A stretch of 64,000 nt of DNA, from assembly GCF_017592395.1 (NCBI RefSeq), contig NZ_JAGFOU010000006.1:62001-126000 (forward strand), written 5' to 3'. Source of the stretch: Actinomyces bowdenii (GTDB lineage Bacteria > Actinomycetota > Actinomycetes > Actinomycetales > Actinomycetaceae). Below the pieces are notes generated by a model that worked only from the letters and a program-made list of their open reading frames with translations, searched no databases and had not been told where the DNA came from. The position numbers and the translations under genes were made by a program. Position 1 is the first letter of the stretch. The number at the start of each line of letters is the position of its first letter. Shown in pieces: positions 1 to 64,000 of the stretch.

Positions 1-448
1 CGGGGTCGCGCTGCCGGTCCCGCGAGTAGTGAAGGTAGCCGTCGTGGAGGATGACGTCATCGAAGCCGATGCGCACCCGCTCGGGCCAGTAGTGCATCTT
101 CCCGATGGCCTGGGTGTGGTAGCCCGCCTCCCGGAAGGCGCGGGGCAGGGTGCTGGCCACATCGAAGTCGACGCCGTCCCTGTAGCCGACCCTCCTGTGG
201 GAGCCCGGGCTCAACCCGGTCATGAGGCTCATGCGCGCGGGCACGCAGGTGGGTGCGGCCGAGTAGGCCTGGCCCATGAGCGCGCCCTGATCGGCCACCT
301 GGTCCAGGTAGGGCGTCTCGACATCCGGGTGCCCCAGGATGGACAGGCAGTCACCACGCCACTGATCCGCGCAGATGAGCACGACATTGGGACGCGGGTC
401 GGCCGGTTCCCTGCCCACCCCGGGGCCATGTGTCTCAGAGCTGTGCAC
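1..448 (-). CDS. Cys-type sulfatase, 3' end outside window
   Basis: Hydrolyses sulfate esters, probably on a sulfated sugar or glycan. The visible N-terminal part reads PNVVLICADQWRGD, the metal-binding start of the alkaline-phosphatase-like sulfatase fold. CVPARMSLMTG follows at about residue 68; this is the C-x-P-x-R signature whose Cys is converted to formylglycine. GKMHYWPE also fits the family. I chose the GTG at 448 because GGGGAGG lies a few bases upstream; a GTG about 30 bases further in is possible. No signal peptide is visible, so a cytoplasmic enzyme acting on imported sugar is likely. It follows the two sugar permeases in the same direction, 10 bases after the second one stops, so it is the last visible gene of that operon. 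The C-terminal part is missing. No sulfatase-maturing enzyme lies in this window. Confidence 0.9.
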   Translation of the reverse strand, partial: MHSSETHGPGVGREPADPRPNVVLICADQWRGDCLSILGHPDVETPYLDQVADQGALMGQAYSAAPTCVPARMSLMTGLSPGSHRRVGYRDGVDFDVASTLPRAFREAGYHTQAIGKMHYWPERVRIGFDDVILHDGYLHYSRDRQRDP

Positions 449-458
449 GGCCCCTCCC

Positions 459-1325
459 CTACTTGATCCCGGTCATCGCGATGCCCTGGACGATATGCCT
501 CTGGGTGAGCACGAACAGCAGGCACACCGGGATGAACAGCATGAGGGAGCCCATGGCCGTGAGGTTCCACAGGGTGAAGCTCTCCCGGTTGAACAGGGAC
601 AGCCCGATGGGGATGGTGCGCATGGCATTGGACTTGGTGACGATGAGGGGCCAGAGGAACTCATTCATCTGGAACACGAAGGTGAACAACCCCAGGACCA
701 CCAGGGCGGGCTTGGTCTGCGGCAGGACGATGGAGCGGTAGATGCGCAGCTCGCCGGCACCGTCGACCCGCCCGGCCTCGATGAGCTCATTGGGCACCCC
801 GGTGATGAACTGGCGCATGAGGAAGATCGAGAAGGCGCTCATGAGGAAGGGCGTCACCAGGCCCTGATAGGTGTCCAGCCACCCGATCTGGCTGAACCAG
901 ACGTACAGCGGGATCATGCGCACGAAGAAGGGGATCATCATCGTGGACAGGATGAGGATGAACATGAGGCTCTTGCCGGGGAAGTCGAACTTCGCGAAGG
1001 CGTAGGCCACCACCGGCGCCAGGAGCAGGTGGGAGCAGGTGATGAGCCCCGCCACCAGCACCGAGTTGAGGAAGAAGCGTCCGAAGGGGGCGGCCTGGAA
1101 CAGGCGGGCGATGTTGCCCCACTGGATCTCCTCGGGCCACAGCACGGCCCGCCCACCCGCGACCTCGGCGTCGGATTGGAAGGCCAGGGAGACCATGTAG
1201 ACCAGCGGCGCCACGGCGATGAGTGCCGCCAGGGCCACGATGATGAGCGAGACCACGCGCGCCCCGGGGAACAGCTCCTCCTGCGTGAGCCTGCGGCGGG
1301 ATGCGGCTTTTGCGGGTGCGGGCAT
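459..1325 (-). CDS. Carbohydrate ABC transporter permease (MalG type)
   Basis: Inner-membrane subunit of a binding-protein-dependent sugar importer. 288 residues with about six membrane segments. The EAA loop that docks the ATPase reads NELIEAGRVDGAGELRIYRS, and the C-terminus ends in VQGIAMTGIK, typical of MalG-like permeases. The start ATG overlaps the stop of the preceding permease by one base (TGATG), so translation is coupled. No ATP-binding subunit is encoded nearby; CUT1-type importers often share an MsiK-like ATPase encoded elsewhere. Confidence 0.93.
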   Translation of the reverse strand: MPAPAKAASRRRLTQEELFPGARVVSLIIVALAALIAVAPLVYMVSLAFQSDAEVAGGRAVLWPEEIQWGNIARLFQAAPFGRFFLNSVLVAGLITCSHLLLAPVVAYAFAKFDFPGKSLMFILILSTMMIPFFVRMIPLYVWFSQIGWLDTYQGLVTPFLMSAFSIFLMRQFITGVPNELIEAGRVDGAGELRIYRSIVLPQTKPALVVLGLFTFVFQMNEFLWPLIVTKSNAMRTIPIGLSLFNRESFTLWNLTAMGSLMLFIPVCLLFVLTQRHIVQGIAMTGIK

Positions 1326-2251
1326 CACAGTGCCTCCTTCCTGCGGCCCACGAGGAGCTGGATCATGGAGAGGATGAGGATGACCACGAGCAGGAGGAAG
1401 GACATCGCCGAGGCGTATCCCAGGTTCCCGCTGGTGAAGGTCTCCTGGTAGACCTGGTAGACGTACAGGGAGGTCGCGTTGCCGGGGCCGCCATTGGTCA
1501 CGATGTAGGGCAGGCCGAACTGCTGCAGGGTGCTGGTCATCCCGATGAGCATGACGAACAGGGTGGTGGGCGCCAGCAGGGGCAGGGTGATGGACCGGAA
1601 CCGCCGCCACACCGAGGCCCCGTCGAGCCGCGCCGCCTCATAGAGCTGCTGGTCGATGCCCTGGAGCCCGGCCAGGAAGAGCAGCATGACGTATCCCGAC
1701 TCCTGCCACACGGTGATGCCCACGAGGGTGGCCAGGGGGTGGGTCGCCAGCCATTGCTGCTCGGGCAGGCCGACGGCCGACAGCACGGCATTGAGCACAC
1801 CGGTGGTGGGGTCGAGCATGTTGCGCCACATGAGGCCGATGATGGCGATCGAGGTCATGTAGGGGGTGAGGATCATCGTGCGAACCACGGTGCGCCCCCG
1901 GAACTCCTGGTTGAGGATGAGGGCAAGGAGCAGGCCGATCACTGTGGACAGGGCCAGGCAGGCGAAGGCGTAGACCAGGGTGATGAGGAAGGCGTGTCGC
2001 ACCACCGGGTCGTTGATGATCTGGGTGTAGTTGGCCGCTCCCACGGGCGTGAGCGTGGTGAATCCCCGGGTGAAGGAGAGCTGGAACTCACTGGCGATGG
2101 GCCAGAAGAAGAAGATCCCGAAGTACAGGACGGCGGGGAGCAGGAAGAGGTAGGCGGTCAGGCACTGTCTGCGCCGCATCCCCGTGCCCCGCCCGCCGAG
2201 GGCGGGCAGGGCACGGGAGCCTAGCGCACCGCGCCGGGCTGGGAGGCTCAT
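1325..2251 (-). CDS. Carbohydrate ABC transporter permease (MalF type)
   Basis: First permease of the sugar importer. 308 residues, beginning with a short basic N-terminus (MRRRQCLTAYLFLLPAV) and about six membrane helices. The EAA loop reads QLYEAARLDGASVWRRFRSI, and the QFGLPYIVTNGGPGNAT region is typical of MalF/UgpA-type permeases. It lies 3 bases after the binding-protein stop and overlaps the next permease, so it belongs to one operon with 459-4655. Confidence 0.93.
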   Translation of the reverse strand: MSLPARRGALGSRALPALGGRGTGMRRRQCLTAYLFLLPAVLYFGIFFFWPIASEFQLSFTRGFTTLTPVGAANYTQIINDPVVRHAFLITLVYAFACLALSTVIGLLLALILNQEFRGRTVVRTMILTPYMTSIAIIGLMWRNMLDPTTGVLNAVLSAVGLPEQQWLATHPLATLVGITVWQESGYVMLLFLAGLQGIDQQLYEAARLDGASVWRRFRSITLPLLAPTTLFVMLIGMTSTLQQFGLPYIVTNGGPGNATSLYVYQVYQETFTSGNLGYASAMSFLLLVVILILSMIQLLVGRRKEAL

Positions 2252-2254
2252 CGC

Positions 2255-3580
2255 TCAGGCCTCCAGCAGCGGCTTGACCGTGGCCTGGTAGGTGGAGACG
2301 GCTGCGGCCGCGTCGCTGCCGTTGAGGATGACCTCCTCGTACATGACCTTCTCGGCGTCAGAGATCTTCGCAGTGCTGGTCGAGCCCCAGAAGGCCCGGT
2401 CCGGGGCGACGGCCACGTCGCGGGCCTTGGCCACCACCGAGAGGTTGGCGTCGTCCTTGACCGTCGCGGACTGCGCCCAGGACTTGCGCGAGCAGGCCAT
2501 GCCCACGGACTTGGTGATCTCCTCCTGGACCTCGGTCTGGGTCATCGCCTTGATCAGCTCCCAGGCCAGGGCCGCGTTCTGGGACTTGGCGGGGATCATG
2601 AGGCCCGAGCCGGCAATGGTCGTGCTCTGCCCTGCCGCTCCGGTCAGGGGCATGCCGATGGTCAGGGGGAAGCCCGGGTCCTCGGTCCTGATCGGGCTGA
2701 TGTCCCACGGGCCGGTGATGATCAGGCCCGCGCGACCGGTGGTGAAGGCCTTGCGTGGAGCGGAGTACTCGTTGGATGCCACTGGGACGGGGGCCAGGGA
2801 GTCGGTGTAGATGAGGTCCTTCTGGAAGTTCAGGGCCTGCTCCAGGGCGCTGGAGGGCGCCATGGGCTCCTCCCCCTCGCTGGTCCACTTCACCCCGTTC
2901 TGGAGGTACCACGGCCGGCCATAGGCCGAGTCGTTGTTCAGGGCGCAGCCGTACTCCACCCCGGAGTCCTTGATGGCCTGGGCGGCGGCCTTGAACTCCT
3001 CCCAGGTGGTGGGCATCTTCACGCCTGCGGCGTCGAGCATGCTCTGGTTGGCGAAGACCAGCCCGCCCATGGTCACGTGCAGGGGGATGCCGTAGGTCCT
3101 GCCGCCCTCCTGGCGCAGCGTCAGACCGGACTCGACGAAGTCATCGAGGAAGCCGTCCTCCTCCTCGGCGATGAAGTCGTCCAGGGACATGATGTTGCCG
3201 TCAGCGCCCCAGCGGGTCGACCACCAGCTGCCGTTCTCCTCGACCAGGTCCGGGGTCTGGCCGGACAGGAAGTCGGCGGTGAGCTTCTGCTGGAGGTCGG
3301 CCCACTGGAAGGTCTGGACAGTGACAGTGACGCCGTGCTCCTTCTCGAAGTCGGAGATGACGTCGAGGTAGGGCTGGTAGTCGTGGCCGGCCGAGAGGTA
3401 GAACTGGAGCTCCTTGCCGGTGCGCTCGCCCTCGATACCGCCACCGGAGGCGGTGGCCTGGCTATCAGGGGAGCCCACGCCCTGCGGGCTGGAGCAGGCC
3501 GCCAGGGTGGCGGCGGCCAGGGCGGCGCCACCAGTGAGGAAGGTGCGGCGGGGCATGGAGGGTAGGGATCGGGTACGCAT
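2255..3580 (-). CDS. Extracellular sugar-binding lipoprotein
   Basis: Solute-binding protein family 1, delivering sugar to the permeases downstream. 441 residues from the ATG at 3580, which has AGGAGG upstream. The N-terminus has a twin-arginine motif (PRRTFLTGG) followed by a lipobox LAAC with Cys about residue 29, so it is probably a Tat-exported lipoprotein. The mature part shows the family pattern (YLDVISDFEKEHGVTVTV, LTADFLSGQTPDLVEENG, a GRAGLIITGPWDIS hinge region). Substrate cannot be read from sequence; the linked sulfatase suggests a sulfated amino sugar or glycan fragment. Confidence 0.92.
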   Translation of the reverse strand: MRTRSLPSMPRRTFLTGGAALAAATLAACSSPQGVGSPDSQATASGGGIEGERTGKELQFYLSAGHDYQPYLDVISDFEKEHGVTVTVQTFQWADLQQKLTADFLSGQTPDLVEENGSWWSTRWGADGNIMSLDDFIAEEEDGFLDDFVESGLTLRQEGGRTYGIPLHVTMGGLVFANQSMLDAAGVKMPTTWEEFKAAAQAIKDSGVEYGCALNNDSAYGRPWYLQNGVKWTSEGEEPMAPSSALEQALNFQKDLIYTDSLAPVPVASNEYSAPRKAFTTGRAGLIITGPWDISPIRTEDPGFPLTIGMPLTGAAGQSTTIAGSGLMIPAKSQNAALAWELIKAMTQTEVQEEITKSVGMACSRKSWAQSATVKDDANLSVVAKARDVAVAPDRAFWGSTSTAKISDAEKVMYEEVILNGSDAAAAVSTYQATVKPLLEA

Positions 3581-3623
3581 CGTTGCGCCTCCTGATAGGG
3601 GTTGCTTTTTGATCGTGTGGTCG

Positions 3624-4655
3624 TCACCGCGTCGTGCGACGCGGGAACAGCCGCCATCTGCCGGTGATGACGGAAGCCGGTGGTGCTGGATCTGCCAGCC
3701 GTGCGATGAGTGCGTTGAGCACGGCGTCGATGGACTCGTCGCTGAGTCCCACACTGGTCAGGGGCTGCTCAAGCCTCAGGGCGTCGGAGGAGTTCCCCGT
3801 CCCCAGGATGCTGAGCTCCTCGGGCACCTCGATGCCCAGCTGGCCGGCCGCCATGGCCAGGCCGATGGCCACACGGTCAGACCCGCAGTAGACCGTGTCG
3901 GGCATCTGACCGCGGGCCCGGAGCTCGGGCAGGAGGCGGACTGCCTGCTCAAAGGCGCTGGGGATGGAGGCATCAACATGCATGAGCAGGATGGGCTCGG
4001 CCCCGCGACGGCGCTGGAAGTCCTCATAGGCGCGCCAGCGCACCGAGCGGCGGGCCTGGACCGGGTCCGCCTCCTGGGCGGCCATGGCGATGACACGCGA
4101 GCCGCGGTCGACCAGGACGGCCAGGGCCTCGATGACGGCGTCGTACTCCTCGTAGTGGACCTGGTCGTACCCGGTGGGATCGCCCTTCTCGGCACCGAGG
4201 ACGACGGTGGGCAGTGGCGGGGTGGGCAGTGCCTCGAAGAGCCGGGCGAGCTGGTCCCGGGAGATGCTCACGATCCCGCCATCGCAGACGCCTGAGCGCA
4301 GGGCGTCGGTGATGATCCTGATGTCGCCGTCGATGACGGGCAGCGCGAGGATCTGGAGGCCGTGGCGCTGGAGCATCCTCGCCGCCCGCAGCAGGTAGCG
4401 CTCGACGAAGCGGTTCATAGGGGGCTCGTAGAACAGGACGACCGTGCTGGTCCGCCCCCGCCGCAGCGCCCGGGCGCTGCGGTTGCGGACATAACCCAGG
4501 TCGTTGGCGACGGCGCTGACCTTCTCGACGGTCTCCTCGCTCAGTCCACGCTCGGAGGCCTTGCCCGCCAGGACGTAGGACACGGTGGAGGCCGACACGC
4601 CGCAGGCGGCGGCGATATCGGTCAGGCGCACTCGGGTCGGGGTCACAGCATCCAT
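3624..4655 (-). CDS. LacI-family transcriptional regulator of the sulfatase/sugar operon
   Basis: N-terminal LacI helix-turn-helix and hinge (RLTDIAAACGVSASTVSYVL, residues about 7-60) followed by a periplasmic-binding-protein-like sensor domain. 343 residues from the ATG at 4655; an in-frame ATG 27 bases upstream is possible, but GAGG sits better for 4655. It is the first gene of a co-directed cluster with binding protein, permeases and sulfatase, so it most likely represses them and itself in response to the imported sugar. AAACG/CGTTT half-sites lie just upstream. Confidence 0.92.
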   Translation of the reverse strand: MDAVTPTRVRLTDIAAACGVSASTVSYVLAGKASERGLSEETVEKVSAVANDLGYVRNRSARALRRGRTSTVVLFYEPPMNRFVERYLLRAARMLQRHGLQILALPVIDGDIRIITDALRSGVCDGGIVSISRDQLARLFEALPTPPLPTVVLGAEKGDPTGYDQVHYEEYDAVIEALAVLVDRGSRVIAMAAQEADPVQARRSVRWRAYEDFQRRRGAEPILLMHVDASIPSAFEQAVRLLPELRARGQMPDTVYCGSDRVAIGLAMAAGQLGIEVPEELSILGTGNSSDALRLEQPLTSVGLSDESIDAVLNALIARLADPAPPASVITGRWRLFPRRTTR

Positions 4656-4680
4656 GATGCATGGTGCCTCACGACACGAC

Positions 4681-4703
4681 AAACGTTAATCTCAATCGTT
4701 TCG
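4681..4703. promoter_or_regulatory. Candidate LacI operator upstream of the regulator
   Basis: Two CG-centred half-sites (AAACGTT and ATCGTTTC) lie 26 bases upstream of the LacI start, forming AAACG-N11-CGTTT. LacI-family operators usually contain AACGTT-like centres. The spacing is larger than a classical single operator, so it may be two overlapping sites. Confidence 0.45.
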
Positions 4704-4926
4704 CGTGACTTGCGACACTAGATGAGTGGCACTATGCGCTGCATTGGCACGCGGAGCCCCCTCTGGAACCCTCCCGGGGCCCTGGCCGCCGCCCGGGGAA
4801 CCGGGCACCCTGGGACCTGGGCGCCCCGGGAGTGCTGGGATCACTGGAGGCACGGCTCCATCCGGGCCAGCGCCTCATGACGGAGCCCATCGCGCGCCGA
4901 CTCCTGGCCGCGCCGCCGACCCGCGG

Positions 4927-4999
4927 TGGACCCGGCCGGACTCGAACCGACGACCAACGCGGTGTAAGCGCGTTGCTCTACCAACTGAGCTACAGGTCC
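4927..4999 (-). tRNA. tRNA-Val (anticodon UAC)
   Basis: Read on the minus strand, the 73-base segment folds as a cloverleaf: acceptor GGACCTG/CGGGTCC, D-arm GCTC...GAGC, anticodon stem ACGCG/CGCGT with loop CTTACAC giving anticodon TAC, T-arm with GTTCGAGTC. The CCA end is not encoded. It stands alone between the LacI gene and the DUF3052 gene. Confidence 0.95.
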
Positions 5000-5120
5000 C
5001 TGGGCCGGCGCCCCCCCCCACAGCCCATCAGCCGCAGGGCCGCCGACCCGGAGCAGGCTACCGCACCGGCTGGCGCGCGCATATCCGCGCCCGCCGGCTC
5101 CGGCTCGCGCCCGCCGGCGC

Positions 5121-5525
5121 TCAGCGCTTGCGGGAGGAGACCCTGGTCCCGCTCCAGTGCTCGCCCAGGGACGCCGTCGAGGTCGCGTGCATCCCCGCCG
5201 TGGCCGCGGCCTCCTCCACCTCAGCGGAGGGCACGGCACCGGTGGTGCGGGCCCTGGGCGTGAGCACCCAGATGGTGCCGGCGCCATCGAGGTTGGCCTG
5301 GGCGTCCACGAGAAGGTCGGTGAGGTCGTCCACATCCCCGTCCTCGGCGCGCCACCACACGATGGCCGAATCCGCGACGTCCTCATAGTCCTCATCGACC
5401 AGCTCGGTGCCGGTCTCGGCCTCAACAGCCTGCCGCAGGGCGGGCTCGACGTCGTCGTCGTACCCGAACTCCTGGATGATGAGGCCCGAGGAGAAGCCGA
5501 AGGCCCCACCCGCTGTGCTCGCCAC
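5121..5525 (-). CDS. DUF3052 family protein
   Basis: Small conserved actinobacterial protein of unknown function, 134 residues from the GTG at 5525, with GGAAGGA upstream. The core GLIIQEFGYDDDVEPALR and the acidic stretch ELVDEDYEDVADSAIVWWR match the DUF3052 family. It is divergent from aceE, the same neighbourhood as in mycobacteria, where a DUF3052 gene lies close to aceE. No catalytic motif is visible. A longer reading frame extends upstream but lacks family similarity, so I start at the GTG. Confidence 0.85.
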   Translation of the reverse strand: MASTAGGAFGFSSGLIIQEFGYDDDVEPALRQAVEAETGTELVDEDYEDVADSAIVWWRAEDGDVDDLTDLLVDAQANLDGAGTIWVLTPRARTTGAVPSAEVEEAAATAGMHATSTASLGEHWSGTRVSSRKR

Positions 5526-5885
5526 TTGTCCACACCGTCCTTCCGGGCCCTGGCCCGTCTGCCCGTCGTCAGGGCGCCCGCGGTCGGGCCCCGTGGCACT
5601 AGCCCACCGCACCAGCCGTCCGCGCGCAAGTGAGAACGCTCGCCCCGACGCCGGATCGGGCCGCTTCCTCATCCCGGGCCGATCACCCGGCGACACATCA
5701 GTGATCCACCACACACGTGACATGGGACCTTTTTCCTTCACCGGTGCATCCCTGAGACCACTGAGAACGTAGATTAGGATCGTCAATCACTGCGGCCTGA
5801 CTCACCGGGCCCGCCACCGACGACGGGTCGGGGCGGGCCATGGCGAGCCGGTCCCCACCGCACGGACGCGAGGAAGAAGGAACCC
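5526..5885. other. Divergent intergenic region between DUF3052 and aceE
   Basis: 360 bases without a supported gene. It must hold the promoters of both divergent genes. On the plus strand TAGATT at 5770-5775 is a possible -10 for aceE, but I see no convincing -35 at standard spacing. AGGAAGAAGGAACCC in front of the GTG at 5886 is the aceE ribosome-binding site. No strong dyad or repeat was seen. Confidence 0.4.
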
Positions 5886-8645
5886 GTGAGCCCCACCAGT
5901 GACTCCACTCCGCTCATCGACGGCCTCCTGACCAAGGTCACGGACAACGATCCCGAGGAGACCAGGGAGTGGCGCGAGTCCCTCAACGCCCTCATCGAGG
6001 AGAAGGGCGGCCCGCGGGCCCGCTTCATCCTGCTGTCGATGCTCGCCGAGGCCCGCCAGAAGAACGTCTCGGTGCCGGCCCAGCTGACCAGCCCCTACAT
6101 CAACACCATCGACGTCGCCGATGAGCCCTACTTCCCCGGAGACGAGGACGCCGAGCGCACCTACCGCCGCTGGCTGCGGTGGAACGCCGCCGTCATGGTC
6201 ACCCGCGCCCAGCGCCCCGGCGTCGGCGTGGGCGGGCACATCTCCTCCTACGCCTCCACCGCCACCCTCTACGAGGTGGGCTTCAACCACTTCTTCCGCG
6301 GCAAGGACCACCCCGGCGGCGGGGACCACCTGTTCTTCCAGGGCCACGCCTCCCCCGGCAACTACGCCCGGGCCTTCATCGAGGGCCGCCTGAGCGAGGC
6401 CGACCTCGACGGCTTCCGCCAGGAGGTCTCCCACCCCGCCCGCGGCGAGGGCCGGGGCCTGCCCTCCTACCCCCACCCGCGCCGCATGGAGGACTTCTGG
6501 GAGTTCCCCACCGTGTCCATGGGCCTGGGCCCCGCCGAGGCCATCTACCAGGCCTGGTTCGACAAGTACCTCACCGGCTCCGGCATCAAGGACACCTCCC
6601 AGCAGCACACCTGGGCCTTCCTGGGCGACGGGGAGATGGACGAGCCCGAGTCCCGCGGCATGCTCCAGCTCGCCGCGGGCCAGCAGCTGGACAACCTCAC
6701 CTTCGTGGTCAACTGCAACCTCCAGCGCCTCGACGGCCCCGTGCGCGGCAACGGCAAGATCATCCAGGAGCTCGAGGCCTTCTTCAAGGGCGCCGGATGG
6801 AACGTCATCAAAGTGATCTGGGGCCGCGGCTGGGACCAGCTCCTGGCGGCGGACAAGGACCACGCCCTGGAGCACCTGATGATGGAGACCCTCGACGGGG
6901 ACTACCAGACCTTCAAGGCCAACGACGGCGCCTATGTGCGCAAGCACTTCTTCGGCCGCGACCCGCGCACCGCCGCCCTGGTCAAGGACTGGAGCGATGA
7001 CCAGATCTGGGCCCTGCAGCGCGGCGGCAACGACTACCGCAAGATGTACGCCGCCTACAAGGCCGCCATGGAGCACAAGGGCCAGCCCACGGTCATCCTG
7101 GCCCACACCGTCAAGGGCTACCTGCTGGGCGAGCACTTCGCCGGGCGCAACGCCACCCACCAGATGAAGAAGCTGGGCCTGGAGGACCTCAAGGCCCTGC
7201 GCGACCGCCTCCACATCCCGATCACCGACGCCCAGCTCGAGGCCGACCCCAAGCGCCCGCCGTACTACCGCCCCGCCGACGACGACCCGGCCCTGCTCTA
7301 CATGCTGGAGCGGCGCCGCCAGCTCGGCGGCTTCCTGCCCGAGCGGCGCGACAGCGGCAAGCAGCTCGAGCTGCCCGGGGACAAGGCCTACGACATCCTC
7401 AAGTCCGGCTCGGGCAAGCAGGAGGTCGCCTCCACCATGGCCTTCGTGCGCCTGCTCAAGGAGCTGCTCAAGGACAAGGGCATCGGACGGCGCATCGTGC
7501 CCATCGTCCCCGACGAGTCGCGCACCTTCGGCCTGGAGTCCCTCTTCCCCACCAAGAAGATCTTCAACACCCAGGGGCAGAACTACACCCCGGTGGATGC
7601 CGACATGATGCTGTCCTACCGCGAGTCCGACTCCGGCCAGCTCATGCACACCGGCATCAACGAGGCCGGATCGGCGGCCCTGTTCCAGGTGGCCGGCACC
7701 AGTTACGCCACCCATGGCGAGCCCATGATCCCGGTTTACATCTTCTACTCGATGTTCGGCTTCCAGCGCACCGGCGACCAGTTCTGGGCCGCCGGGGACC
7801 AGCTGGCGCGCGGCTTCATCATCGGGGCCACTGCGGGGCGCACCACCCTGACCGGCGAGGGCACCCAGCACATGGACGGCCACTCCCCGATCATCTCGGC
7901 GACCAATGACGCCGTCATCACCTACGACCCCGGCTACGCCTACGAGATGCGGCACATCGTGCGCGACGCCCTGGAGCGCTGGTACGGCCCCGACTCGGGC
8001 CGCAACCGCGACGTCATGTACTACCTGACGGTCTACAACGAGCCGATCCACCAGCCGGCCGAGCCCGAGGGCGTCGACGTCGAGGGCATCATCCGCGGCC
8101 TGCACCAGCTGCAGGGCGCGCCCGAGGGCGATGGCCCCGAGGTCCAGCTGCTGGCCTCGGGCGTGGGCCTGCCGTGGATCCAGGAGGCACGTGACCTGCT
8201 CCAGCAGGACTGGGGCGTGCGCGCCTCGACCTGGTCGGTCACCAGCTGGAACGAGCTGCGGCGCGAGGCACTGGAGGCCGAGAGGCACAACCTCCTCCAC
8301 CCCCAGGACGAGCCGCGCGTGCCCTACCTGACCGCCAAGCTGTCCCAGGCCCAGGGGCCCTTCATCGCCACCAGCGACTACGACCACCTGGTGCCCGACC
8401 AGATCCGCGCCTGGGTGCCCGGCGACTACCACACCCTGGGCGCCGACGGCTTCGGGTTCTCCGACACCCGCGCCGCCGCGCGCCGCCACTACCTCATCGA
8501 CGCCCAGAGCGTGGTGGTCAAGGCCCTCCAGGCCCTCGCCGAGCAGGGCGCCATGGACCGCTCGGTCCTCGCCGAGGCCGTGGCCCGTTACGACCTGTCC
8601 AACGTCAACGCGGGCACCTCCGGCGGCCAGGGCGGGGAGGCCTGA
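5886..8645 (+). CDS. aceE: Pyruvate dehydrogenase E1 component, homodimeric type
   Basis: Decarboxylates pyruvate with thiamine diphosphate and passes the acetyl group to lipoyl E2 in the pyruvate dehydrogenase complex. 919 residues, the usual size of the single-chain E1. The TPP/Mg motif [10 protein letters not shown] begins at about residue 247 and runs into [20 protein letters not shown]; the conserved [17 protein letters not shown] and [15 protein letters not shown] regions are present. The start is a GTG with AGGAAG upstream. E2 and E3 genes are not adjacent, as usual in actinobacteria. Confidence 0.98.
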
Positions 8646-8648
8646 GGG

Positions 8649-9350
8649 ATGATCCGTCCTGTTCCCGGCCCGGCGCTCTGGCGCCGGGCCGTGGTGAGCG
8701 GCGCGTGCCTCATGAGCCTGGCCGCCTGCGGCCTCCTGCCGCAGGCGGGGGGCTCGGCGCCCGCCGCCCAGGCCCCTGAGGCACCGGCCGACCAGGCGGC
8801 GCAGGAGGCCGCGGAGCCGGACGGCTCGGTGGAGCAGGAGGGCTCCACCGGGCTCGACCCCCTGGAGTACGGCAACTGCACCTCCCTGGACATCGCCGAT
8901 GCCGAGGGCCAGACCCCCGACCCGGAGGACCTGGACATCAGCAACGACCGCGCCAGCGCCCAGGCCGAGGTCGATCACACCGTGGCCGGCGCCGAGACCC
9001 TCACCATCCCGGTCGAGGCCGAGGAGTACGCCAGCGTGGTGTCGATCGGGCCCGGGACCCGAGACGCGGTCATCGAGGCCTCCCACCTCACCTACATCAT
9101 CGACAGCGAGCTGGAGACCCTGACCATCCGGGGCAGCGGCAACATCGTGTGGGTGAACTCGGTGCGCAATGTCGTCTTCGAGAAGGGAACCGTCGTCAAG
9201 CACGGCCTCGTCGAGCTCGACTCGGGCTACTACAACCAGGTGTTCTGGCGGGACTCGGTGCCGCTGTCCGAGCAGGACGGCACCGACTCCAACGTGGTGG
9301 CCAGGGACTCGCTGGCCCACCTCGTCGCCTCCTGCTCCCCCGCGTCCTAG
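8649..9350 (+). CDS. Putative lipoprotein with DUF3060-like beta-repeat region
   Basis: 233 residues. The N-terminus has two arginines, a hydrophobic stretch and a lipobox SLAAC with Cys about residue 27, so it should be lipid-anchored outside the membrane. A low-complexity Ala/Glu/Pro linker follows. The C-terminal half has short beta-type repeats (ETLTIRGSGNIVWVNSVRN, VVKHGLVELDSGYYNQVFW) like DUF3060 proteins. Function is unknown. It starts 4 bases after the aceE stop, so it may be co-transcribed, although no functional link to pyruvate dehydrogenase is evident. Confidence 0.75.
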   Translation: MIRPVPGPALWRRAVVSGACLMSLAACGLLPQAGGSAPAAQAPEAPADQAAQEAAEPDGSVEQEGSTGLDPLEYGNCTSLDIADAEGQTPDPEDLDISNDRASAQAEVDHTVAGAETLTIPVEAEEYASVVSIGPGTRDAVIEASHLTYIIDSELETLTIRGSGNIVWVNSVRNVVFEKGTVVKHGLVELDSGYYNQVFWRDSVPLSEQDGTDSNVVARDSLAHLVASCSPAS

Positions 9351-9387
9351 GGCCCGCGCCGTGCCCGTCGGCGCGCACCGCCGCGCC

Positions 9388-9417
9388 CCAGTGCCCGCCC
9401 CAGCGGCCGGGCACTGG
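9388..9417. terminator. Bidirectional hairpin between convergent genes
   Basis: A perfect 10-bp stem CCAGTGCCCG / CGGGCACTGG with a 10-base loop lies between the lipoprotein and aspA, which converge here. There is no long T-run, which is common in high-GC genomes. Confidence 0.7.
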
Positions 9418-9438
9418 TGGCCTGACGGTGCGGGGCCC

Positions 9439-10929
9439 CTAGAAGCTGTGGGAGCCCGCGGCGTCGGGAGCCGTGGGGATCGTGGGCGGGGTTGAGGGGT
9501 CGGTCCCGGTGTAGGTGGTCATGTCGCGGTAGTGGGGCCGCAGCAGGTTCTCCGGGCTCAGCAGCTCATCGAGGACCCTCTCCTCCAGCAGGCCCATCTC
9601 CAGGACGACCTCGCGCACGCTGCGCCCCGACCTCGCGCACTCGCGCCCGACCCGATCCCCATTGTGGTGGCCGATGACCGGGTTGAGATAGGTGACGATC
9701 CCGATGGACTCCAGCACGTTGCGGCGGCACACCTCCTCATTGGCCTCGATGCCGCTGATGCACAGCTCGCGCAACGAGGACATCGCGCGGGTGAGCAGAT
9801 TGAGGGACTCGAAACTGGCCTGGGCGATGACCGGCTCCATGACGTTGAGCTGGAGCTGGCCGGCCTCAGCGGCGAAGGTCAGCGCCACATCATTGCCGAA
9901 CACCTTGAAGCACACCTGGTTGACCACCTCGGGGATCACCGGGTTGACCTTCGCCGGCATGATCGAGGACCCGGCCTGCCGCTCCGGCAGCCGGATCTCC
10001 CCCAGGCCGGCGCGCGGCCCGGAGGACAGCAGGCGCAGATCGTTGCAGATCTTGGAGAGCTTGACCGCCAGGCGCTTGATCGCGGCATGCATGGAGACGT
10101 AGGCCCCGGTGTCACTGGTGGCCTCCAGCAGATCCTTGGCGCCGCGGATGTTGAGGCCGGTGATGGCCCTGAGATGGCGGACCACCGTGTCCTGGTAGGC
10201 GGGCGGGGTGTTCAGGCCGGTGCCGATCGCGGTCGCCCCGAGGTTGACCTCCAGCAGCAGCGCCGAGTTGTTGCGCAGGCGGGGCACCTCCTCCTCCAGG
10301 AGCACCGCGAAGGCCTCGAACTCCTGGCCCAGGCTCATGGGGACCGCGTCCTGGAGCTGGGTGCGCCCCATCTTCAGCACAGTGTCGAATTGCCGGCCCT
10401 TGGCGCGCATCGCCCCGATGAGACGGTCGAGCTCCTCGATGAGCCGCTCGACCAGGGCATACAGCCCCAGGCGAAACCCTGTCGGGTAGGCGTCATTAGT
10501 CGACTGCGACTTATTGACGTGATCATTGGGGTTGATGACGTCATATCGACCCTTGGGGTAGCCCAGGTGCTCCAGCGCCAGGTTGGCCACCACCTCATTG
10601 GTGTTCATGTTGACGCTTGTACCAGCACCGCCCTGGAACTGGTCGACCGGGAACTGGTCGAGGCACCGGCTCGACGTGAGGATCTGTCGGCACGCCCAGA
10701 TGATCGCCTGCGCAATACCATCATCGAGGGTGCCCAGTTCCGCATTCGCCTGCGCCGACGCCTGCTTGACCTGCACCATCCCGTGCACGAAGGCCGTCTC
10801 ATCGCCGACGCAGGAGCCCGAGAGGCGGAAGTTCTCCATGGCCCGCAGGGTGTGGATTCCCCAGTAGGCCTCACGCGGCACCTCCCGCGTCCCCAGCAGA
10901 TCCTCCTCGGTTCGGGTGGCCTGTGACAT
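9439..10929 (-). CDS. aspA: Aspartate ammonia-lyase
   Basis: Converts aspartate to fumarate and ammonia. 496 residues. The fumarase/aspartase signature [15 protein letters not shown] lies at about residue 318, and [17 protein letters not shown] plus [15 protein letters not shown] are typical of aspartases. ATG at 10929 follows GGAGGAG; an upstream in-frame ATG would add 19 unconserved residues. Fumarase C is the main alternative, but [19 protein letters not shown] favours aspartase. Transcribed divergently from the FasR-like gene. Confidence 0.93.
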
Positions 10930-11179
10930 CACTGCTCCTCCGGTAGTCCGCGCGAGCCTATAGTTGACAGGTACACAATAGGCCATGACAGGCCCGATCG
11001 CCCATTCATCCGGTATGAACCCACAATAAGGTCACAACTTAGTCACATGTAGCGCCGCGCCCGCCGGGCCGATCCCACGCCAGTTCCCCAGATTCAGCGG
11101 CAAACCCGTGTCGGATCACACGCCATGCCCAACGAGACGCTCCTGTGATTGAGGTTTTCCAGTATGTACCATCCCAGTC

Positions 11180-12373
11180 ATGGACGAGTTGAGCACTCCG
11201 GGAGTGACTGCGCTGCGAGACGCGCAGGACACGATTATTGAGCACTCACTGGACCGCATCAGTTCGGCCCACGATTTCTACCGCACGCTGCCCGAGGGCG
11301 ATCGGGAGCAAATTGCAGCGGTGGCACGCCTGGGCGTGACCATGTTCGTGGACTCCGCGGAGAACCCCGGGCAGTCCCTGTCCCCCTCCCAGATCTTCTC
11401 CGTGGCCCCGGCGGCCCTCACCGGCGTCATCACCCTGGAGCAGACACTGGCCCTGGTGCGCACCGTCCTGGATGTCGTGGTCGACGAGGCCCCCAAGGCG
11501 GTGCCCGACGAGGACCACGACGCCGTGCGCATCCTCGTGCTCACCTTCGGCCGGGACGTGGGCTTCGCGGCCGCCGAGGTCTACGCGCGCGCCGCCGAGG
11601 CCCGCGGCGCCTGGGACGCCCGCCTGGAGTCGGTGGCCGTGGACGCCATGCTCCACGACAGCCCCGAGGACGCCACCACCAGGGCCGGCTCCGCGGGATG
11701 GCGCGGGATCGGGCCCGTCGTCGGCATCGCGGCCAGGGCCTCCCTCGATGCCCTGGGCGTCTCCCGCCTGCGCCACGAGTGCCGCACCCTGGCCACCGAC
11801 TGCCTGGTCTCCGTGCGCGGGGACTCCGTGCTCATCGTGCTGGGAGGCTCCCCCGAGTCCGACCACAGCACCGCCGCCTCGAAGTCCGAGCCCGCCGAGC
11901 GCGCCGTGGACAACGCGGCCATGCAGATCGCCGGGGGCCTGGGCGGCTCGGCCGTCGTCGGCCCCGTGGTCTCCGGCGTCTCCCAAGCAGGCCGGTCCCT
12001 GCGCTCGGCCCTGGCCGGCCTGCGGGCCATCCCCGGCTGGCAGGAGGCCCCCAACCCGGTCCACGCCGACGACCTCCTGCCCGAGCGCCTCCTGGCCGGC
12101 GACGAGCTCGCCGGCGAGCAGATCCTGTCCCTGGTGCACGCCCCCCTCCACGCCATGGGCGATCCCTTCGAGAGCACGGTGGCCACCTACCTCGCCCTGG
12201 GCGGAAGCCTGGAGGCCACCGCCCGCAGCCTCTTCGTCCACGCCAACACCGTGCGCTACCGCCTGGGGCGGGTCAGCGAGCAGGTCGGCTGGGATGCCAC
12301 CAACGCCCGCGACGGCCTCATGCTCCACATGGCGATCATCGCCGGGCGCCTGGCCGCCGGGCGCGAGGAGTAG
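11180..12373 (+). CDS. fasR: PucR-family regulator, FasR-like (fatty acid synthesis)
   Basis: 397 residues. The C-terminal PucR-type helix-turn-helix is clear (YLALGGSLEATARSLFVHANTVRYRL, about residues 335-365). The N-terminal half is the helical domain seen in actinobacterial regulators placed in front of fatty-acid genes; Streptomyces FasR is the characterised example. It lies directly upstream of acpP and fabF, in line with that role. No ribosome-binding site precedes the ATG, and TATGTA 12 bases upstream could be a -10, so the transcript may be nearly leaderless (inference). Confidence 0.85.
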   Translation: MDELSTPGVTALRDAQDTIIEHSLDRISSAHDFYRTLPEGDREQIAAVARLGVTMFVDSAENPGQSLSPSQIFSVAPAALTGVITLEQTLALVRTVLDVVVDEAPKAVPDEDHDAVRILVLTFGRDVGFAAAEVYARAAEARGAWDARLESVAVDAMLHDSPEDATTRAGSAGWRGIGPVVGIAARASLDALGVSRLRHECRTLATDCLVSVRGDSVLIVLGGSPESDHSTAASKSEPAERAVDNAAMQIAGGLGGSAVVGPVVSGVSQAGRSLRSALAGLRAIPGWQEAPNPVHADDLLPERLLAGDELAGEQILSLVHAPLHAMGDPFESTVATYLALGGSLEATARSLFVHANTVRYRLGRVSEQVGWDATNARDGLMLHMAIIAGRLAAGREE

Positions 12374-12470
12374 GACGCGGAGCAGGAGGAGTAGCCTTCC
12401 GGGAGTGCGCGCGGCGCCCCACGCTCCAGCGCCGCCCAGCCGCCCCCGCCACAGCGATAAGGAGATCGCC

Positions 12471-12716
12471 ATGACCCAGAGCACCGAGGTCCTTGAGACC
12501 ATCACCCGGATCGTCGCCGAGGAGGCGGGGGTGGAGGCCTCCTCCATCACCCGGGACAGCCGCTTCGCCCAGGACCTGGACATCGACTCCCTGGGTCTGC
12601 TGACCATCGCCACGCAGGTCGAGGAGCGCTTCTCCGTCACCCTGGACGACTCCCTCATCCCCACTCTGCCCACCGTGGGCTCCCTGGTGGACCTGGTCAC
12701 CGCGCAGCAGGCCTGA
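12471..12716 (+). CDS. acpP: Acyl carrier protein
   Basis: 81 residues, carrying acyl chains on phosphopantetheine. The attachment site is the serine in DLDIDSLGLL (about residue 40); the usual residue after DSL is often Asp, Glu or Ser, here Gly. AAGGAG precedes the ATG. The gene lies about 100 bases after the FasR-like gene and 2 bases before fabF. Confidence 0.95.
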   Translation: MTQSTEVLETITRIVAEEAGVEASSITRDSRFAQDLDIDSLGLLTIATQVEERFSVTLDDSLIPTLPTVGSLVDLVTAQQA

Positions 12717-12718
12717 CC

Positions 12719-13996
12719 ATGGCCGCCCCCGCACGGGGCGAGGGCCGCGCCGCACCGGGACCCGACTGCCGCCGGGTCGTCGTCACCGGCATGGGGACCG
12801 TCAACCCTCTGGGCGCGGACCTGCCCACCACCTGGCAGGGCCTGCGGCAGGGGCGCTGCGCGGTGACCGCGCTGGCCCCGGATCTGGTGGCCGGGCACAG
12901 CCTCCCCGTCTCCATCGCCGCGCCCCTGGCCCTCGACCCCGACGAGCTGCTGGCCCCCAGGCTCATGCGGCGCCTGGACCGGGCCTCCCAGTGCGCGCTC
13001 CTGGCCGCCAGGCAGGCCTGGGCGCAAGCCGGCGAGCCCGAGGTCGACGGCGACGCGCTGGCCGTGTCCCTCTCCCCCGGCATGGGCCCGGTGCTGTCGG
13101 TCATGGAGGCCTGGGACACCCTGCGCGACCGGGGCCCGAGGCGAGTCCTGCCCACCTCCATCCCGGCGCTCATGCCCAATGCCCCGGCGGCGGCCGTCGG
13201 CATCGAGCTGGGGGCGCGCGCAGGCATCCACGCCCCCGTCTCCGCCTGCGCCTCGGGTGCCGAGGCCATTGCCTATGGCGCGGACCTCATCGCCCTGGGC
13301 CGGGCCGAGGTGGTGGTGGCCGGAGGCACCGATGCGGCCCTCCACCCCATGACGATCGCCGCCTTCGCGGCGATGCGCGCCCTGTCCACCCGCGGCGAGG
13401 AGCCCGCCACCGCCTCCCGCCCCTTCGCCCCCGACCGCGACGGCTTCGTCCTGGGCGAGGGTGCCGGCGTCGTCGTCCTGGAGTCCGCCGAGCACGCCCG
13501 GGCCCGGGGAGCCCAGGCGCTGGCGGTCCTCGCCGGTGCCGCGGTGACGGCCGACGCCTACGACGTGGCCCGCCCCGAGCCCAGCGGCGCGCAGCAGGCC
13601 AGGGCCCTGCGCCTGGCCCTGGATCGCGCCGGCCTGGAGGCCGGCAAGGTGGGGCACGTCAATGCCCACGCCACCTCCACCCCGGCCGGTGATGCCGTCG
13701 AGGCCGCCATGCTCGCCGCCACCGTCCCCCAGGCCGCCGTGAGCGCCACCAAGTCGGCCACCGGCCACCTCCTGGGCGGCGCGGGCGGGCTGGAGGCGAT
13801 CCTGGCCATCCAGGCGCTCCGGGACCAGTGGGCCCCGCCGACGCTCCTGCCCGCCGGGGTGGACCCCGGCATCGCCGCCCTGGGGCTCGACGTCGTCGGC
13901 CCCCAGGGCCGGGAGCTGGCGGGCCTGGAGGTGGCGGTGAGCACCTCCTTCGGCTTCGGCGGGCACAATGCCGCCCTCGTCCTCACCCGCCCGTAG
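12719..13996 (+). CDS. fabF: 3-oxoacyl-ACP synthase II
   Basis: Elongating condensing enzyme of type II fatty-acid synthesis. 425 residues. The catalytic triad is intact: Cys177 in SACASGAEA, His317 in NAHATSTPAGD and His350 in ATKSATGHLLGGAG. The GFGGHNAAL glycine-rich end is also present. It starts 2 bases after the acpP stop. In Streptomyces the corresponding cluster is fasR-fabD-fabH-acpP-fabF; fabD and fabH are absent here. Confidence 0.95.
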   Translation: MAAPARGEGRAAPGPDCRRVVVTGMGTVNPLGADLPTTWQGLRQGRCAVTALAPDLVAGHSLPVSIAAPLALDPDELLAPRLMRRLDRASQCALLAARQAWAQAGEPEVDGDALAVSLSPGMGPVLSVMEAWDTLRDRGPRRVLPTSIPALMPNAPAAAVGIELGARAGIHAPVSACASGAEAIAYGADLIALGRAEVVVAGGTDAALHPMTIAAFAAMRALSTRGEEPATASRPFAPDRDGFVLGEGAGVVVLESAEHARARGAQALAVLAGAAVTADAYDVARPEPSGAQQARALRLALDRAGLEAGKVGHVNAHATSTPAGDAVEAAMLAATVPQAAVSATKSATGHLLGGAGGLEAILAIQALRDQWAPPTLLPAGVDPGIAALGLDVVGPQGRELAGLEVAVSTSFGFGGHNAALVLTRP

Positions 13997-14065
13997 ATGA
14001 GCCCGCCGCCCTCGGCGACGGGAGGCACTGGGAGCCCGCAGCGCCGGAGCCGGTAGCCTGCCACC

Positions 14066-14662
14066 ATGCCGATCCTCCGCCGCCGCGCCGCCGCCCGGCC
14101 CCCTGCCGACCTGCTCGCGCTCGTCGAGGAGCGCGTCCTGGGCGCCGTCCCACTCGCCCAGGACGACTCCTCCTGGGCCGTGGCCACCGCCCACCACCTG
14201 GTGGTCCTCAGCCGCGGCGCCGGCGCCGGGCGCGAGGACGATGCCCCCGGCCCCGGAGCCATCGGCCCCGGGCCCTACGCCGAGCGCCACGGCTGGGATG
14301 AGGTGGAGCACGGCTCCTGGGACGCCGGGGAGCGCGCCTTCACCCTGCGGTGGACGCGGATGGAGCGCCCCGATCTGGTGCTCCGCGTGCCCGCGGGGGT
14401 GCGGCGGGAGACCGGCTACGTGGACTGCGATGTCGAGCCCTTCGCCAGGGCCCTGCGCCAGCGGGTGGAGGCCGCCATCATCCACAGCGCCACCACCACC
14501 CTGCCCAGCGGCGCACCCGCCTCGGCCAGCATCCGGCGCGACGCCCGGGGGCGCCTGTACTCCATCACCCGACCCGCGCACTGCCCCGATGAGGCCGACG
14601 CCGCCGCGCTGCGGGAGCTGGAGAAACGGGCCGCCGACGGTGTGGGCCTGCCCACAGCCTGA
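14066..14662 (+). CDS. Conserved hypothetical protein downstream of fabF
   Basis: 198 residues, not recognised with confidence. It reads as a compact beta-rich cytoplasmic protein: DDSSWAVATAHHLVVLS, then WDEVEHGSWDAGERAFTLRW, resembling a PH-like fold in which a value at rest is compared with a stored setting. The C-terminal third is helical (VEPFARALRQRVEAAIIHS). No signal peptide or membrane segment. It ends 91 bases before tRNA-Asn. A role with the fatty-acid genes is only suggested by position. Confidence 0.7.
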   Translation: MPILRRRAAARPPADLLALVEERVLGAVPLAQDDSSWAVATAHHLVVLSRGAGAGREDDAPGPGAIGPGPYAERHGWDEVEHGSWDAGERAFTLRWTRMERPDLVLRVPAGVRRETGYVDCDVEPFARALRQRVEAAIIHSATTTLPSGAPASASIRRDARGRLYSITRPAHCPDEADAAALRELEKRAADGVGLPTA

Positions 14663-14753
14663 CCTTCGCGCGTCATTTCAAGGTTCTCCTGGGACGCGAC
14701 GATTCGACGATCACACGGAATCGTTGCTACAGTTCAACCCGCACAACGCGCAT

Positions 14754-14815
<62 letters not shown>

Positions 14816-14825
<10 letters not shown>

Positions 14826-14873
14826 CCCCTCGGAAGCCCCGGCCCCCACGGCCGGGGCTCCGTCGTTCCCCGG
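14816..14873. repeat. Left direct repeat, putative attL at tRNA-Asn
   Basis: 58 bases covering the last ten bases of tRNA-Asn and the following hairpin. It matches 16436-16493 at 56 of 58 positions by eye, same orientation. Duplication of a tRNA 3' end is the classical mark of site-specific integration. Confidence 0.8.
14835..14859 (+). terminator. tRNA-Asn terminator hairpin
   Basis: AGCCCCGGC / GCCGGGGCT 9-bp stem with a 7-base loop, 10 bases after the tRNA. A copy with one G-U wobble lies at 16455-16479 in the right direct repeat. Confidence 0.75.
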
Positions 14874-15042
14874 ACCGGTCGGGCTGCCACCAGTCACGAG
14901 TCAGGGAATGCCACGTGTGCGGGTTAGCGACATGGGCCCTGACACGGCTGTAGTGCCGACAGTCCAGGAGGCCTCGGACCTATCCGGGACGGCCTCAACC
15001 ACCCGCCATAGCGCGGTGGAGGCCGGCCCTTGTCATGCTCTC

Positions 15043-15870
15043 TCAGGCGCGGACAGCGCGGCCCAGTGATACCGCAACCACCCTCTTGAACTCCCTGTCG
15101 AAGTCCGACTGCGTCCGGTAGGCCAGGACCTGTCCGACCTCTCGGAGATCCGCCAGGACGGTGCTGTCCCAATCCTCGGTGCTCTCCACGACCGCGTACC
15201 TGCGCTCCTGGTCGATCTGCGCCCGGCTGAACATCGTGAAGCAGCGCTCGAAGGCCCGCTCGCGCGCAGTGTCGTCACGACCGCCCACTGCCTGCAGAAC
15301 GGCCAGCGTGCTCCCGTTGCGCTCGATGGAGGCGGTGACCCGCTTGGAGCGGCCCGACTGCAGGGTCAGGCTCCGCCCCCTGGTCAACCCGCGATCGACT
15401 AGTTCTGCGCTGTTGAGAAGGAACCCGATGCGCTTGCCGATCTTGGTCGCGAAGCGCTCTCCACCTTCGCGCTCGCGGATGAAGGCCAGGCCCTCGGCGC
15501 GCACGGCGGCCAGCGCGACGAGGTTGAGGGCGTCACCCAGACTGGTGTCGGTGGCCCATGCGGTGATCTCGCCATCCTCAGGCCCCTGATCCCCAGGGAT
15601 GAAGTCCCCTGCGGGCCGTGCGAGCTTCCGCCAGGCCTCGGCGAACGTCGGGCTCTCGATGGCGGCGCCCTGGGTGTGGAGGTTGGACATGGTCGAACCG
15701 TCGTCGGTGATCATCCAGCCCCCGGCGGCACGGCGCACAGACAGGACCACTCCATCGCCGTCGCTGTAGTAGGCGGGCATCCACACGATGAACCCGTCGG
15801 GGGTCTGAAGGGCTTCGACCCCATCGTTGATGGCTGAGAGGTACTTGCTGGTCAGTGTCTTGACATCCAT
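15043..15870 (-). CDS. DUF1828-like protein of the micro-island
   Basis: 275 residues from the ATG at 15870, preceded by GGAGATGAGG. The N-terminal about 100 residues resemble the DUF1828 domain: MPAYYSDGDGVVLSVRR, then GGWMITDDGSTMSNLHTQG (ITDDG about residues 54-58), a pattern often associated with phage or island genes of unknown role. The C-terminal part (ERCFTMFSRAQIDQERRYAV, then VLADLREVGQVLAYRTQSD) may be a second domain, perhaps nuclease-like or ligand-binding, but I see no certain catalytic motif. It starts 5 bases after the preceding gene, so the pair is an operon. Family assignment rests on memory of the motif, not a search. Confidence 0.7.
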   Translation of the reverse strand: MDVKTLTSKYLSAINDGVEALQTPDGFIVWMPAYYSDGDGVVLSVRRAAGGWMITDDGSTMSNLHTQGAAIESPTFAEAWRKLARPAGDFIPGDQGPEDGEITAWATDTSLGDALNLVALAAVRAEGLAFIREREGGERFATKIGKRIGFLLNSAELVDRGLTRGRSLTLQSGRSKRVTASIERNGSTLAVLQAVGGRDDTARERAFERCFTMFSRAQIDQERRYAVVESTEDWDSTVLADLREVGQVLAYRTQSDFDREFKRVVAVSLGRAVRA

Positions 15871-15875
15871 AGGGA

Positions 15876-16418
15876 TCACCTCATCTCCTCCTTGGGTGGG
15901 TCGACCCATGTCAGTCCGCTGGCGTCCACGTGGCACAGATCGGCGAACGCTAGGAACATCTTGCACCGCTCATCGTTGGTCACGCTAGAGGAGATCCGGC
16001 ACTCCGGGAACCCCTCCGCCGCCACGCACCGCTCTGACCCGTCAGCAGGCTGGTAGGTGTGCATATGGGTGCACCTGCCCAGGCCGTGTCCGTTGCCGTG
16101 GACGCAGACCCGCCGAATGGGGACCGCGGATCCCAGGTAGATCAGGCGGACCGCCCAGGGGCGCGGTGTGTTGTACTGCATCTGCAGGTAGGCCCCTTCC
16201 ACCTCGATCGTGCCGGTGATGACCTCGACGTGGTTGCGCACGTCCTTGGGCTTGCTGGAGGTCCAGGTCATCATTCCCTCAGTACGGGCGGCGGAGCCGT
16301 CCCCCAGCAGGTGGGCCATGACCCCAGGCGGGATGACTCCAGCCGCATGCCTCGCACGTTCTCGTCGCACCACGTCTGCCTCCCACATCTCCCGCAGGTA
16401 AGAAGTTGGGTCCGTCAC
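15876..16418 (-). CDS. Unknown Cys/His-rich protein of the micro-island
   Basis: 180 residues from a GTG at 16418, the only reasonable start in frame; no good ribosome-binding site is visible. The middle is a beta-rich domain (HVEVITGTIEVEGAYLQMQY), followed by a cluster that looks metal-binding: Cys105, His107, His111, Cys116, His118 and His120 within VCVHGNGHGLGRCTHMHTYQ. Four more cysteines follow in the C-terminal 55 residues. The H-x-H motif recalls small proteins now grouped as DUF6978, which I believe may neighbour DUF1828 genes, but this is tentative. First gene of the two-gene operon; its start lies 18 bases from the right repeat. Confidence 0.65.
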   Translation of the reverse strand: MTDPTSYLREMWEADVVRRERARHAAGVIPPGVMAHLLGDGSAARTEGMMTWTSSKPKDVRNHVEVITGTIEVEGAYLQMQYNTPRPWAVRLIYLGSAVPIRRVCVHGNGHGLGRCTHMHTYQPADGSERCVAAEGFPECRISSSVTNDERCKMFLAFADLCHVDASGLTWVDPPKEEMR

Positions 16419-16435
16419 CGTAGAACGATCATAGG

Positions 16436-16493
16436 GCCGCAGGAGCCCCTCGGAAGCCCCGGTCCCCACGGCCGGGGCTCTGTCGTTCCCCGG
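16436..16493. repeat. Right direct repeat, putative attR
   Basis: Copy of the tRNA-Asn 3' end and terminator, differing from 14816-14873 at two positions (one in the hairpin stem, one after it). It lies between the micro-island and def. Confidence 0.8.
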
Positions 16494-16621
16494 GGCCCTC
16501 CGAGCCTCGTCGTGCGCCGGCCCGGCACCGGGGCCGGGCCGAGGCCGCATCCCCCAGCATCACCCCGCACCAGTCCCGCGCCGTGGTCGGGCCCCGCCCT
16601 CAGCCATGGGAGGATGGGCCC

Positions 16622-17113
16622 ATGGCTTACCGCGACATCCGCATTATCGGCGACCCGGTGCTGCGCACCGAGTGCGACTGGATCACTGATATCGACGACT
16701 CCGTGAAGTCCCTGGTCGAGGACCTCCTGGAGACGGTGGACGAGGACGGCCGCGCCGGCCTGGCCGCCAACCAGATCGGGGTCAGCCTGCGCGCCTTCTC
16801 CTGGAACATCGACGGCGAGATCGGCTACATCCTCAACCCCAGGCTCGTGGAGGCCTCCACCGAGGAGTACCAGGACGGCGACGAGGGCTGCCTGTCCGTG
16901 CCGGGGCTGTGGTTCCCCACCCAGCGCGCCTGGTACGCCCGGGCCGAGGGCATCGACCTGGACGGCCGCAAGGTCGTCGTCGAGGGCGAGGAGCTCATGG
17001 GCCGCTGCATCCAGCACGAGCTCGACCACCTCGACGGCCACCTCTACCTCGACCGCCTGGACCGCAAGAACCGCGCCCAGGCCATGAAGGAGCTGCGCGC
17101 CCAGGGCCTGTAG
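16622..17113 (+). CDS. def: Peptide deformylase
   Basis: Removes the formyl group from nascent N-terminal methionine. 163 residues with all three motifs: [17 protein letters not shown] (Cys90) and QHELDHLDG (His132, His136, Glu133), which bind and activate the metal. ATG at 16622 follows GGGAGG; an upstream in-frame GTG or ATG would only add unconserved residues. Convergent with the DUF3145 gene. Confidence 0.97.
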
Positions 17114-17146
17114 CGGCAGGGCCCCACCGCCACGGGGCCCGACTCC

Positions 17147-17647
17147 TCAGCCGACCCGGTGGAGCCAGCGCACGGGGGCGCCCGCGCCCGCGTAGCGGAA
17201 GGGCTCGAGCTCGTCGTCCCAGGCCTGGCCCACGGCCAGGTCCAGCTCGCGGCGCATCCGATCGGGGTCGGCCGAGTGCATGAGCGCGGCTCGGATGCGG
17301 TCCTCGGGCACGACGACATTGCCGTGGACGTCGGTCTGGGCGTGGAAGATCCCCAGGTCGGGGGTGTGGGACCAGCGCCCGCCGTCGGTGCCGGCGCTGG
17401 CCTCCTCCGTGACCTCGTAGCGCAGGTTGGCCCAACCTCGCAGTGCGGAGGTCAGGGTGGCCCCCGTTCCGGCGGGGCCCACCCAGCTGGTCTCGGCGCG
17501 CATCATGCCGGGCGCGGCGGGCTGGTCGATCCAGTCCAGGTGGACGCGCGAGCCCAGCACCTCGGCGGCCGCCCACTCGACGTGGGGGCACAGCGCCCGG
17601 GGTGCAGAGTGCACGAAGATGACACCGCGGGTGTAGGCACCGATCAT
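17147..17647 (-). CDS. DUF3145 family protein
   Basis: 166 residues from the ATG at 17647 with AGGAGG upstream. Strongly conserved actinobacterial family: RGVIFVHSAPRALCPHVEWA at the start and HTPDLGIFHAQTDVHGNVVVPEDRI in the middle. In Streptomyces the family member sits just after the fabF cluster, so its presence close to acpP/fabF here fits that synteny, interrupted by the tRNA-Asn island and def. Function unknown, probably cytoplasmic. Confidence 0.92.
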   Translation of the reverse strand: MIGAYTRGVIFVHSAPRALCPHVEWAAAEVLGSRVHLDWIDQPAAPGMMRAETSWVGPAGTGATLTSALRGWANLRYEVTEEASAGTDGGRWSHTPDLGIFHAQTDVHGNVVVPEDRIRAALMHSADPDRMRRELDLAVGQAWDDELEPFRYAGAGAPVRWLHRVG

Positions 17648-17859
17648 GACTATCGCCTCCTGATGTGGTTCGAGATTCGCCTTCCCCAACGGTCTCGATC
17701 CTCAGGATGCCTCTCATGACGCACGCGGCGTGCACGCACATTGTGCCCCACAGCCCATCGGCGGTCCAGCCCCATGGCGCCCCGCGCCGTCTCGATCGCG
17801 TCTCGGCGCCGGGGGCACGGCGGCCTCGGGCTCAACTCGCGCCAGGCGCCCCCGGGCAG

Positions 17860-19869
17860 CTACAGGCCCTGCTTGATGCGCATGCGGCGCTGCTCCAGCG
17901 AGGTGATCTCGGCGAGCAGCTCGCGGTCGTCCCCGTCCTGTCCCGAGACGCGGCGGTGGCGCGAGCGCAGCTCGGCCAGGCGCCGGTTGATGCCCATGAC
18001 CGCCAGGGAGCTGAGCACGCCGGTGGCGTAGCGCTCCAGCGCCCCGGCATCGAGCTCTGCCCCGCGCCCGCGGATGGTGGGCAGTGGAAGCGGGGCGACG
18101 GCCAGCTCGGTGATGGCGGCGTCGATGATCCCCACGGCCCCGGCGCGCACCTCCTCGATCCACCGCTGAGTGGCGCGGCGCTCCGCCTCGGTCTCGGCCA
18201 GTCCCTCCGCCAGGGCCGCCCGGATCATGTCCTGGGCCCGCCCCGCCCCGCCCGCGGCCTCGATGGCCTCGTAGACGGCCCGGTGGGTGGACTGGCTGAA
18301 GGATCCCGCCCCGATCTCATCGGCACCCACCGCCGCCGCGGAGGCGGGGATCTGGATGATGACCGCCAGTGCCTCGCGCTCCAGGCGCTCGACCGGGTCG
18401 CTCACCGGCGCCAGCCCGCGGGACCGGGGCGGGCCCTGGGCGCCGTCGGGGCCCTCGATGGGCCACTGGCCCTCGGGCGCCGGGTGCGCTCCGCGCCGCT
18501 CGGCGGCCCTGACGGCCCCGACCACCTCGCCGTCGGGCAGTCCCAGCCAGCCCGAGAGGCGGCGGGTGTACTCGCGCTTGAGGGCCCGGTCCCGGATGCC
18601 GGCCACCACGGGCGCGGCCGCGCGCAGTCCCTGGATGCGACCCTCGGGGGTGTCGAGGTTGAGGCTGGCCAGGGAGGAGCGGATGACGAACTCGAACAGG
18701 GGCACGCGCCGCTCCAGCAGGCGGGGGATGCCCTGGTCGCCCTCCCTCATGCGCAGGTCGCAGGGGTCCATGCCCCCCGGGTCGACCGCCACGAAGGTCT
18801 GGGTGGCGAAGCGCTGGTCCTCGCCGTAGGCCCGCAGCGCCGCCTTCTGACCTGCCGCATCGCCGTCGAAGGTGAAGATGACCTCCCCGCCGCGCGCCTC
18901 GCGGCCCTGCCCGGTGATGACGCCCGCGGCCGGGTCGGCCACGTCGCCCAGCAGGCGCCGCACCACGCGCACGTGGTCGGCCCCGAAGGCGGTGCCGCAG
19001 GTGGCCACGGCCGTGGTCACCCCCGACAGGTGCGCGGCCATGACGTCGGTGTAGCCCTCGACGACGACCACGCGGTGGCCCCGGGCGATGTCCTTCCTGG
19101 CCAGGTCCAGGCCGTAGAGCACCTGGCTCTTGTGGAACACGGCGGTCTCGGGGGTGTTGAGGTACTTGGGGCCCTTGTCGTCCTCGGACAGGCGCCGCGC
19201 CCCGAAGCCCACGGTGGCGCCGGTGATGTCGCGGATGGGCCAGATGAGGCGGTCGCGGAAGCGGTCGTAGACGCGGCTGCCGTCCTGGCCGCCGCGGCTG
19301 CACAGCCCGGAGTCGACCAGCTCGGCCTCGGTGTAGCCGGCGCTTCGCAGGTGGCGGGCGAGGTTGTCCCATCCCGCCGGGGCGTAGCCGACGCCGAAGT
19401 GGAGGGCGGCGCGGCGGTCGAAGCCGCGGGAGGTCAGGAAGTCCCGGGCGGCCTGGGCGCCGGGGGTGGCCAGCTGCTCGGCGAACCAGGCCTCGGCCAG
19501 GCGGTTGGCGTCCATGAGGCGCTGGCGGGTACCGGGCTCCACCCCGCGGCGCACCTGCCCGCCCTCCTCGTAGCGCAGCTGGACCCCGGTGCGGTCGGCG
19601 AGGTACTCCACGGCCTCGGTGAAGCCCAGGTGGCTGATCCGCTGGATGAAGGTGATGACATCCCCGCCCTCGCCGCATCCGAAGCAGTGCCAGTAGCCCA
19701 GCTGGGGGCGCACGTGAAAGGAGGGGGTGCGCTCGTCGTGGAAGGGGCACAGCCCCTTCATGGATCCCACGCCCGCGCTCTTGAGGGTCACGTGCTCGCT
19801 GACGACATCCTCGATGCGGGCGCGCTCGCGCACGGCCTCGATGTCCTCGCGCTTGATCAGTCCCGGCAC
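17860..19869 (-). CDS. dnaG: DNA primase
   Basis: Synthesises RNA primers for replication. 669 residues from the GTG at 19869 (VPGLIKREDIEAVRERARIE, the typical DnaG start). The CHC2 zinc ribbon is intact: Cys41, His44, Cys62 and Cys65. The toprim domain shows VVVVEGYTDVMAA and the FTFDGDAAGQKAA metal motif. The C-terminal helicase-binding region is present. An insertion of about 15 residues (TGQGREARGG) before FTFDGD is slightly unusual. Confidence 0.97.
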   Translation of the reverse strand: MPGLIKREDIEAVRERARIEDVVSEHVTLKSAGVGSMKGLCPFHDERTPSFHVRPQLGYWHCFGCGEGGDVITFIQRISHLGFTEAVEYLADRTGVQLRYEEGGQVRRGVEPGTRQRLMDANRLAEAWFAEQLATPGAQAARDFLTSRGFDRRAALHFGVGYAPAGWDNLARHLRSAGYTEAELVDSGLCSRGGQDGSRVYDRFRDRLIWPIRDITGATVGFGARRLSEDDKGPKYLNTPETAVFHKSQVLYGLDLARKDIARGHRVVVVEGYTDVMAAHLSGVTTAVATCGTAFGADHVRVVRRLLGDVADPAAGVITGQGREARGGEVIFTFDGDAAGQKAALRAYGEDQRFATQTFVAVDPGGMDPCDLRMREGDQGIPRLLERRVPLFEFVIRSSLASLNLDTPEGRIQGLRAAAPVVAGIRDRALKREYTRRLSGWLGLPDGEVVGAVRAAERRGAHPAPEGQWPIEGPDGAQGPPRSRGLAPVSDPVERLEREALAVIIQIPASAAAVGADEIGAGSFSQSTHRAVYEAIEAAGGAGRAQDMIRAALAEGLAETEAERRATQRWIEEVRAGAVGIIDAAITELAVAPLPLPTIRGRGAELDAGALERYATGVLSSLAVMGINRRLAELRSRHRRVSGQDGDDRELLAEITSLEQRRMRIKQGL

Positions 19870-19916
19870 GGGCCCATGGTAGGCGAGGCCGGCACCGGAG
19901 CGCCCACCCCTCCCAA

Positions 19917-19988
19917 CTTTCGACAATTTGCATGAGATCGGCGTTTTCCAGGCCTGGAGAAGTACGATCTCATGCAAATTGTCGAAAG
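19917..19988. repeat. 72-bp nested perfect palindrome between dgt and dnaG
   Basis: Outer arms 19917-19940 and 19965-19988 are a perfect 24-bp inverted repeat and AT-richer than anything around. The 24-base centre is itself a 9+9 inverted repeat (TTTTCCAGG / CCTGGAGAA, one G-U), leaving only 3x3 unpaired bases. It starts 7 bases after the dGTPase stop, so it probably terminates that gene; its base composition also suggests a mobile or REP-like element. Confidence 0.85.
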
Positions 19989-19995
19989 GAGGGGG

Positions 19996-21318
19996 TTAGA
20001 CCTGGGAGAACAGGCCGCAGAGGCTGGCGTGCCAGGCGCGGGCGGAGGTGTCGGTCAGCGAGGCGATCTGGTCCACCACCACGCGCAGCCGCTCGTCCTG
20101 GCTCTCGGCGCGCTGCCAGTCCTGGGCGAAGGCCGGGTCCAGGTGGGCTCCCCGGCCCTCCATGAGGGCGTCGGCCAGGTCGAAGATGACCGTGCGCTGG
20201 CGCAGGTAGACCGGCTCGTGCTCGCGCGGCGCCATGACGTAGCGCACCGCCGCGCCCTTGAGGACCAGGATCTCGGCCGCCGTGGCCTCGGGGATGACCA
20301 GGTCCGCCCCGTAGCGGGTCAGCCGCCCCTGCCCGTAGACCTCGCGGGTGGCCTGGGCCACTGAGGACACGAAGCGGCCGATGAGCTCGCTGGTGAGGTT
20401 CTTCAGGTCCGCGGCGTCGGCCCGCGAGCCGGTGTACGAGCGGATCCAGAAGGGCACGGCGGCCAGGCGATCCCAGGCGGCCCCCAGTGCATCGGCGCTC
20501 ATGGCGCCCCCGTACCACTGCAGGGTCTCCTCCACCAGGCGGTCGACCTCGGCCTGGTCGCCCAGGCGAGCAGGGTCCATGCGGCCCAGGGCGATGGCGT
20601 CCTCGACGTCGTGGACGGAGTAGCCCACGTCGTCGGCCAGATCCATGATCTGGGCCTCCAGGCACCGCCGGCCCTCGGGGGCGCCCCGGCGCATCCAAGT
20701 GAAGACCTCGGCGTCCTCGGGGTAGGCGCAGTACTTGCGCCGGCTCTTGGACCGCCACTGCCCCGGCCCGCCGCCCTTGGCCCAGGGGTACTTGGCCACC
20801 GCATCGAGGCCGGCCCGGGTGAGGTTGAGGCCCACCGACCGGCCCGCGGCGTCCAGGGTCTTGGGCTCCAGGCGGGTCAGCAGCCGGAAGGTCTGGGCAT
20901 TGCCCTCGAAGCCGCCGATCCCCTCGGCGACGACGTCCAGGGCCTTCTCGCCGTTGTGCCCGTACGGCGGGTGGCCCAGGTCGTGGCTCAGGCAGGCCGC
21001 ATCGACGACGTCGGGGTCGCATCCCAGCGCCTGGCCCAGGGCCCGCCCCACCTGGGCGACCTCCAGGGAGTGGGTGAGGCGGGTGCGCACGAAGTCATCG
21101 GCCGAGGGCCCCAGCACCTGGGTCTTGGCCCCCAGCCGGCGCAGTGCCGAGGAGTGCAGGACCCGGGCCCGGTCGCGCTCGAAGGGGGTTCGCCGGGGGT
21201 CCTTGCCCGGCTCGGGCAGGAACCTCTCGATGTCGTGGGCGCTGTAGCCGCCGACCGGATCGGGGGCCGGCGGCCCGGGCCGGGGAGCGGGAGGAGGCAC
21301 GGGAGGGTGCGCGGACAT
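19996..21318 (-). CDS. dgt: Deoxyguanosinetriphosphate triphosphohydrolase-like HD protein
   Basis: HD-domain dNTP triphosphohydrolase family, cleaving dNTPs to nucleoside and tripolyphosphate. 440 residues from the ATG at 21318. It has RTRLTHSLEVAQVGRALG and CLSHDLGHPPYGHNGE, which provide the metal-binding His and His-Asp residues, and the family start RTPFERDRARVLHSSALRRL. The ribosome-binding site is weak, so the exact start is uncertain. dgt next to dnaG is a common actinobacterial arrangement. Confidence 0.93.
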   Translation of the reverse strand: MSAHPPVPPPAPRPGPPAPDPVGGYSAHDIERFLPEPGKDPRRTPFERDRARVLHSSALRRLGAKTQVLGPSADDFVRTRLTHSLEVAQVGRALGQALGCDPDVVDAACLSHDLGHPPYGHNGEKALDVVAEGIGGFEGNAQTFRLLTRLEPKTLDAAGRSVGLNLTRAGLDAVAKYPWAKGGGPGQWRSKSRRKYCAYPEDAEVFTWMRRGAPEGRRCLEAQIMDLADDVGYSVHDVEDAIALGRMDPARLGDQAEVDRLVEETLQWYGGAMSADALGAAWDRLAAVPFWIRSYTGSRADAADLKNLTSELIGRFVSSVAQATREVYGQGRLTRYGADLVIPEATAAEILVLKGAAVRYVMAPREHEPVYLRQRTVIFDLADALMEGRGAHLDPAFAQDWQRAESQDERLRVVVDQIASLTDTSARAWHASLCGLFSQV

Positions 21319-21397
21319 GGCCACAAGGTATCGCAGGGTCGGGTTACGATGTCCGAATCTGTAGGGACGCCCGCCTGGCATGAGGGAGACGCCTTCT

Positions 21398-22624
21398 GTG
21401 ACCACGACCACCACGCTTGTCCACCGGTCGTATGACGGACCGGAGGAGTGGTGGCGCCACGCACTGGTCTACGAGTTCCTCGCACCCGATCTGGGCGCCG
21501 CCGAGCTGCGGCGCAGCGACTCCGTCCTGGACCACGTCGTCTCCCTCGGCTTCGAGGCGGTCCTGCTGCGCCCGAGCCTGATCGATGCGGCCACGCAGAT
21601 GGGCGTCGTGGAGGACTTCATCGCCCGGGCCCACGAGCGGGGGCTGCGCGCCATCATCCGGGTCTCGGGCGCCCTGGGACCGATCACGGGGCCCCATGCC
21701 GGTGAGTGCACCGCCTTCCTCACCGGGCGCGAGCAGCCCGGCGAGGACATCCTGCACCGGGCTGAGGGCTATCTGCGCGCCGGCGCCGACGGCATCGACC
21801 TGGGAACCATCCTCCCGCCCTCGGTGACCAGGCAGACGGACCTGGGATCCCTGAGCAGGTATGTGGCGATCCTGCACGGCCTGGTGGCGGAGCACACCGA
21901 GGACGGCGTGGTGGGGGCCGACGTCACCGCCGATCACCCCGACTCCCTGCACCACCACCTCCAGGACGACTGGGTCCACCACCTGCGCGATGACCGCCTG
22001 GCACTGGCCCGCTGGGAACCCGGGTCGTTGACCGCCCGCCTGACCCAGTCCTTCGACGAGCGCTGCCGCTTCGGGGCGCCGCCGAGCTGGCGCTTCATGC
22101 CACCCCACGCGCTCCTGGAGGAGCTGCACCCCGGGGACGGCATGAGGTGGTACTCCACCGACCCCGCTGAGCGCCTGCGGCGTGCAACAGCCTTGCAAGC
22201 GATGATGCTGGCCCTGCCCGGCTCGGTCTACCTGCGCCAGGGGGACGAGCTCGCCATGGCCGACGCCGATAGGCCCGGCGACCCGCTGGCGCTGGCCGGC
22301 CTGGTGGCCTCCCTGGCCCAGGAGCAGCAGTCCAGTATCGGCTCGCCGGTGGACACGGTCCGCCACGCCACCCATGTGCGCCAGGAGCGCGGCCTGGCCT
22401 GCGCCCCGATGGCCTTCGTCACGGGCCTGGAGTGGAGCACCCCTGAGGCCCTGACCTTCCTGTCACGCGATGTGCTGGTGGTGGTCAATATGTCTGATGC
22501 CCCGCTCATCCTGCCCGCGGATGCGCGGGTGCTGCTGTCCTCCCAGCCGCTGGGGCGGGACGAGGGGCGGGTCATGGTCCCGCCGACGACGACGGCCTGG
22601 CTGGAGGCGACCACCGTGGCCTGA
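21398..22624 (+). CDS. Degenerate GH13 alpha-amylase-like protein
   Basis: 408 residues from a GTG with GAGGGAG upstream (an in-frame ATG 18 bases earlier is the alternative). It reads like a shortened alpha-glucosidase barrel: HALVYEFLAPDLG, a barrel strand GADGIDLGTILP where the catalytic Asp would lie, LPGSVYLRQGDELA (normally PGTPYIYQGEELG) and a C-terminal beta domain. The usual catalytic Glu region and the final VxNHD motif are not recognisable, so I doubt it is an active hydrolase. It stands upstream of malE in the same direction, divergent from dgt. A sensor, binding or inactive role is possible. Confidence 0.7.
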   Translation: MTTTTTLVHRSYDGPEEWWRHALVYEFLAPDLGAAELRRSDSVLDHVVSLGFEAVLLRPSLIDAATQMGVVEDFIARAHERGLRAIIRVSGALGPITGPHAGECTAFLTGREQPGEDILHRAEGYLRAGADGIDLGTILPPSVTRQTDLGSLSRYVAILHGLVAEHTEDGVVGADVTADHPDSLHHHLQDDWVHHLRDDRLALARWEPGSLTARLTQSFDERCRFGAPPSWRFMPPHALLEELHPGDGMRWYSTDPAERLRRATALQAMMLALPGSVYLRQGDELAMADADRPGDPLALAGLVASLAQEQQSSIGSPVDTVRHATHVRQERGLACAPMAFVTGLEWSTPEALTFLSRDVLVVVNMSDAPLILPADARVLLSSQPLGRDEGRVMVPPTTTAWLEATTVA

Positions 22625-22643
22625 CCCGGCGGCTGAAACCGGC

Positions 22644-22692
22644 CTGCAAACTTCGTGCAGTCCTTGCAAAGTTTGCACAACGGGGCTACATT
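22644..22692 (+). promoter_or_regulatory. malE promoter with LacI/MalR operators
   Basis: TTGCAA (22664-22669) and TACATT (22687-22692) are spaced by 17 bases, a good sigma70-type promoter. The -35 overlaps a perfect 13-bp dyad TGCAAAGTTTGCA (22665-22677); a weaker site CTGCA-N7-TGCAG lies at 22644-22660. The LacI-type gene at 28907 is the obvious candidate regulator. Confidence 0.7.
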
Positions 22693-22744
22693 CGGATCAT
22701 CCTCAGGGGCGACCCGCCCCAACCTGATTCGAAGGAGAATCCTC

Positions 22745-24040
22745 GTGGCACTCAACCGCCGGTCATTCCTGACCATGACCGCCATCGCCACCACTCTGAG
22801 CGCCGTGGCGGCCTGCTCCGGCTCCCAGGGATCGGACCAGTCCAGCGGCTCCGGCAGCGCCGCAGGCGCCTCGGAGGGCGCCTCCGACGGCGCCATGGTG
22901 CGCGACGCCAACGCGGACCTGGTCATCTGGGCCGATGAGAAGAAGGCCGGCTCCCTCAAGGAGATCGCCGAGAAGTGGGGCAAGGAGCAGGGCATCACCG
23001 TCGCCGTCCAGGTCGTGGCCAAGGACACCCAGGACAGCTTCGTCACCGCGAACCAGGCCGGCAACGGCCCCGACATCGTCCTGGGCGCCCACGACTGGAT
23101 CGGCAACCTGGTCCAGAACTCCTCCATCGCCCCGGTCACCCTGTCCAAGGAGGCCCAGGCCAACTTCGACGAGGTCGCCCTCAAGGCCGTGACCTATGAG
23201 GGCCAGACCTACGGGGTCCCCTATGCCGTGGAGACCCTGGCCCTGTACGTCAACAAGGGCCTGACCCAGGTCGCCGAGCCCGCCTCCATCGAGGAGCTCG
23301 TCGAGGCCGGCAAGGCAGCCGGCACCGACGTCGTGCTGTCCCTGCCCGTGGGCGAGGAGGGCGACGCCTACCACATGCAGCCCATCTTCACCGCCGGCGG
23401 CGGCTACCTCTTCGGCAAGGACTCCGAGGGCGCCTACAAGGCCGACGAGCTGGGAGTGGCCTCCGAGGGCTCCATCAAGGCCGCCGAGATGATCCAGCAG
23501 CTCGGGAGCGAGAAGGTCCTGCGAAAGTCGATCACCAATGACAACGCCATCGCCACCTTCACCGAGGGCAAGGCCCCCTACCTCATCTCCGGGCCCTGGG
23601 CCCTGGCCGACGTCAAGAAGGCCGGCATCGACTACGCCGTGGCCAAGATCCCCGGCTTCAAGGACATCGAGGGCAGCCAGGCCCGCCCCTTCGTGGGCGT
23701 CAACTGCTTCTACGTGGCCTCCAAGGGCCAGAACAAGGCCTTCGCCGAGAGCTTCGTGGCCGACGCCGCCAAGGACTCCACCTTCGCCGAGTCCATGTTC
23801 CCCTCCAACGAGCTCCCGCCGGCCCAGAAGGACCTGGCCGAGAAGCTGGCCTCCTCCAGCCCCGAGATGGTCACCTTCGCCAAGCTCGCCGCCGAGACCG
23901 ACCCCATGCCCGCCATCCCCGCCATGGGCGCGGTGTGGAAGCCCCTGGGCCAGGCCCAGGCCAACGTCATCGACGGTGCCGACCCGACCTCGACGATGAC
24001 CAGCGCCGCCGACGAGATCAAGAAGAGCATCAACGGCTGA
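22745..24040 (+). CDS. malE: Maltose/maltodextrin-binding lipoprotein
   Basis: 431 residues from a GTG with AAGGAG upstream. Twin-arginine motif NRRSFLTM and lipobox VAAC (Cys about residue 24) indicate a Tat-type lipoprotein. The mature part follows MalE closely: LVIWADEKKAGSLKEIAEKW, GNGPDIVLGAHDWIG, YGVPYAVETLALYVNK, APYLISGPWALADVKKAGI. Delivers maltose or maltodextrin to MalFG encoded next. Confidence 0.93.
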   Translation: MALNRRSFLTMTAIATTLSAVAACSGSQGSDQSSGSGSAAGASEGASDGAMVRDANADLVIWADEKKAGSLKEIAEKWGKEQGITVAVQVVAKDTQDSFVTANQAGNGPDIVLGAHDWIGNLVQNSSIAPVTLSKEAQANFDEVALKAVTYEGQTYGVPYAVETLALYVNKGLTQVAEPASIEELVEAGKAAGTDVVLSLPVGEEGDAYHMQPIFTAGGGYLFGKDSEGAYKADELGVASEGSIKAAEMIQQLGSEKVLRKSITNDNAIATFTEGKAPYLISGPWALADVKKAGIDYAVAKIPGFKDIEGSQARPFVGVNCFYVASKGQNKAFAESFVADAAKDSTFAESMFPSNELPPAQKDLAEKLASSSPEMVTFAKLAAETDPMPAIPAMGAVWKPLGQAQANVIDGADPTSTMTSAADEIKKSING

Positions 24041-24089
24041 TCCAGCGCCTGCTGGGGGCCGGGTGACCGCCCGGTCCTCAGCGGGGCAG

Positions 24090-24107
24090 CGCCCCCGGGC
24101 CGGGGCG
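24090..24107 (+). terminator. Weak hairpin in the malE-malF gap
   Basis: The 219-base gap between malE and malF holds no gene but several GC hairpins, the clearest CGCCCC / GGGGCG with a 6-base loop. Such structures between binding-protein and permease genes can cut read-through so that binding protein is made in excess. Confidence 0.35.
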
Positions 24108-24259
24108 GCGCCATCCCGGCGATCGCCCCGCGGGGGCCTCCCCTCCCCGTTCCCCTCACCGCCCCCTCGTCGGCGCGCCCGTGCGCTGGGACCGACGGCG
24201 GCGCGCCCGGTTCCGTCCCTCCCCATCCGCCTGAGCTCCTACCGGAAAGGCCCCCGACA

Positions 24260-25837
24260 ATGACGTCCGATCCCACCGCGCCCGTGCGGGAGAAGACCAC
24301 CACCCTCCCCGGCATCCTGGGGCGGGTCGCCGTGCTCTCCGTGACCCTTGCCACGGCGATCTACCTGCTGCCCCTGCTCATCCACTTCCAGATGTGGATG
24401 TGGCTGGCGATCGTGGCCCTGGCCACCGCCGCCATGTTCGTGCTCTACTCCACCAAGAGGTTCGTCCCCGGCAAGTACCTCTTCCCCGGGTCCTTCTTCC
24501 TGGCCGTCTTCCTCATCGTCCCGATCATCCTGACCATCCAGACCTCCTTCACCAACTTCGGCGACGGCTTCCGCGGCACCAAGGAGGAGGCCATCACCTC
24601 CATCACCAACAACTCGGTGGTGCAGACCGACAACTCCCCCCTGTACAACCTCTCGGTGGGCACCACCGGAGATGCCGCTGAGGGCCCGTTCTCCCTGTTC
24701 CTGGTCGACCCCGAGACCCAGGAGGTGCTCTTCGGGGCCGACGGCGAGCACGTCCAGAAGGCCAAGGACTCCGAGGTCACCGTCAGCGACGGCTTCGTCA
24801 CCGCCGCTGAGGGCTACACGATCCTGACCCCCAAGGAGATCAACAACGCCTATGAGGACATCTCCGCCCTGACGCTCTCGGTCTCCGAGACCAGCGCCAT
24901 CAAGGTCCAGGGCGTGCGCGCCGCCTTCGAGGGAACCAAGCAGATGGTCTACGACGAGGCCGCCGACACCATCACCAACACCGCCACCGGCGAGGTCTAC
25001 TCGGTGCAGAAGGTGGGCAGCTCCGACCGCTTCGTCAATGAGGCGGGCCAGAGCCTGCCCCAGTCCTGGAAGCAGAACGTGGGCCTGACCAACTACGAGC
25101 GGCTCTTCACCAGCAGCGCCATCAGCGCCGAGTTCTTCAAGGCCTTCGTGTGGACAGTCACCTTCGCCTTCTTCTCGGTCTTCCTGACCTTCATCGTCGG
25201 CTTCTTCCTGGCCCTGGTCCTCAACGACGACCGCATCAAGGGCCGGCGCCTCTACCGCTCCTTCCTGCTGCTGCCCTACGCGGTTCCCGGCTTCATCTCC
25301 CTGCTCATCTGGTCCAACTTCTACAACCAGGACTTCGGCCTCATCAACGAGAGCCTGAACCTGTCCATCCCGTGGCTCTCGGATCCCACCTGGGCCAAGA
25401 TCGCGATCCTGCTGACCAACACCTGGATGGGCTTCCCCTACATGTTCATCGTGTGCACCGGGGCCCTGCAGTCCATCCCCGCCGATGTCAAGGAGGCCGC
25501 CAAGATGGACGGGGCCACCGGCATCCAGACCACCCTGCGCATCACCGCCCCGCTGCTGCTCGTGGCCGTCGCGCCCCTGCTGGTCAGCTCCTTCGCCTTC
25601 AACTTCAACAACTTCAACGCCATCGAGCTGCTCACCCAGGGAGGCCCCTTCGCCTCCGGGGAGTACACCCGCGGCGGCACGGACATCCTCATCTCCATGG
25701 TCTACCGCATCGCCTTCGGCGGCTCGGGCGCGGACTACGGCTTCGCCTCAGCGGTCTCCGTGGTCCTGTTCACCATCACCGGAGTGCTGGCCGCCGTCCA
25801 GTTCCGCGCCACCAAGGCCCTCGAAGACATCAACTGA
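24260..25837 (+). CDS. malF: Maltodextrin ABC transporter permease
   Basis: 525 residues, eight-helix MalF type. Three N-terminal helices are followed by an extracytoplasmic loop of about 180 residues (the MalF P2-like insertion, containing FSLFLVDPETQEVLFGADGE), then five helices with the EAA loop DVKEAAKMDGATGIQTTLRI. GPFASGEYTRGGTDILISMV is typical of MalF. Together with MalG it forms the channel. Confidence 0.94.
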   Translation: MTSDPTAPVREKTTTLPGILGRVAVLSVTLATAIYLLPLLIHFQMWMWLAIVALATAAMFVLYSTKRFVPGKYLFPGSFFLAVFLIVPIILTIQTSFTNFGDGFRGTKEEAITSITNNSVVQTDNSPLYNLSVGTTGDAAEGPFSLFLVDPETQEVLFGADGEHVQKAKDSEVTVSDGFVTAAEGYTILTPKEINNAYEDISALTLSVSETSAIKVQGVRAAFEGTKQMVYDEAADTITNTATGEVYSVQKVGSSDRFVNEAGQSLPQSWKQNVGLTNYERLFTSSAISAEFFKAFVWTVTFAFFSVFLTFIVGFFLALVLNDDRIKGRRLYRSFLLLPYAVPGFISLLIWSNFYNQDFGLINESLNLSIPWLSDPTWAKIAILLTNTWMGFPYMFIVCTGALQSIPADVKEAAKMDGATGIQTTLRITAPLLLVAVAPLLVSSFAFNFNNFNAIELLTQGGPFASGEYTRGGTDILISMVYRIAFGGSGADYGFASAVSVVLFTITGVLAAVQFRATKALEDIN

Positions 25838-25858
25838 CCAGGCAGGATCCCCATCATC

Positions 25859-26764
25859 ATGGCTACTGACACCGCACCTGCTCCCACGAGCGCCGTCACT
25901 GAGAACCGCATGTCCTTCGGGCGCTGGTTCCGCGAGATCGGCTGGCGCCACGTCGTGGGCATCATCGCCCTGGCCTTCGCCGCCTTCCCCGTGCTCTACG
26001 TCGTCTCCGCCTCGCTCAACCCCCTGGGCACGGTGGCCTCGACCCAGCTCATCCCCACCCGCTTCAGCCTGGTCCACTACCAGGCCCTGCTCTCGGGTGC
26101 CCATGGCCCCTTCCTGCAGTGGTACCTCAACACCATCATCATCTGCTCGGTGGTGGCCGCCACCCAGATCTTCTTCTCCCTGCTGGGCGCCTACGCCTTC
26201 TCCCGCTTCCGCTTCAAGGGCCGGCGCGGGGGCCTGCTGGCCCTGCTGCTCATCATGATGTTCCCCGCGATCCTGTCCGCGATCGCCATCTACAACATGA
26301 TCTCCCAGATCGGTGAGGTCGTCCCCGCCCTGGGCCTGAACACCCTCACCGGCTACAGCCTGGCCCTCATGGGCGGCTGCCTGGGACAGGTCTGGCTCAT
26401 CAAGGGCACCTTCGACACCATCCCGCGCGAGCTGGACGAGGCCGCCATCATCGATGGCTGCACCCACTGGCAGGTCTTCCGCATCATCCTGCTGCCCACG
26501 CTCAAGCCCATCATCGCCACCACCTTCCTGCTGGCCTTCGTGGGCATCATCAGCGAGTTCCTCCTGGGCTCCATCTTCCTGACCGACGACTCCACCAAGA
26601 CCCTGGCGGTGGGCCTGTACGGGATGCTCTCGGGCAACCGCTCCAACAACCTCGGGCTCTTCGCCGCCGGCGCGGTGATGACCATGGTCCCGGTCATCGC
26701 CCTGTTCCAGTTCCTCCAGCGCTACATCGTCGGCGGCTCCACCGCCGGCGCCGTCAAGGGCTGA
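25859..26764 (+). CDS. malG: Maltodextrin ABC transporter permease
   Basis: 301 residues with six membrane segments. The EAA loop reads ELDEAAIIDGCTHWQVFRII, and the protein ends in the MalG-like STAGAVKG. It lies 21 bases after malF. The ATPase subunit is not encoded here and is probably a shared MsiK-like protein. Confidence 0.94.
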   Translation: MATDTAPAPTSAVTENRMSFGRWFREIGWRHVVGIIALAFAAFPVLYVVSASLNPLGTVASTQLIPTRFSLVHYQALLSGAHGPFLQWYLNTIIICSVVAATQIFFSLLGAYAFSRFRFKGRRGGLLALLLIMMFPAILSAIAIYNMISQIGEVVPALGLNTLTGYSLALMGGCLGQVWLIKGTFDTIPRELDEAAIIDGCTHWQVFRIILLPTLKPIIATTFLLAFVGIISEFLLGSIFLTDDSTKTLAVGLYGMLSGNRSNNLGLFAAGAVMTMVPVIALFQFLQRYIVGGSTAGAVKG

Positions 26765-26771
26765 GGCCCCG

Positions 26772-28808
26772 ATGGCCGGGGAGCGCGGGCAGGAGCGGGA
26801 GGCGCAGGCAGGCCGGCGACGGACGACCAGCCGCCAGGGCACCACCGCGCCCCCGCCCTGCCCGGCCACCGGCGCCGCAGCCCAGCTGGGGATCGGGATC
26901 GGATCCGAGCCGCACCACGACACCGGCCCGGCCTACCTGCTCGGGGAGCGGGCCGGGGGCGCCACGCTCACCGCCCGCCTGTGGGTGCCCACCACCGCCG
27001 ACCACCGGGTGATCCTGCGCCAGGTGGTCGACGGCGAGCCGGTCAACACCGAGATGGAGCCGGCGGGGCGCAGCCGCGCCGGCACCTGGTGGCAGGGGCC
27101 GGTGCGGCTGGTCAACCCCGTCAACCGCTACCGCTTCCTCATCCTGGAGCCCGACTCGCCCACCCCCTACCGGTGGCTCCATGCCGCCGGCGTCAGCGAC
27201 CACGACGTCCCCGACGCCACCGACTTCCAGGTGCTCCCACACGACGACGGCCCCGCATGGGTGCCCGACGCCGTGGCCTACCAGATCTTCCCCGACCGCT
27301 TCGCCCCCTCGGCCCGCGGCGCCCGGCGCCGGGCGCCGCAGTGGGCCCAGCCCCACGGGTGGCTCGATGAGCCGCCAGCGGAGGGCGATGCCACGGCGCA
27401 GGCGTGGTACGGCGGGGACCTGGACGGCATCGCCGAGCACCTGGACTGGCTGGAGTCCCTGGGGATCGACACCGTCTACCTCACTCCCGTCTTCCCCGCG
27501 GGCTCGGTGCACCGCTACGACTCGACCACCTTCGACGAGATCGATCCGCTCCTGGGCGGCGCCCCCGCCCTGGAGCGCCTGAGCCGGGCCCTCCACGCCC
27601 GGGGCATGCGCCTGATCCTGGACCTGACCACGAATCACACCGGGGAGGGGCACGAGTGGTTCCGATCGGCCCAGGCCAGCGCCACGAGTACTGAGGCGGG
27701 CTTCTACTCCTTCAGCCGGCATCCCGACCAGTACGCCTCCTGGTTGGACGTCCCCTCCCTGCCCAAGCTCGACCACCGCAGCCAGGAGCTGCGCCGGCGT
27801 CTGCTGCTGGGTCGCGACTCGGCGGTAGGACGGTGGCTGGCCCCGCCGGTGAGCGCCGACGGGTGGAGGGTGGATGTGGCCAATATGACCGGGCGCCTGG
27901 GCATGGTGGACCTGGCCCACCAGGTGGCCGGGGACATGCGCGCCACCATGGGCCAGGCCGAGGCCGACGACGGCCGCCAGCGCTGGCTGGTGGCCGAGCA
28001 CGGGCACGATGCCTCGGCCGACCTCCAGGGGCCCGGATGGCACGGGACGATGAACTACCTGGGCTTCACCAAGCCCCTGTGGGCCTGGTTGTCCGACCCC
28101 GACCCGGCCGACGGCCTGACCTGGCTGGGGCTGCCCATGCCACTGCCCCATCTGGGCGGCCGGGCGGTGGTGGCGGGCATGCGCCAGTACCTGGCGCAGA
28201 TGCCCACCAGCTCCCTGGAGCGCTCCATGAACATGCTGTGCTCCCACGACACTCCCCGGGTGCGCACGGTGGTCGGCTCGCGCCCGGCCCACCTGGTGGC
28301 GGCTACCGCCCTGTTCACCATGGCGGGGGTGCCCACGATCTTCTCCGGCGACGAGCTCGGCGCCCGCGGCCGCACCGGGGAGCACTCGCGCACCACCATC
28401 CCCTGGGCCCGGGACGAGCGCGGGGCCCTGCGGGCCGATGAGGTGGAGGAGACGGGGTCCTGGGGGCCGGTGGACCGGGTAGTGCTCGATCGCTACCGCC
28501 GGCTCAGCCGTCTGCGCCGCGACCTGGTGGCGCTGCGCCGCGGCGGCACGCGCTTCCTCGACGCCGGCCCGGACATGATTGTATGGTTGCGCACACACCC
28601 GCAGGGCGACGTCCTGGTGGCGCTCGCCCGCTCCGCATGCGATGAGCTGGTCGTCCCCCTGGAGCGGCTGCCCGCCCAGGGCCCGGACCGCACCTGGGCC
28701 TTCGACGCCGTCGAGATCGGGCTCACCGCTGGCGGGTCAAGCGCCCAGTTGAGCATCCGCGCTCACGGGCCCGGCTCCGCCGTCGCCGCCCTGCTGCCAT
28801 GGGAGTAG
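26772..28808 (+). CDS. GH13 alpha-glucosidase / neopullulanase-type
   Basis: 678 residues, cytoplasmic, degrading imported maltodextrin. An N-terminal beta domain (about residues 60-150) precedes the barrel AVAYQIFPDRFAPS. The GH13 catalytic residues are all present: nucleophile Asp368 in DGWRVDVAN, acid/base Glu409 in VAEHGHD, and Asp493 in CSHDTPRVR. The N-terminal domain plus barrel resembles the neopullulanase/maltogenic subfamily. The first 30 residues are low complexity, so a later start is possible. It starts 8 bases after malG. Confidence 0.93.
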   Translation: MAGERGQEREAQAGRRRTTSRQGTTAPPPCPATGAAAQLGIGIGSEPHHDTGPAYLLGERAGGATLTARLWVPTTADHRVILRQVVDGEPVNTEMEPAGRSRAGTWWQGPVRLVNPVNRYRFLILEPDSPTPYRWLHAAGVSDHDVPDATDFQVLPHDDGPAWVPDAVAYQIFPDRFAPSARGARRRAPQWAQPHGWLDEPPAEGDATAQAWYGGDLDGIAEHLDWLESLGIDTVYLTPVFPAGSVHRYDSTTFDEIDPLLGGAPALERLSRALHARGMRLILDLTTNHTGEGHEWFRSAQASATSTEAGFYSFSRHPDQYASWLDVPSLPKLDHRSQELRRRLLLGRDSAVGRWLAPPVSADGWRVDVANMTGRLGMVDLAHQVAGDMRATMGQAEADDGRQRWLVAEHGHDASADLQGPGWHGTMNYLGFTKPLWAWLSDPDPADGLTWLGLPMPLPHLGGRAVVAGMRQYLAQMPTSSLERSMNMLCSHDTPRVRTVVGSRPAHLVAATALFTMAGVPTIFSGDELGARGRTGEHSRTTIPWARDERGALRADEVEETGSWGPVDRVVLDRYRRLSRLRRDLVALRRGGTRFLDAGPDMIVWLRTHPQGDVLVALARSACDELVVPLERLPAQGPDRTWAFDAVEIGLTAGGSSAQLSIRAHGPGSAVAALLPWE

Positions 28809-28906
28809 GAGGGCGCCTCAGGCGGCGGCTGCCCGGGAGGGCCGCCCCTGCTACCGTCGAACCACCGTCGAACCACCGCACAAGGCGCCCATTGGAAGGA
28901 CCATCC

Positions 28907-29926
28907 GTGAACCAGCGCATCACCCTGGCTGATATCGCCGAGCAGGCAGGAGTGTCCACCGCCACGGTCTCGCGGGTCCTCAACGCCAAGTCCAATGTGG
29001 CGGCCTCCACCCGCCACCAGGTGCTCGCGGCTCTGGATGTCCTGGGCTACGAGCGCCCCGAGTCCGTCCACCAGCCCTCCCGCGGGCTCATCGGCCTCAT
29101 CGTGCCCGAGCTGAGCAACCCGATCTTCCCGCTCTTCGCCCAGGAGATCGAGCAGCTGCTGGCCCCTACCAGCCACACCCCCCTGCTGTGCACCCAGGCA
29201 CCCGGGGGCATCAGCGAGGACGAGTACATCGAGATGCTGGTGGACCGGGGGGTGGAGGGCATCATCTTCGTCTCGGGGCGGCACGCGGACACCACGGGGG
29301 ATGTCACCCGCTACCACCGGCTGCGCGAGCAGGGCGTCCACGTGGTGACGGTCAACGGCAACGCCCCCACCATCACCGTGCCGGGCTTCGCCACCGATGA
29401 CAGCGCCGCCTCCCGCATCGCCGTCAACCACCTGGTCTCGCTGGGCCACCGCCGCATCGGCCTGGCCATCGGCCCCACCCGGATGGTCCCCGCGCAGCGC
29501 AAGCGCTCGGGCTACGCGCTGGCCATGGGGGAGGCCCTGCCGGATGAGCCCCTGCGCATCATGGAGAACCTCTACACCTATGAGGGCGGCATCACCGCGG
29601 GCACCCGACTGGTGGAGCAGGGCTGCACCGGGATCGTGTGCGGCTCCGATGTCATGGCCCTAGGCGTCATCCAGGCCGTGCGCAGCACCGGACTGGAGGT
29701 GCCCCGCGACGTGTCGGTCATCGGCTACGACGACTCCCCCCTCATCCCCATGACCAGCCCTCCCCTGACCACGGTGCACCAGCCCGTGGCCGCCATCTGC
29801 CGGGCGGCCGTGAGCACCATCCTGGGAGCCATCGCCGGGGAGGAGCCGGTGGAGGCCGAGATGCTCTTCGCCCCGGAGCTCATCGTTCGCAGCTCGACCG
29901 CGGTGGCCCCTCCCGGGAGCGAGTAG
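28907..29926 (+). CDS. malR: LacI-family regulator of the maltose locus
   Basis: 339 residues from a GTG with GGAAGGA upstream. The LacI DNA-binding part ITLADIAEQAGVSTATVSRVLNAKSNV is followed by a sugar-sensing domain ending in the dimerisation/ligand motif VIGYDDSPLIPMTSPPLTTV. It closes the malEFG-GH13 operon and should bind the TGCAAA dyad ahead of malE. The symbol follows its position and the family habit; ligand specificity is inferred. Confidence 0.88.
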   Translation: MNQRITLADIAEQAGVSTATVSRVLNAKSNVAASTRHQVLAALDVLGYERPESVHQPSRGLIGLIVPELSNPIFPLFAQEIEQLLAPTSHTPLLCTQAPGGISEDEYIEMLVDRGVEGIIFVSGRHADTTGDVTRYHRLREQGVHVVTVNGNAPTITVPGFATDDSAASRIAVNHLVSLGHRRIGLAIGPTRMVPAQRKRSGYALAMGEALPDEPLRIMENLYTYEGGITAGTRLVEQGCTGIVCGSDVMALGVIQAVRSTGLEVPRDVSVIGYDDSPLIPMTSPPLTTVHQPVAAICRAAVSTILGAIAGEEPVEAEMLFAPELIVRSSTAVAPPGSE

Positions 29927-29958
29927 CACCGGCCGGCACGGCCGTGGCCGCCGCAGAG

Positions 29959-29986
29959 GGCCGGCCCCGCTCCACCGGGGCCGGCC
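29959..29986. terminator. Bidirectional hairpin between convergent LacI and glycerate kinase genes
   Basis: GGCCGGCCCCG / CGGGGCCGGCC forms an 11-bp stem with a 6-base loop between the two convergent genes. Confidence 0.7.
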
Positions 29987-30022
29987 GCAGTCCGCGGCGG
30001 GCTCGATGGGATGAGGGCGGGC

Positions 30023-31297
30023 TCAGCGCGACCAGGTTCGCGCCAGTCTGGCGCCCATGGCCTCGACCCGGGCCTCGACCTCCTCCACGGTGCCGTCGTC
30101 CCATCCGGCATCCCGGCGGTCATCGCGCCGGCCGGCACCCCGCCCGGCCATCTGCTCGACGGCGTAGGCCGCGCTGATGCCGGCGGCGGCCAGCTCGCCC
30201 CGCGGCACGGCGCAGCGCCCGGCCACCAGGATCGCGGGCAGAGCCCGGCCGGCAGCGCTGGCGCCCACCACGGCCACGAGGGAGTCGGCCAGCACGTCGT
30301 AGGCCTCGCCGCAGGCGCTCAGCACCACCTCACGGTCCGCCAGGGCGCCCTGAAGGCCGATGAGCCCGGCCATCACCAGCGCTCCCGGCCTGGCCCAGGC
30401 CCCCAGGGCGCGCAGGGCCAGCGCCGCGCCGCCACCGGCCCCCGTGCCCCAGCCGGTCACGGACAGGCGCGCCGGGGCGCCTCCCACCACCGGCAGCAGC
30501 AGGGGGCCGGAGCCCCCCGCCTGCCTGGCCAGGGAGAGCACCCGGGCGCCCTGGGCGCAGGCCGCCCGGTCCAGGTCCTGGGCCTCCTGGGCCCCGAGGC
30601 CGGCCAGGTGGACCAGGCCCGCGCCGGCGCCGGCCACACCGCCCAGGGCGATGGGGTCGGCCAGGGCCAGTCCCACGGAGCGCTCGCGCATGAGGGCGCG
30701 GGCCGCCCCCAGTCCGCCCAGGCTATCGGCCAAGGAGGTCAGGAGCCCGAGCCCGCCGTCGTTGACCGCCGATCGGGCCATGCCCACCACCAGGGTGTCC
30801 GCGGGCCCCAGGCGCTCCAGGGCCTGGGCCACCACCTGCCCCAGGCCCGCGGTCGTGCCCTCACGGGCCTCCTGCGCGGCCTGGTCGGGATCGGCGGGCA
30901 GGGCGGTGAGCCTGGCGGCGTCGAGGTACCAGGTGCCCCCGATCCCGTCACGGCCGCCGTCGCGCGCGCGAGTCGGGGCCGGCGCGGGCCCGCCCCCGGC
31001 GCCGGGGGGAGCCGCGGCGCTCAGGTGCACCAGGTCGATCTCGCGGATCTGCCCGGTGGGCCCGTGGCCCTGGAGCGCCTCACGGGCGAGGATGCGCCGG
31101 GCGGGCAGGCAGTGGGCGCTTCCGGGGGCGCCGTCGGCCATGGGCAGCTCGACGACGTCGTCCTGCGGCCTGGCCCCGGCCCAGCCGCGCGCCAGCGCGC
31201 CGGCCGCCCGGGGGGCGTCCAGGCCCCGGCCCGGGGCGTAGAGGGGCACGCCCGCGGGCTCGGGGCGCATCTGGCCGGGCGCCATGAGGACCCTCAT
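30023..31297 (-). CDS. Glycerate kinase family protein
   Basis: 424 residues. The family features are visible: VGMARSAVNDGGLGLLTSLA (normally GGSATNDGGAGM), GAGAGLVHLAGL and LSVTGWGTGAGGGAALALRA, then DREVVLSACGEAYDV. The N-terminus is altered: MRVLMAPGQM replaces the usual MKIVIAPDSFKG, with an insertion before ARGWAGARPQDDVVELPMADG. It may phosphorylate glycerate with changed substrate preference, or be less active. It lies 94 bases after an M20 peptidase on the same strand. Confidence 0.85.
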   Translation of the reverse strand: MRVLMAPGQMRPEPAGVPLYAPGRGLDAPRAAGALARGWAGARPQDDVVELPMADGAPGSAHCLPARRILAREALQGHGPTGQIREIDLVHLSAAAPPGAGGGPAPAPTRARDGGRDGIGGTWYLDAARLTALPADPDQAAQEAREGTTAGLGQVVAQALERLGPADTLVVGMARSAVNDGGLGLLTSLADSLGGLGAARALMRERSVGLALADPIALGGVAGAGAGLVHLAGLGAQEAQDLDRAACAQGARVLSLARQAGGSGPLLLPVVGGAPARLSVTGWGTGAGGGAALALRALGAWARPGALVMAGLIGLQGALADREVVLSACGEAYDVLADSLVAVVGASAAGRALPAILVAGRCAVPRGELAAAGISAAYAVEQMAGRGAGRRDDRRDAGWDDGTVEEVEARVEAMGARLARTWSR

Positions 31298-31391
31298 GCG
31301 CCACCGGCCGGATGCGCACGGCGGTCAGGGACGGCCGGACCCGACCGGGCCCTTGGGGACGGTCCGCCCAGGGGCCCGGAGGCGGGGGCGC

Positions 31392-32777
31392 TCACGGCTC
31401 CAGCGCGCCGCCCAGGCGGGCCAGGAGCAGGGCCTCGGCCACGATGATGCGCTCGAGCTCGCCCAGGTGCATGGACTCGTCCTCGCTGTGGGCGCGGGTG
31501 TCGGGGTCCTCGATACCGGTGACCAGCACCTGCGCCTGGGGGAAGACCTCCTTGAGGGTGGCGATGAAGGGGATGGAGCCCCCCTGGCCGACACTGACCG
31601 CCTCGCCCTGCCAGGCCGTGGACATCGCCCACAGGGCCGCCCGGGAGGCATCGGTGGCCTGGGCCCCGTCGAAGGCCGGGCCGGCCTCCCGGCCGGTGAT
31701 GGTCAAGCGGGCCCCGAAGGGCGTGTGGGCCCGCAGGTGGGCGGTGAGGGCCTCCAGGGCCTGGGCCGGGTCCTGCCCGGGGGCGATGCGCAGGGACAGG
31801 CGGGCGGTGGCCGAGGGGGCCAGCACATTGCCGGCCACCTCCAGGGGGGTGATGTCGGTGCCGATGAGGGTCAGGGAGGGCTTGGTCCACAGCCGGGCGG
31901 TCAGGTCACCGGTGCCGGTGAGCTCGACGCCGTCGAGCACCCCCGCGTCCTGGCGGAAGTCCTCCTCGGGATAGTCGGGGAAGCCCGGCTCGGCCTCGGG
32001 GCGGGAGATGAGGCCGGGGATGGCCACATCGCCGGCCTCGTCATGGCAGGAGGCCACCAGGCGGCAGATGGCGGTGGCGGCGTCCATGACCGGTCCGCCG
32101 TACTGGCCCGAGTGCAGGGCGTGGTCGAGCACATCGAGGCGGGCGTCGACCTGGACCACGCCGCGCAGGGTGGTGGTCAGGGCGGGCACGCCGACCTTCC
32201 AGTTCATGGAGTCGGCCACGATGATGACGTCGGCGTCCAGGCGGTCGCGATGGGCGGTGAGGAAGGCCTCGAAGGAGGGGCTGCCGATCTCCTCCTCCCC
32301 CTCGACGAAGACAGTCACCGAGCAGGGCAGCCCCCCGCCCAGGGCGGCCAGGGCCCGCAGGGCGTGGACGTGGGTGATGACCCCGGCCTTGTCATCGGCG
32401 GTGCCCCGGCCGAAGAGCCGATCGCCGCGGCGCTCGGCGCGGAAGGGGTCGTCCTGGACCCAGCCCTGGGGATCGCCCACGGGCTGGACGTCGTGGTGGG
32501 CGTAGAGCAGGACGTGGGGGCTGCCCGCCGGGCCGGCCCTGTGGGCCAGGACGGCGGGACGGCCGGGCACGCCGTCGGGGCCCTCGACGCTGAGGATCTC
32601 GGCGCTCAGGCCGGCCCCCTCCAGCAGCTGGGCGACGCGCGCGGCGGAGGCCTCCACATGGGACTGGTCGTGGCTGGAGGCCGAGACCGAGGGGATGGAG
32701 ACCAGCCCGCTCAGGTCGGAGACGATGTCCTCGAAGGAGTCGTGGATGGTGGTGCGAAGGGCATCAGCAGTGATCAT
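31392..32777 (-). CDS. M20 family metallopeptidase (dipeptidase)
   Basis: 461 residues. Zinc dipeptidase fold: LYAHHDVQPVG with the first metal His and Asp, GRGTADDKAGV with the bridging Asp, and FVEGEEEIGSPSF with the catalytic Glu pair. The lid domain shows VGQGGSIPFIATL near the C-terminus and HSEDESMHLGELER as the last ligand region. Probably hydrolyses dipeptides or related amides in the cytoplasm. Divergent from the DUF3043 gene. Confidence 0.93.
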   Translation of the reverse strand: MITADALRTTIHDSFEDIVSDLSGLVSIPSVSASSHDQSHVEASAARVAQLLEGAGLSAEILSVEGPDGVPGRPAVLAHRAGPAGSPHVLLYAHHDVQPVGDPQGWVQDDPFRAERRGDRLFGRGTADDKAGVITHVHALRALAALGGGLPCSVTVFVEGEEEIGSPSFEAFLTAHRDRLDADVIIVADSMNWKVGVPALTTTLRGVVQVDARLDVLDHALHSGQYGGPVMDAATAICRLVASCHDEAGDVAIPGLISRPEAEPGFPDYPEEDFRQDAGVLDGVELTGTGDLTARLWTKPSLTLIGTDITPLEVAGNVLAPSATARLSLRIAPGQDPAQALEALTAHLRAHTPFGARLTITGREAGPAFDGAQATDASRAALWAMSTAWQGEAVSVGQGGSIPFIATLKEVFPQAQVLVTGIEDPDTRAHSEDESMHLGELERIIVAEALLLARLGGALEP

Positions 32778-32818
32778 GATTTTCAGGGTATCGCGCCCGG
32801 GGCGCTAACCTGTGCCCC

Positions 32819-33418
32819 GTGAGCCTGCTCAAGAGAAACCGCCCGGAGCCGCCGAGCCCCCAGCCCGAGCCCGCTCCGGTCAAGCCCGGGGGCAAGGGCC
32901 GCCCCACGCCCAAGCGCAAGGATGCGCAGGCGCGCCGTGTGCGACCCGTGGTGCCCGCCGACCGCAAGGCGGCCAAGCGCGAGGCCAGGGCGGCGCGCGA
33001 CGAGGCCTTCAAGCGCCAGCAGGAGGCGATGATCACCGGGGAGGACCGCTGGCTGCCGCCGCGCGACAAGGGGCCCATCAAGCGCTACATCCGCGACTAC
33101 ATCGACGCGCGCTACTGCGTCGGCGAGGTCTTCATGCCCCTGACCCTCGTCCTCATCGTGCTCATGATGATCTCCTCGTGGTGGACCAATCCCAGCGGCC
33201 TCTACCTGCTGCTCGCGGTCTACGGCGTGTTCTTCCTGGCCATGGGGGATGCGCTGGTGTGCTGGCTGCGGCTGCGCCGCCTGCTGCGGGCCAGGTTCGG
33301 GCAGGACAGGGTCCGCGATCAGGGCCCCATCTTCTTCTACGTCCTGGCCCGCTGCATGCAGCTGCGGCGCTGGCGCCGGCCCGCTGCGCTGGTGGAGCGC
33401 AAGGAGTTCCCCTCCTGA
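32819..33418 (+). CDS. DUF3043 membrane protein
   Basis: 199 residues from a GTG. The N-terminal 90 residues are very basic and hydrophilic (KGRPTPKRKDAQARRVRPVV, RYIRDYIDARYCVGEVFMPL), followed by two membrane helices (LVLIVLMMISSWW, LYLLLAVYGVFFLAMGDALV). This matches the actinobacterial DUF3043 family of unknown function. It starts 41 bases from the divergent M20 gene. Confidence 0.9.
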   Translation: MSLLKRNRPEPPSPQPEPAPVKPGGKGRPTPKRKDAQARRVRPVVPADRKAAKREARAARDEAFKRQQEAMITGEDRWLPPRDKGPIKRYIRDYIDARYCVGEVFMPLTLVLIVLMMISSWWTNPSGLYLLLAVYGVFFLAMGDALVCWLRLRRLLRARFGQDRVRDQGPIFFYVLARCMQLRRWRRPAALVERKEFPS

Positions 33419-33493
33419 CCCAGGGCTGAGTCGGGAGCGCTCGCGCGGCCCGGGGCCCGCCGGCCGGGCGCTCCCGGCGCCCGTGCCTGTCCG

Positions 33494-33520
33494 CGCGTGT
33501 CCGCACTGTGCGGACACGCG
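33494..33520. promoter_or_regulatory. 27-bp perfect dyad upstream of the aldo/keto reductase
   Basis: CGCGTGTCCGCAC-T-GTGCGGACACGCG is a perfect 13+1+13 inverted repeat, 55 bases upstream of the reductase start. A one-base loop and lack of a T-run argue for an operator rather than a terminator, but it could end the DUF3043 transcript. Confidence 0.5.
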
Positions 33521-33575
33521 GTTCGACCGCCGTCCAGAGGTTCCCCACGAGCCGGCGCGCTCCTAGGCTGGTGCC

Positions 33576-34583
33576 ATGGTCGCTTACCGATACCTTGGAT
33601 CATCCGGACTGAAGATCAGCGAGATCACCTACGGCAACTGGCTCACCCACGGCTCCCAGGTCGAGGCGGACACCGCCATCGCCTGCGTGCACAAGGCCCT
33701 GGACCTGGGCATCACCAGCTTCGACACCGCGGACGTCTACGCCAACACCGCCGCCGAGGAGGTGCTGGGCCGAGCCCTGGCGGGGCAGCGCCGCGAGTCC
33801 CTGGAGGTGTTCACCAAGGTCTACTGGCCCATCGGCCCCAAGGGCCCCAACGACGTCGGGCTGTCGCGCAAGCACATCATGGAGGGCATCGACGGCTCCC
33901 TGACGCGCCTGGGCCTGGACCACGTCGACCTCTACCAGGCCCACCGCTACGACTACGAGACGCCGCTGGAGGAGACCATGCAGGCCTTCGCCGACGTCGT
34001 GCGCGCGGGCAAGGCCCTCTACATCGGGGTATCGGAGTGGACGGCCGACCAGATCCGTGACGGCGCCGAGCTGGCCCGCCAGATGGGCTTCTCCCTGGTG
34101 TCCAACCAGCCCCAGTACTCGGCGCTGTGGCGGGTCATCGAGTCCGAGGTGGTGCCCGCCAGCCAGGAGCTGGGCGTGGGGCAGATCGTGTGGTCGCCCA
34201 TGGCCCAGGGCGTGCTCTCGGGCAAGTACCTGCCCGGCCAGGAGCCCCCGGCCGGGTCGCGCGCCACGGACACCAAGGGCGGCAGCCAGATGATCTCGCG
34301 CTGGATGAGCGATGAGGTCCTCACCGCCGTCCAGGCCCTGCGGCCCGTGGCCGAGAAGGCGGGCCTGACCATGCCCCAGCTGGCCATCGCCTGGGTGCTG
34401 CAGAACCCGAATGTCTCGGCGGCCATCGTGGGCGCCTCGCGCCCCGAGCAGCTGGAGGACACCGTCAAGGCCTCCGGCGTGGAGCTGGGCACCGAGGTCC
34501 TGGAGGCCATCGACGCCGCCCTGGACGGCGTCATCGAGCGCGACCCGGCCCTGACGGTCTCGCCGCAGACCCGCCCCTCCTGA
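33576..34583 (+). CDS. Aldo/keto reductase, Kv-beta-like
   Basis: 335 residues, NADPH-dependent reductase of the TIM-barrel aldo/keto reductase family. It begins YRYLGSSGLKISEITYGNW; the catalytic set appears as Asp in FDTADVYANT, Tyr in the same motif, Lys in VFTKVYW and His in YQAHRYD. VSEWTADQI, LSGKYLPGQ and GASRPEQLEDTVKA point to the voltage-gated-channel beta-subunit-like branch. Substrate unknown. A strong dyad lies upstream. Confidence 0.93.
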   Translation: MVAYRYLGSSGLKISEITYGNWLTHGSQVEADTAIACVHKALDLGITSFDTADVYANTAAEEVLGRALAGQRRESLEVFTKVYWPIGPKGPNDVGLSRKHIMEGIDGSLTRLGLDHVDLYQAHRYDYETPLEETMQAFADVVRAGKALYIGVSEWTADQIRDGAELARQMGFSLVSNQPQYSALWRVIESEVVPASQELGVGQIVWSPMAQGVLSGKYLPGQEPPAGSRATDTKGGSQMISRWMSDEVLTAVQALRPVAEKAGLTMPQLAIAWVLQNPNVSAAIVGASRPEQLEDTVKASGVELGTEVLEAIDAALDGVIERDPALTVSPQTRPS

Positions 34584-34628
34584 GAGGCGGCGCCGGCCGC
34601 TCGGGCCGGCTCAGCCGGAGCGCACCCC

Positions 34629-34665
34629 GCCCGGGGGCAGCGATCCTGGATCGTGGCCCCCGGGC
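34629..34665. terminator. Nested hairpin between convergent genes
   Basis: Outer stem GCCCGGGGGC / GCCCCCGGGC encloses a second stem CGATCC / GGATCG. It lies between the convergent reductase and pyrD genes and should terminate both. Confidence 0.75.
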
Positions 34666-34702
34666 GCTGCGGGCTCACGCGCCGGTCGCCGCGGGCGGCG
34701 CG

Positions 34703-35782
34703 CTACCTGGCCGCCACGGTCGTGGCCAGGGCGCGGTTGAGGCGCCCGGGCCAGGCGGGCCCGTTGTAGATGAAGGCGGAGTAGGCCTGGAGCAGGTCCG
34801 CCCCGGCGTCGAGCATGAGCTCGGCGTCCATGATCGAGGAGATGCCCCCCACCCCGATGATGGTGGGCCCCTCCCCCAGGCGCTGGCGCAGGCGGCGCAC
34901 GACCTCCAGGGCGCGCGGCAGCAGCGGGGCTCCGGACAGGCCCCCCTCCCCCAGGTCGTGCTCGATGGTGGTGTTGGTGGCCACCACTCCGTCCAGGCCC
35001 ATGTCGAGCACGAGGCCGGCGACGGCGTCGATGTCCTCATCGGCCAGGTCGGGGGCGATCTTGACCAGGAGGGGAACGCGGCGCCCGGCCGCGGCATCCG
35101 CCGCCTGGCGCACGGCGGCCAGGATCGGGCGCAGGGCCTCCACGCTCTGGAGGCTGCGCAGGCCGGGGGTGTTGGGGCTGGAGACGTTGACCACGAGGTA
35201 GTCCACCCAGCGCGCCAGGCGGGAGGCGCTGTAGCGGTAGTCCTCCACGGCGTCGGCCAGGGCGGTGGCCTTGGTCTTGCCGATATTGGCGCCCACGACG
35301 ATGGAGCGGCCCCGCACCGTCGAGCGCAGCTCGCACAGGCGCCGGGCGGCCTCATCGGCCCCGGAGTTGTTGAAGCCCATGCGGTTGCGGATGGCGCGGG
35401 TGGCCGGGTAGCGCCACAGGCGGGGGCGCTCGTTGCCGTCCTGGGCGCGGGCGGTGACAGTGCCGATCTCGATGAATCCGAAGCCGAGCATGTCCAGGCC
35501 CTCGACGGCCTCCCCCTCCTTGTCCATGCCCGCGGCCAGGCCCATGATGCCGGGCACCGGCCTGGCCAGGGGACCGCCCTGGCCCGCGCTGGGCACGGCG
35601 AAGGCAGGGCGGCGGCCCCACATCTGGCGCACGACGTCGCGCACGATCGGGACCCTGCTGGTGGCCCTGATGGCCCCCAGGCACACGTCGTGGGTGAGCT
35701 CGGGATCGATGCGGGTCAGGACGGTCTTGTACAGCAGGTCGTAGAGCACTGCTCCAGGGTACCCAGCCTCCTGGGCGCTCAC
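34703..35782 (-). CDS. pyrD: Dihydroorotate dehydrogenase, class 2
   Basis: Oxidises dihydroorotate to orotate with a quinone acceptor in pyrimidine synthesis. 359 residues. The N-terminal helix LYDLLYKTVLTRIDPELTHD is the membrane-contacting extension of class 2 enzymes. NRMGFNNSGAD, NVSSPNTPGLRSLQ (with the catalytic Ser) and GVGGISSIMDAELMLDAGAD bind FMN and substrate. Translation could start slightly later at a GTG before LYDLL. Confidence 0.95.
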   Translation of the reverse strand: MSAQEAGYPGAVLYDLLYKTVLTRIDPELTHDVCLGAIRATSRVPIVRDVVRQMWGRRPAFAVPSAGQGGPLARPVPGIMGLAAGMDKEGEAVEGLDMLGFGFIEIGTVTARAQDGNERPRLWRYPATRAIRNRMGFNNSGADEAARRLCELRSTVRGRSIVVGANIGKTKATALADAVEDYRYSASRLARWVDYLVVNVSSPNTPGLRSLQSVEALRPILAAVRQAADAAAGRRVPLLVKIAPDLADEDIDAVAGLVLDMGLDGVVATNTTIEHDLGEGGLSGAPLLPRALEVVRRLRQRLGEGPTIIGVGGISSIMDAELMLDAGADLLQAYSAFIYNGPAWPGRLNRALATTVAAR

Positions 35783-35832
35783 AGGCAGGCGGGCTAGGCT
35801 GGAGGCCGACCACTCGTCCCGATGAGGTGCAC

Positions 35833-36738
35833 ATGTCCTTCAACCGCGATATCCAGCTCGACCCCAACCGCGTCTCCACACGCTCCGGCGGTGGGCGTGG
35901 GGTGGCCATCGGCGGCGGCTCGATCCTGACCGTCATCGCCGTGGTCCTCATCTCCCAGCTCACCGGCGTGGACCTCTCCGGGCTGGTGGGGGCCCAGCAG
36001 GCCCCGGCGGGCCAGTCCACCTCCTCGACCATCGACACCTCCATGTGCACCGATGGCCAGGCGGCCAACGACTACACCCAGTGCCGCATGATCGCCACCG
36101 CCGAGTCCCTGGACGCGGTGTGGGAGGGCCAGCTGCCCGCCCAGGGCGGACCGGGCTACCGGCGCCCCGACTTCGTGCTGTGGGACGGCTCCCAGGTCAG
36201 CTCGGCCTGCGGGACGGCCTCCAGCTCGGTGGGGCCCTTCTACTGCTCGGGCGATGAGAGCGTGTACCTGGACATGACCTTCTTCTCCGACATGGAGCGC
36301 ACCCTGGGGGCCAAGGACACGCCCCTGGGCCAGGAGTACATCGTGGCCCACGAGTTCGGCCACCACATCCAGCACCTCACCGGCGCCATGGCGGCGGCGG
36401 ACCGCTCGGGCACGGGCGCGAACTCCGACTCGGTGCGCCTGGAGCTCCAGGCCGACTGCTATGCGGGCATGTGGGTCTACTACGCCTCGACCACCCCCGA
36501 TCCGGAGACCGGCCAGCCCTTCCTGGCCCGCCCCACCGCCGAGGAGATCACCGGGGCGATCAACGCCGCCGAGGCGGTGGGCGACGACCACATCCAGGAG
36601 CGGCATGCGGGCCGGGTCAACGCCGACTCCTGGACGCACGGCTCCTCCGAGCAGCGGGTGCGCTGGTTCACCACCGGCATGGAGCAGGGATCGCTCCATG
36701 CCTGCGACACCTTCGCCGTGCCCGCCGGCCAGCTCTGA
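35833..36738 (+). CDS. Neutral zinc metallopeptidase, YpfJ type
   Basis: 301 residues from the ATG at 35833, with GAGG 5 bases upstream. A single N-terminal membrane helix (SILTVIAVVLISQL) anchors a secreted catalytic domain. The zinc site is VAHEFGHHIQHLTG with His173. Also present: CGTASSSVGPFYCSGDESVY and LELQADCYAGMW, which are typical of the PF04228 family. Function in vivo unknown; probably acts outside the membrane. Confidence 0.92.
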   Translation: MSFNRDIQLDPNRVSTRSGGGRGVAIGGGSILTVIAVVLISQLTGVDLSGLVGAQQAPAGQSTSSTIDTSMCTDGQAANDYTQCRMIATAESLDAVWEGQLPAQGGPGYRRPDFVLWDGSQVSSACGTASSSVGPFYCSGDESVYLDMTFFSDMERTLGAKDTPLGQEYIVAHEFGHHIQHLTGAMAAADRSGTGANSDSVRLELQADCYAGMWVYYASTTPDPETGQPFLARPTAEEITGAINAAEAVGDDHIQERHAGRVNADSWTHGSSEQRVRWFTTGMEQGSLHACDTFAVPAGQL

Positions 36739-36773
36739 GCGGCCCGCCCTGGCCGGCCCGCCCGCGGTTTCGC

Positions 36774-36846
36774 CCTTCTGGACGCGGCTTCATCCTTCTG
36801 GACGCGGTTTCGCCCGCTTGCAGGGTGCCGATCTGCGTCTAGAGGG
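36774..36846. repeat. Intergenic nested palindrome, copy 1 (degenerate)
   Basis: Shares the core CCTTCTGGACGCGG with copies at 41403 and 44524. Here the left arm occurs twice in tandem, 20 bases apart (36774 and 36794), and the right arm is CTGCGTCTAGAGGGGC, pairing through G-U wobbles. Located between the metallopeptidase stop and the MerR gene. Confidence 0.65.
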
Positions 36847-36934
36847 GCAGAAGTGCGGCCAGAGCCCGGCGCTCCCGGCGCGCACCGCGGCCACCGGCCC
36901 TCCTGGAGGTGCGAGCGCGTGCCACACTGGGCGC

Positions 36935-37807
36935 GTGCGTGTTGCGGAGATCGCCGAGCTGACCGGGACGACGGTGCGCACCGTGCGCTACTACCACTCC
37001 CTGGGGCTGCTGCCGGTGCCCCCGCAGCGCGGAGGCTGGCGGGATTACGGGCTGGGCCACGTGGCTCGGCTCTCGCGCATCCGCTGGCTCGTCCAGGCAG
37101 GGGTGCCACTGGAGTCCATCGGCCGCATCCTCGACGACGAGGCTCCAGCGCCCATCACCGGGCGCGCCGAGCGGGCCGCAGCCGCTCCCGGCAGCGACGC
37201 AGGCAGTGCAGGAGGCGGCGCCGGCAGCGACCACGACGCCGCAAGGCGGGTGGCTGCGGACCTGACCGGGGCCCTGGAGGCCGTGGAGCGGAGCCTGGCC
37301 GAGGCGGCCCGTCAGCGCGACATGCTCCTGTCCCTGTTGGAGCGCGCCCGCGAGGGCCTGGCGGTCTGCCCCATGACGCCGCGCATGGCGGCCTTCTTCG
37401 ACCGGTTGGAGGCCGCAGCCCCCGATGAGCGCACCCGCGCCGCGGTGCGCCGCGAGCGCGATGTCGTCGAGCTGGCCTGCTACCGGGGGCAGATGCCGCC
37501 CGAGGCCGAGGCGCTGTTCCTCGCCCCCCGGCCCCAGGACGAGGCGGATATTCTCAAGGCCTACGGGCAGGACGCCTCAGCGCTGTCCGAGGAGCAGATC
37601 GAGGAGCGGGTGGGCGCCAATGTCGCGCGCCTGGAGTCGATGCTGGGGCCTCAGCGCGCCAGGGCCCTGGCCCGGAGCGTGGACAGGGAGGCGGTGCGCG
37701 CCTTCTTCCGCCTGGCCTCGCGGCTCGAGCCCTTCGATGCGCGCATGGGCGCGGCGATGGAGCGGGGTCTCCTGGAGGCCATTGAGCGCTGGGGCGGGGC
37801 CGACTAG
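36935..37807 (+). CDS. MerR-family transcriptional activator
   Basis: 290 residues from the GTG at 36935. The MerR winged helix is complete: VAEIAELTGTTVRTVRYYHS, then LARLSRIRWLVQ-type region. An Ala/Gly/Ser-rich linker and a coiled coil (AVERSLAEAARQRDMLLSLL) lead to a C-terminal helical sensor of about 130 residues, not a TipAS domain as far as I can tell. Matching dyads stand ahead of the ABC exporter (37913) and flavodoxin (40908) genes, so it probably activates both. Confidence 0.88.
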   Translation: MRVAEIAELTGTTVRTVRYYHSLGLLPVPPQRGGWRDYGLGHVARLSRIRWLVQAGVPLESIGRILDDEAPAPITGRAERAAAAPGSDAGSAGGGAGSDHDAARRVAADLTGALEAVERSLAEAARQRDMLLSLLERAREGLAVCPMTPRMAAFFDRLEAAAPDERTRAAVRRERDVVELACYRGQMPPEAEALFLAPRPQDEADILKAYGQDASALSEEQIEERVGANVARLESMLGPQRARALARSVDREAVRAFFRLASRLEPFDARMGAAMERGLLEAIERWGGAD

Positions 37808-37875
37808 GGCCTCCCCGGCTCCCTGCGGTCTTCTGCGAGCGATGATTCCCCGGCAGGCCGTGCGCGCCGTCGGGC

Positions 37876-37906
37876 TTGCGTGTGACGCGGCGTCACACCT
37901 GAGAGT
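37876..37906 (+). promoter_or_regulatory. MerR-type operator/promoter ahead of the ABC exporter
   Basis: TTGCGT followed by a perfect dyad GTGTGACG-cgg-CGTCACAC (37880-37898). If TTGCGT is a -35, the 19-base spacing of MerR-controlled promoters puts the -10 at 37901-37906 (GAGAGT, a weak match) and the transcript start on the ATG itself. Alternatively CTGAGAG is a ribosome-binding site and the dyad lies in the leader. The first 28 bases recur with two changes at 40871. Confidence 0.7.
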
Positions 37907-37912
37907 GGATTC

Positions 37913-38929
37913 ATGAGCATCTCGACCCGCTTGCCCTCGCGCCCCTGCCCCGCCATTGACGTCGCAGGCCTGGTCAAGGCCTTCGGGCCGCTGCGGGCCC
38001 TCGATGGGCTCGACCTGAGCGTGACCGCCGGGCAGGTCCACGGCTTCCTGGGGCCCAATGGGGCCGGCAAGTCCACGACGATCCGGGTGCTGCTGGGCAT
38101 GTACCGCCGTGATGCCGGGGCCGTGCGGGTCCTGGGCATGGATCCGCGCCATGATGCTGGGGCGATCACCCGGGCCACGGCCTATGTGCCCGGGGATGTG
38201 GCCCTGTGGCCGGGGCTGACCGGGGCCCAGACGCTTGATGCGCTGGCCGGGCTGCGCGGCAGGCGGGATCGGCGGCGCGAGGAGGAGCTGGTGGAGGCCT
38301 TCAGCCTGGATCCCTCCAAGCCGGTGCGCTCCTACTCCAAGGGCAACCGGCAGAAGGTGATGCTGGTGGCGGCCCTGGCCGCCCCCTGCGAGCTGCTCAT
38401 CCTCGATGAGCCCACCAGTGGCCTGGACCCGCTCCAGTCGGGGGTGTTCATGCGCTGTGTGCGCCAGGCGGCCGATGAGGGCCGCACGGTGCTCATGTCC
38501 AGCCACATCATGGCCGAGGTGGACCGCCTCTGCGATGCGGTGACGATCATCAAGGACGGCCGGGCCGTGGAGTCCGGGCCGATGTCGGAGCTGCGCCACC
38601 TGCGGGCCTCGCGCCTGACCTGCCTGCTGCCGCCGGGCACGGTCCTGGCCCGGGGGCGGGCCGGGGCCTGCGGGCGCCTGCCCCGTCTGCGCCGCTCTGG
38701 CGGGCGGGGCGGCCCCAGGGGCGGGGGAACCGGTGGGGGGATGGGGGTCGCGGGGGTGCGGGCCCTGCCCCGGCCTGATGCGCAGGGCCGCTTCGCCGCC
38801 TCGGTGCCCGCCGATCAGGTTCCAGCGGTCCTGGGCGCGCTCATCAAGGCGGGGGCTCGGGAGCTGACCTGCGCCCCGGTCTCCCTCGATGAGGTCTTCC
38901 TGGAGCACTACGAGGCGGCGGCGCGATGA
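37913..38929 (+). CDS. ABC transporter ATP-binding protein (drug export type)
   Basis: 338 residues. Walker A GPNGAGKST, a signature region YSKGNRQKV in place of LSGGQ, Walker B LLILDEPTSGLDP, and the H-loop SSHIMAEVD. The C-terminal 100 residues form an accessory domain ending in VSLDEVFLEHYE, usual for ABC-2 type exporters. It overlaps the permease gene by 4 bases (ATGA). Confidence 0.93.
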   Translation: MSISTRLPSRPCPAIDVAGLVKAFGPLRALDGLDLSVTAGQVHGFLGPNGAGKSTTIRVLLGMYRRDAGAVRVLGMDPRHDAGAITRATAYVPGDVALWPGLTGAQTLDALAGLRGRRDRRREEELVEAFSLDPSKPVRSYSKGNRQKVMLVAALAAPCELLILDEPTSGLDPLQSGVFMRCVRQAADEGRTVLMSSHIMAEVDRLCDAVTIIKDGRAVESGPMSELRHLRASRLTCLLPPGTVLARGRAGACGRLPRLRRSGGRGGPRGGGTGGGMGVAGVRALPRPDAQGRFAASVPADQVPAVLGALIKAGARELTCAPVSLDEVFLEHYEAAAR

Positions 38930-40764
38930 GCACCTCCTCTCGCACCGTGCGGCCCACCGCATCGCCGGATTGCCCACCGATCCGGCCTCCCGCCTGGCGG
39001 CCCTGGGCGGCACAGGCTCCCGCCCCGCCCCGGGCGGCTGCGGCCCCGGCCACCAGGTCCGCGCCGATGTCGGCGATGGCCCGGGAGGCGGCATCCGGCA
39101 CGGCGCCGGATGCAGCGCCGGGCACTGGGAGGCGCGGTACGGCGCGCAGGCCGGCCCGTCTCGTGGCGACCGGCCTGCGCGCCGCCCGGCTCTCGGTGCT
39201 CCAGGAGCGGGCGTGGCTGATCGTGCTGCCAGTGGTCACGGCTGCGCTGACGGCGCTGCTCTGCCCGTCCTATGGCGACACCTTCCGCACACCGCAGGAT
39301 CTGGCGGTGGCCGTGGCCTCGGCCCAGGGCTCCCAGACCTCGCGCCTGCTCTACGGCTCCCTGCCCGAGTCCGCCGGCCTGGTCCAGTTCGCCGCATGGG
39401 AGCTGGGGGCCCTGACCTGCCTCGTGCTGGGTATCGTCATGAGCCTGCGCGCGGCGGCCCGCTCCCGGGGGGATGAGGACCTGGGGCGTGCCGAGCTGCT
39501 CCACGCCGCGGGAGCGGGGCCCGGCATGCGCCTGGCCGGTCAGGCCGTGGCGCTGGGCCTGGAGTGCCTGCTCGTGGGAGCGGGCACGGGAGTGGGCCTG
39601 CTGGCGCTCGATGGGACCGGTGGCGCCGACGCCGTCGCCTATGGGGGTGCGGTCGCGGGGACCTGCCTGGCTCTGACCTGCCTGACCCTGCTGGTGGCCC
39701 AACTGGTCCAGGACGCCGCTGGAGCGCGAGGCCTGGCCTTGCTAATCATGGGCCTGGCCTTCATCGGCTGCGGGCTGGATGCCGCCGAGGACTGGCACTG
39801 GGCGGGGTGGGCCTCCCCCTTCCGCCTGCGCGCCGCGATGGACCCCGGTGGTGACAACGACTGGACCCCCTGCCTGTGGGCGGCCAGCGCCTGCGCGGTT
39901 CTGCTGGCCATGGCGGCGGCGGTGGCCGGCCGGCGGGACCTGGGCCTGGGGGCGCTGCGCCTTGCCCGGCCCTGGGCGGGGCGCAGGCTGCGCGTGGCCG
40001 GGCCGGTGGGCCTGGCCCTGGAGCTGGCCGCCGGCCAGTTCCTGGCGTGGGCCGCGACCAGCGCAGTCATCACCGGGCTCCTGGTGTCCATGGGAGAGGG
40101 GGTGGTGGATCTGGCCCGGGAAGGCGGCTACTCCGGTCACGGCCACCTCGGCTCACTGCGGGACGGCGCGGACGCCGGCCGGGCCTTCCTGGCCTATATC
40201 GGGGCGCTCACCGGGGCCCTGGCCTCATCCCAGGCGGTGAGCCTGGTGCGCCGGTACGGCGGAGACGAGCAGGCCGGGCGCCTGGAGTCGGCGTGCTCCA
40301 CCGGCACCCGTCCCAGCCGACTGCTGATGGCGTGGTGGATCGCCGCCTGCCTGGGCGCTGGGGCCTGCCTGGCGGCGGGCTCCCTGGCGGCAGGGGCGGT
40401 GGGCGGCTCGGCCCTGGGAACCGATGCCGGGGACGCCCTGCGCCTGGTGGGCGGGCAGTGGCCGGCTGCGGCAGCGGCCGCGGGCCTGGGCGCGGCCCTA
40501 TGCGGGTGGGCGCAGCAGTGGCGGGGGCTGGCCTGGCTGCCGGTGCTCATGGGCCTTGGCATCACCCAGTTGGGCGGGGTCATGGGCCTGCCGCAGGAGG
40601 TCAGGGACGCGGCGCCTTTCGCCCAGGCCGGCGAGCGGGGCTGCCTGTGGCTGGTGGCCATCGCCGTCGTGGGCCTGGCGGTGGGAGCCCTGGGGGCCGA
40701 GCGCCGAGATATCGCCTCATCCTCGCAGCGTCGCCGCTTCGGAGGCAGATCCGCTCCTCGATAG
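38926..40764 (+). CDS. ABC-2 type exporter permease, large (polyketide-exporter-like)
   Basis: 612 residues with about twelve membrane helices after a 90-residue disordered Pro/Ala-rich N-terminus. The first helical half contains VQFAAWELGALTCLVLGIVM and RSRGDEDLGRAELLHAAGAG, a motif seen twice in large permeases of the putative antibiotic-exporter family; the second copy is VRRYGGDEQAGRLESACSTG. The duplication means one polypeptide can form the whole membrane part. Its substrate is unknown; MerR control suggests a toxic compound. Confidence 0.88.
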   Translation: MSTSSRTVRPTASPDCPPIRPPAWRPWAAQAPAPPRAAAAPATRSAPMSAMAREAASGTAPDAAPGTGRRGTARRPARLVATGLRAARLSVLQERAWLIVLPVVTAALTALLCPSYGDTFRTPQDLAVAVASAQGSQTSRLLYGSLPESAGLVQFAAWELGALTCLVLGIVMSLRAAARSRGDEDLGRAELLHAAGAGPGMRLAGQAVALGLECLLVGAGTGVGLLALDGTGGADAVAYGGAVAGTCLALTCLTLLVAQLVQDAAGARGLALLIMGLAFIGCGLDAAEDWHWAGWASPFRLRAAMDPGGDNDWTPCLWAASACAVLLAMAAAVAGRRDLGLGALRLARPWAGRRLRVAGPVGLALELAAGQFLAWAATSAVITGLLVSMGEGVVDLAREGGYSGHGHLGSLRDGADAGRAFLAYIGALTGALASSQAVSLVRRYGGDEQAGRLESACSTGTRPSRLLMAWWIAACLGAGACLAAGSLAAGAVGGSALGTDAGDALRLVGGQWPAAAAAAGLGAALCGWAQQWRGLAWLPVLMGLGITQLGGVMGLPQEVRDAAPFAQAGERGCLWLVAIAVVGLAVGALGAERRDIASSSQRRRFGGRSAPR

Positions 40765-40870
40765 GGGGGGGCGCCTGCATCCTGCGGGGAGGATCGCCAG
40801 TGCTGCGGCTGAGCCGGAGTCCTTGCCTGAGCCGGGCCCGCTCGGACCAGGGCCCTGCCCTCAATGGGGA

Positions 40871-40901
40871 TTGCGTGCGACGCGACGTCACACCTGAGGA
40901 T
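40871..40901 (+). promoter_or_regulatory. MerR-type operator/promoter ahead of the flavodoxin gene
   Basis: Same architecture as 37876-37906: TTGCGT, dyad GTGCGACG-cga-CGTCACAC with one mismatch, then CTGAGG. The distance from TTGCGT to the ATG is 37 bases at both sites. Confidence 0.7.
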
Positions 40902-40907
40902 CGGATC

Positions 40908-41411
40908 ATGAGCACGACAGCGTTGATCATCGTGGAATCCTGCTTCGGAGGCACCCGGGCACTGGCGGAGCAGGTGGCCCTGGGACTGCGCGAGGGCGGC
41001 ATCAGGGCCGGGCTGGTGCCCGCCGGCGAGGCGCCGCACCGGGTGGACGGCGATACCGGCCTCCTCATCCTGGCCGCCCCCACCCACAACCGGGGACTGC
41101 CCACCCCGGCCTCGCGCCGTCGGGCCATGAGCAGGGGCGGCGGCGCCGTGGACAGCGGCATCAGGGAATGGCTGGAGGAGGCCGGCATTCCACCGGGGAC
41201 CAGGGTCATGGCCGTCGATACGGTCACCGGCCGGGGGTGGGTCAACGGCTCGGCCGCCAAGCAGATCTCCAAGGCACTGGCCAGGAGGCGGCCGCCGGTT
41301 CATGCCGCCACCCGCAGCTTCCTGGTCGACTCCCAGGGGCCGGTGGCCGGACAGGAGCAGGAGGCGCGCGCCTGGGGGCGCTCCATCGCCTCCGCGGTTT
41401 CACCCTCCTAG
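40908..41411 (+). CDS. Flavodoxin-family protein
   Basis: 167 residues. The beta-1 strand and phosphate loop ALIIVESCFGGTRALAEQVA bind FMN; LLILAAPTHNRGLPTPASRR is the second FMN loop. A variable insertion and KQISKALARR follow. It is a cytoplasmic electron carrier or a small oxidoreductase. It shares its upstream dyad with the ABC exporter, so it is probably a co-regulated member of the MerR response. The stop codon lies inside the left arm of the palindrome at 41403. Confidence 0.85.
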   Translation: MSTTALIIVESCFGGTRALAEQVALGLREGGIRAGLVPAGEAPHRVDGDTGLLILAAPTHNRGLPTPASRRRAMSRGGGAVDSGIREWLEEAGIPPGTRVMAVDTVTGRGWVNGSAAKQISKALARRRPPVHAATRSFLVDSQGPVAGQEQEARAWGRSIASAVSPS

Positions 41412-41457
41412 ACGCGGATGGACACCCCTTCACCGGGACGATCCGCGTCTAGAAGGG
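41403..41457. repeat. Intergenic nested palindrome, copy 2
   Basis: Arms CTAGACGCGGAT (41408-41419) and ATCCGCGTCTAG (41441-41452), extended outward by four more base pairs after one mismatch. The stop codon TAG of the flavodoxin gene is part of the left arm. It separates this gene from the convergent SpeE-like gene and is likely a shared terminator. Confidence 0.75.
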
Positions 41458-41477
41458 GAGGATTGCAGGCGGGACGG

Positions 41478-43091
41478 CTAGGTGTAGCGCCACTGGCGCA
41501 TATCGTCGTTGTAGACCTCGACGATCCGGGGGCGCAGGAGGGTGGAGGGCGGCATGGGCGTGGTGCCCACCGGGTGGTCGAGCATGATGAAGCGCAGCAG
41601 CTCCCGGTCCTGGTGGACCAGCCCCTGCGGCAGGGGGCCGGTCAGCAGCAGATCGGGCCGGCGGGTGGACAGCACGAAGCCCCACTCCCCGAAGGAGGGC
41701 ACATTGATGCTGAAGGGGTAGGTGGAGCGCCCGGGCTGGGCGGCGGCCACAGTGCTGTCCACCGTGGAGAAGGCCCGGGGCGAGAAGAACGAGGAGGTCG
41801 CCTGGGTCACCATCACCCCGTCGTCGGACAGCAGCCGCTCCACCTGGCGGTAGAACTCCACCGAGTAGAGCTTGGCCAGCCGCTCGTTGGAGGGGTCGAC
41901 CAGGTCGATGAGGACCACGTCGTAGCCCTGCCGGCCCGGCCCGTCCTGCCCGCGCCGCCCGGCCTCGGCGGTGAAGGCGAAGGCGTCCTGGTTGACCACC
42001 TCGACCCGGGGATCGGACAGGGAGTCGTTGTTGCTCTCGCGCAGCAGGCGGTTGGTGCGCGACAGCTCCGTCATGCGCGGGTCGATATCCACCAGGGTGA
42101 GGCGCTCCAGGCCCGGGTAGCGCAGGACCTCGCGGGCCAGCAGCCCATCGCCCCCGCCCAGGATAAGCACCCGGGCGGGGTCCTGCACGGAGGTCATCGC
42201 GCTGGCTGAGAGGGTCTCGTGGTAGCGGGCCTCATCCAGGCTGGAGAACTGGAGCTGGCCGTTGAGGTAGAGGCGCAGATCCTGCCCGTACTGGGTCAGG
42301 ACGATCCTCTGGTAGGCGGTCTGCTCGTAGTAGACCACCGGGTCCCCATAGGTGCGGGTGTCGATGCTGCGCTCCAGGCGGTCGGCCCCCAGGAACAGGC
42401 CGGTCAGGGCCACCGCTGCGGCCACCCCGGCCACCAGGACCCGGCGCGGCGTGCCGACCTGGATGAGCACCACCATGGCCACCAGCACATTGAGCGCCCC
42501 CACCAGGTAGGCCCCGCGCATGAGCCCCAGCTGGGGCAGGAGCACCAGGGGGAAGATGAGGGAGGCCGCCAGTGCCCCGAAGTAGTCCAGGGCCAGGACC
42601 GTGCTGACCAGCTCCGCCGAGGAGGCCCTGCCGAAGCGCTGGAAGGTGCGCACCAGCAGGGGGATCTCAGCGCCGATGAGCACCCCGATGGTCAGGCTGA
42701 TCGCCCCGAAGACCCACCAGTGGATGTCGGTCAGGCCGAAGGCCGCATACAGCGCGAGCACCGAGTTGCCGCCCACCAGGCCCAGGACGATCTCGTTGAC
42801 CGCGAAGACCACGGCCGGGTCGCGCCTGACGCGGTTGACCAGCAGGGAGCCGATCCCCATCCCGAACAGGGTGATGCCCATGGCCAGGCTGAAGCTGAGC
42901 ACCGAGTCGCCGATGAGGTAGGAGGCCGCCGTGCCCAGGATGAGCTCGTAGATGAGGCCGCCCACGGCCACCAGCAGCGCCGCGGCGAACAGGGCCGCGT
43001 TCTCCCGCCGGCCGTGACCCGATCGGCTCGCGCCGTCGGCCGGCGGGGGCGATGCCCGTCCAGCCCGGGCGGGGGGCGCGGCCGTGCCCAC
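41478..43091 (-). CDS. Membrane-bound spermidine-synthase-like protein
   Basis: 537 residues from a GTG. The N-terminal 230 residues hold about seven membrane helices (NAALFAAALLVAVGGLIYEL to VAAAVALTGLFLGA). The C-terminal half is an aminopropyltransferase/methyltransferase fold: LNGQLQFSSLDEARYHETL, VLILGGGDGLLAREVLRYPG, LTLVDIDPRM, YDVVLIDLVDPSN. It should use decarboxylated AdoMet to aminopropylate a substrate at the membrane; the acceptor is unknown. Last gene of the speD-DUF4178-DUF350 operon, starting at the DUF350 stop. Confidence 0.9.
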   Translation of the reverse strand: MGTAAPPARAGRASPPPADGASRSGHGRRENAALFAAALLVAVGGLIYELILGTAASYLIGDSVLSFSLAMGITLFGMGIGSLLVNRVRRDPAVVFAVNEIVLGLVGGNSVLALYAAFGLTDIHWWVFGAISLTIGVLIGAEIPLLVRTFQRFGRASSAELVSTVLALDYFGALAASLIFPLVLLPQLGLMRGAYLVGALNVLVAMVVLIQVGTPRRVLVAGVAAAVALTGLFLGADRLERSIDTRTYGDPVVYYEQTAYQRIVLTQYGQDLRLYLNGQLQFSSLDEARYHETLSASAMTSVQDPARVLILGGGDGLLAREVLRYPGLERLTLVDIDPRMTELSRTNRLLRESNNDSLSDPRVEVVNQDAFAFTAEAGRRGQDGPGRQGYDVVLIDLVDPSNERLAKLYSVEFYRQVERLLSDDGVMVTQATSSFFSPRAFSTVDSTVAAAQPGRSTYPFSINVPSFGEWGFVLSTRRPDLLLTGPLPQGLVHQDRELLRFIMLDHPVGTTPMPPSTLLRPRIVEVYNDDMRQWRYT

Positions 43092-43093
43092 GG

Positions 43094-43345
43094 TCAGCTG
43101 AGGATGGTTGCCGCGATGATGATGGCGATGGCGATGGCCACGCCCGCGAAGGCGATCCCCAGGCCCGGGTTCTGGTCCTCGATGAGCTCGCGCCTGAGGT
43201 CCAGGCGGAAGATCCGGTTGAAGGCCCAGGCGAAGGCGATGAGCAGCGCCACGCCCAGCACCGCGTAGGCCACGGTGCTGAGCAGGGGCTGCCAGGCCAG
43301 AGCGGAGCCCGCTGCGCCCTGCTGGGCCAGGATGGTCAGCTTCAT
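43094..43345 (-). CDS. DUF350 small membrane protein
   Basis: 83 residues from the second of two tandem ATGs, with AAGGAG upstream. Two hydrophobic helices (LLSTVAYAVLGVALLIAFAW and GIAFAGVAIAIAIIIAATIL) flank RIFRLDLRRELIEDQNPG, typical of DUF350. DUF350 proteins recur beside PspA-like, SpeE-like and DUF4178 genes; their function is unknown. Confidence 0.88.
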   Translation of the reverse strand: MKLTILAQQGAAGSALAWQPLLSTVAYAVLGVALLIAFAWAFNRIFRLDLRRELIEDQNPGLGIAFAGVAIAIAIIIAATILS

Positions 43346-43370
43346 CATGTCTCCTTGATCCTCTTCGATG

Positions 43371-44129
43371 CTATTTGCCGACGCCGCCGCCCCCACCGCC
43401 GTGGACGGGGCGGTAGGAGCCCCCACTGCCGCTTCCACTGCCGCCCTGCTCGTCGTCACAGGCCGCCACGACGGCGATGGCGGTGACGATGCCGATGCCG
43501 CCGAGCAGCCACAGGGCCGCCCTGCGCCCCGACTCGGCCGAGGAGTCCGCCCCGGAGATGGGGTGATCGTCATGAGAGGCGGTGCGCCCCAGCCGGGGCC
43601 GGTAGAGCACCCGGCCGTAGCGCCGGCGCTGCTCGGAGGCCGGCAGGGGGATCTTGCGGTAGGACACGGCGTCGCGCAGGTGGTGGGAGTCGATGGTCGC
43701 GCGGGTGATCGCGCCCTGGGCGTCGGTCAGCTCCAGCTCGGCGTAGCCCAGGCGCTCGCCCCGCTGGATGCGCATATCCGCGGTGCCCATGATCTCCCGG
43801 AGCTCGCCGACCCCCACCTGGGTGACCCTGGCGGCGTAGACGACGCCACCGCTGGTGACGGTCAGGATCTGCCCCACGGCCAGGTAGCGCGCATTGATCG
43901 GCTCGGTGAAGGGCATGGGCTCGTAGAGGAAGACCTCGCCGGTGTCATGATCGACCTCCAGCCACACGTCCTGGGCGCCGGCCCCCGAGAGCAGCCACTC
44001 CTCCCAGGAGTAGAAGCACCCGTCCTCGCGGTCGCGCTCCCTGAGCATCAGGCAGCTCACGACGGCCAGGGTCCCGTCCTGGCCATCCAGGACGGCGCCG
44101 ATCCTCAGCCTGGCCCTGGGAGCGGTCAT
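43371..44129 (-). CDS. DUF4178 protein with C-terminal membrane helix and Gly-rich tail
   Basis: 252 residues. The first 180 residues form a beta-rich domain (RIGAVLDGQDGTLAVVSCLM, FYSWEEWLLSGAGAQDVWLE, FLYEPMPFTEPINARYLAVG), the DUF4178 pattern. A membrane helix (ALWLLGGIGIVTAIAVVAA) and a tail rich in Gly and Ser with HGGGGGGVGK follow. It overlaps the speD stop by four bases. No enzyme motif is visible; it may be a lipid- or polyamine-sensing component. Confidence 0.85.
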   Translation of the reverse strand: MTAPRARLRIGAVLDGQDGTLAVVSCLMLRERDREDGCFYSWEEWLLSGAGAQDVWLEVDHDTGEVFLYEPMPFTEPINARYLAVGQILTVTSGGVVYAARVTQVGVGELREIMGTADMRIQRGERLGYAELELTDAQGAITRATIDSHHLRDAVSYRKIPLPASEQRRRYGRVLYRPRLGRTASHDDHPISGADSSAESGRRAALWLLGGIGIVTAIAVVAACDDEQGGSGSGSGGSYRPVHGGGGGGVGK

Positions 44130-44488
44130 CGCGGCCCCTCCTCGCTCAGCGACACCGCCCGGCTCTCCACCCCCGAGGCGCCCAGGCGGGCGGCCAGCTG
44201 CTCGCCCAGGGCCTCGATGGCCCGCCGGCTCATGGCCTTGCAGCTGGTGAGGGTCACGTAGGCCCGGCCGGTCTCGGGCCAGGTGTGGGCGGCGATGTGG
44301 GACTCCGAGAGCAGGACGACGGCGCTGAGCCCCTGGGGCTCGAAGGCGTGGTGGGTGGAGGCCACCGCCGTCAGGCCCGCCGATGCGGCCGCCTCGACCA
44401 GCGCCGCGTGGACCAGGCCGGGATCGTTGAGCCGGTCGTGCTGGGCGCCATGGAACCCGTAGGTCACGGAGCAGATCCCGGCGCGCAT
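44126..44488 (-). CDS. speD: S-adenosylmethionine decarboxylase proenzyme
   Basis: Makes decarboxylated AdoMet, the aminopropyl donor for SpeE. 120 residues, prokaryotic class. The autocleavage site LSESHIAAHTWPE places the pyruvoyl-forming serine at residue 63 after Glu62; the proton donor Cys83 lies in LTSCKAM, and His68 is kept. Start ATG at 44488 has only a weak ribosome-binding site. First gene of the operon with DUF4178, DUF350 and the SpeE-like protein. Confidence 0.93.
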   Translation of the reverse strand: MRAGICSVTYGFHGAQHDRLNDPGLVHAALVEAAASAGLTAVASTHHAFEPQGLSAVVLLSESHIAAHTWPETGRAYVTLTSCKAMSRRAIEALGEQLAARLGASGVESRAVSLSEEGPR

Positions 44489-44523
44489 GCGTCGAACAGT
44501 AGCACCCCCTGGCACCGGCGCAT

Positions 44524-44584
44524 TCGCCCTTCTGGACGCGGATTCGCCCCCTCCCAGGGGGCTGATCCGCGTCCAGAAGGGCGA
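44524..44584. repeat. Intergenic nested palindrome, copy 3 (best)
   Basis: Perfect 20-bp arms 44524-44543 and 44565-44584 (TCGCCCTTCTGGACGCGGAT and its complement) enclose a second perfect stem GCCCCCT-ccc-AGGGGGC (44546-44562). It stands between the DUF59 gene ending the suf operon and speD, so it could end suf transcription or mark a mobile palindrome. Confidence 0.85.
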
Positions 44585-44664
44585 TACTGCAGCCGCAGTG
44601 CGCGGCCAGCCGTCACCGGGGGCCGGATCGGGCCGGGACGGGCCCGGATGAGCCGCTGGAGCGC

Positions 44665-45099
44665 TCAGACGTTGAAGCCCAGGGCGCGCAGCTGCTCGCG
44701 GCCCTCGGGGGTGATCTTGTCAGGGCCCCACGGCGGCAGCCACACCCACTGGATGCGCACCTGGTCGGCCAGGCCCACCAGGGCCTGCTGGGCCTGCTCC
44801 TCGATGACGTCGGTCAGCGGGCAGGCGGCCGTGGTCAGGGTCATATCCAGCACCACGGTGCCCTCGGGCTCGATGGACACCCCGTAGAGCAGGCCCAGGT
44901 CCACCACGTTGATGCCCAGCTCGGGGTCGATGACGTCGCGCAGGGCCTCCTCGACCGCCGCCACATCCACCTGGCCGCCGGCCGCCGCACCGGCGGGCAG
45001 GTGCTGGGCCGCCATGGGGTTGGCCGCCGCCTCGGGGGGCGCAGGGGCCGAGGGGGCCGAGGTACTGGCAGGGCCTGCGCCCGGGGTGTGCTCGTTCAT
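44665..45099 (-). CDS. DUF59/MIP18-family Fe-S assembly factor (SufT-like)
   Basis: 144 residues. A Pro/Ala-rich N-terminus of 40 residues precedes the DUF59 core: VEEALRDVIDPELGINVVDL and the metal-binding Cys in TTAACPLTDVIEEQ, ending with VWLPPWGPDKITPEGREQLR. It helps deliver or assemble Fe-S clusters and is the final gene of the suf operon. Confidence 0.92.
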   Translation of the reverse strand: MNEHTPGAGPASTSAPSAPAPPEAAANPMAAQHLPAGAAAGGQVDVAAVEEALRDVIDPELGINVVDLGLLYGVSIEPEGTVVLDMTLTTAACPLTDVIEEQAQQALVGLADQVRIQWVWLPPWGPDKITPEGREQLRALGFNV

Positions 45100-45126
45100 G
45101 TCTTCTCCTTGGGGCGGTACGGTGCG

Positions 45127-45600
45127 TCAGGAGCCGGAGGGCTCGACGGCGGGCAGGGCGGTGCCGGACTTGGCCAGGGCGTCCTTGAGCGCCATCCAGC
45201 CCAGCAGGGCGCACTTGACGCGGTTGGGGTACTTCGAGGTCCCCTCGAAGGCGGCGGCGTCCTCGAGATCGTCGAGGATCGCCTCGTCCACCCCCCGGCC
45301 GCGCGAGTGCATGAGCTCGTTGAACTCCGCCTCCAGGCGGGCCACGGTGGCCAGGTCGGCGCCGGTGATGAGGTCGTGCATGACGGAGATGGAGGCCTGG
45401 GAGATGGAGCAGCCCTCCCCCTGCCAGCCCACGGCCACGATCCGCCCGTCGCGGACGCTGACCCCCAGGGTCACCTCGTCCCCGCAGGTGGGGTTGACCT
45501 GGTGGCTGGTGGCATCGGGGGCCTCCAGGGCGCCGCAGCCGTGGCGCTCCCGGGAGTGGTCGAGGATGACCTGCTGGTAGAGCTGATCGAGCTCGTTCAT
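45127..45600 (-). CDS. sufU: Zinc-dependent sulfurtransferase SufU
   Basis: 157 residues from the ATG at 45600. It accepts sulfur from SufS. The conserved Cys/Asp ligands are in VNPTCGDEV, GEGCSISQASIS and KCALLGWMAL. It starts 3 bases after the SufS stop; a longer frame upstream is only the shadow of sufS. Confidence 0.94.
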   Translation of the reverse strand: MNELDQLYQQVILDHSRERHGCGALEAPDATSHQVNPTCGDEVTLGVSVRDGRIVAVGWQGEGCSISQASISVMHDLITGADLATVARLEAEFNELMHSRGRGVDEAILDDLEDAAAFEGTSKYPNRVKCALLGWMALKDALAKSGTALPAVEPSGS

Positions 45601-45602
45601 GC

Positions 45603-46961
45603 TCACCTCTGGAAGTAGCGCCGGACGTCGGTGACGGCCGACAGGAAGCGGTCGACCTCCCCCACAGTAGAGCAGGGCCCCAGGGATGCTCGAGAGGAGG
45701 CGTGGATGCCGGCGTGGGCGTGGATGGGCTGGGCGCAGTGGTGGCCGGTGCGCACGGCGACCCCGGCGGCGTCCAGAACCTGGCCGACGTCGTGGGGGTG
45801 GACGCCCTCGATGGTGAAGGCCACCACGCCCAGGCGCTCGCGGGTGTCGTGGGGGCCCAGGAGCCGGACCCCGGGGGTGCGCTCCAGGCCCTCCAGGAGC
45901 CGGCCGGCCAGGAGCGTCTCGGTGGCGTGGAGCCGGTCCAGGCCGATGCGCCCCACGTAGTCCACAGCGGCCCGCCAGCCGGCGGCCTGGGCCAGGGGCT
46001 GGCTGCCGGCCTCGAAGCGGGCGGGGCCGCTCATGTAGGTGGAGGAGGTCATGGTCACCACCTCGATCATGGATCCGCCGGTGAGCACGGGGGGCATGGC
46101 CTCCAGGAGGTCCTCGGTGGCCACCAGCGCCCCGATGCCGGTGGGCCCGCACATCTTGTGGCTGGACAGGACCATGGCGTCCACGCCGGCGGCGGCCAGG
46201 GCGGCGAAGTCCAGGGGCAGGTGGGCGGCGGACTGGCAGGTGTCCAGCACCACCAGGGCACCCGCCTCCCTGGCCCGTGGCAGGATCCGCTCCAGGGGCG
46301 TGATGGCCCCGGTAACATTGGAGGCGTGGGTCAGGGCCACCACCCGGGTGCGCTCGCTGATGACGCCCAGGGTGCCCAGGTCGATGCGGCCCTGGGAGTC
46401 CAGGTCGAGCCAGCGCAGGGCCGCCCCGGTGCGGGCGCACAGCTCCTGCCAGGGCACGAGGTTGGCGTGGTGCTCGGCGCGGCTGACGACGATCTCGTCG
46501 CCCGGGCCGATGGCCAGGCGGCGGGCGGGATCGGCCGCATCGCGCGTGAGTGCCCCGCTGGCGGCGCCCCGCCCCGCCGAGGCGTGCCCGATGCCCAGGG
46601 CCACCAGGTTGAGGGCCTCGGTGGCGTTCTTGGTGAAGACCAGCTCCCCGGGTCGGGCCCCCACGAAGCCGGCCACCGCCTCGCGGGCGTCCTCCCAGGC
46701 GGAGGTGGCCTCGTCGGCCAGCTGGTAGGTCGAGCGCCCGGCCGCCCCGTTGGAGCGGCGGTAGAAGTCCTCCTCAGCGGCGATGACGCCCCGCGGCTTC
46801 TGGCTGGTGGCGGCCCAGTCCAGGTAGGCCAGGGGCTCTCCGTTGCGGGCGGGGCGCGCCAGGTAGGGGAAGTCCGCGCGGATGCCCTCGATCTCCTGGG
46901 CGCTGAGCGGCTCAGGGGCGGGGGCCGACTGGGCGCCCGGGTGCGGGGTGGAACGGGTCAT
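45603..46961 (-). CDS. sufS: Cysteine desulfurase
   Basis: 452 residues, PLP enzyme that releases sulfur from cysteine. The PLP lysine is in LSSHKMCGPTGIGAL and the persulfide Cys in VRTGHHCAQPIH. LDWAATSQKPRGVI and FTKNATEALNLVA are class II (SufS) hallmarks. It lies between sufC and sufU. Confidence 0.96.
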   Translation of the reverse strand: MTRSTPHPGAQSAPAPEPLSAQEIEGIRADFPYLARPARNGEPLAYLDWAATSQKPRGVIAAEEDFYRRSNGAAGRSTYQLADEATSAWEDAREAVAGFVGARPGELVFTKNATEALNLVALGIGHASAGRGAASGALTRDAADPARRLAIGPGDEIVVSRAEHHANLVPWQELCARTGAALRWLDLDSQGRIDLGTLGVISERTRVVALTHASNVTGAITPLERILPRAREAGALVVLDTCQSAAHLPLDFAALAAAGVDAMVLSSHKMCGPTGIGALVATEDLLEAMPPVLTGGSMIEVVTMTSSTYMSGPARFEAGSQPLAQAAGWRAAVDYVGRIGLDRLHATETLLAGRLLEGLERTPGVRLLGPHDTRERLGVVAFTIEGVHPHDVGQVLDAAGVAVRTGHHCAQPIHAHAGIHASSRASLGPCSTVGEVDRFLSAVTDVRRYFQR

Positions 46962-47036
46962 CTGCTGCCTTCCGGATCGTGGGCTCGTGGCGCCGGGCTC
47001 AGGGGGCGGGACCGGTGGGCCCCGCCCCGGGCGGCC

Positions 47037-47786
<750 letters not shown>

Positions 47787-47830
47787 CACTGTTCTTTCGG
47801 GTCTTGGGTCGGTGGTGGTCGGCGGGCGTG

Positions 47831-49060
47831 TCAGCCCTGCTGGGACTGGCGGGCCTCGATGACGCCGGTGAGCTCCAGCTCGTGCTCGATGGCGCTCATG
47901 AGGCGCTCCTCGACCTCGGGCACGCCGATCTCGGCGACGATCTCGTTGAAGAAGCCCAGGACCACCAGGCGCCGGGCCTCGGACTCGGTGATGCCCCGGG
48001 CCCGCAGGTAGAACAGCTGCTCGTCATCGAAGCGCCCGGTGGCCGAGGCGTGGCCGGCGCCCTCGATGTTGCCGTTCTCGATCTCCAGGTTGGGCACCGA
48101 GTCGGCCTTGGCGCCCGGGGTGAGCACCAGGTTGCGGTTGAGCTCGTAGGTGTCGGTGCCGCGGGCGGCGGCGCCGATGAGGCAGTCCCCCACCCACACC
48201 GCGTGGGCGCCCTCGCCCTGGAGGGCGCCCTTGTAGGTCACCCGCGAGTAGCAGTGGGGCTCGGTGTGGGCCACGTAGGGGCGGTGCTCCTGGTGCTGGC
48301 CGGCGTCGGTGAAGTAGACGCCGTAGGCGTCGATGCTGCCGCCCTCCCCGGCGAAGCCGAGGTCGGGGCAGATGCGCACGTCCCCGCCGAGGCTGACCAC
48401 GACGTGCTTGAGCACGCCGCGGCCCTGGACCTGGACGCGGTGGTTGGAGGCGTGGACGGCGGCGTCCTGCCAGCCCTGGACGGTCACCAGGGTGAGCTCG
48501 GCGCCGTCGGCCACGGTGATCTCCACGCCCTGGGTCAGGGCGGCGGTGCCGGTGTGGTCCAGGATGACGGTGCCCCGCGAGCCGGCCTCGGCGATGACCC
48601 GGATGTGCTGGGCGGTGGGGCGGGCCAGCTCCTCGTCGCCGCCCACGATGTCCAGCCGGGCGGCGCGCTCCAGGACGGCGCCCTGGGCCAGGGTGAGCAC
48701 GGTGGCGGTGGTGAAGGCGGCCCAGGCGGTGACGCCGGTGCGGTCCACGGGGGCGCCCACCACGCCCAGGCGGGGGTCCGTGCGCGGGGCGGTCTCCAGG
48801 GCGGCGCCCCGGGGCAGGTCGGCCTCGATGCTCAGCGCCTCGGCCTCGCGCGGGGCGGTCAGCGCCTCGAGGTCGAACAGGGGGGCGAAGCGCTTCATGG
48901 GGGTGAAGCGCCACTCCTCCTCCTTGCCCCGGGGCACGGGGATGTCGGCGGGGTCGAAGGAGGTGGGGCGGTCGGCGCGCGAGGAGACGTAGCGGGGGCC
49001 GCCGTGGGAGTGGTCGCCCTCCAGCACGGCGCTGGAGTGGTCGGTGGAGAGTTCAGGCAT
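47831..49060 (-). CDS. sufD: Fe-S cluster assembly protein SufD
   Basis: 409 residues, right-handed beta-helix scaffold partner of SufB. RRLVVLGFFNEIVAEIG and GRFDDEQLFYLRARGITESE are the family C-terminal motifs, followed by the SufC-binding helices. It has WRFTPMKRFAPLFD at the start. Confidence 0.95.
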   Translation of the reverse strand: MPELSTDHSSAVLEGDHSHGGPRYVSSRADRPTSFDPADIPVPRGKEEEWRFTPMKRFAPLFDLEALTAPREAEALSIEADLPRGAALETAPRTDPRLGVVGAPVDRTGVTAWAAFTTATVLTLAQGAVLERAARLDIVGGDEELARPTAQHIRVIAEAGSRGTVILDHTGTAALTQGVEITVADGAELTLVTVQGWQDAAVHASNHRVQVQGRGVLKHVVVSLGGDVRICPDLGFAGEGGSIDAYGVYFTDAGQHQEHRPYVAHTEPHCYSRVTYKGALQGEGAHAVWVGDCLIGAAARGTDTYELNRNLVLTPGAKADSVPNLEIENGNIEGAGHASATGRFDDEQLFYLRARGITESEARRLVVLGFFNEIVAEIGVPEVEERLMSAIEHELELTGVIEARQSQQG

Positions 49061-49138
49061 TGATGGCTCCTTGCCGCGGTGCGGCAGTGCGGGTGGGCGG
49101 GGTTGTTGATGATGGGGCGGTCGGCGGGGCCGGCGGGC

Positions 49139-50578
49139 TCAGCCCACGGAGTTCTCCATCTGGAGCTCGATGAGTCGGTTGAGCTCCAGGGCGTACTCCA
49201 TGGGCAGCTCGCGGGCGATGGGCTCGACGAAGCCGCGCACGATCGTGGCCATGGCCTCGGTCTCGCTCAGCCCGCGCTGCATGAGGTAGAACAGCTGGTC
49301 GGCGCTGACCTTGGAGACGGTGGCCTCATGGCCCATCTCGACGTCGTCGTTGCGCACATCCACGTAGGGGTAGGTGTCGGAGCGGGAGATCTCGTCGACC
49401 AGCAGCGCGTCGCACAGCACGTTGGACTTGGAGTGGCGCGCGTTCTTCATGATCTGGACCAGGCCGCGGTAGGCCGAGCGGCCCCCGTGGCGGGCGATGG
49501 ACTTCGAGACGATGTGGCTGGAGGTGTGGGGCGCCATGTGGACCATCTTGGCGCCGGTGTCCTGGTGCTGGCCCTCGCCGGCGAAGGCGATGGACAGGGC
49601 CTCGCCGCGGGCGTGGGGGCCCATGAGGAAGACGGCCGGGTACTTCATGTTGCGCTTGGAGCCGATGTTGCCGTCGATCCACTCCATGGTGGCGCCCTCG
49701 GCGCAGGTGGCGCGCTGGGTGACCAGGTTGTAGACGTTGTTGGACCAGTTCTGGATGGTGGTGTAGCGCACGCGGGCGTTCTTCTTGACCACGATCTCCA
49801 CGATCGCCGAGTGCAGGGAGTCGGTGGAGTAGATGGGCGCCGTGCAGCCCTCGACGTAGTGGACGTAGGAGTCCTCGTCGGCGATGATGAGGGTGCGCTC
49901 GAACTGGCCCATGTTCTCGGTGTTGATCCGGAAGTAGGCCTGCAGGGGGATCTCGACCTTGACGCCCTTGGGCACGTAGATGAAGGAGCCCCCCGACCAC
50001 ACCGCGGTGTTGAGGGCGGCGAACTTGTTGTCCCCGGCGGGCACGACGGTGCCGAAGTACTCCTGGACCAGCTCGGGGTACTCGCGCACGGCGGTGTCGG
50101 TGTCCACGAAGATGACGCCCTGCTCCTCCAGGTCCCCGCGGATCTGGTGGTAGACGACCTCGGACTCGTACTGGGCGGCCACGCCCGCCACCAGCCTCTC
50201 GCGCTCGGCCTCGGGGATGCCGATGCGGTCGTAGGTGTTCCTGATGTCCTCGGGCAGGTCGTCCCAGGAGGTGGCGGGGCGGTCGGTGGAGCGCACGTAG
50301 TACTTCACCGAGTCCATGTCCAGGTCGGACAGGTCCACGCCCCAGGTGGGCATGGGCTTGCGCTCGAAGGTGCGGTAGGCCTTGAGGCGCTTGTCGAGCA
50401 TCCACTGGGGCTCGCCCTTGATGGCGGAGATCTCCCTGACGACCTGCTCGTCCAGGCCGCGCTTGGCCTTGGACCCGGCTTCATCGGAGTCGTGCCACCC
50501 GAAGTCGTAGCTCGTCGAGATCGAGTCGATGATCTCGTCGTCGGTGCTGCGCACAGTCTCGGTGGTGGGCGTTGTCAT
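49139..50578 (-). CDS. sufB: Fe-S cluster assembly protein SufB
   Basis: 479 residues. Core scaffold on which the cluster is built. [54 protein letters not shown] and [20 protein letters not shown] are conserved SufB blocks. The start ATG overlaps the SufR stop (ATGA) and has GAAGGAA upstream, so the two genes are coupled. Confidence 0.96.
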
Positions 50579-51306
50579 CGGGTTCCTTCCGTTCGCTTGG
50601 CCTGCTGGCTGCGAGTCCTTGCGGCCCGCACGGCGCGCTTGCGCAGGGCGGGCATGGCGATGGGTATGTGGGTGGTGCACACGTGCTCGCCGCCGGCCAG
50701 GGTGGCCAGGCGCTGCACGGGGACACCGATGAGTCGTGAGATGGCCTGGGTCTCGGCGTCGCACAGCTCGTGGAACTCCCCGGCGACCTCGCGCACCGGG
50801 CAGTGCCCCTGGCACAGCTGGACGGCGTAGGAGCCGTCGCCGACGTCGCGCACCGAGGCCGCGTAGCCGTCCAGGGTCAGGGCATCGGCCAGGGCCCGGG
50901 CCCGCTCGCCGGGGTCCTTGCCGGCGGCCTCGACGACGGCGGAGTAGCGGCGCTCCAGGTCGCGGCCGCGGGCGGCGGCGAAGGAGTCCACCGCACTGTC
51001 CCCGGCGACCTGGGACAGGTAGCGCAGGGCCCGGTTGGCCAGGTCGGAGTAGCCCTCGGCGAAGGAGGTGCGGGCCGTGGGGGTGAGCACGTAGTGGCGG
51101 GCGGGTCGGCCGCGCCCGCGCTTGCCCGAGGCGGCCGGGGTATGGACCTCGATCTGCCCCTCCTCCTCCAGAGAGGTGATGTGGCGGCGCACGGCGGCCG
51201 GGGTGAGCTTGAGGACCCTGGCGAGCTGGGCCGCGGAGACCGGCCCCTTCTCCGCGATGAGGTCGAGCACCCGCGCCCGGGTCGACTCCTCTTCTGCCTG
51301 GACCAT
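50575..51306 (-). CDS. sufR: SufR, Fe-S sensing repressor of the suf operon
   Basis: 243 residues. N-terminal winged helix ([20 protein letters not shown], about residues 23-45), then a wing rich in Arg and Gly. The C-terminal cysteines that carry an Fe-S cluster are [21 protein letters not shown], plus HVCTTHIP. It heads the suf operon and is co-transcribed with sufB, typical of actinobacterial SufR autoregulation. Confidence 0.93.
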
Positions 51307-51802
51307 GTGCCCGCTGCCGCTCCTCTCGGTGAAGACGCCGTCCTTGGTGACCGTAGGGCCCCGGCGCCCCGGAGAGCCCCTGCGCGGGGCGCACCGGGAC
51401 CGGCGAGGCCTTTAACCAAGATCATGCTTGCCGAATTCGCTGCTGGCAAGTTCACGACGCCGTGTCGTCGGGTGCGGTGGAACACTTCCCCTAATGGAAA
51501 GGTCTTCTTATGTAGGGGAACCTTACCAGACAGCCGTGGCCTGCACCGGGCCCGCCGACGGCGGCGGCGCCGCCCGGGCCGGCGCGCCACACCGGCCCGA
51601 GCGGTTGCGGGCAGTGGGATCCGGACGATCCGGGCGTGGCACTGCCCCATGGCGCCAGGAGCGCCAGTGAGGCAGAGCCGGCTGGCCGCGGCGCGCCGGC
51701 AGGAGCAGTCGTTAACAGGCGTTAAACGTTTGACGCCATCGTTTCAGGAGAGCCATACTCTCCCTATCCGCAGATGCAGCAACGGTGCTGGGAGGAGAGA
51801 TC
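51307..51802. other. Divergent regulatory region between sufR and a LacI gene
   Basis: 496 bases with no supported gene. The sufR side holds an inverted repeat TTCCCCTA-N19-TAGGGGAA (51486-51520) and CTTGCC-N12-GGCAAG (51427-51450), both candidate SufR or promoter-linked dyads. The LacI side holds the dyad at 51718-51737. The middle is GC-rich and without visible structure. Confidence 0.5.
51718..51759 (+). promoter_or_regulatory. LacI operator and promoter of the second sugar operon
   Basis: GGCGTTAAACGTTTGACGCC (51718-51737) is a 20-bp palindrome with one mismatched pair and a central AAACGTTT, the classical LacI-family form. TTGACG (51730-51735) and CATACT (51754-51759) with 18-base spacing give a promoter that overlaps the operator. 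Confidence 0.7.
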
Positions 51803-52810
51803 ATGGCGACACTGGCAGAAGTGGCCGCATTAGCAGGCGTGTCAACCGCCTCGGCCTCCCTCGTGCTCTCCGGCAAGTCCGCCGGTCGCGTCTCCGCCGA
51901 GACGGCCCAGCGCATCCGGGACGCCGCGCAGTCCCTGGGCTATGTGCGTGACGCCCTGGCCAGCGGCCTGCGCTCCAAGCAGACCCAGACCCTGGGTGTC
52001 GTGGCGCACGAGCTTCTCCAGACCCCCTACGCCACCGACATGGTGGACACCATCGTCTCGACCTGCCGAGAACTGGGCTGGAGCCTACTGCTCACCGACG
52101 CGAGCGATCCGGCGGGAATCGAGGACGTCACCCGGGAACTCATCTCCCGCCGGGTGGACCGGGTGCTCCTGGCAGCCATGTACCACCATGTCGTGCGCGT
52201 GCCCCACAGCATGCCCGAGGGAACCATGGTCCTCAACGGCTATGCCGATCGCCCGGGCATTCCCGGTGTCGTCCCTGATGAGGTGCAGGGTGCGCGCGAC
52301 GCCGTCGAGCACCTCCTGGGCCTCGGGCACCGCCGCATCGGGCACCTCACCCACGGTGAGCGCGGAGTCGCCGACGCCATCAGGCTGCGGCTGGGCGCTT
52401 ACGCCGCGGCGCTGCGGGATGCGGGCATCCGCCCCGACCCCGACCTGGTCGTGGGCGGGGGCCTCAAGCCGGCCCAGGCCGACCGGTCCGCAGCCGCCCT
52501 GCTGGGGAGGTCAGACCGCCCCACCGCGGTGTTCTGCTACAACGACGCCCTGGCGGCCGGGGTCTACCGCCAGGCCGCACGCCTAGGGCTGTCCATTCCC
52601 CATGACTTGTCCGTCATCGGCTTCGACGACCTGCGCCTCATCTCCACCAACCTCGCCCCTGGCCTGACGACCATGCGCCTGCCCCACCGAGCCATGGCCG
52701 ACTGGGCGGTGCGCCGCCTCCTGGAACCGGCCGGGCCGGCACCAAGCCTGACCCGGTTCCACTGCGAGCTCATCATCAGGGCCTCCACCGCCCCGCCGCC
52801 CACCGTCTGA
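51803..52810 (+). CDS. LacI-family regulator of the second sugar operon
   Basis: 335 residues from the ATG with GGAGGAGAG upstream. HTH TLAEVAALAGVSTASASLVL, hinge about residues 45-60, sugar-binding domain ending in VIGFDDLRLISTNLAPGLTT. It leads the operon with binding protein, two permeases and a glycosidase and sits behind a near-perfect operator, so it is most likely an autoregulated local repressor. Confidence 0.92.
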   Translation: MATLAEVAALAGVSTASASLVLSGKSAGRVSAETAQRIRDAAQSLGYVRDALASGLRSKQTQTLGVVAHELLQTPYATDMVDTIVSTCRELGWSLLLTDASDPAGIEDVTRELISRRVDRVLLAAMYHHVVRVPHSMPEGTMVLNGYADRPGIPGVVPDEVQGARDAVEHLLGLGHRRIGHLTHGERGVADAIRLRLGAYAAALRDAGIRPDPDLVVGGGLKPAQADRSAAALLGRSDRPTAVFCYNDALAAGVYRQAARLGLSIPHDLSVIGFDDLRLISTNLAPGLTTMRLPHRAMADWAVRRLLEPAGPAPSLTRFHCELIIRASTAPPPTV

Positions 52811-52910
52811 GCCCCTGGACAGCACCAGGAGATCACTCCGCCCGGCCCGCAGCCGCACCTGGGACCACGCCTGACCTCACCCGCCCACACCGATGACACA
52901 AGGAGACACC

Positions 52911-54206
52911 ATGCTCACCTCCCTCCCCTCACGCCGCTCCTTCCTGAGTATCAGTGCTGCCACAGCGGCCGGCGCCGCTGTCGCGGCCTGCTCCTCCCAG
53001 CAGGGGCGCTCAGGATCCGGCGGCCTGACACTGTGGACCCACAACGGCGGCAACACCGAGGAGCTCGCGGTGGTCACCAAGGCTGTTGAGGCCTTCAACG
53101 CCGCCAACCCCGATACGCCGGTGACGGTCAAGGACTTCCCTCAGGCCTCCTACAACGACGCCATCGCCTCGGCGGCCGCCGCGGGCGACCTGCCCGACAT
53201 CCTCGACCTCGATGGCCCCATCATGCCCAACTGGGCCTGGGCCGGATACCTGGCGCCACTGACCATCCCCTCGGACCTGGAGAGCCGCATCATCGACTCG
53301 GCCAAGGGCTACTGGAACGACACCCTGTACTCCGTGGGCCCCTACGACACATCCCTGTGCTTCCTCGCCCGCAAGTCCGCCATCGACTCCATTGGCGCCC
53401 GAGTGCCCACCGTCGACCAGCCCTGGACCCGCAATGAGTTCGATGAGGCCCTCAAGAAGCTCTCCGACCTGCCCGACTACTCCTATGCCATCGACATGGG
53501 CGTGTGGGACAGCGCCGAATGGTGGCCCTACGCCTATGCCCCCATGCTCCAGTCCTTCGGCGGCGACCTCATCAATCGCGATGGCTTCTCCACCGCCGAG
53601 GGCTCCATCAACGGCCCCGAGGCAGTGGCCTGGGGCACCTGGTTCCACAGCCTCTTCGCCGATGGCTTGGCCTCGCAGACCCCGGCCACCGACGGTCAGG
53701 ACTTCCTCCAGGGCAAGGTGCCGATGGTCTACGCCGGGGGATGGAAGGTCCTCCAGGCCCAGGAGGCCTTTGGAGCCGAGGAGGTCCTCACCCTCCCACC
53801 AGTGGATTTCGGCAAGGGCGCTCATGTCGGGGGCGGCTCCTGGCAGTGGGGCGTGTCGGCCACCAGCCCCAATGCCGAGGCGGCCAACAAGTTCATCGAG
53901 TTCCTCATGCAGGACGACTACCTCGTGGAGTACTCCAACGCCATCGGCAACTTCCCCTCCGTGCCCTCGGCGATCTCCAGGACTGAGAACTACGGGGAGG
54001 GCAAGCCCCTGGAGCCGGTCTACGAGATCGGAAAGGCCTTCGCCTTGCTCAGGCCCGCCACGCCCGGCTACAAGGTCATCTCCTCGATCTTCGATAAAGC
54101 TGCCCATGACATCGTCTCAGGCGCCGATGTCAAGAAGACCCTGGACCAGGCGGCCAAGGACATCGACGCCGATATCGCATCCAACAACGGCTACGCCGCC
54201 AAGTAG
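52911..54206 (+). CDS. Sugar-binding lipoprotein
   Basis: 431 residues with AAGGAG in front of the ATG. Twin-arginine SRRSFLSI and lipobox VAAC, Cys about residue 27. Binding-protein family 1 core: LTLWTHNGGNTEELAVVTKA, FLQGKVPMVYAGGWKVLQAQ, FIEFLMQDDYLVEYSNAIGN. The linked GH32/43-like glycosidase suggests fructoside or pentoside oligosaccharides as ligands (inference). Confidence 0.92.
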   Translation: MLTSLPSRRSFLSISAATAAGAAVAACSSQQGRSGSGGLTLWTHNGGNTEELAVVTKAVEAFNAANPDTPVTVKDFPQASYNDAIASAAAAGDLPDILDLDGPIMPNWAWAGYLAPLTIPSDLESRIIDSAKGYWNDTLYSVGPYDTSLCFLARKSAIDSIGARVPTVDQPWTRNEFDEALKKLSDLPDYSYAIDMGVWDSAEWWPYAYAPMLQSFGGDLINRDGFSTAEGSINGPEAVAWGTWFHSLFADGLASQTPATDGQDFLQGKVPMVYAGGWKVLQAQEAFGAEEVLTLPPVDFGKGAHVGGGSWQWGVSATSPNAEAANKFIEFLMQDDYLVEYSNAIGNFPSVPSAISRTENYGEGKPLEPVYEIGKAFALLRPATPGYKVISSIFDKAAHDIVSGADVKKTLDQAAKDIDADIASNNGYAAK

Positions 54207-54242
54207 GCCGAGAGCGCGCTGGCTGAGCCTGCTGCGCCGCTT

Positions 54243-54284
54243 GGGCCGGCCCTGACCGCGCCCCCTGGGGCTCAGGGCCGGCCC
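54243..54284 (+). terminator. Strong hairpin between binding protein and permease genes
   Basis: Perfect 13-bp arms GGGCCGGCCCTGA / TCAGGGCCGGCCC with a 16-base loop. It is inside the operon, so it is more likely an attenuator or transcript-stabilising stem favouring the binding protein than a full terminator. Confidence 0.65.
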
Positions 54285-54343
54285 CGCCCCACAGAACCAC
54301 GAGATCACGGTGGGCAGTGCCGCCCCACCGGAAGGGAAGGAAA

Positions 54344-55249
54344 ATGTCCTCCGTCTCCACGCGCAGCCGCCGCTCGGCGCTGCGCCATGAGGCTCGCATG
54401 GCCTGGCTCATGTCATCCCCGGCCCTGCTGCTCCTCCTCCTGTTCATGGGAATTCCCATTCTGCTCACCTTCGCCCTGAGCTTCACCAATGTCCGGCTCG
54501 TCTCGCCCAACCCTCCGAGCTTCGTGGGCCTGGACAACTTCGTGCGGGCCTTCTCCCAGGATCCGACCTTCATCCGCTCGCTGACCAACACCCTGCTCTT
54601 CGCCGTCGTCGTGGTCCCCTGCCAGTCAGGCCTGGCCCTGATGCTGGCGCTGCTGGTCAACGCGAAGGTCAGGGGGGTCACCGCCTTCCGCACGCTTATC
54701 TTCATGCCGGTCGTCACCTCCATGGTGGTGGTCTCCATCCTGTGGTCCTTCTTCTACAAGACCGACGGACTGATCAACTCCATGCTCAGCACCATCACCG
54801 GTGGAGGATGGACCGCGGTGGCCTGGCTCAACAATCCCGGCACTGCGATGCCGGCCATCATCCTGCTCTCGATCTGGCAGGCGGTGGGGCTGCACATGGT
54901 CATCTGGCTGGCCGGCCTGCAGATGATCGATCCCGCCCTCTACGAGGCCGCCGCTCTGGACGGCGTCAACGCATGGCAGAGGTTCCGCTACATCACCTGG
55001 CCGGGACTCCACTCCACCATGGTGTTCATCCTGGTGACGATCACCATCGCCGCCCTGGGGCTGTTCGTCCAGATCGATGTCATGACACAGGGCGGACCCC
55101 AGGACGCCACCTCGACCCTCGTCTACCACGCCGTGCGCAAGGGCTATCGGGAGCATGACATGGGATACGGCTCCGCCATCTCACTGATCTTCTTCATCCT
55201 GGTGCTCCTCATCTCCCTCGTCCAGCGCCGACTCACCCGGGAGGACTGA
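54344..55249 (+). CDS. Sugar ABC transporter permease (MalF type)
   Basis: 301 residues, GGAAGGAAAATG start. Six membrane helices; EAA loop ALYEAAALDGVNAWQRFRYI; FVQIDVMTQGGPQDATSTLV. First permease after the binding protein; pairs with the permease 4 bases downstream. Confidence 0.94.
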   Translation: MSSVSTRSRRSALRHEARMAWLMSSPALLLLLLFMGIPILLTFALSFTNVRLVSPNPPSFVGLDNFVRAFSQDPTFIRSLTNTLLFAVVVVPCQSGLALMLALLVNAKVRGVTAFRTLIFMPVVTSMVVVSILWSFFYKTDGLINSMLSTITGGGWTAVAWLNNPGTAMPAIILLSIWQAVGLHMVIWLAGLQMIDPALYEAAALDGVNAWQRFRYITWPGLHSTMVFILVTITIAALGLFVQIDVMTQGGPQDATSTLVYHAVRKGYREHDMGYGSAISLIFFILVLLISLVQRRLTRED

Positions 55250-55252
55250 ACC

Positions 55253-56200
55253 ATGACAACCCTGCCAGCAGCCAAGACCCGCAGCGGCTCCAGGCCGGCC
55301 CGCAGCGCCGGGAACCGAGGGAGGGCAGCCGCCAGGCGGCGCTCAGTGCTCCTGACCTACATCGGGCTGTCGGCCGCCGCCTGCGTGGCTGTCCTGCCCC
55401 TGCTGTTCATGATCCTGTCCTCCCTCAAGCCCGACCAGCAGATCTTCGCCGACCTGGGAACGCCCAAGGCATTCCTACCAGTGGGCGAGCTGTCCCTGGA
55501 CAACTACGCCGGAGTCTTCCAACGGGTGCCCGCTGCCCGCTTCATCGCCAATTCACTGATCGTCACGGTCCTCATCGTGGGCCTGGGCCTGGTGGTCAAC
55601 TCCATGATCGGCTTCGCCATCTCCCGGATGCGCTGGAAGGGCAAGCACCTCATCCTGTCCCTGGTCCTGGCCACCCTCATGGTCCCCTTCGAGACCATCG
55701 CCGTGCCGCTGGTGTACTGGGTAGCCTCATTGCCGCACGTCTCCTGGGCCGGGGACGGCTTCCTGATGAAGCAGGGAATGCTCAACACCTACTCCGTCCA
55801 GGTCCTGCCCTTCGTGGCCAATGCGCTGGCCATCTTCCTCTTCGCCCAGCACTTCTCCGACATCCCCAAGGAGATCGACGAGGCCGCGCGCGTGGATGGG
55901 GCTGGATGGTGGACCATCTACCGCAGGATCGCTGTGCCGCTGTCCGGCCCGACCTTCGCCACCGTCGCCATCATCACCATGCTGCCGGCATGGAACTCCT
56001 ACTTGTGGCCGCTCATGGTCATCCAGCAGGAGTCGCTGCGCCCGGCCAGTGTGGGCATGCAGTACTTCTTCCAGCTCAATCCGGTATGGGGGGAGATCAT
56101 GGCCTACGGCACCCTCATCACCCTGCCGGTGCTCGTCGTCTTCGCCGCCTTCCAGCGCTCCTTCGTGGCCTCGCTGGCAGGCACTGCGGTCAAGGGGTGA
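55253..56200 (+). CDS. Sugar ABC transporter permease (MalG type)
   Basis: 315 residues with a basic, Ala-rich cytoplasmic N-terminus of about 35 residues and six helices. EAA loop EIDEAARVDGAGWWTIYRRI and C-terminal VASLAGTAVKG. Partner of the preceding permease; no ATPase gene nearby. Confidence 0.94.
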   Translation: MTTLPAAKTRSGSRPARSAGNRGRAAARRRSVLLTYIGLSAAACVAVLPLLFMILSSLKPDQQIFADLGTPKAFLPVGELSLDNYAGVFQRVPAARFIANSLIVTVLIVGLGLVVNSMIGFAISRMRWKGKHLILSLVLATLMVPFETIAVPLVYWVASLPHVSWAGDGFLMKQGMLNTYSVQVLPFVANALAIFLFAQHFSDIPKEIDEAARVDGAGWWTIYRRIAVPLSGPTFATVAIITMLPAWNSYLWPLMVIQQESLRPASVGMQYFFQLNPVWGEIMAYGTLITLPVLVVFAAFQRSFVASLAGTAVKG

Positions 56201-56206
56201 GGGCCG

Positions 56207-57124
56207 ATGGCACTCGTTCTCGACGACCACTGGATCTGGGACCACTGGATCGCCCACGACGGCGAGCAGTACCACCTGTTCTTCCTGCGCGCCTCCCGGG
56301 CACTGCACGACCCTGACCGCCGCCACTTCCGCGCCTCCCTGGGGCACGCGGTCTCATCCGATGCCCGAAGCTGGCGGCTCATGCCCGACGCCCTGGTCCA
56401 CTCCGACGGGCCCGCCTTCGATGACAAGGCCATCTGGACCGGCTCGACCGTTGTGCGGCCCGACGGGTCCCTGAGGGTGTTCTACACCGGCATCAGCCGG
56501 GCCGAGGAGGGCGCCATCCAGCGCATCGGCTGGGCAGACAGCAGCGATGGCGTCGTCTTCGAGCGCACCTGCTGCGAGCCCCTGTGCGCCGACAGCCGGT
56601 GGTACGCCACTGTGGAGGAGGGCCGCGCCAGCGACGAGCATTGGCGCGACCCCTTCGTCCTCTTCCACGATGGGCTGTGGCACATGCTCATCACCGCCCG
56701 CGCCAAGGGCGCCGACCTCCGCCACGCCGGGGTCATCGGCCACGCCGTCTCCCAGGACCTCGACCACTGGGAGGTCCGCCCCCCGCTGACCTCGCCCTCG
56801 GCCTTCGGCCAACTGGAGGTCAGCCAGTCCCACTGCGTGGATGGGCGCCACCTCCTGGTCTTCTCCTGTGACGATGACATGCAGGCCGATCCTGGGCCCG
56901 GCGGAGTGTGGATCGCCGAGGGGCAGGGCCCCCTGGGCCCCTGGGACATCGACGGCGCGCGCTACGTGCGCCCCGAGCACCTCTACGCGGGCCAGCTCCT
57001 CCAGCTGCGGGAAGGGCAGTGGGTGCTCACCGGCTTCGAGAACATCGTCGAGGGCCGCTTCGTTGGCTCCATTCCGGATCCCATCGCCTGGGGGGAGATC
57101 GAGCTGGTAGACCGGCCCCGCTGA
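56207..57124 (+). CDS. Five-bladed-propeller glycosidase, GH32/GH43/GH68-like
   Basis: 305 residues, no signal peptide, hence acting on imported sugar. The motifs of the clan are seen: DDHWIWDHWIAHDGEQYHLF with Asp12 as probable nucleophile, HWRDPFVLFHDG with Asp148 (the RDP motif that stabilises the transition state), and FGQLEVSQSHCVDG with Glu204 as probable acid/base. The first motif is closer to GH32/68 than to GH43, so a beta-fructosidase or levansucrase-like activity is a reasonable guess. It closes the sugar operon, 6 bases after the permease. Confidence 0.82.
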   Translation: MALVLDDHWIWDHWIAHDGEQYHLFFLRASRALHDPDRRHFRASLGHAVSSDARSWRLMPDALVHSDGPAFDDKAIWTGSTVVRPDGSLRVFYTGISRAEEGAIQRIGWADSSDGVVFERTCCEPLCADSRWYATVEEGRASDEHWRDPFVLFHDGLWHMLITARAKGADLRHAGVIGHAVSQDLDHWEVRPPLTSPSAFGQLEVSQSHCVDGRHLLVFSCDDDMQADPGPGGVWIAEGQGPLGPWDIDGARYVRPEHLYAGQLLQLREGQWVLTGFENIVEGRFVGSIPDPIAWGEIELVDRPR

Positions 57125-57147
57125 CGCGCCGCCCGCTCCCCCGGCGC

Positions 57148-57816
57148 CTACAGGCTCTGGGGGCTCCTGAGCCAGGGGGCGTCGGGGGCGCGCAGGCCGG
57201 CATACCCCCGCGAGCGCGCCCGCTCGGCGGCCAGCACCCCCACCACGGTGGAGGGGTTGTGGATCCGCCCCTCCATGACGGCCTGGACCACCCGCTCCAG
57301 CGGCACCCAGGCGGGCTCGAACTCGGCCTCCTCGGCCTCGCGCTCGGTGCGCTCCTGGGGAGGCAGGAGGCTCAGGCCGCGGGCCAGGAAGACGCGCACG
57401 CCCTCAGTGGTGAAGCCCGGGGAGGCGTAGAAGTCGGCCAGGACCCGCCAGTGGGCGGCGGCGTGGTCGGTCTCCTCGGCCAGCTCGCGCTGGGCGGCCA
57501 GGACCGGCTCCTCCCCCGGCACGTCCAGCAGTCCCGCCGGGATCTCCCACAGGGCGGCGCTGACGGGGTGGCGGTACTGGCGGACCATGAGGATCTCGGG
57601 GGCGCCGCCGGGGGCCGAGGACTCCTCCCCCTCGCGCAGGGCCACGATGCTCACGGCGTCGTGATGGGCCACCACCTGGCGGGCCACGGGGGGCGCGCCA
57701 GGGGCCAGGACCACCTCATCGGCGTCGACGGTGAAGATGGGGCCGGACCAGACCCGCTCGTGGGAGGTGGTCTCGCGGATCTCGCGCTCGTCGGTGATGG
57801 TCGGCTGCTGGCTCAT
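57148..57816 (-). CDS. NUDIX hydrolase, ADP-ribose pyrophosphatase type
   Basis: 222 residues from the ATG at 57816 with AGGAG upstream. Nudix box GLLDVPGEEPVLAAQRELAEE, with the final Gly replaced by Asp. VRQYRHPVSAALWEIPAGLL is characteristic of ADP-ribose pyrophosphatases. In mycobacteria the corresponding gene lies near the steA-mctB pair, matching the block here. Confidence 0.92.
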   Translation of the reverse strand: MSQQPTITDEREIRETTSHERVWSGPIFTVDADEVVLAPGAPPVARQVVAHHDAVSIVALREGEESSAPGGAPEILMVRQYRHPVSAALWEIPAGLLDVPGEEPVLAAQRELAEETDHAAAHWRVLADFYASPGFTTEGVRVFLARGLSLLPPQERTEREAEEAEFEPAWVPLERVVQAVMEGRIHNPSTVVGVLAAERARSRGYAGLRAPDAPWLRSPQSL

Positions 57817-57954
57817 GCGTGGCTCCTGTGGGCTGCGCGAGCATGGTGCTCGGGCAGGGACGGGCTGGGTGGGTGGCGGCTGATCGGGGCCAGTGTGCCC
57901 CATGCGCGGCGCCCTGGCCGGCGGGGCGCCGGGCGGGCGGCACCGGGCGCCGGG

Positions 57955-59085
57955 TCAGTCCCGGGCGAGCAGGACCCGGCCCAGCTGGGCGGCCAGCTCC
58001 TCGTCCCCCGGCAGGCCGGCGGCGGCGGCGCGGGCGGCGGCCCGGGCGCGGGCGCGGGCCCGCGGATCGCGCAGGAGGACGGCGATGGCCTGGGCGATGG
58101 CCCCGGCGCTGGGCTCGACGAGCGTCGCCCCGCCGCGCGCGGTCACGGCCGTGCCGCCCACGTCGGTGGCCACCAGGGCTGCCCCGGCCCGCAGCGCCTC
58201 CTGGATCGTCAGCGGCTGGCCCTCCCACACGCTGGTCTGGACCATGACGTCGCAGCCGGCCATGAGGCGCTCGGCGTCCTGGCGCCTGCCCAGCAGGAGG
58301 ACGGGGAGGCCCTCGGCGCTGATGCGCTCCTGGGCGCCGGTGCGCCCCGGCCCCTCCCCCGCCACTGCCCAGCTCAGGGCGGGCAGCTCCCCGCGCTGCG
58401 CCTGCCGGCCCAGGATGGCGGCGGCCTCCAGCAGCAGCGGCAGGCCCTTCTGGGGGGCCAGGCGCGCCACGCTCAGCACGCGCGCGTGGCCCGGGGGCCA
58501 GGGGCCGGGGGCAGGGCCCTCATCCGGGGGTGGCTCCTGGTGCGGCGGCGCCGCGGGCCCCGCGTCGCTCCCGCCCCGGGGCGCGGGGATGATGGCCAGC
58601 TCGACCTCGGCGGCCCCCAGGCCGCCGGCCCGCTGGGCCAGGTCGGGGCTGACGGCCAGGATGAGGTCGGCCCTGGAGGCGATGAGCCTCTCCAGGGCCC
58701 GTCCCGTGGCGCGCGTGAGGGCCCCGCCGACGGTGAGGTTGTGGAGGGTGACGACCAGGCGCGTGCGCCCGGGGCGCCGTCGGCCCAGGGCCAGGGCCGC
58801 CAGGGCGCCGGCGCGCAGCCCGTGGGCGTGGAGGGCGTCGGCGCGGCGCCCCAGGCGGCGCAGGCGCGCCACCACGGCCCCGTCCAGCGGGCTGGGGCGC
58901 GGCCCGATCTCCAGGGCCTCGGCGCGGGCCCCGCCGATCTCCAGGCCCTCCAGGACGGCGGCCGGGGCCTCGACGATGACATCATGGCCCTGGCCGGCCA
59001 GGAGGCGGGCGCAGTCGCCCAGGTGGGCGCGCACGCCCCCGGCTGCCGATCCGCTGACTTCGAGGATGCGCTGCCTGGTGCTCAT
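57955..59085 (-). CDS. Glycosyltransferase, GT4/group 1 type
   Basis: 376 residues with two Rossmann-like domains: RILEVSGSAAGGVRAHLGDC at the start (acceptor side) and SVARLAPQKGLPLLLEAAAI plus MVQTSVWEGQPLTIQEALRA, the E-x7-E nucleotide-sugar site. Transfers a sugar from a nucleotide donor to an unknown acceptor, probably lipid-linked, given the MraY-like and flippase genes upstream. No membrane segment. Confidence 0.88.
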   Translation of the reverse strand: MSTRQRILEVSGSAAGGVRAHLGDCARLLAGQGHDVIVEAPAAVLEGLEIGGARAEALEIGPRPSPLDGAVVARLRRLGRRADALHAHGLRAGALAALALGRRRPGRTRLVVTLHNLTVGGALTRATGRALERLIASRADLILAVSPDLAQRAGGLGAAEVELAIIPAPRGGSDAGPAAPPHQEPPPDEGPAPGPWPPGHARVLSVARLAPQKGLPLLLEAAAILGRQAQRGELPALSWAVAGEGPGRTGAQERISAEGLPVLLLGRRQDAERLMAGCDVMVQTSVWEGQPLTIQEALRAGAALVATDVGGTAVTARGGATLVEPSAGAIAQAIAVLLRDPRARARARAAARAAAAGLPGDEELAAQLGRVLLARD

Positions 59086-59140
59086 GCCCTGCTCCTGTCG
59101 TTGTGCCGAGCCGCGTGAGTGAGCCTGCGGTGGTGGCGGT

Positions 59141-60859
59141 TCATGCCCTGACCTGTCGGGGTTGGCGCAGCACGCCCAGCAGGGCGCGGTCGCGGGCGTG
59201 GAGCAGGCCCAGGACGACGGCCGCGGTGGCCAGTGCCCCCAGGCAGGCCAGGGCGATGGCCGCGGCGGGCGAGTCCATCGCGGCGCTCAGGACGCGCACC
59301 GCCAGTCCGCAGGCGAGGGCCACCGGCGCTCCGAGGAGCAGGGCGCGCCCGGCGGGGGCCAGGGCGCGCGCTCCCAGCAGGCGCGCCAGGGCCACCAGCA
59401 GGCCGGCTCCGGCGCAGGCCATGCCCGCGCTCTGGCCCACGGCCAGGCCCAGGAGCGTGGCCGCGCCGTCGCCCCCCTGGGAGAGCAGGCCCACCGCCGC
59501 CCAGGAGGCGCCCGCAACGATCACCCATCCGGCACCGGTGGCCAGGGCGGCGTCCCGGGAGCGGTCGGCGGCGAAGAGCACGCGCGTGACCTGGTAGATG
59601 AGGACGTAGCCCACCAGGGCCGGGGCCAGGACCGCCAGGGCCGCGCCCATGCCGGCGACCTGGCCGGTCAGGAGGGCGAAGAAGCGCTCGGCCCCGTGGG
59701 AGGCGGCCAGGAGCATGCCCGCTCCGGCCACCGCCACGGCCACGACGGCGCCGGTGGACCGGGCGGCCAGCTCACCCGCCCCCGGGACGGGGGCCTGGGG
59801 GGCCTCGGGCGGGGCCGCCGGTGAGGGCGATGAGGGCGCTGCGGCATCCACTGCGGCGCCCCGCCCGCTGGCGGCGGGCTGCCGCTCGGCGCTGAAGGCG
59901 GCGGTGAGGCGGGGGTAGAGGACGGTGGCCACCGGCACGGCCAGGACGGCGTAGGGCAGGACGTAGACGGCCTGGGTGTACTGGTAGACGGCGACCGTCC
60001 CGGTGGTGCCGCCGGAGCGGGCCAGGGCCAGGACCGCCAGGACGCTGGCCTGCTGGGCCAGGAGGGTCCCGATGCCTGCGCCCGCCAGCCGCAGGGCCCT
60101 GCCCGCCTGGGCGCCTCCCAGGCGCAGGGTGGGGCGCAGACGCAGGCCCAGGCGGTGGACGGGCCACAGCAGGGGCAGGCTCAGTGCCGCCACCCCGGCC
60201 GTGGTCCCCCAGCCCAGGACGTGCAGGGCCGCGGCCGAGGGCCGGCCGTCGGCCGCGGGCGCCATGGCCCCGTAGGCCCCGTAGGCGGCCATGACCGTCA
60301 GGGAGGACAGGACCGGGGCCAGCGCGGGCCAGGTGAAGGAGCCGTGGGCCTGGAGAACGCCGGTGAGGACCACGCCGATGCCGTAGAGGGGGATCTGGAG
60401 GGCGAACATGCGCAGGAAGTCGGCCACCAGGGCGACCTGGACGGCGGCATCGACGCCCTGTGAGGCGGGGAAGAGCCCGGCGACCGGCTCGGCCAGGACC
60501 ACCAGGGCCAGGCACAGGGGCACCAGCACCACCAGGACCAGGCCCAGCAGCGCCGAGGCGGTGCGCGCGGCCTCCTCGCGCCGCCCGGCGGCCACGGGGC
60601 CGGCCAGGAGCGGGACGACGGTGGCGGCCAGGGCTCCCCCGACCACCACCTCGTACAGGACGTTGGGGACCTGGTTGGCGGTGGCGTAGGCGCCGGCCAC
60701 GGTCCCGGCCCCCAGGGTGGAGGCCTGGACGATCCAGCGCAGGAAGCCCAGGACGCGGGAGACGAGGGTCAGCCCCGCCACTCCGCCGGCGGCCGCCAGG
60801 GCCCCGCGCGGGCCAGCGGTGCCCGCGCCCGCGGGGCGCGGCGGCGTCCCACCGCTCAT
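59141..60859 (-). CDS. MurJ/MviN-family lipid-linked glycan flippase
   Basis: 572 residues with about fourteen membrane helices. The N-terminus VSRVLGFLRWIVQASTLGAG and ANQVPNVLYEVVVGGALAAT is the MurJ signature, and LPYAVLAVPVATVLYPRLTA is also conserved. A disordered Pro/Ala-rich loop of about 50 residues follows FSAERQPAASGR. It overlaps the upstream transferase gene by four bases. It may flip a product of that transferase; whether it is the main lipid II flippase cannot be told here. Confidence 0.9.
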   Translation of the reverse strand: MSGGTPPRPAGAGTAGPRGALAAAGGVAGLTLVSRVLGFLRWIVQASTLGAGTVAGAYATANQVPNVLYEVVVGGALAATVVPLLAGPVAAGRREEAARTASALLGLVLVVLVPLCLALVVLAEPVAGLFPASQGVDAAVQVALVADFLRMFALQIPLYGIGVVLTGVLQAHGSFTWPALAPVLSSLTVMAAYGAYGAMAPAADGRPSAAALHVLGWGTTAGVAALSLPLLWPVHRLGLRLRPTLRLGGAQAGRALRLAGAGIGTLLAQQASVLAVLALARSGGTTGTVAVYQYTQAVYVLPYAVLAVPVATVLYPRLTAAFSAERQPAASGRGAAVDAAAPSSPSPAAPPEAPQAPVPGAGELAARSTGAVVAVAVAGAGMLLAASHGAERFFALLTGQVAGMGAALAVLAPALVGYVLIYQVTRVLFAADRSRDAALATGAGWVIVAGASWAAVGLLSQGGDGAATLLGLAVGQSAGMACAGAGLLVALARLLGARALAPAGRALLLGAPVALACGLAVRVLSAAMDSPAAAIALACLGALATAAVVLGLLHARDRALLGVLRQPRQVRA

Positions 60860-62088
60860 CCGGCGCCCGGGGTCGTCGCGCCCGGCAGGCCCGTGGCCGG
60901 GGCGCCGGGCTCCCCGGTGCCGGGCACCGGGTCGGCGCAGGCCGCAGCCACCGGGGTGGCGGGTGCCGGGCTCCCTGGCACCGGGCGGCCCGGGGCGCTA
61001 CGGCGCCCCAGGGCATCCAGGGCCGCCAGGACCGGGGTGCGCTCGATGACCCGGGAGAAGGAGACGCGCTCGCTGGCCAGGATGAGGGCCACCCCGGCGG
61101 CGCCGGCACCCAGGCGCAGGGCACGGCTGGGGTGCGCGGCCAGGGCCGTGCCCAGCAGCGCCCCCAGGGCGTTGGCACCCGTGTCGCCGAGCATGGTCTC
61201 CTCCCCCAGGTCCTCGGGCAGGGCCGCGGCCACCGTCCCCAGGGCGCCGGCGGCCAGCCTGCGGGTGGCCTGGGGCCGGCCCGGGGCGGCCAGCAGGAGG
61301 GCCGCCCCCGCCCCGGCGGCCTTGAGGGCCCGGCCGGGGCGCAGGTCGAGCAGGTTGATGACATTGGCCCAGGAGGCCACCACCACGGCTGAGCCGGCCG
61401 CATCCGCCAGGCGGGCCGGGGCCCCCGGGCGATGGCGGCGGGCCGCGGTCAGGGCGGTGGTCAGCGAGGTGGGCACCGCGTGGCCGCCGAGGCAGCCGAG
61501 GCCGCCGGAGGGCATGGCACCGGCTGACGCGGCCCTGCTGCCCGAGAGCAGGGCCCCGGCCACGGCCGCCCCGGCACCGATGACGGCGATCTTGAGCACG
61601 CCGGTGGTCACCCGCCCGCGCCTCAGCGCCCGCAGGTGCCCCGCCAGGCCCTTGGCGACCTCCTGGCCGTCGTGGGCGCCGGCGTCCAGGTCGTCGGCCA
61701 GGCCCGCCCCGGCGCCCGCCGTGGCGGCCACCAGGGCGGCCAGGGCCGCGGCCCCCAGCTCGGCGCGCTCGGCCGCCTCAGCCGCATGGGCCGTCCTGGC
61801 CCGACGGGGCCATGGCGCGCACAGGGCAGCGGCCGCGATCGATCCCGCGGCCGCGCCCACGCCTCCCCTGAGCGAGACGGTGCGCCCGTGGAAGTTGACC
61901 CGCTCCAGGGCGGGCATCGGCCGGGCGAGGAGCGTGGAGGCGTCCAGGGCTGCCCGGGCCGCCCCCAGGGCGCTCAGCCCCAGGCGCGCCAGGCGCCGGG
62001 ACGGCGAGGGCCCGCCGGTCCCGGTGGTGGCGCCGGCTGTGGAGCCGGTCGGCGGACCGGCGGCGGTCATCCTGGCAGCGATGGTCAT
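60856..62088 (-). CDS. MraY/WecA-like polyprenyl-phosphate sugar phosphotransferase
   Basis: 410 residues from the ATG at 62088, with AGGAGGG upstream. The family motifs are visible: GLADDLDAGAHD (the Mg-binding DDxxD region), NVINLLDLRPGRALKAAGAG and LGDTGANALGALLG. Many Ala-rich hydrophobic stretches act as membrane helices. It should transfer a sugar-phosphate onto a polyprenyl phosphate. The C-terminus is low complexity (Pro, Gly, Ala). It is upstream of and coupled to the MurJ-like gene. Confidence 0.82.
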   Translation of the reverse strand: MTIAARMTAAGPPTGSTAGATTGTGGPSPSRRLARLGLSALGAARAALDASTLLARPMPALERVNFHGRTVSLRGGVGAAAGSIAAAALCAPWPRRARTAHAAEAAERAELGAAALAALVAATAGAGAGLADDLDAGAHDGQEVAKGLAGHLRALRRGRVTTGVLKIAVIGAGAAVAGALLSGSRAASAGAMPSGGLGCLGGHAVPTSLTTALTAARRHRPGAPARLADAAGSAVVVASWANVINLLDLRPGRALKAAGAGAALLLAAPGRPQATRRLAAGALGTVAAALPEDLGEETMLGDTGANALGALLGTALAAHPSRALRLGAGAAGVALILASERVSFSRVIERTPVLAALDALGRRSAPGRPVPGSPAPATPVAAACADPVPGTGEPGAPATGLPGATTPGAG

Positions 62089-62147
62089 CGTGGCCCTCCT
62101 GGCATCGGCCCGGCATGGGCCGGTCCCCCTGATCCGCCCAGCACCCC

Positions 62148-63071
62148 TCAGCCCGCCATGGGTGGGATGACGGCCTGGGCGCCGTCGTCGAAGCCGTAGT
62201 GCGAGCGGGTTCCGGCCTCGGTGGAGACCAGCGCCAGGGGCGTGGAGACGGCCGCCGTGGCCTGGCCCACCGAGTCGATGGTGGTCACCGGCACTCCCGC
62301 GGAGCGGATGAGGGCGACCACCCCGGTCTCTGTGCGGGCCTGGCCCACCACCACCGTGGGGGCCGCGGCGGCCGTTCCCGACAGGGCCTGGGCCCACACC
62401 GAGGGCGTGGAGGAGTCCGTGGCCCGGGCGGTGGCCTGGGCGCCCGGGTCCTCCTGGGGACGGGGGCCCACGACGGCGATCATGGTGGCCGGGCCGGTGG
62501 CCTGGGCGTCCACGGTCACCAGGGGCGTGTCGGAGGCCGTCAGCAGGCTCATGAGCGTGGAGGCCGAGGCATCAGTGCCGGTCAGGGCCCGGCCCAGGCC
62601 CTCTCCGAGGATCGCATTGGTGTCCGAGGAGGCCGGCGTTCCCAGGTTGCCGGCGAACTGGGCGGAGTAGGTGGAGCGGAAGGTCTCCCGGGAGGCGTCC
62701 ACCCAGGCCGGGGTCAGGGTGTAGCGGCCGTTGATGGCGGCTCCGGCCGCCTCCAGCTGGGCGACCACGGCCTGGGCGTCCTCGCTGTTGGCCCCGGGCA
62801 GGAGCACCAGGGCCACCGACTTGCCGGAGAGCTTGCCTGGCAGGTACTGGGCGGCGGCCTGCGTGATGTAGTCATCGCGCTCGTTGACTGCCGTCTCGGT
62901 CTGCTCCAGGCGGGCCTGGGTGGCGTTGCGGTCCTCGCGCAGGGCGCTGACCTGGTCGTTGAGGGCGGTGCCCAGGGAGTTCTGCAGGGGGCCCGCGCCC
63001 AGGACGACGCCGACGGCCAGGGCCAGGAACACGGAGATGAGCGAGACCAGGTGGTAGCGGAAGTCGATCAT
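62148..63071 (-). CDS. MctB-family protein (copper transporter/outer-envelope type)
   Basis: 307 residues. N-terminal membrane helix MIDFRYHLVSLISVFLALAV is the hallmark of the family, followed by a coiled coil (DQVSALREDRNATQARLEQT) and a large soluble domain outside the membrane ending in GFDDGAQAVIPPMAG. In mycobacteria MctB is linked to copper efflux; in actinobacteria without an outer membrane the role is probably different. It lies next to steA, as in mycobacteria. Confidence 0.9.
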   Translation of the reverse strand: MIDFRYHLVSLISVFLALAVGVVLGAGPLQNSLGTALNDQVSALREDRNATQARLEQTETAVNERDDYITQAAAQYLPGKLSGKSVALVLLPGANSEDAQAVVAQLEAAGAAINGRYTLTPAWVDASRETFRSTYSAQFAGNLGTPASSDTNAILGEGLGRALTGTDASASTLMSLLTASDTPLVTVDAQATGPATMIAVVGPRPQEDPGAQATARATDSSTPSVWAQALSGTAAAAPTVVVGQARTETGVVALIRSAGVPVTTIDSVGQATAAVSTPLALVSTEAGTRSHYGFDDGAQAVIPPMAG

Positions 63072-63107
63072 GATGGTGGCCTTCGATCCTTGGTGGCGTA
63101 GGTGAGC

Positions 63108-64000
63108 CTAGACGGTGGGCGATTGGGGGGCCAGTCCCACCAGCGAGCGCAGGAAGTCGATGATGTCGTCCCATACCGCGCCGGAGAGCCCCAGGAAGGT
63201 CTGGCCCCCGGGGGTGGACATGAGGGCCATGGCCAGGGCGAACAGGCCGGACAGCGCCAGGAGCACCAGCCACCGCCCGGAGATGCGCGTGCGGTAGAGC
63301 TGGGAGACGCCCTTGGCGTCGATGAGCCGCCCGCCGACCTTGAGGCGGGTCAGGAAGGTCGAGGACATCCCCGAGCGGCCCTTGTCCAGGAACTCCAGGA
63401 GGGTGGCGTGGGTGCCCAGGGCCACGATGATCTCCGCACCGGCCTCGTCGGCCATGAGCATGGCGATGTCCTCCGAGGTGCCGGTGGCCGCCAGGACGTG
63501 GTGGTCCACGCCCAGCTCCTCGACGCGGGCCAGGCCCGGGGCGCGCCCGTCGCGGTAGGCGTGGACCACGATCTCGGCGCCGCAGGCCAGGGCCTTGTCG
63601 GAGACGGAGTCCATGTCGCCCACGATCATGTGGGGCTTGAGGCCGGCCTCGATGACGGCGTCGGCCCCGCCGTCCACGCCGATGATGACCGGCTTGTACT
63701 CGCGGATGTAGGGGCGCAGGGCCTTGAGGTCCTCCTTGTAGGAGTAGCCCCGCACCACCACCAGCACGTGCTTGCCGCCCATCTGGGTGCTCACCGCGGG
63801 CATGCCCACGCCGTTGAGCAGCAGCTCCCACTCCCCGCGCATGTACTCCATGGTGTTGGCGGCGAAGGCCTCGAGCTGGACGGACAGGCCGGCGCGGGCC
63901 TCCTCCATGGAGGCCGCCACCGTCTCCTGGGTCTGGACCGTGCCCTCGGCGATGACCTGGTCCCTGCCGTGGAGGCGGACCACGCCCTGGCGCACGTCGA
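63108..64000 (-). CDS. steA: SteA-like cell division protein, 5' end outside window
   Basis: Visible part about 297 residues; the N-terminus continues past the window edge, and I do not regard the GTG at 63995 as the start. GKHVLVVVRGYSYKEDLKAL, VIIGVDGGADAVIEAGLKPH, MIVGDMDSVSDKAL and GTSEDIAMLMADEAGAEIIV are the SteA core with its thiamin-pyrophosphokinase-like fold. A membrane helix near the C-terminus (WLVLLALSGLFALAMALMST) fits its role with MctB-like SteB partners at the division site in corynebacteria. Confidence 0.93.
   Translation of the reverse strand, partial: DVRQGVVRLHGRDQVIAEGTVQTQETVAASMEEARAGLSVQLEAFAANTMEYMRGEWELLLNGVGMPAVSTQMGGKHVLVVVRGYSYKEDLKALRPYIREYKPVIIGVDGGADAVIEAGLKPHMIVGDMDSVSDKALACGAEIVVHAYRDGRAPGLARVEELGVDHHVLAATGTSEDIAMLMADEAGAEIIVALGTHATLLEFLDKGRSGMSSTFLTRLKVGGRLIDAKGVSQLYRTRISGRWLVLLALSGLFALAMALMSTPGGQTFLGLSGAVWDDIIDFLRSLVGLAPQSPTV

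Follow-up and report, generated by a model that had tools for sequence, protein, structure and literature searches.

A two-gene insert at tRNA-Asn in Actinomyces bowdenii: a probable prophage or satellite relic with a putative divergent PDC-M24-like pair

The described system closest to the locus reported here is PDC-M24, a candidate defence system in the PADLOC collection, in which two genes lie on one strand with A directly upstream of B. By scanning its models we found that PDC-M24A corresponds to DUF6978 and PDC-M24B to DUF1828. PDC systems are called unpublished candidates in the part of PMC11811056 that names them. The literature that we searched says almost nothing on the pair: DUF1828 and DUF6978 are rarely named, and PDC-M24 is not named. 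TumE–TumA is likewise a two-gene operon, in which the toxin TumE lowers translation and is neutralised by TumA; in most cases TumE is the downstream gene of the two (PMC10584680). A further comparison is offered by prophage remnants at tRNA genes, from which the phage body has been lost. The locus of A. bowdenii shares the two-gene, one-strand order of PDC-M24 and, as in that system, mobile elements carry both genes; it differs in being cut down to attachment (att) sites and two genes.

We analysed a window of 64,000 nucleotides, the whole stretch of DNA considered here, in whose coordinates the locus consists of the following features:

14753–14828, plus strand: tRNA-Asn (gtt), the integration target, intact (ARAGORN).
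14816–14873, plus strand: left 58-bp repeat (attL), tRNA 3′ end and terminator, from repeat comparison; a single copy in the relative G024.
14874–15042, no strand: spacer between attL and gene B, the integrase position in relatives and phages, here without an integrase fragment.
15043–15870, minus strand: gene B, DUF1828 protein of 275 aa, PDC-M24B-like by Pfam and PADLOC matches.
15876–16373, minus strand: gene A, putative divergent DUF6978-like protein of 165 aa (preferred start), from profile comparison, with no direct family match.
16428–16433, minus strand: TATGAT, a possible −10 hexamer just inside attR, read by eye and weak.
16436–16493, plus strand: right 58-bp repeat (attR), from repeat comparison.

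The two copies of the repeat are identical at 56 of 58 bases with a spacing of 1620, in agreement with the preliminary description of this DNA, which had taken them as the signature of integration at a tRNA gene. The next-best match within the window reaches 35/58, and 20 simulated windows gave at most 36/58. A spread of the repeat over many tRNA terminators, which that description had named as a counter-indication, was not seen: the genome holds one further match outside the two copies, of 31 bp at 87%. Comparison with G024, whose def protein is the closest among the relatives (96%), revealed the empty site directly. This genome has a single copy of the 58-bp site and no match to gene A or gene B; it aligns with the left flank over 852 bp at 88.7%, through the tRNA and the first repeat, and with the right flank over 113 bp at 79.6% from the second repeat and then over 550 bp at 94.5% into def. 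With both flanks matched around a single repeat, the sequence between the copies is an insertion at tRNA-Asn.

Gene A was matched in 3 of 149 genomes searched, own included (own, G034 and G041), and gene B in six of the 149, the match in G022 being weak and covering 45 residues. Presence of both genes in all relatives, the other counter-indication named beforehand, was therefore not seen either. Class-wide, the A profile found one of 394 genomes, our own, and the B profile four. That both genes are vertical and were lost in relatives, the repeat having arisen by chance or by terminator duplication, could draw on the tRNA–def interval, which varies in the genus through gene-order changes unrelated to integration. 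We regard this as scarcely credible in view of the empty site, a repeat that includes the tRNA end, the lower G+C content of the insert (66.1% vs 71.8% for the window) and the scarcity of gene A.

Between attL and attR a simple gene caller found the two minus-strand genes only, the stop of gene A lying 5 bases before the start of gene B. As already described, no integrase lies between the copies: the best tblastn match from seven integrase sequences covered 10 residues at E 0.031. Having no integrase ORF, the insert lacks the own recombinase that distinguishes an autonomous integrative element; no phage structural gene was found in it, and a promoter and terminator scan of the locus returned no site. 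Our search of the genome, which covered tyrosine recombinases, found two, beside a dprA-like and a parA-like gene; judged by these neighbours they are Xer-like, presumably XerC and XerD. The element thus appears stranded, given an insert free of integrase traces and a genome whose two tyrosine recombinases are Xer-like. The longest reading of gene A inside the repeats starts at 16418 and gives 180 aa. The start at 16373 seems likelier: GGGAGG precedes it by 5 bases, and in A. israelii GGAGG stands at the same distance upstream of the corresponding residues.

Gene B was correctly described as DUF1828-like: it exceeds the Pfam cut-off for DUF1828 (PF08861) with 28.2 bits vs 22, over residues 32–75, and matches PDC-M24B at E 1.9e-6 and 25.6 bits, judged by E-value and not by PADLOC's own thresholds. 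It differs from many phage B proteins, and from PDC-M24, in having no Pfam match to DUF1829. Searches with gene B by tblastn in phages and in plasmids gave nothing, and viral scans with gene B and with the B proteins of two loci from our phylum survey (L152 and L155) confirmed relatives of none of them. Both reading frames are open, with dN/dS for the two genes of 0.20–0.32 vs A. israelii and 0.41–0.57 vs A. bovis, rough figures that average over all lineages and rest on far-diverged synonymous sites. Structure models were poor (mean pLDDT 51.8 and 46.0), too low for use. In G015 a fragment of DUF1828 that lacks a gene A partner (L132, 9818–10147) immediately precedes a very large protein that is repeat-rich and, by eye, TPR-like.

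Gene A had been called Cys/His-rich; profile comparison instead points to a divergent homologue of DUF6978. The profile-database search proposed for both proteins found DUF1828 for B, while A had no match in Pfam, NCBIfam, PHROGs or PADLOC. With DUF6978 (PF22398), gene A gave no match, its A. israelii homologue stayed below Pfam's cut-off at E 0.33, and both proteins lacked a match to the PDC-M24A model. The partner immediately upstream of a DUF1828-like gene in G111 reaches E 0.066 with DUF6978, also below cut-off, and E 0.0013 with PDC-M24A. G433 and G403 have, by eye, a similar ORF upstream of a DUF1828-like gene, these partners having no Pfam match to DUF6978. We then aligned a six-row group of these proteins (Actinomyces and G111/G433/G403) with 15 DUF6978 proteins by hhalign and obtained 93.4%, E 2.5e-7 and a score of 48.0, compared with at most 15.6 in 60 column shuffles; the three Actinomyces rows alone gave 63.8% and E 6.6e-5. 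By this measure gene A is a DUF6978 homologue, and genes A and B together form what we read as a divergent PDC-M24-like pair, different from PDC-M24 in that its A protein has diverged beyond the reach of the models for PDC-M24A and DUF6978. A PDB sequence search with the DUF6978 profile returned one match at chance level (E 0.66). No further copy of the pair was found in the own genome.

We examined tRNA-Asn in 49 genomes of the genus, all of which have this gene. In 11 genomes def follows within 171–413 bp on the same strand, and 24 have def at the opposite side of the tRNA; the remaining loci comprise 11 longer intervals contained in one fetched locus, prophages in G018 and G008 and a contig break in G006. 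Second att copies were sought in the 49 tRNA loci up to ~15 kb, and farther away through partial tRNA-end matches and in seven elements. In three genomes the tRNA end recurs at a distance (~42 kb in G018, ~36 kb in G008, ~39 kb in G045), with phage-type genes inside all three elements and an integrase-type gene at the far end in G018 and G008, the two whose far ends were inspected. Smaller islands occur in G030 (~5 kb) and G033 (~3.6 kb, with a repeat only 74% identical); in G037 the element is a shrunken prophage, several kb long, that has HTH, DUF4041-type and integrase genes and for which no second repeat was found. The suggestion that relatives would hold other cargo at this tRNA gene is borne out by these prophages, small islands and the shrunken prophage: tRNA-Asn is an integration hotspot in the genus, again by direct observation.

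The G037 remnant offers the closest comparison for a reduced element, with the same tRNA-Asn target and the phage body lost. The insert in A. bowdenii differs from it by the absence of integrase and phage genes, by another start of the att core and by having kept only the PDC-M24-like pair. Its repeat starts at position 64 of the tRNA vs 32–44 in the other five elements, so a different integrase probably made the 58-bp repeat and the ancestor would not be among those phages. Not every long tRNA–def interval is an island. We rejected G043 and G019, where dnaG-like and dgt-like genes (names by reading) reflect gene order, and G035, G048 and G004, where a common two-gene segment does; G001, G007 and G002 have 1.4–2.4 kb between tRNA and def, in which a second repeat was not found.

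Two side observations concern these elements. (i) Within the first 400 bp after tRNA-Asn, G018, G030, G045, G033 and G037 (L126, L105, L102, L091 and L092) have a small HTH, repressor-like gene that reads toward the tRNA and ends inside it, with a protein end of ..PRLDSNQQPSD. When the two element ends are joined, in G018 and in G030, this protein end becomes different and longer, so that integration would alter the repressor, a situation that we liken to the integration-dependent immunity of mycobacteriophages. (ii) In the shrunken prophage of G037 (L092), 2.7–3.5 kb after the tRNA, two ORFs match two parts of PADLOC PDC-S33 (E 2.5e-39 and 4.4e-8) and resemble one broken RelA/SpoT-type gene, a name given by reading.

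Relatives of the pair occur in two other Actinomyces species. A prophage at tRNA-Arg carries it in A. bovis; counted from the tRNA, the genes are the integrase, a small gene, an HExxH gene (ImmA-type, by eye), B and A, and the last two have the arrangement and strand with respect to the tRNA that they have in the window. The single relative from a viral scan with gene A, L137, proved to be this A. bovis prophage itself (100% identity over 13,898 bases); tblastn with gene A in phages found nothing. In A. israelii the pair is at a contig end, beside a gene that we take to be of DUF4041/T5orf172 type. Gene A is frameshifted in both species and B of A. israelii lacks ~50 residues, which indicates that the pair decays readily elsewhere. 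Each frameshift (A. bovis, L130 8887–9400; A. israelii, L131 1082–1595) is a +1 shift around own residues ~66–74 at different codons. We considered programmed frameshifting, but the extra bases are some codons apart and share no slippery motif by eye, so that decay is likelier. Separately, an A. bovis contig of 8324 bases (L129) repeats the integrase side of the prophage and continues into lysin-type genes instead of tRNA-Arg, with 185 bp including the tRNA end matching L130 at 99.5%; it looks like an excised circular or tandem form of the pair-carrying prophage.

We next consider the pair in phages. The DUF1828 proteins of L152 and L155 found 17 and 2 phage records by tblastn, one of them common to both, giving 18 in total, which include two pairs of duplicates and of which eight were opened. 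A DUF6978 gene lies directly upstream of DUF1828 in all eight, always above Pfam's cut-off (six genes and two unannotated ORFs that were read and then scanned). In seven of the eight, DUF1828 is followed by an integrase at a distance of 64 bp to 1.4 kb; five have a same-strand gene upstream that is annotated as a repressor or regulator. The opened records include one Streptococcus satellite phage and one haloarchaeal virus, the latter having no integrase in the region opened. Both the family links and the position of such pairs beside phage integrases were seen directly. In Streptococcus phage and satellite records we noted that the DUF6978 genes upstream of DUF1828 are unannotated at 2741–3480 of L166 (Javan357) and 2846–3515 of L169 (Javan249). 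IMG/VR yielded five loci with both genes (three A proteins scanned), and there the pair can also lie beyond the integrase or beside lysis genes (L176 and L175).

Other genomes show a wider range of settings. In the phylum survey DUF1828 was found at E 0.01 in 14 of 396 genomes, own included. The gene upstream exceeds the DUF6978 cut-off in L151, L152, L153 and L155 and stays below it in L154 (E 0.0068); in L150 it has no DUF6978 match and in L160 it is apparently broken, by eye. A DUF6978-like partner was missing, by eye, from six of the 14 loci, and an integrase adjoins the pair in L153 and L155. Plasmids with the pair include an IncP conjugative plasmid, an Acetobacter plasmid (gene A being an unannotated ORF) and a haloarchaeal plasmid, and in G403 and G433 the pair occupies chromosomal places. 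As a matter of annotation, the IncP plasmid pRSB223 (L187, 2986–4187) carries an intact PDC-M24 pair recorded as two hypothetical proteins.

On this evidence we favour the reading that the locus is a relic of a prophage or satellite that kept its lysogeny cargo, a divergent PDC-M24 branch, and consider it likely as regards both origin and identity. The micro-island of the preliminary description would then most simply be a shrunken prophage or satellite rather than a self-contained unit. On this reading, the 3′ end of tRNA-Asn would have been the target of a temperate phage or of a phage satellite whose attachment core brought the tRNA end and the terminator along, so that the tRNA remained functional and the 58-bp repeat arose. 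Deletions, which we infer, would have taken away the integrase and everything else in the element as far as ~60 bp before gene A, and the lysogeny cargo of two genes, the DUF6978-like A and then the DUF1828 gene B, would have stayed intact and stranded without an integrase. Two points bear on the strength of this reading: the case for a phage origin comes from the relatives, as the insert has neither a phage structural gene nor an integrase trace, and the right end of the presumed deletion would have to lie no more than a few dozen bases from that att site.

An alternative is a complete two-gene cassette, integrating and excising as such, that was moved in trans by a phage or satellite integrase recognising the 58-bp ends, with no deletion at all. 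The near-identical ends, the two intact genes with inner edges close to them, the clean empty site and the presence of the pair in satellite phages would all fit. This is nevertheless improbable, since the genome has no second copy of the pair and, in the search described above, no phage tyrosine integrase, small cassettes like the two-gene insert were not seen at any of the 49 tRNA-Asn sites, and in A. bovis and phages the related pairs sit inside larger elements.

For the relic, the function of the pair is again a part that we infer. The pair would protect the lysogen from other phages, with A as the effector and B as a partner or control subunit, and the host would keep it after decay of the phage. 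Protection is favoured by the place of the pair among lysogeny genes, by its plasmid and satellite carriers and by its status as a PADLOC candidate. The preliminary description had proposed defence or stress cargo; the pair does correspond to PDC-M24, which is itself only a candidate, and we regard a defence role as about an even call. In most phages opened, the pair lies between the repressor and the integrase, often beside an ImmA-type metalloprotease gene, and this could also be taken to mean that A and B of the same relic serve lysogeny control or prophage stability, through repressor, integrase or induction. We find this unlikely: the pair also occurs on an IncP conjugative plasmid and on a haloarchaeal plasmid with no phage gene in view, such a role is hard to see at the chromosomal places of G403 and G433, and the pair in A. 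bowdenii is open without a phage.

A lead on the activity of gene A came from TumE. The DUF6978 protein of the Haloarcula plasmid pNYT2, whose gene is directly followed by DUF1828, scores 64.3 bits with DUF6978 and 24.7 bits with TumE (PF20126; cut-off 23.4), and that of the Halorubrum virus Humcor1 reaches E 0.0028 with TumE, below the cut-off. In the reverse direction, four TumE proteins gave no match to DUF6978. Comparison of 8 TumE with 15 DUF6978 rows by hhalign gave only 10% probability and E 0.0032, above all 60 shuffles, in an alignment that pairs the R-x-D, H and H-x-H positions; first checks with four TumE rows had given 2.8% and 5.9%. Leaving out the two haloarchaeal rows reduced the value to 0.4%, reached by 7 of 60 shuffles, and the gene A group gave 0.1% with TumE, reached by 16 of 60. 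TumE itself was found in none of 198 genomes of the order and in 4 of 198 of the phylum, own genome not among these. A TumE-like fold for the DUF6978 family is plausible on these comparisons. The locus differs from TumE–TumA in that gene A itself showed no similarity to TumE in the profile comparison, DUF1828 is a family other than TumA, and the gene order is reversed. As the Haloarcula protein passes both cut-offs, we raised our estimate for a toxin role of gene A from quite unlikely to somewhat less so; the raise was held back by the drop without the two haloarchaeal rows, and such a role stays doubtful.

These results link a remnant of two genes, so far unnamed, with a candidate defence pair, place the habitat of this pair beside the integrases of temperate phages and a satellite, and add to its family a divergent gene A of a kind that present models miss. 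As a more speculative proposal, and one that we would rather bet against, DUF6978–DUF1828 may combine a toxin of the TumE superfamily with a new kind of partner and act in superinfection defence on phages, satellites, plasmids and archaeal viruses; hosts would keep the pair after the phage has decayed, and the locus of A. bowdenii would be a minimal captured copy, made up of att sites and two genes. The protein that exceeds the cut-offs of both DUF6978 and TumE offers a simple and concrete toxicity test for the family.
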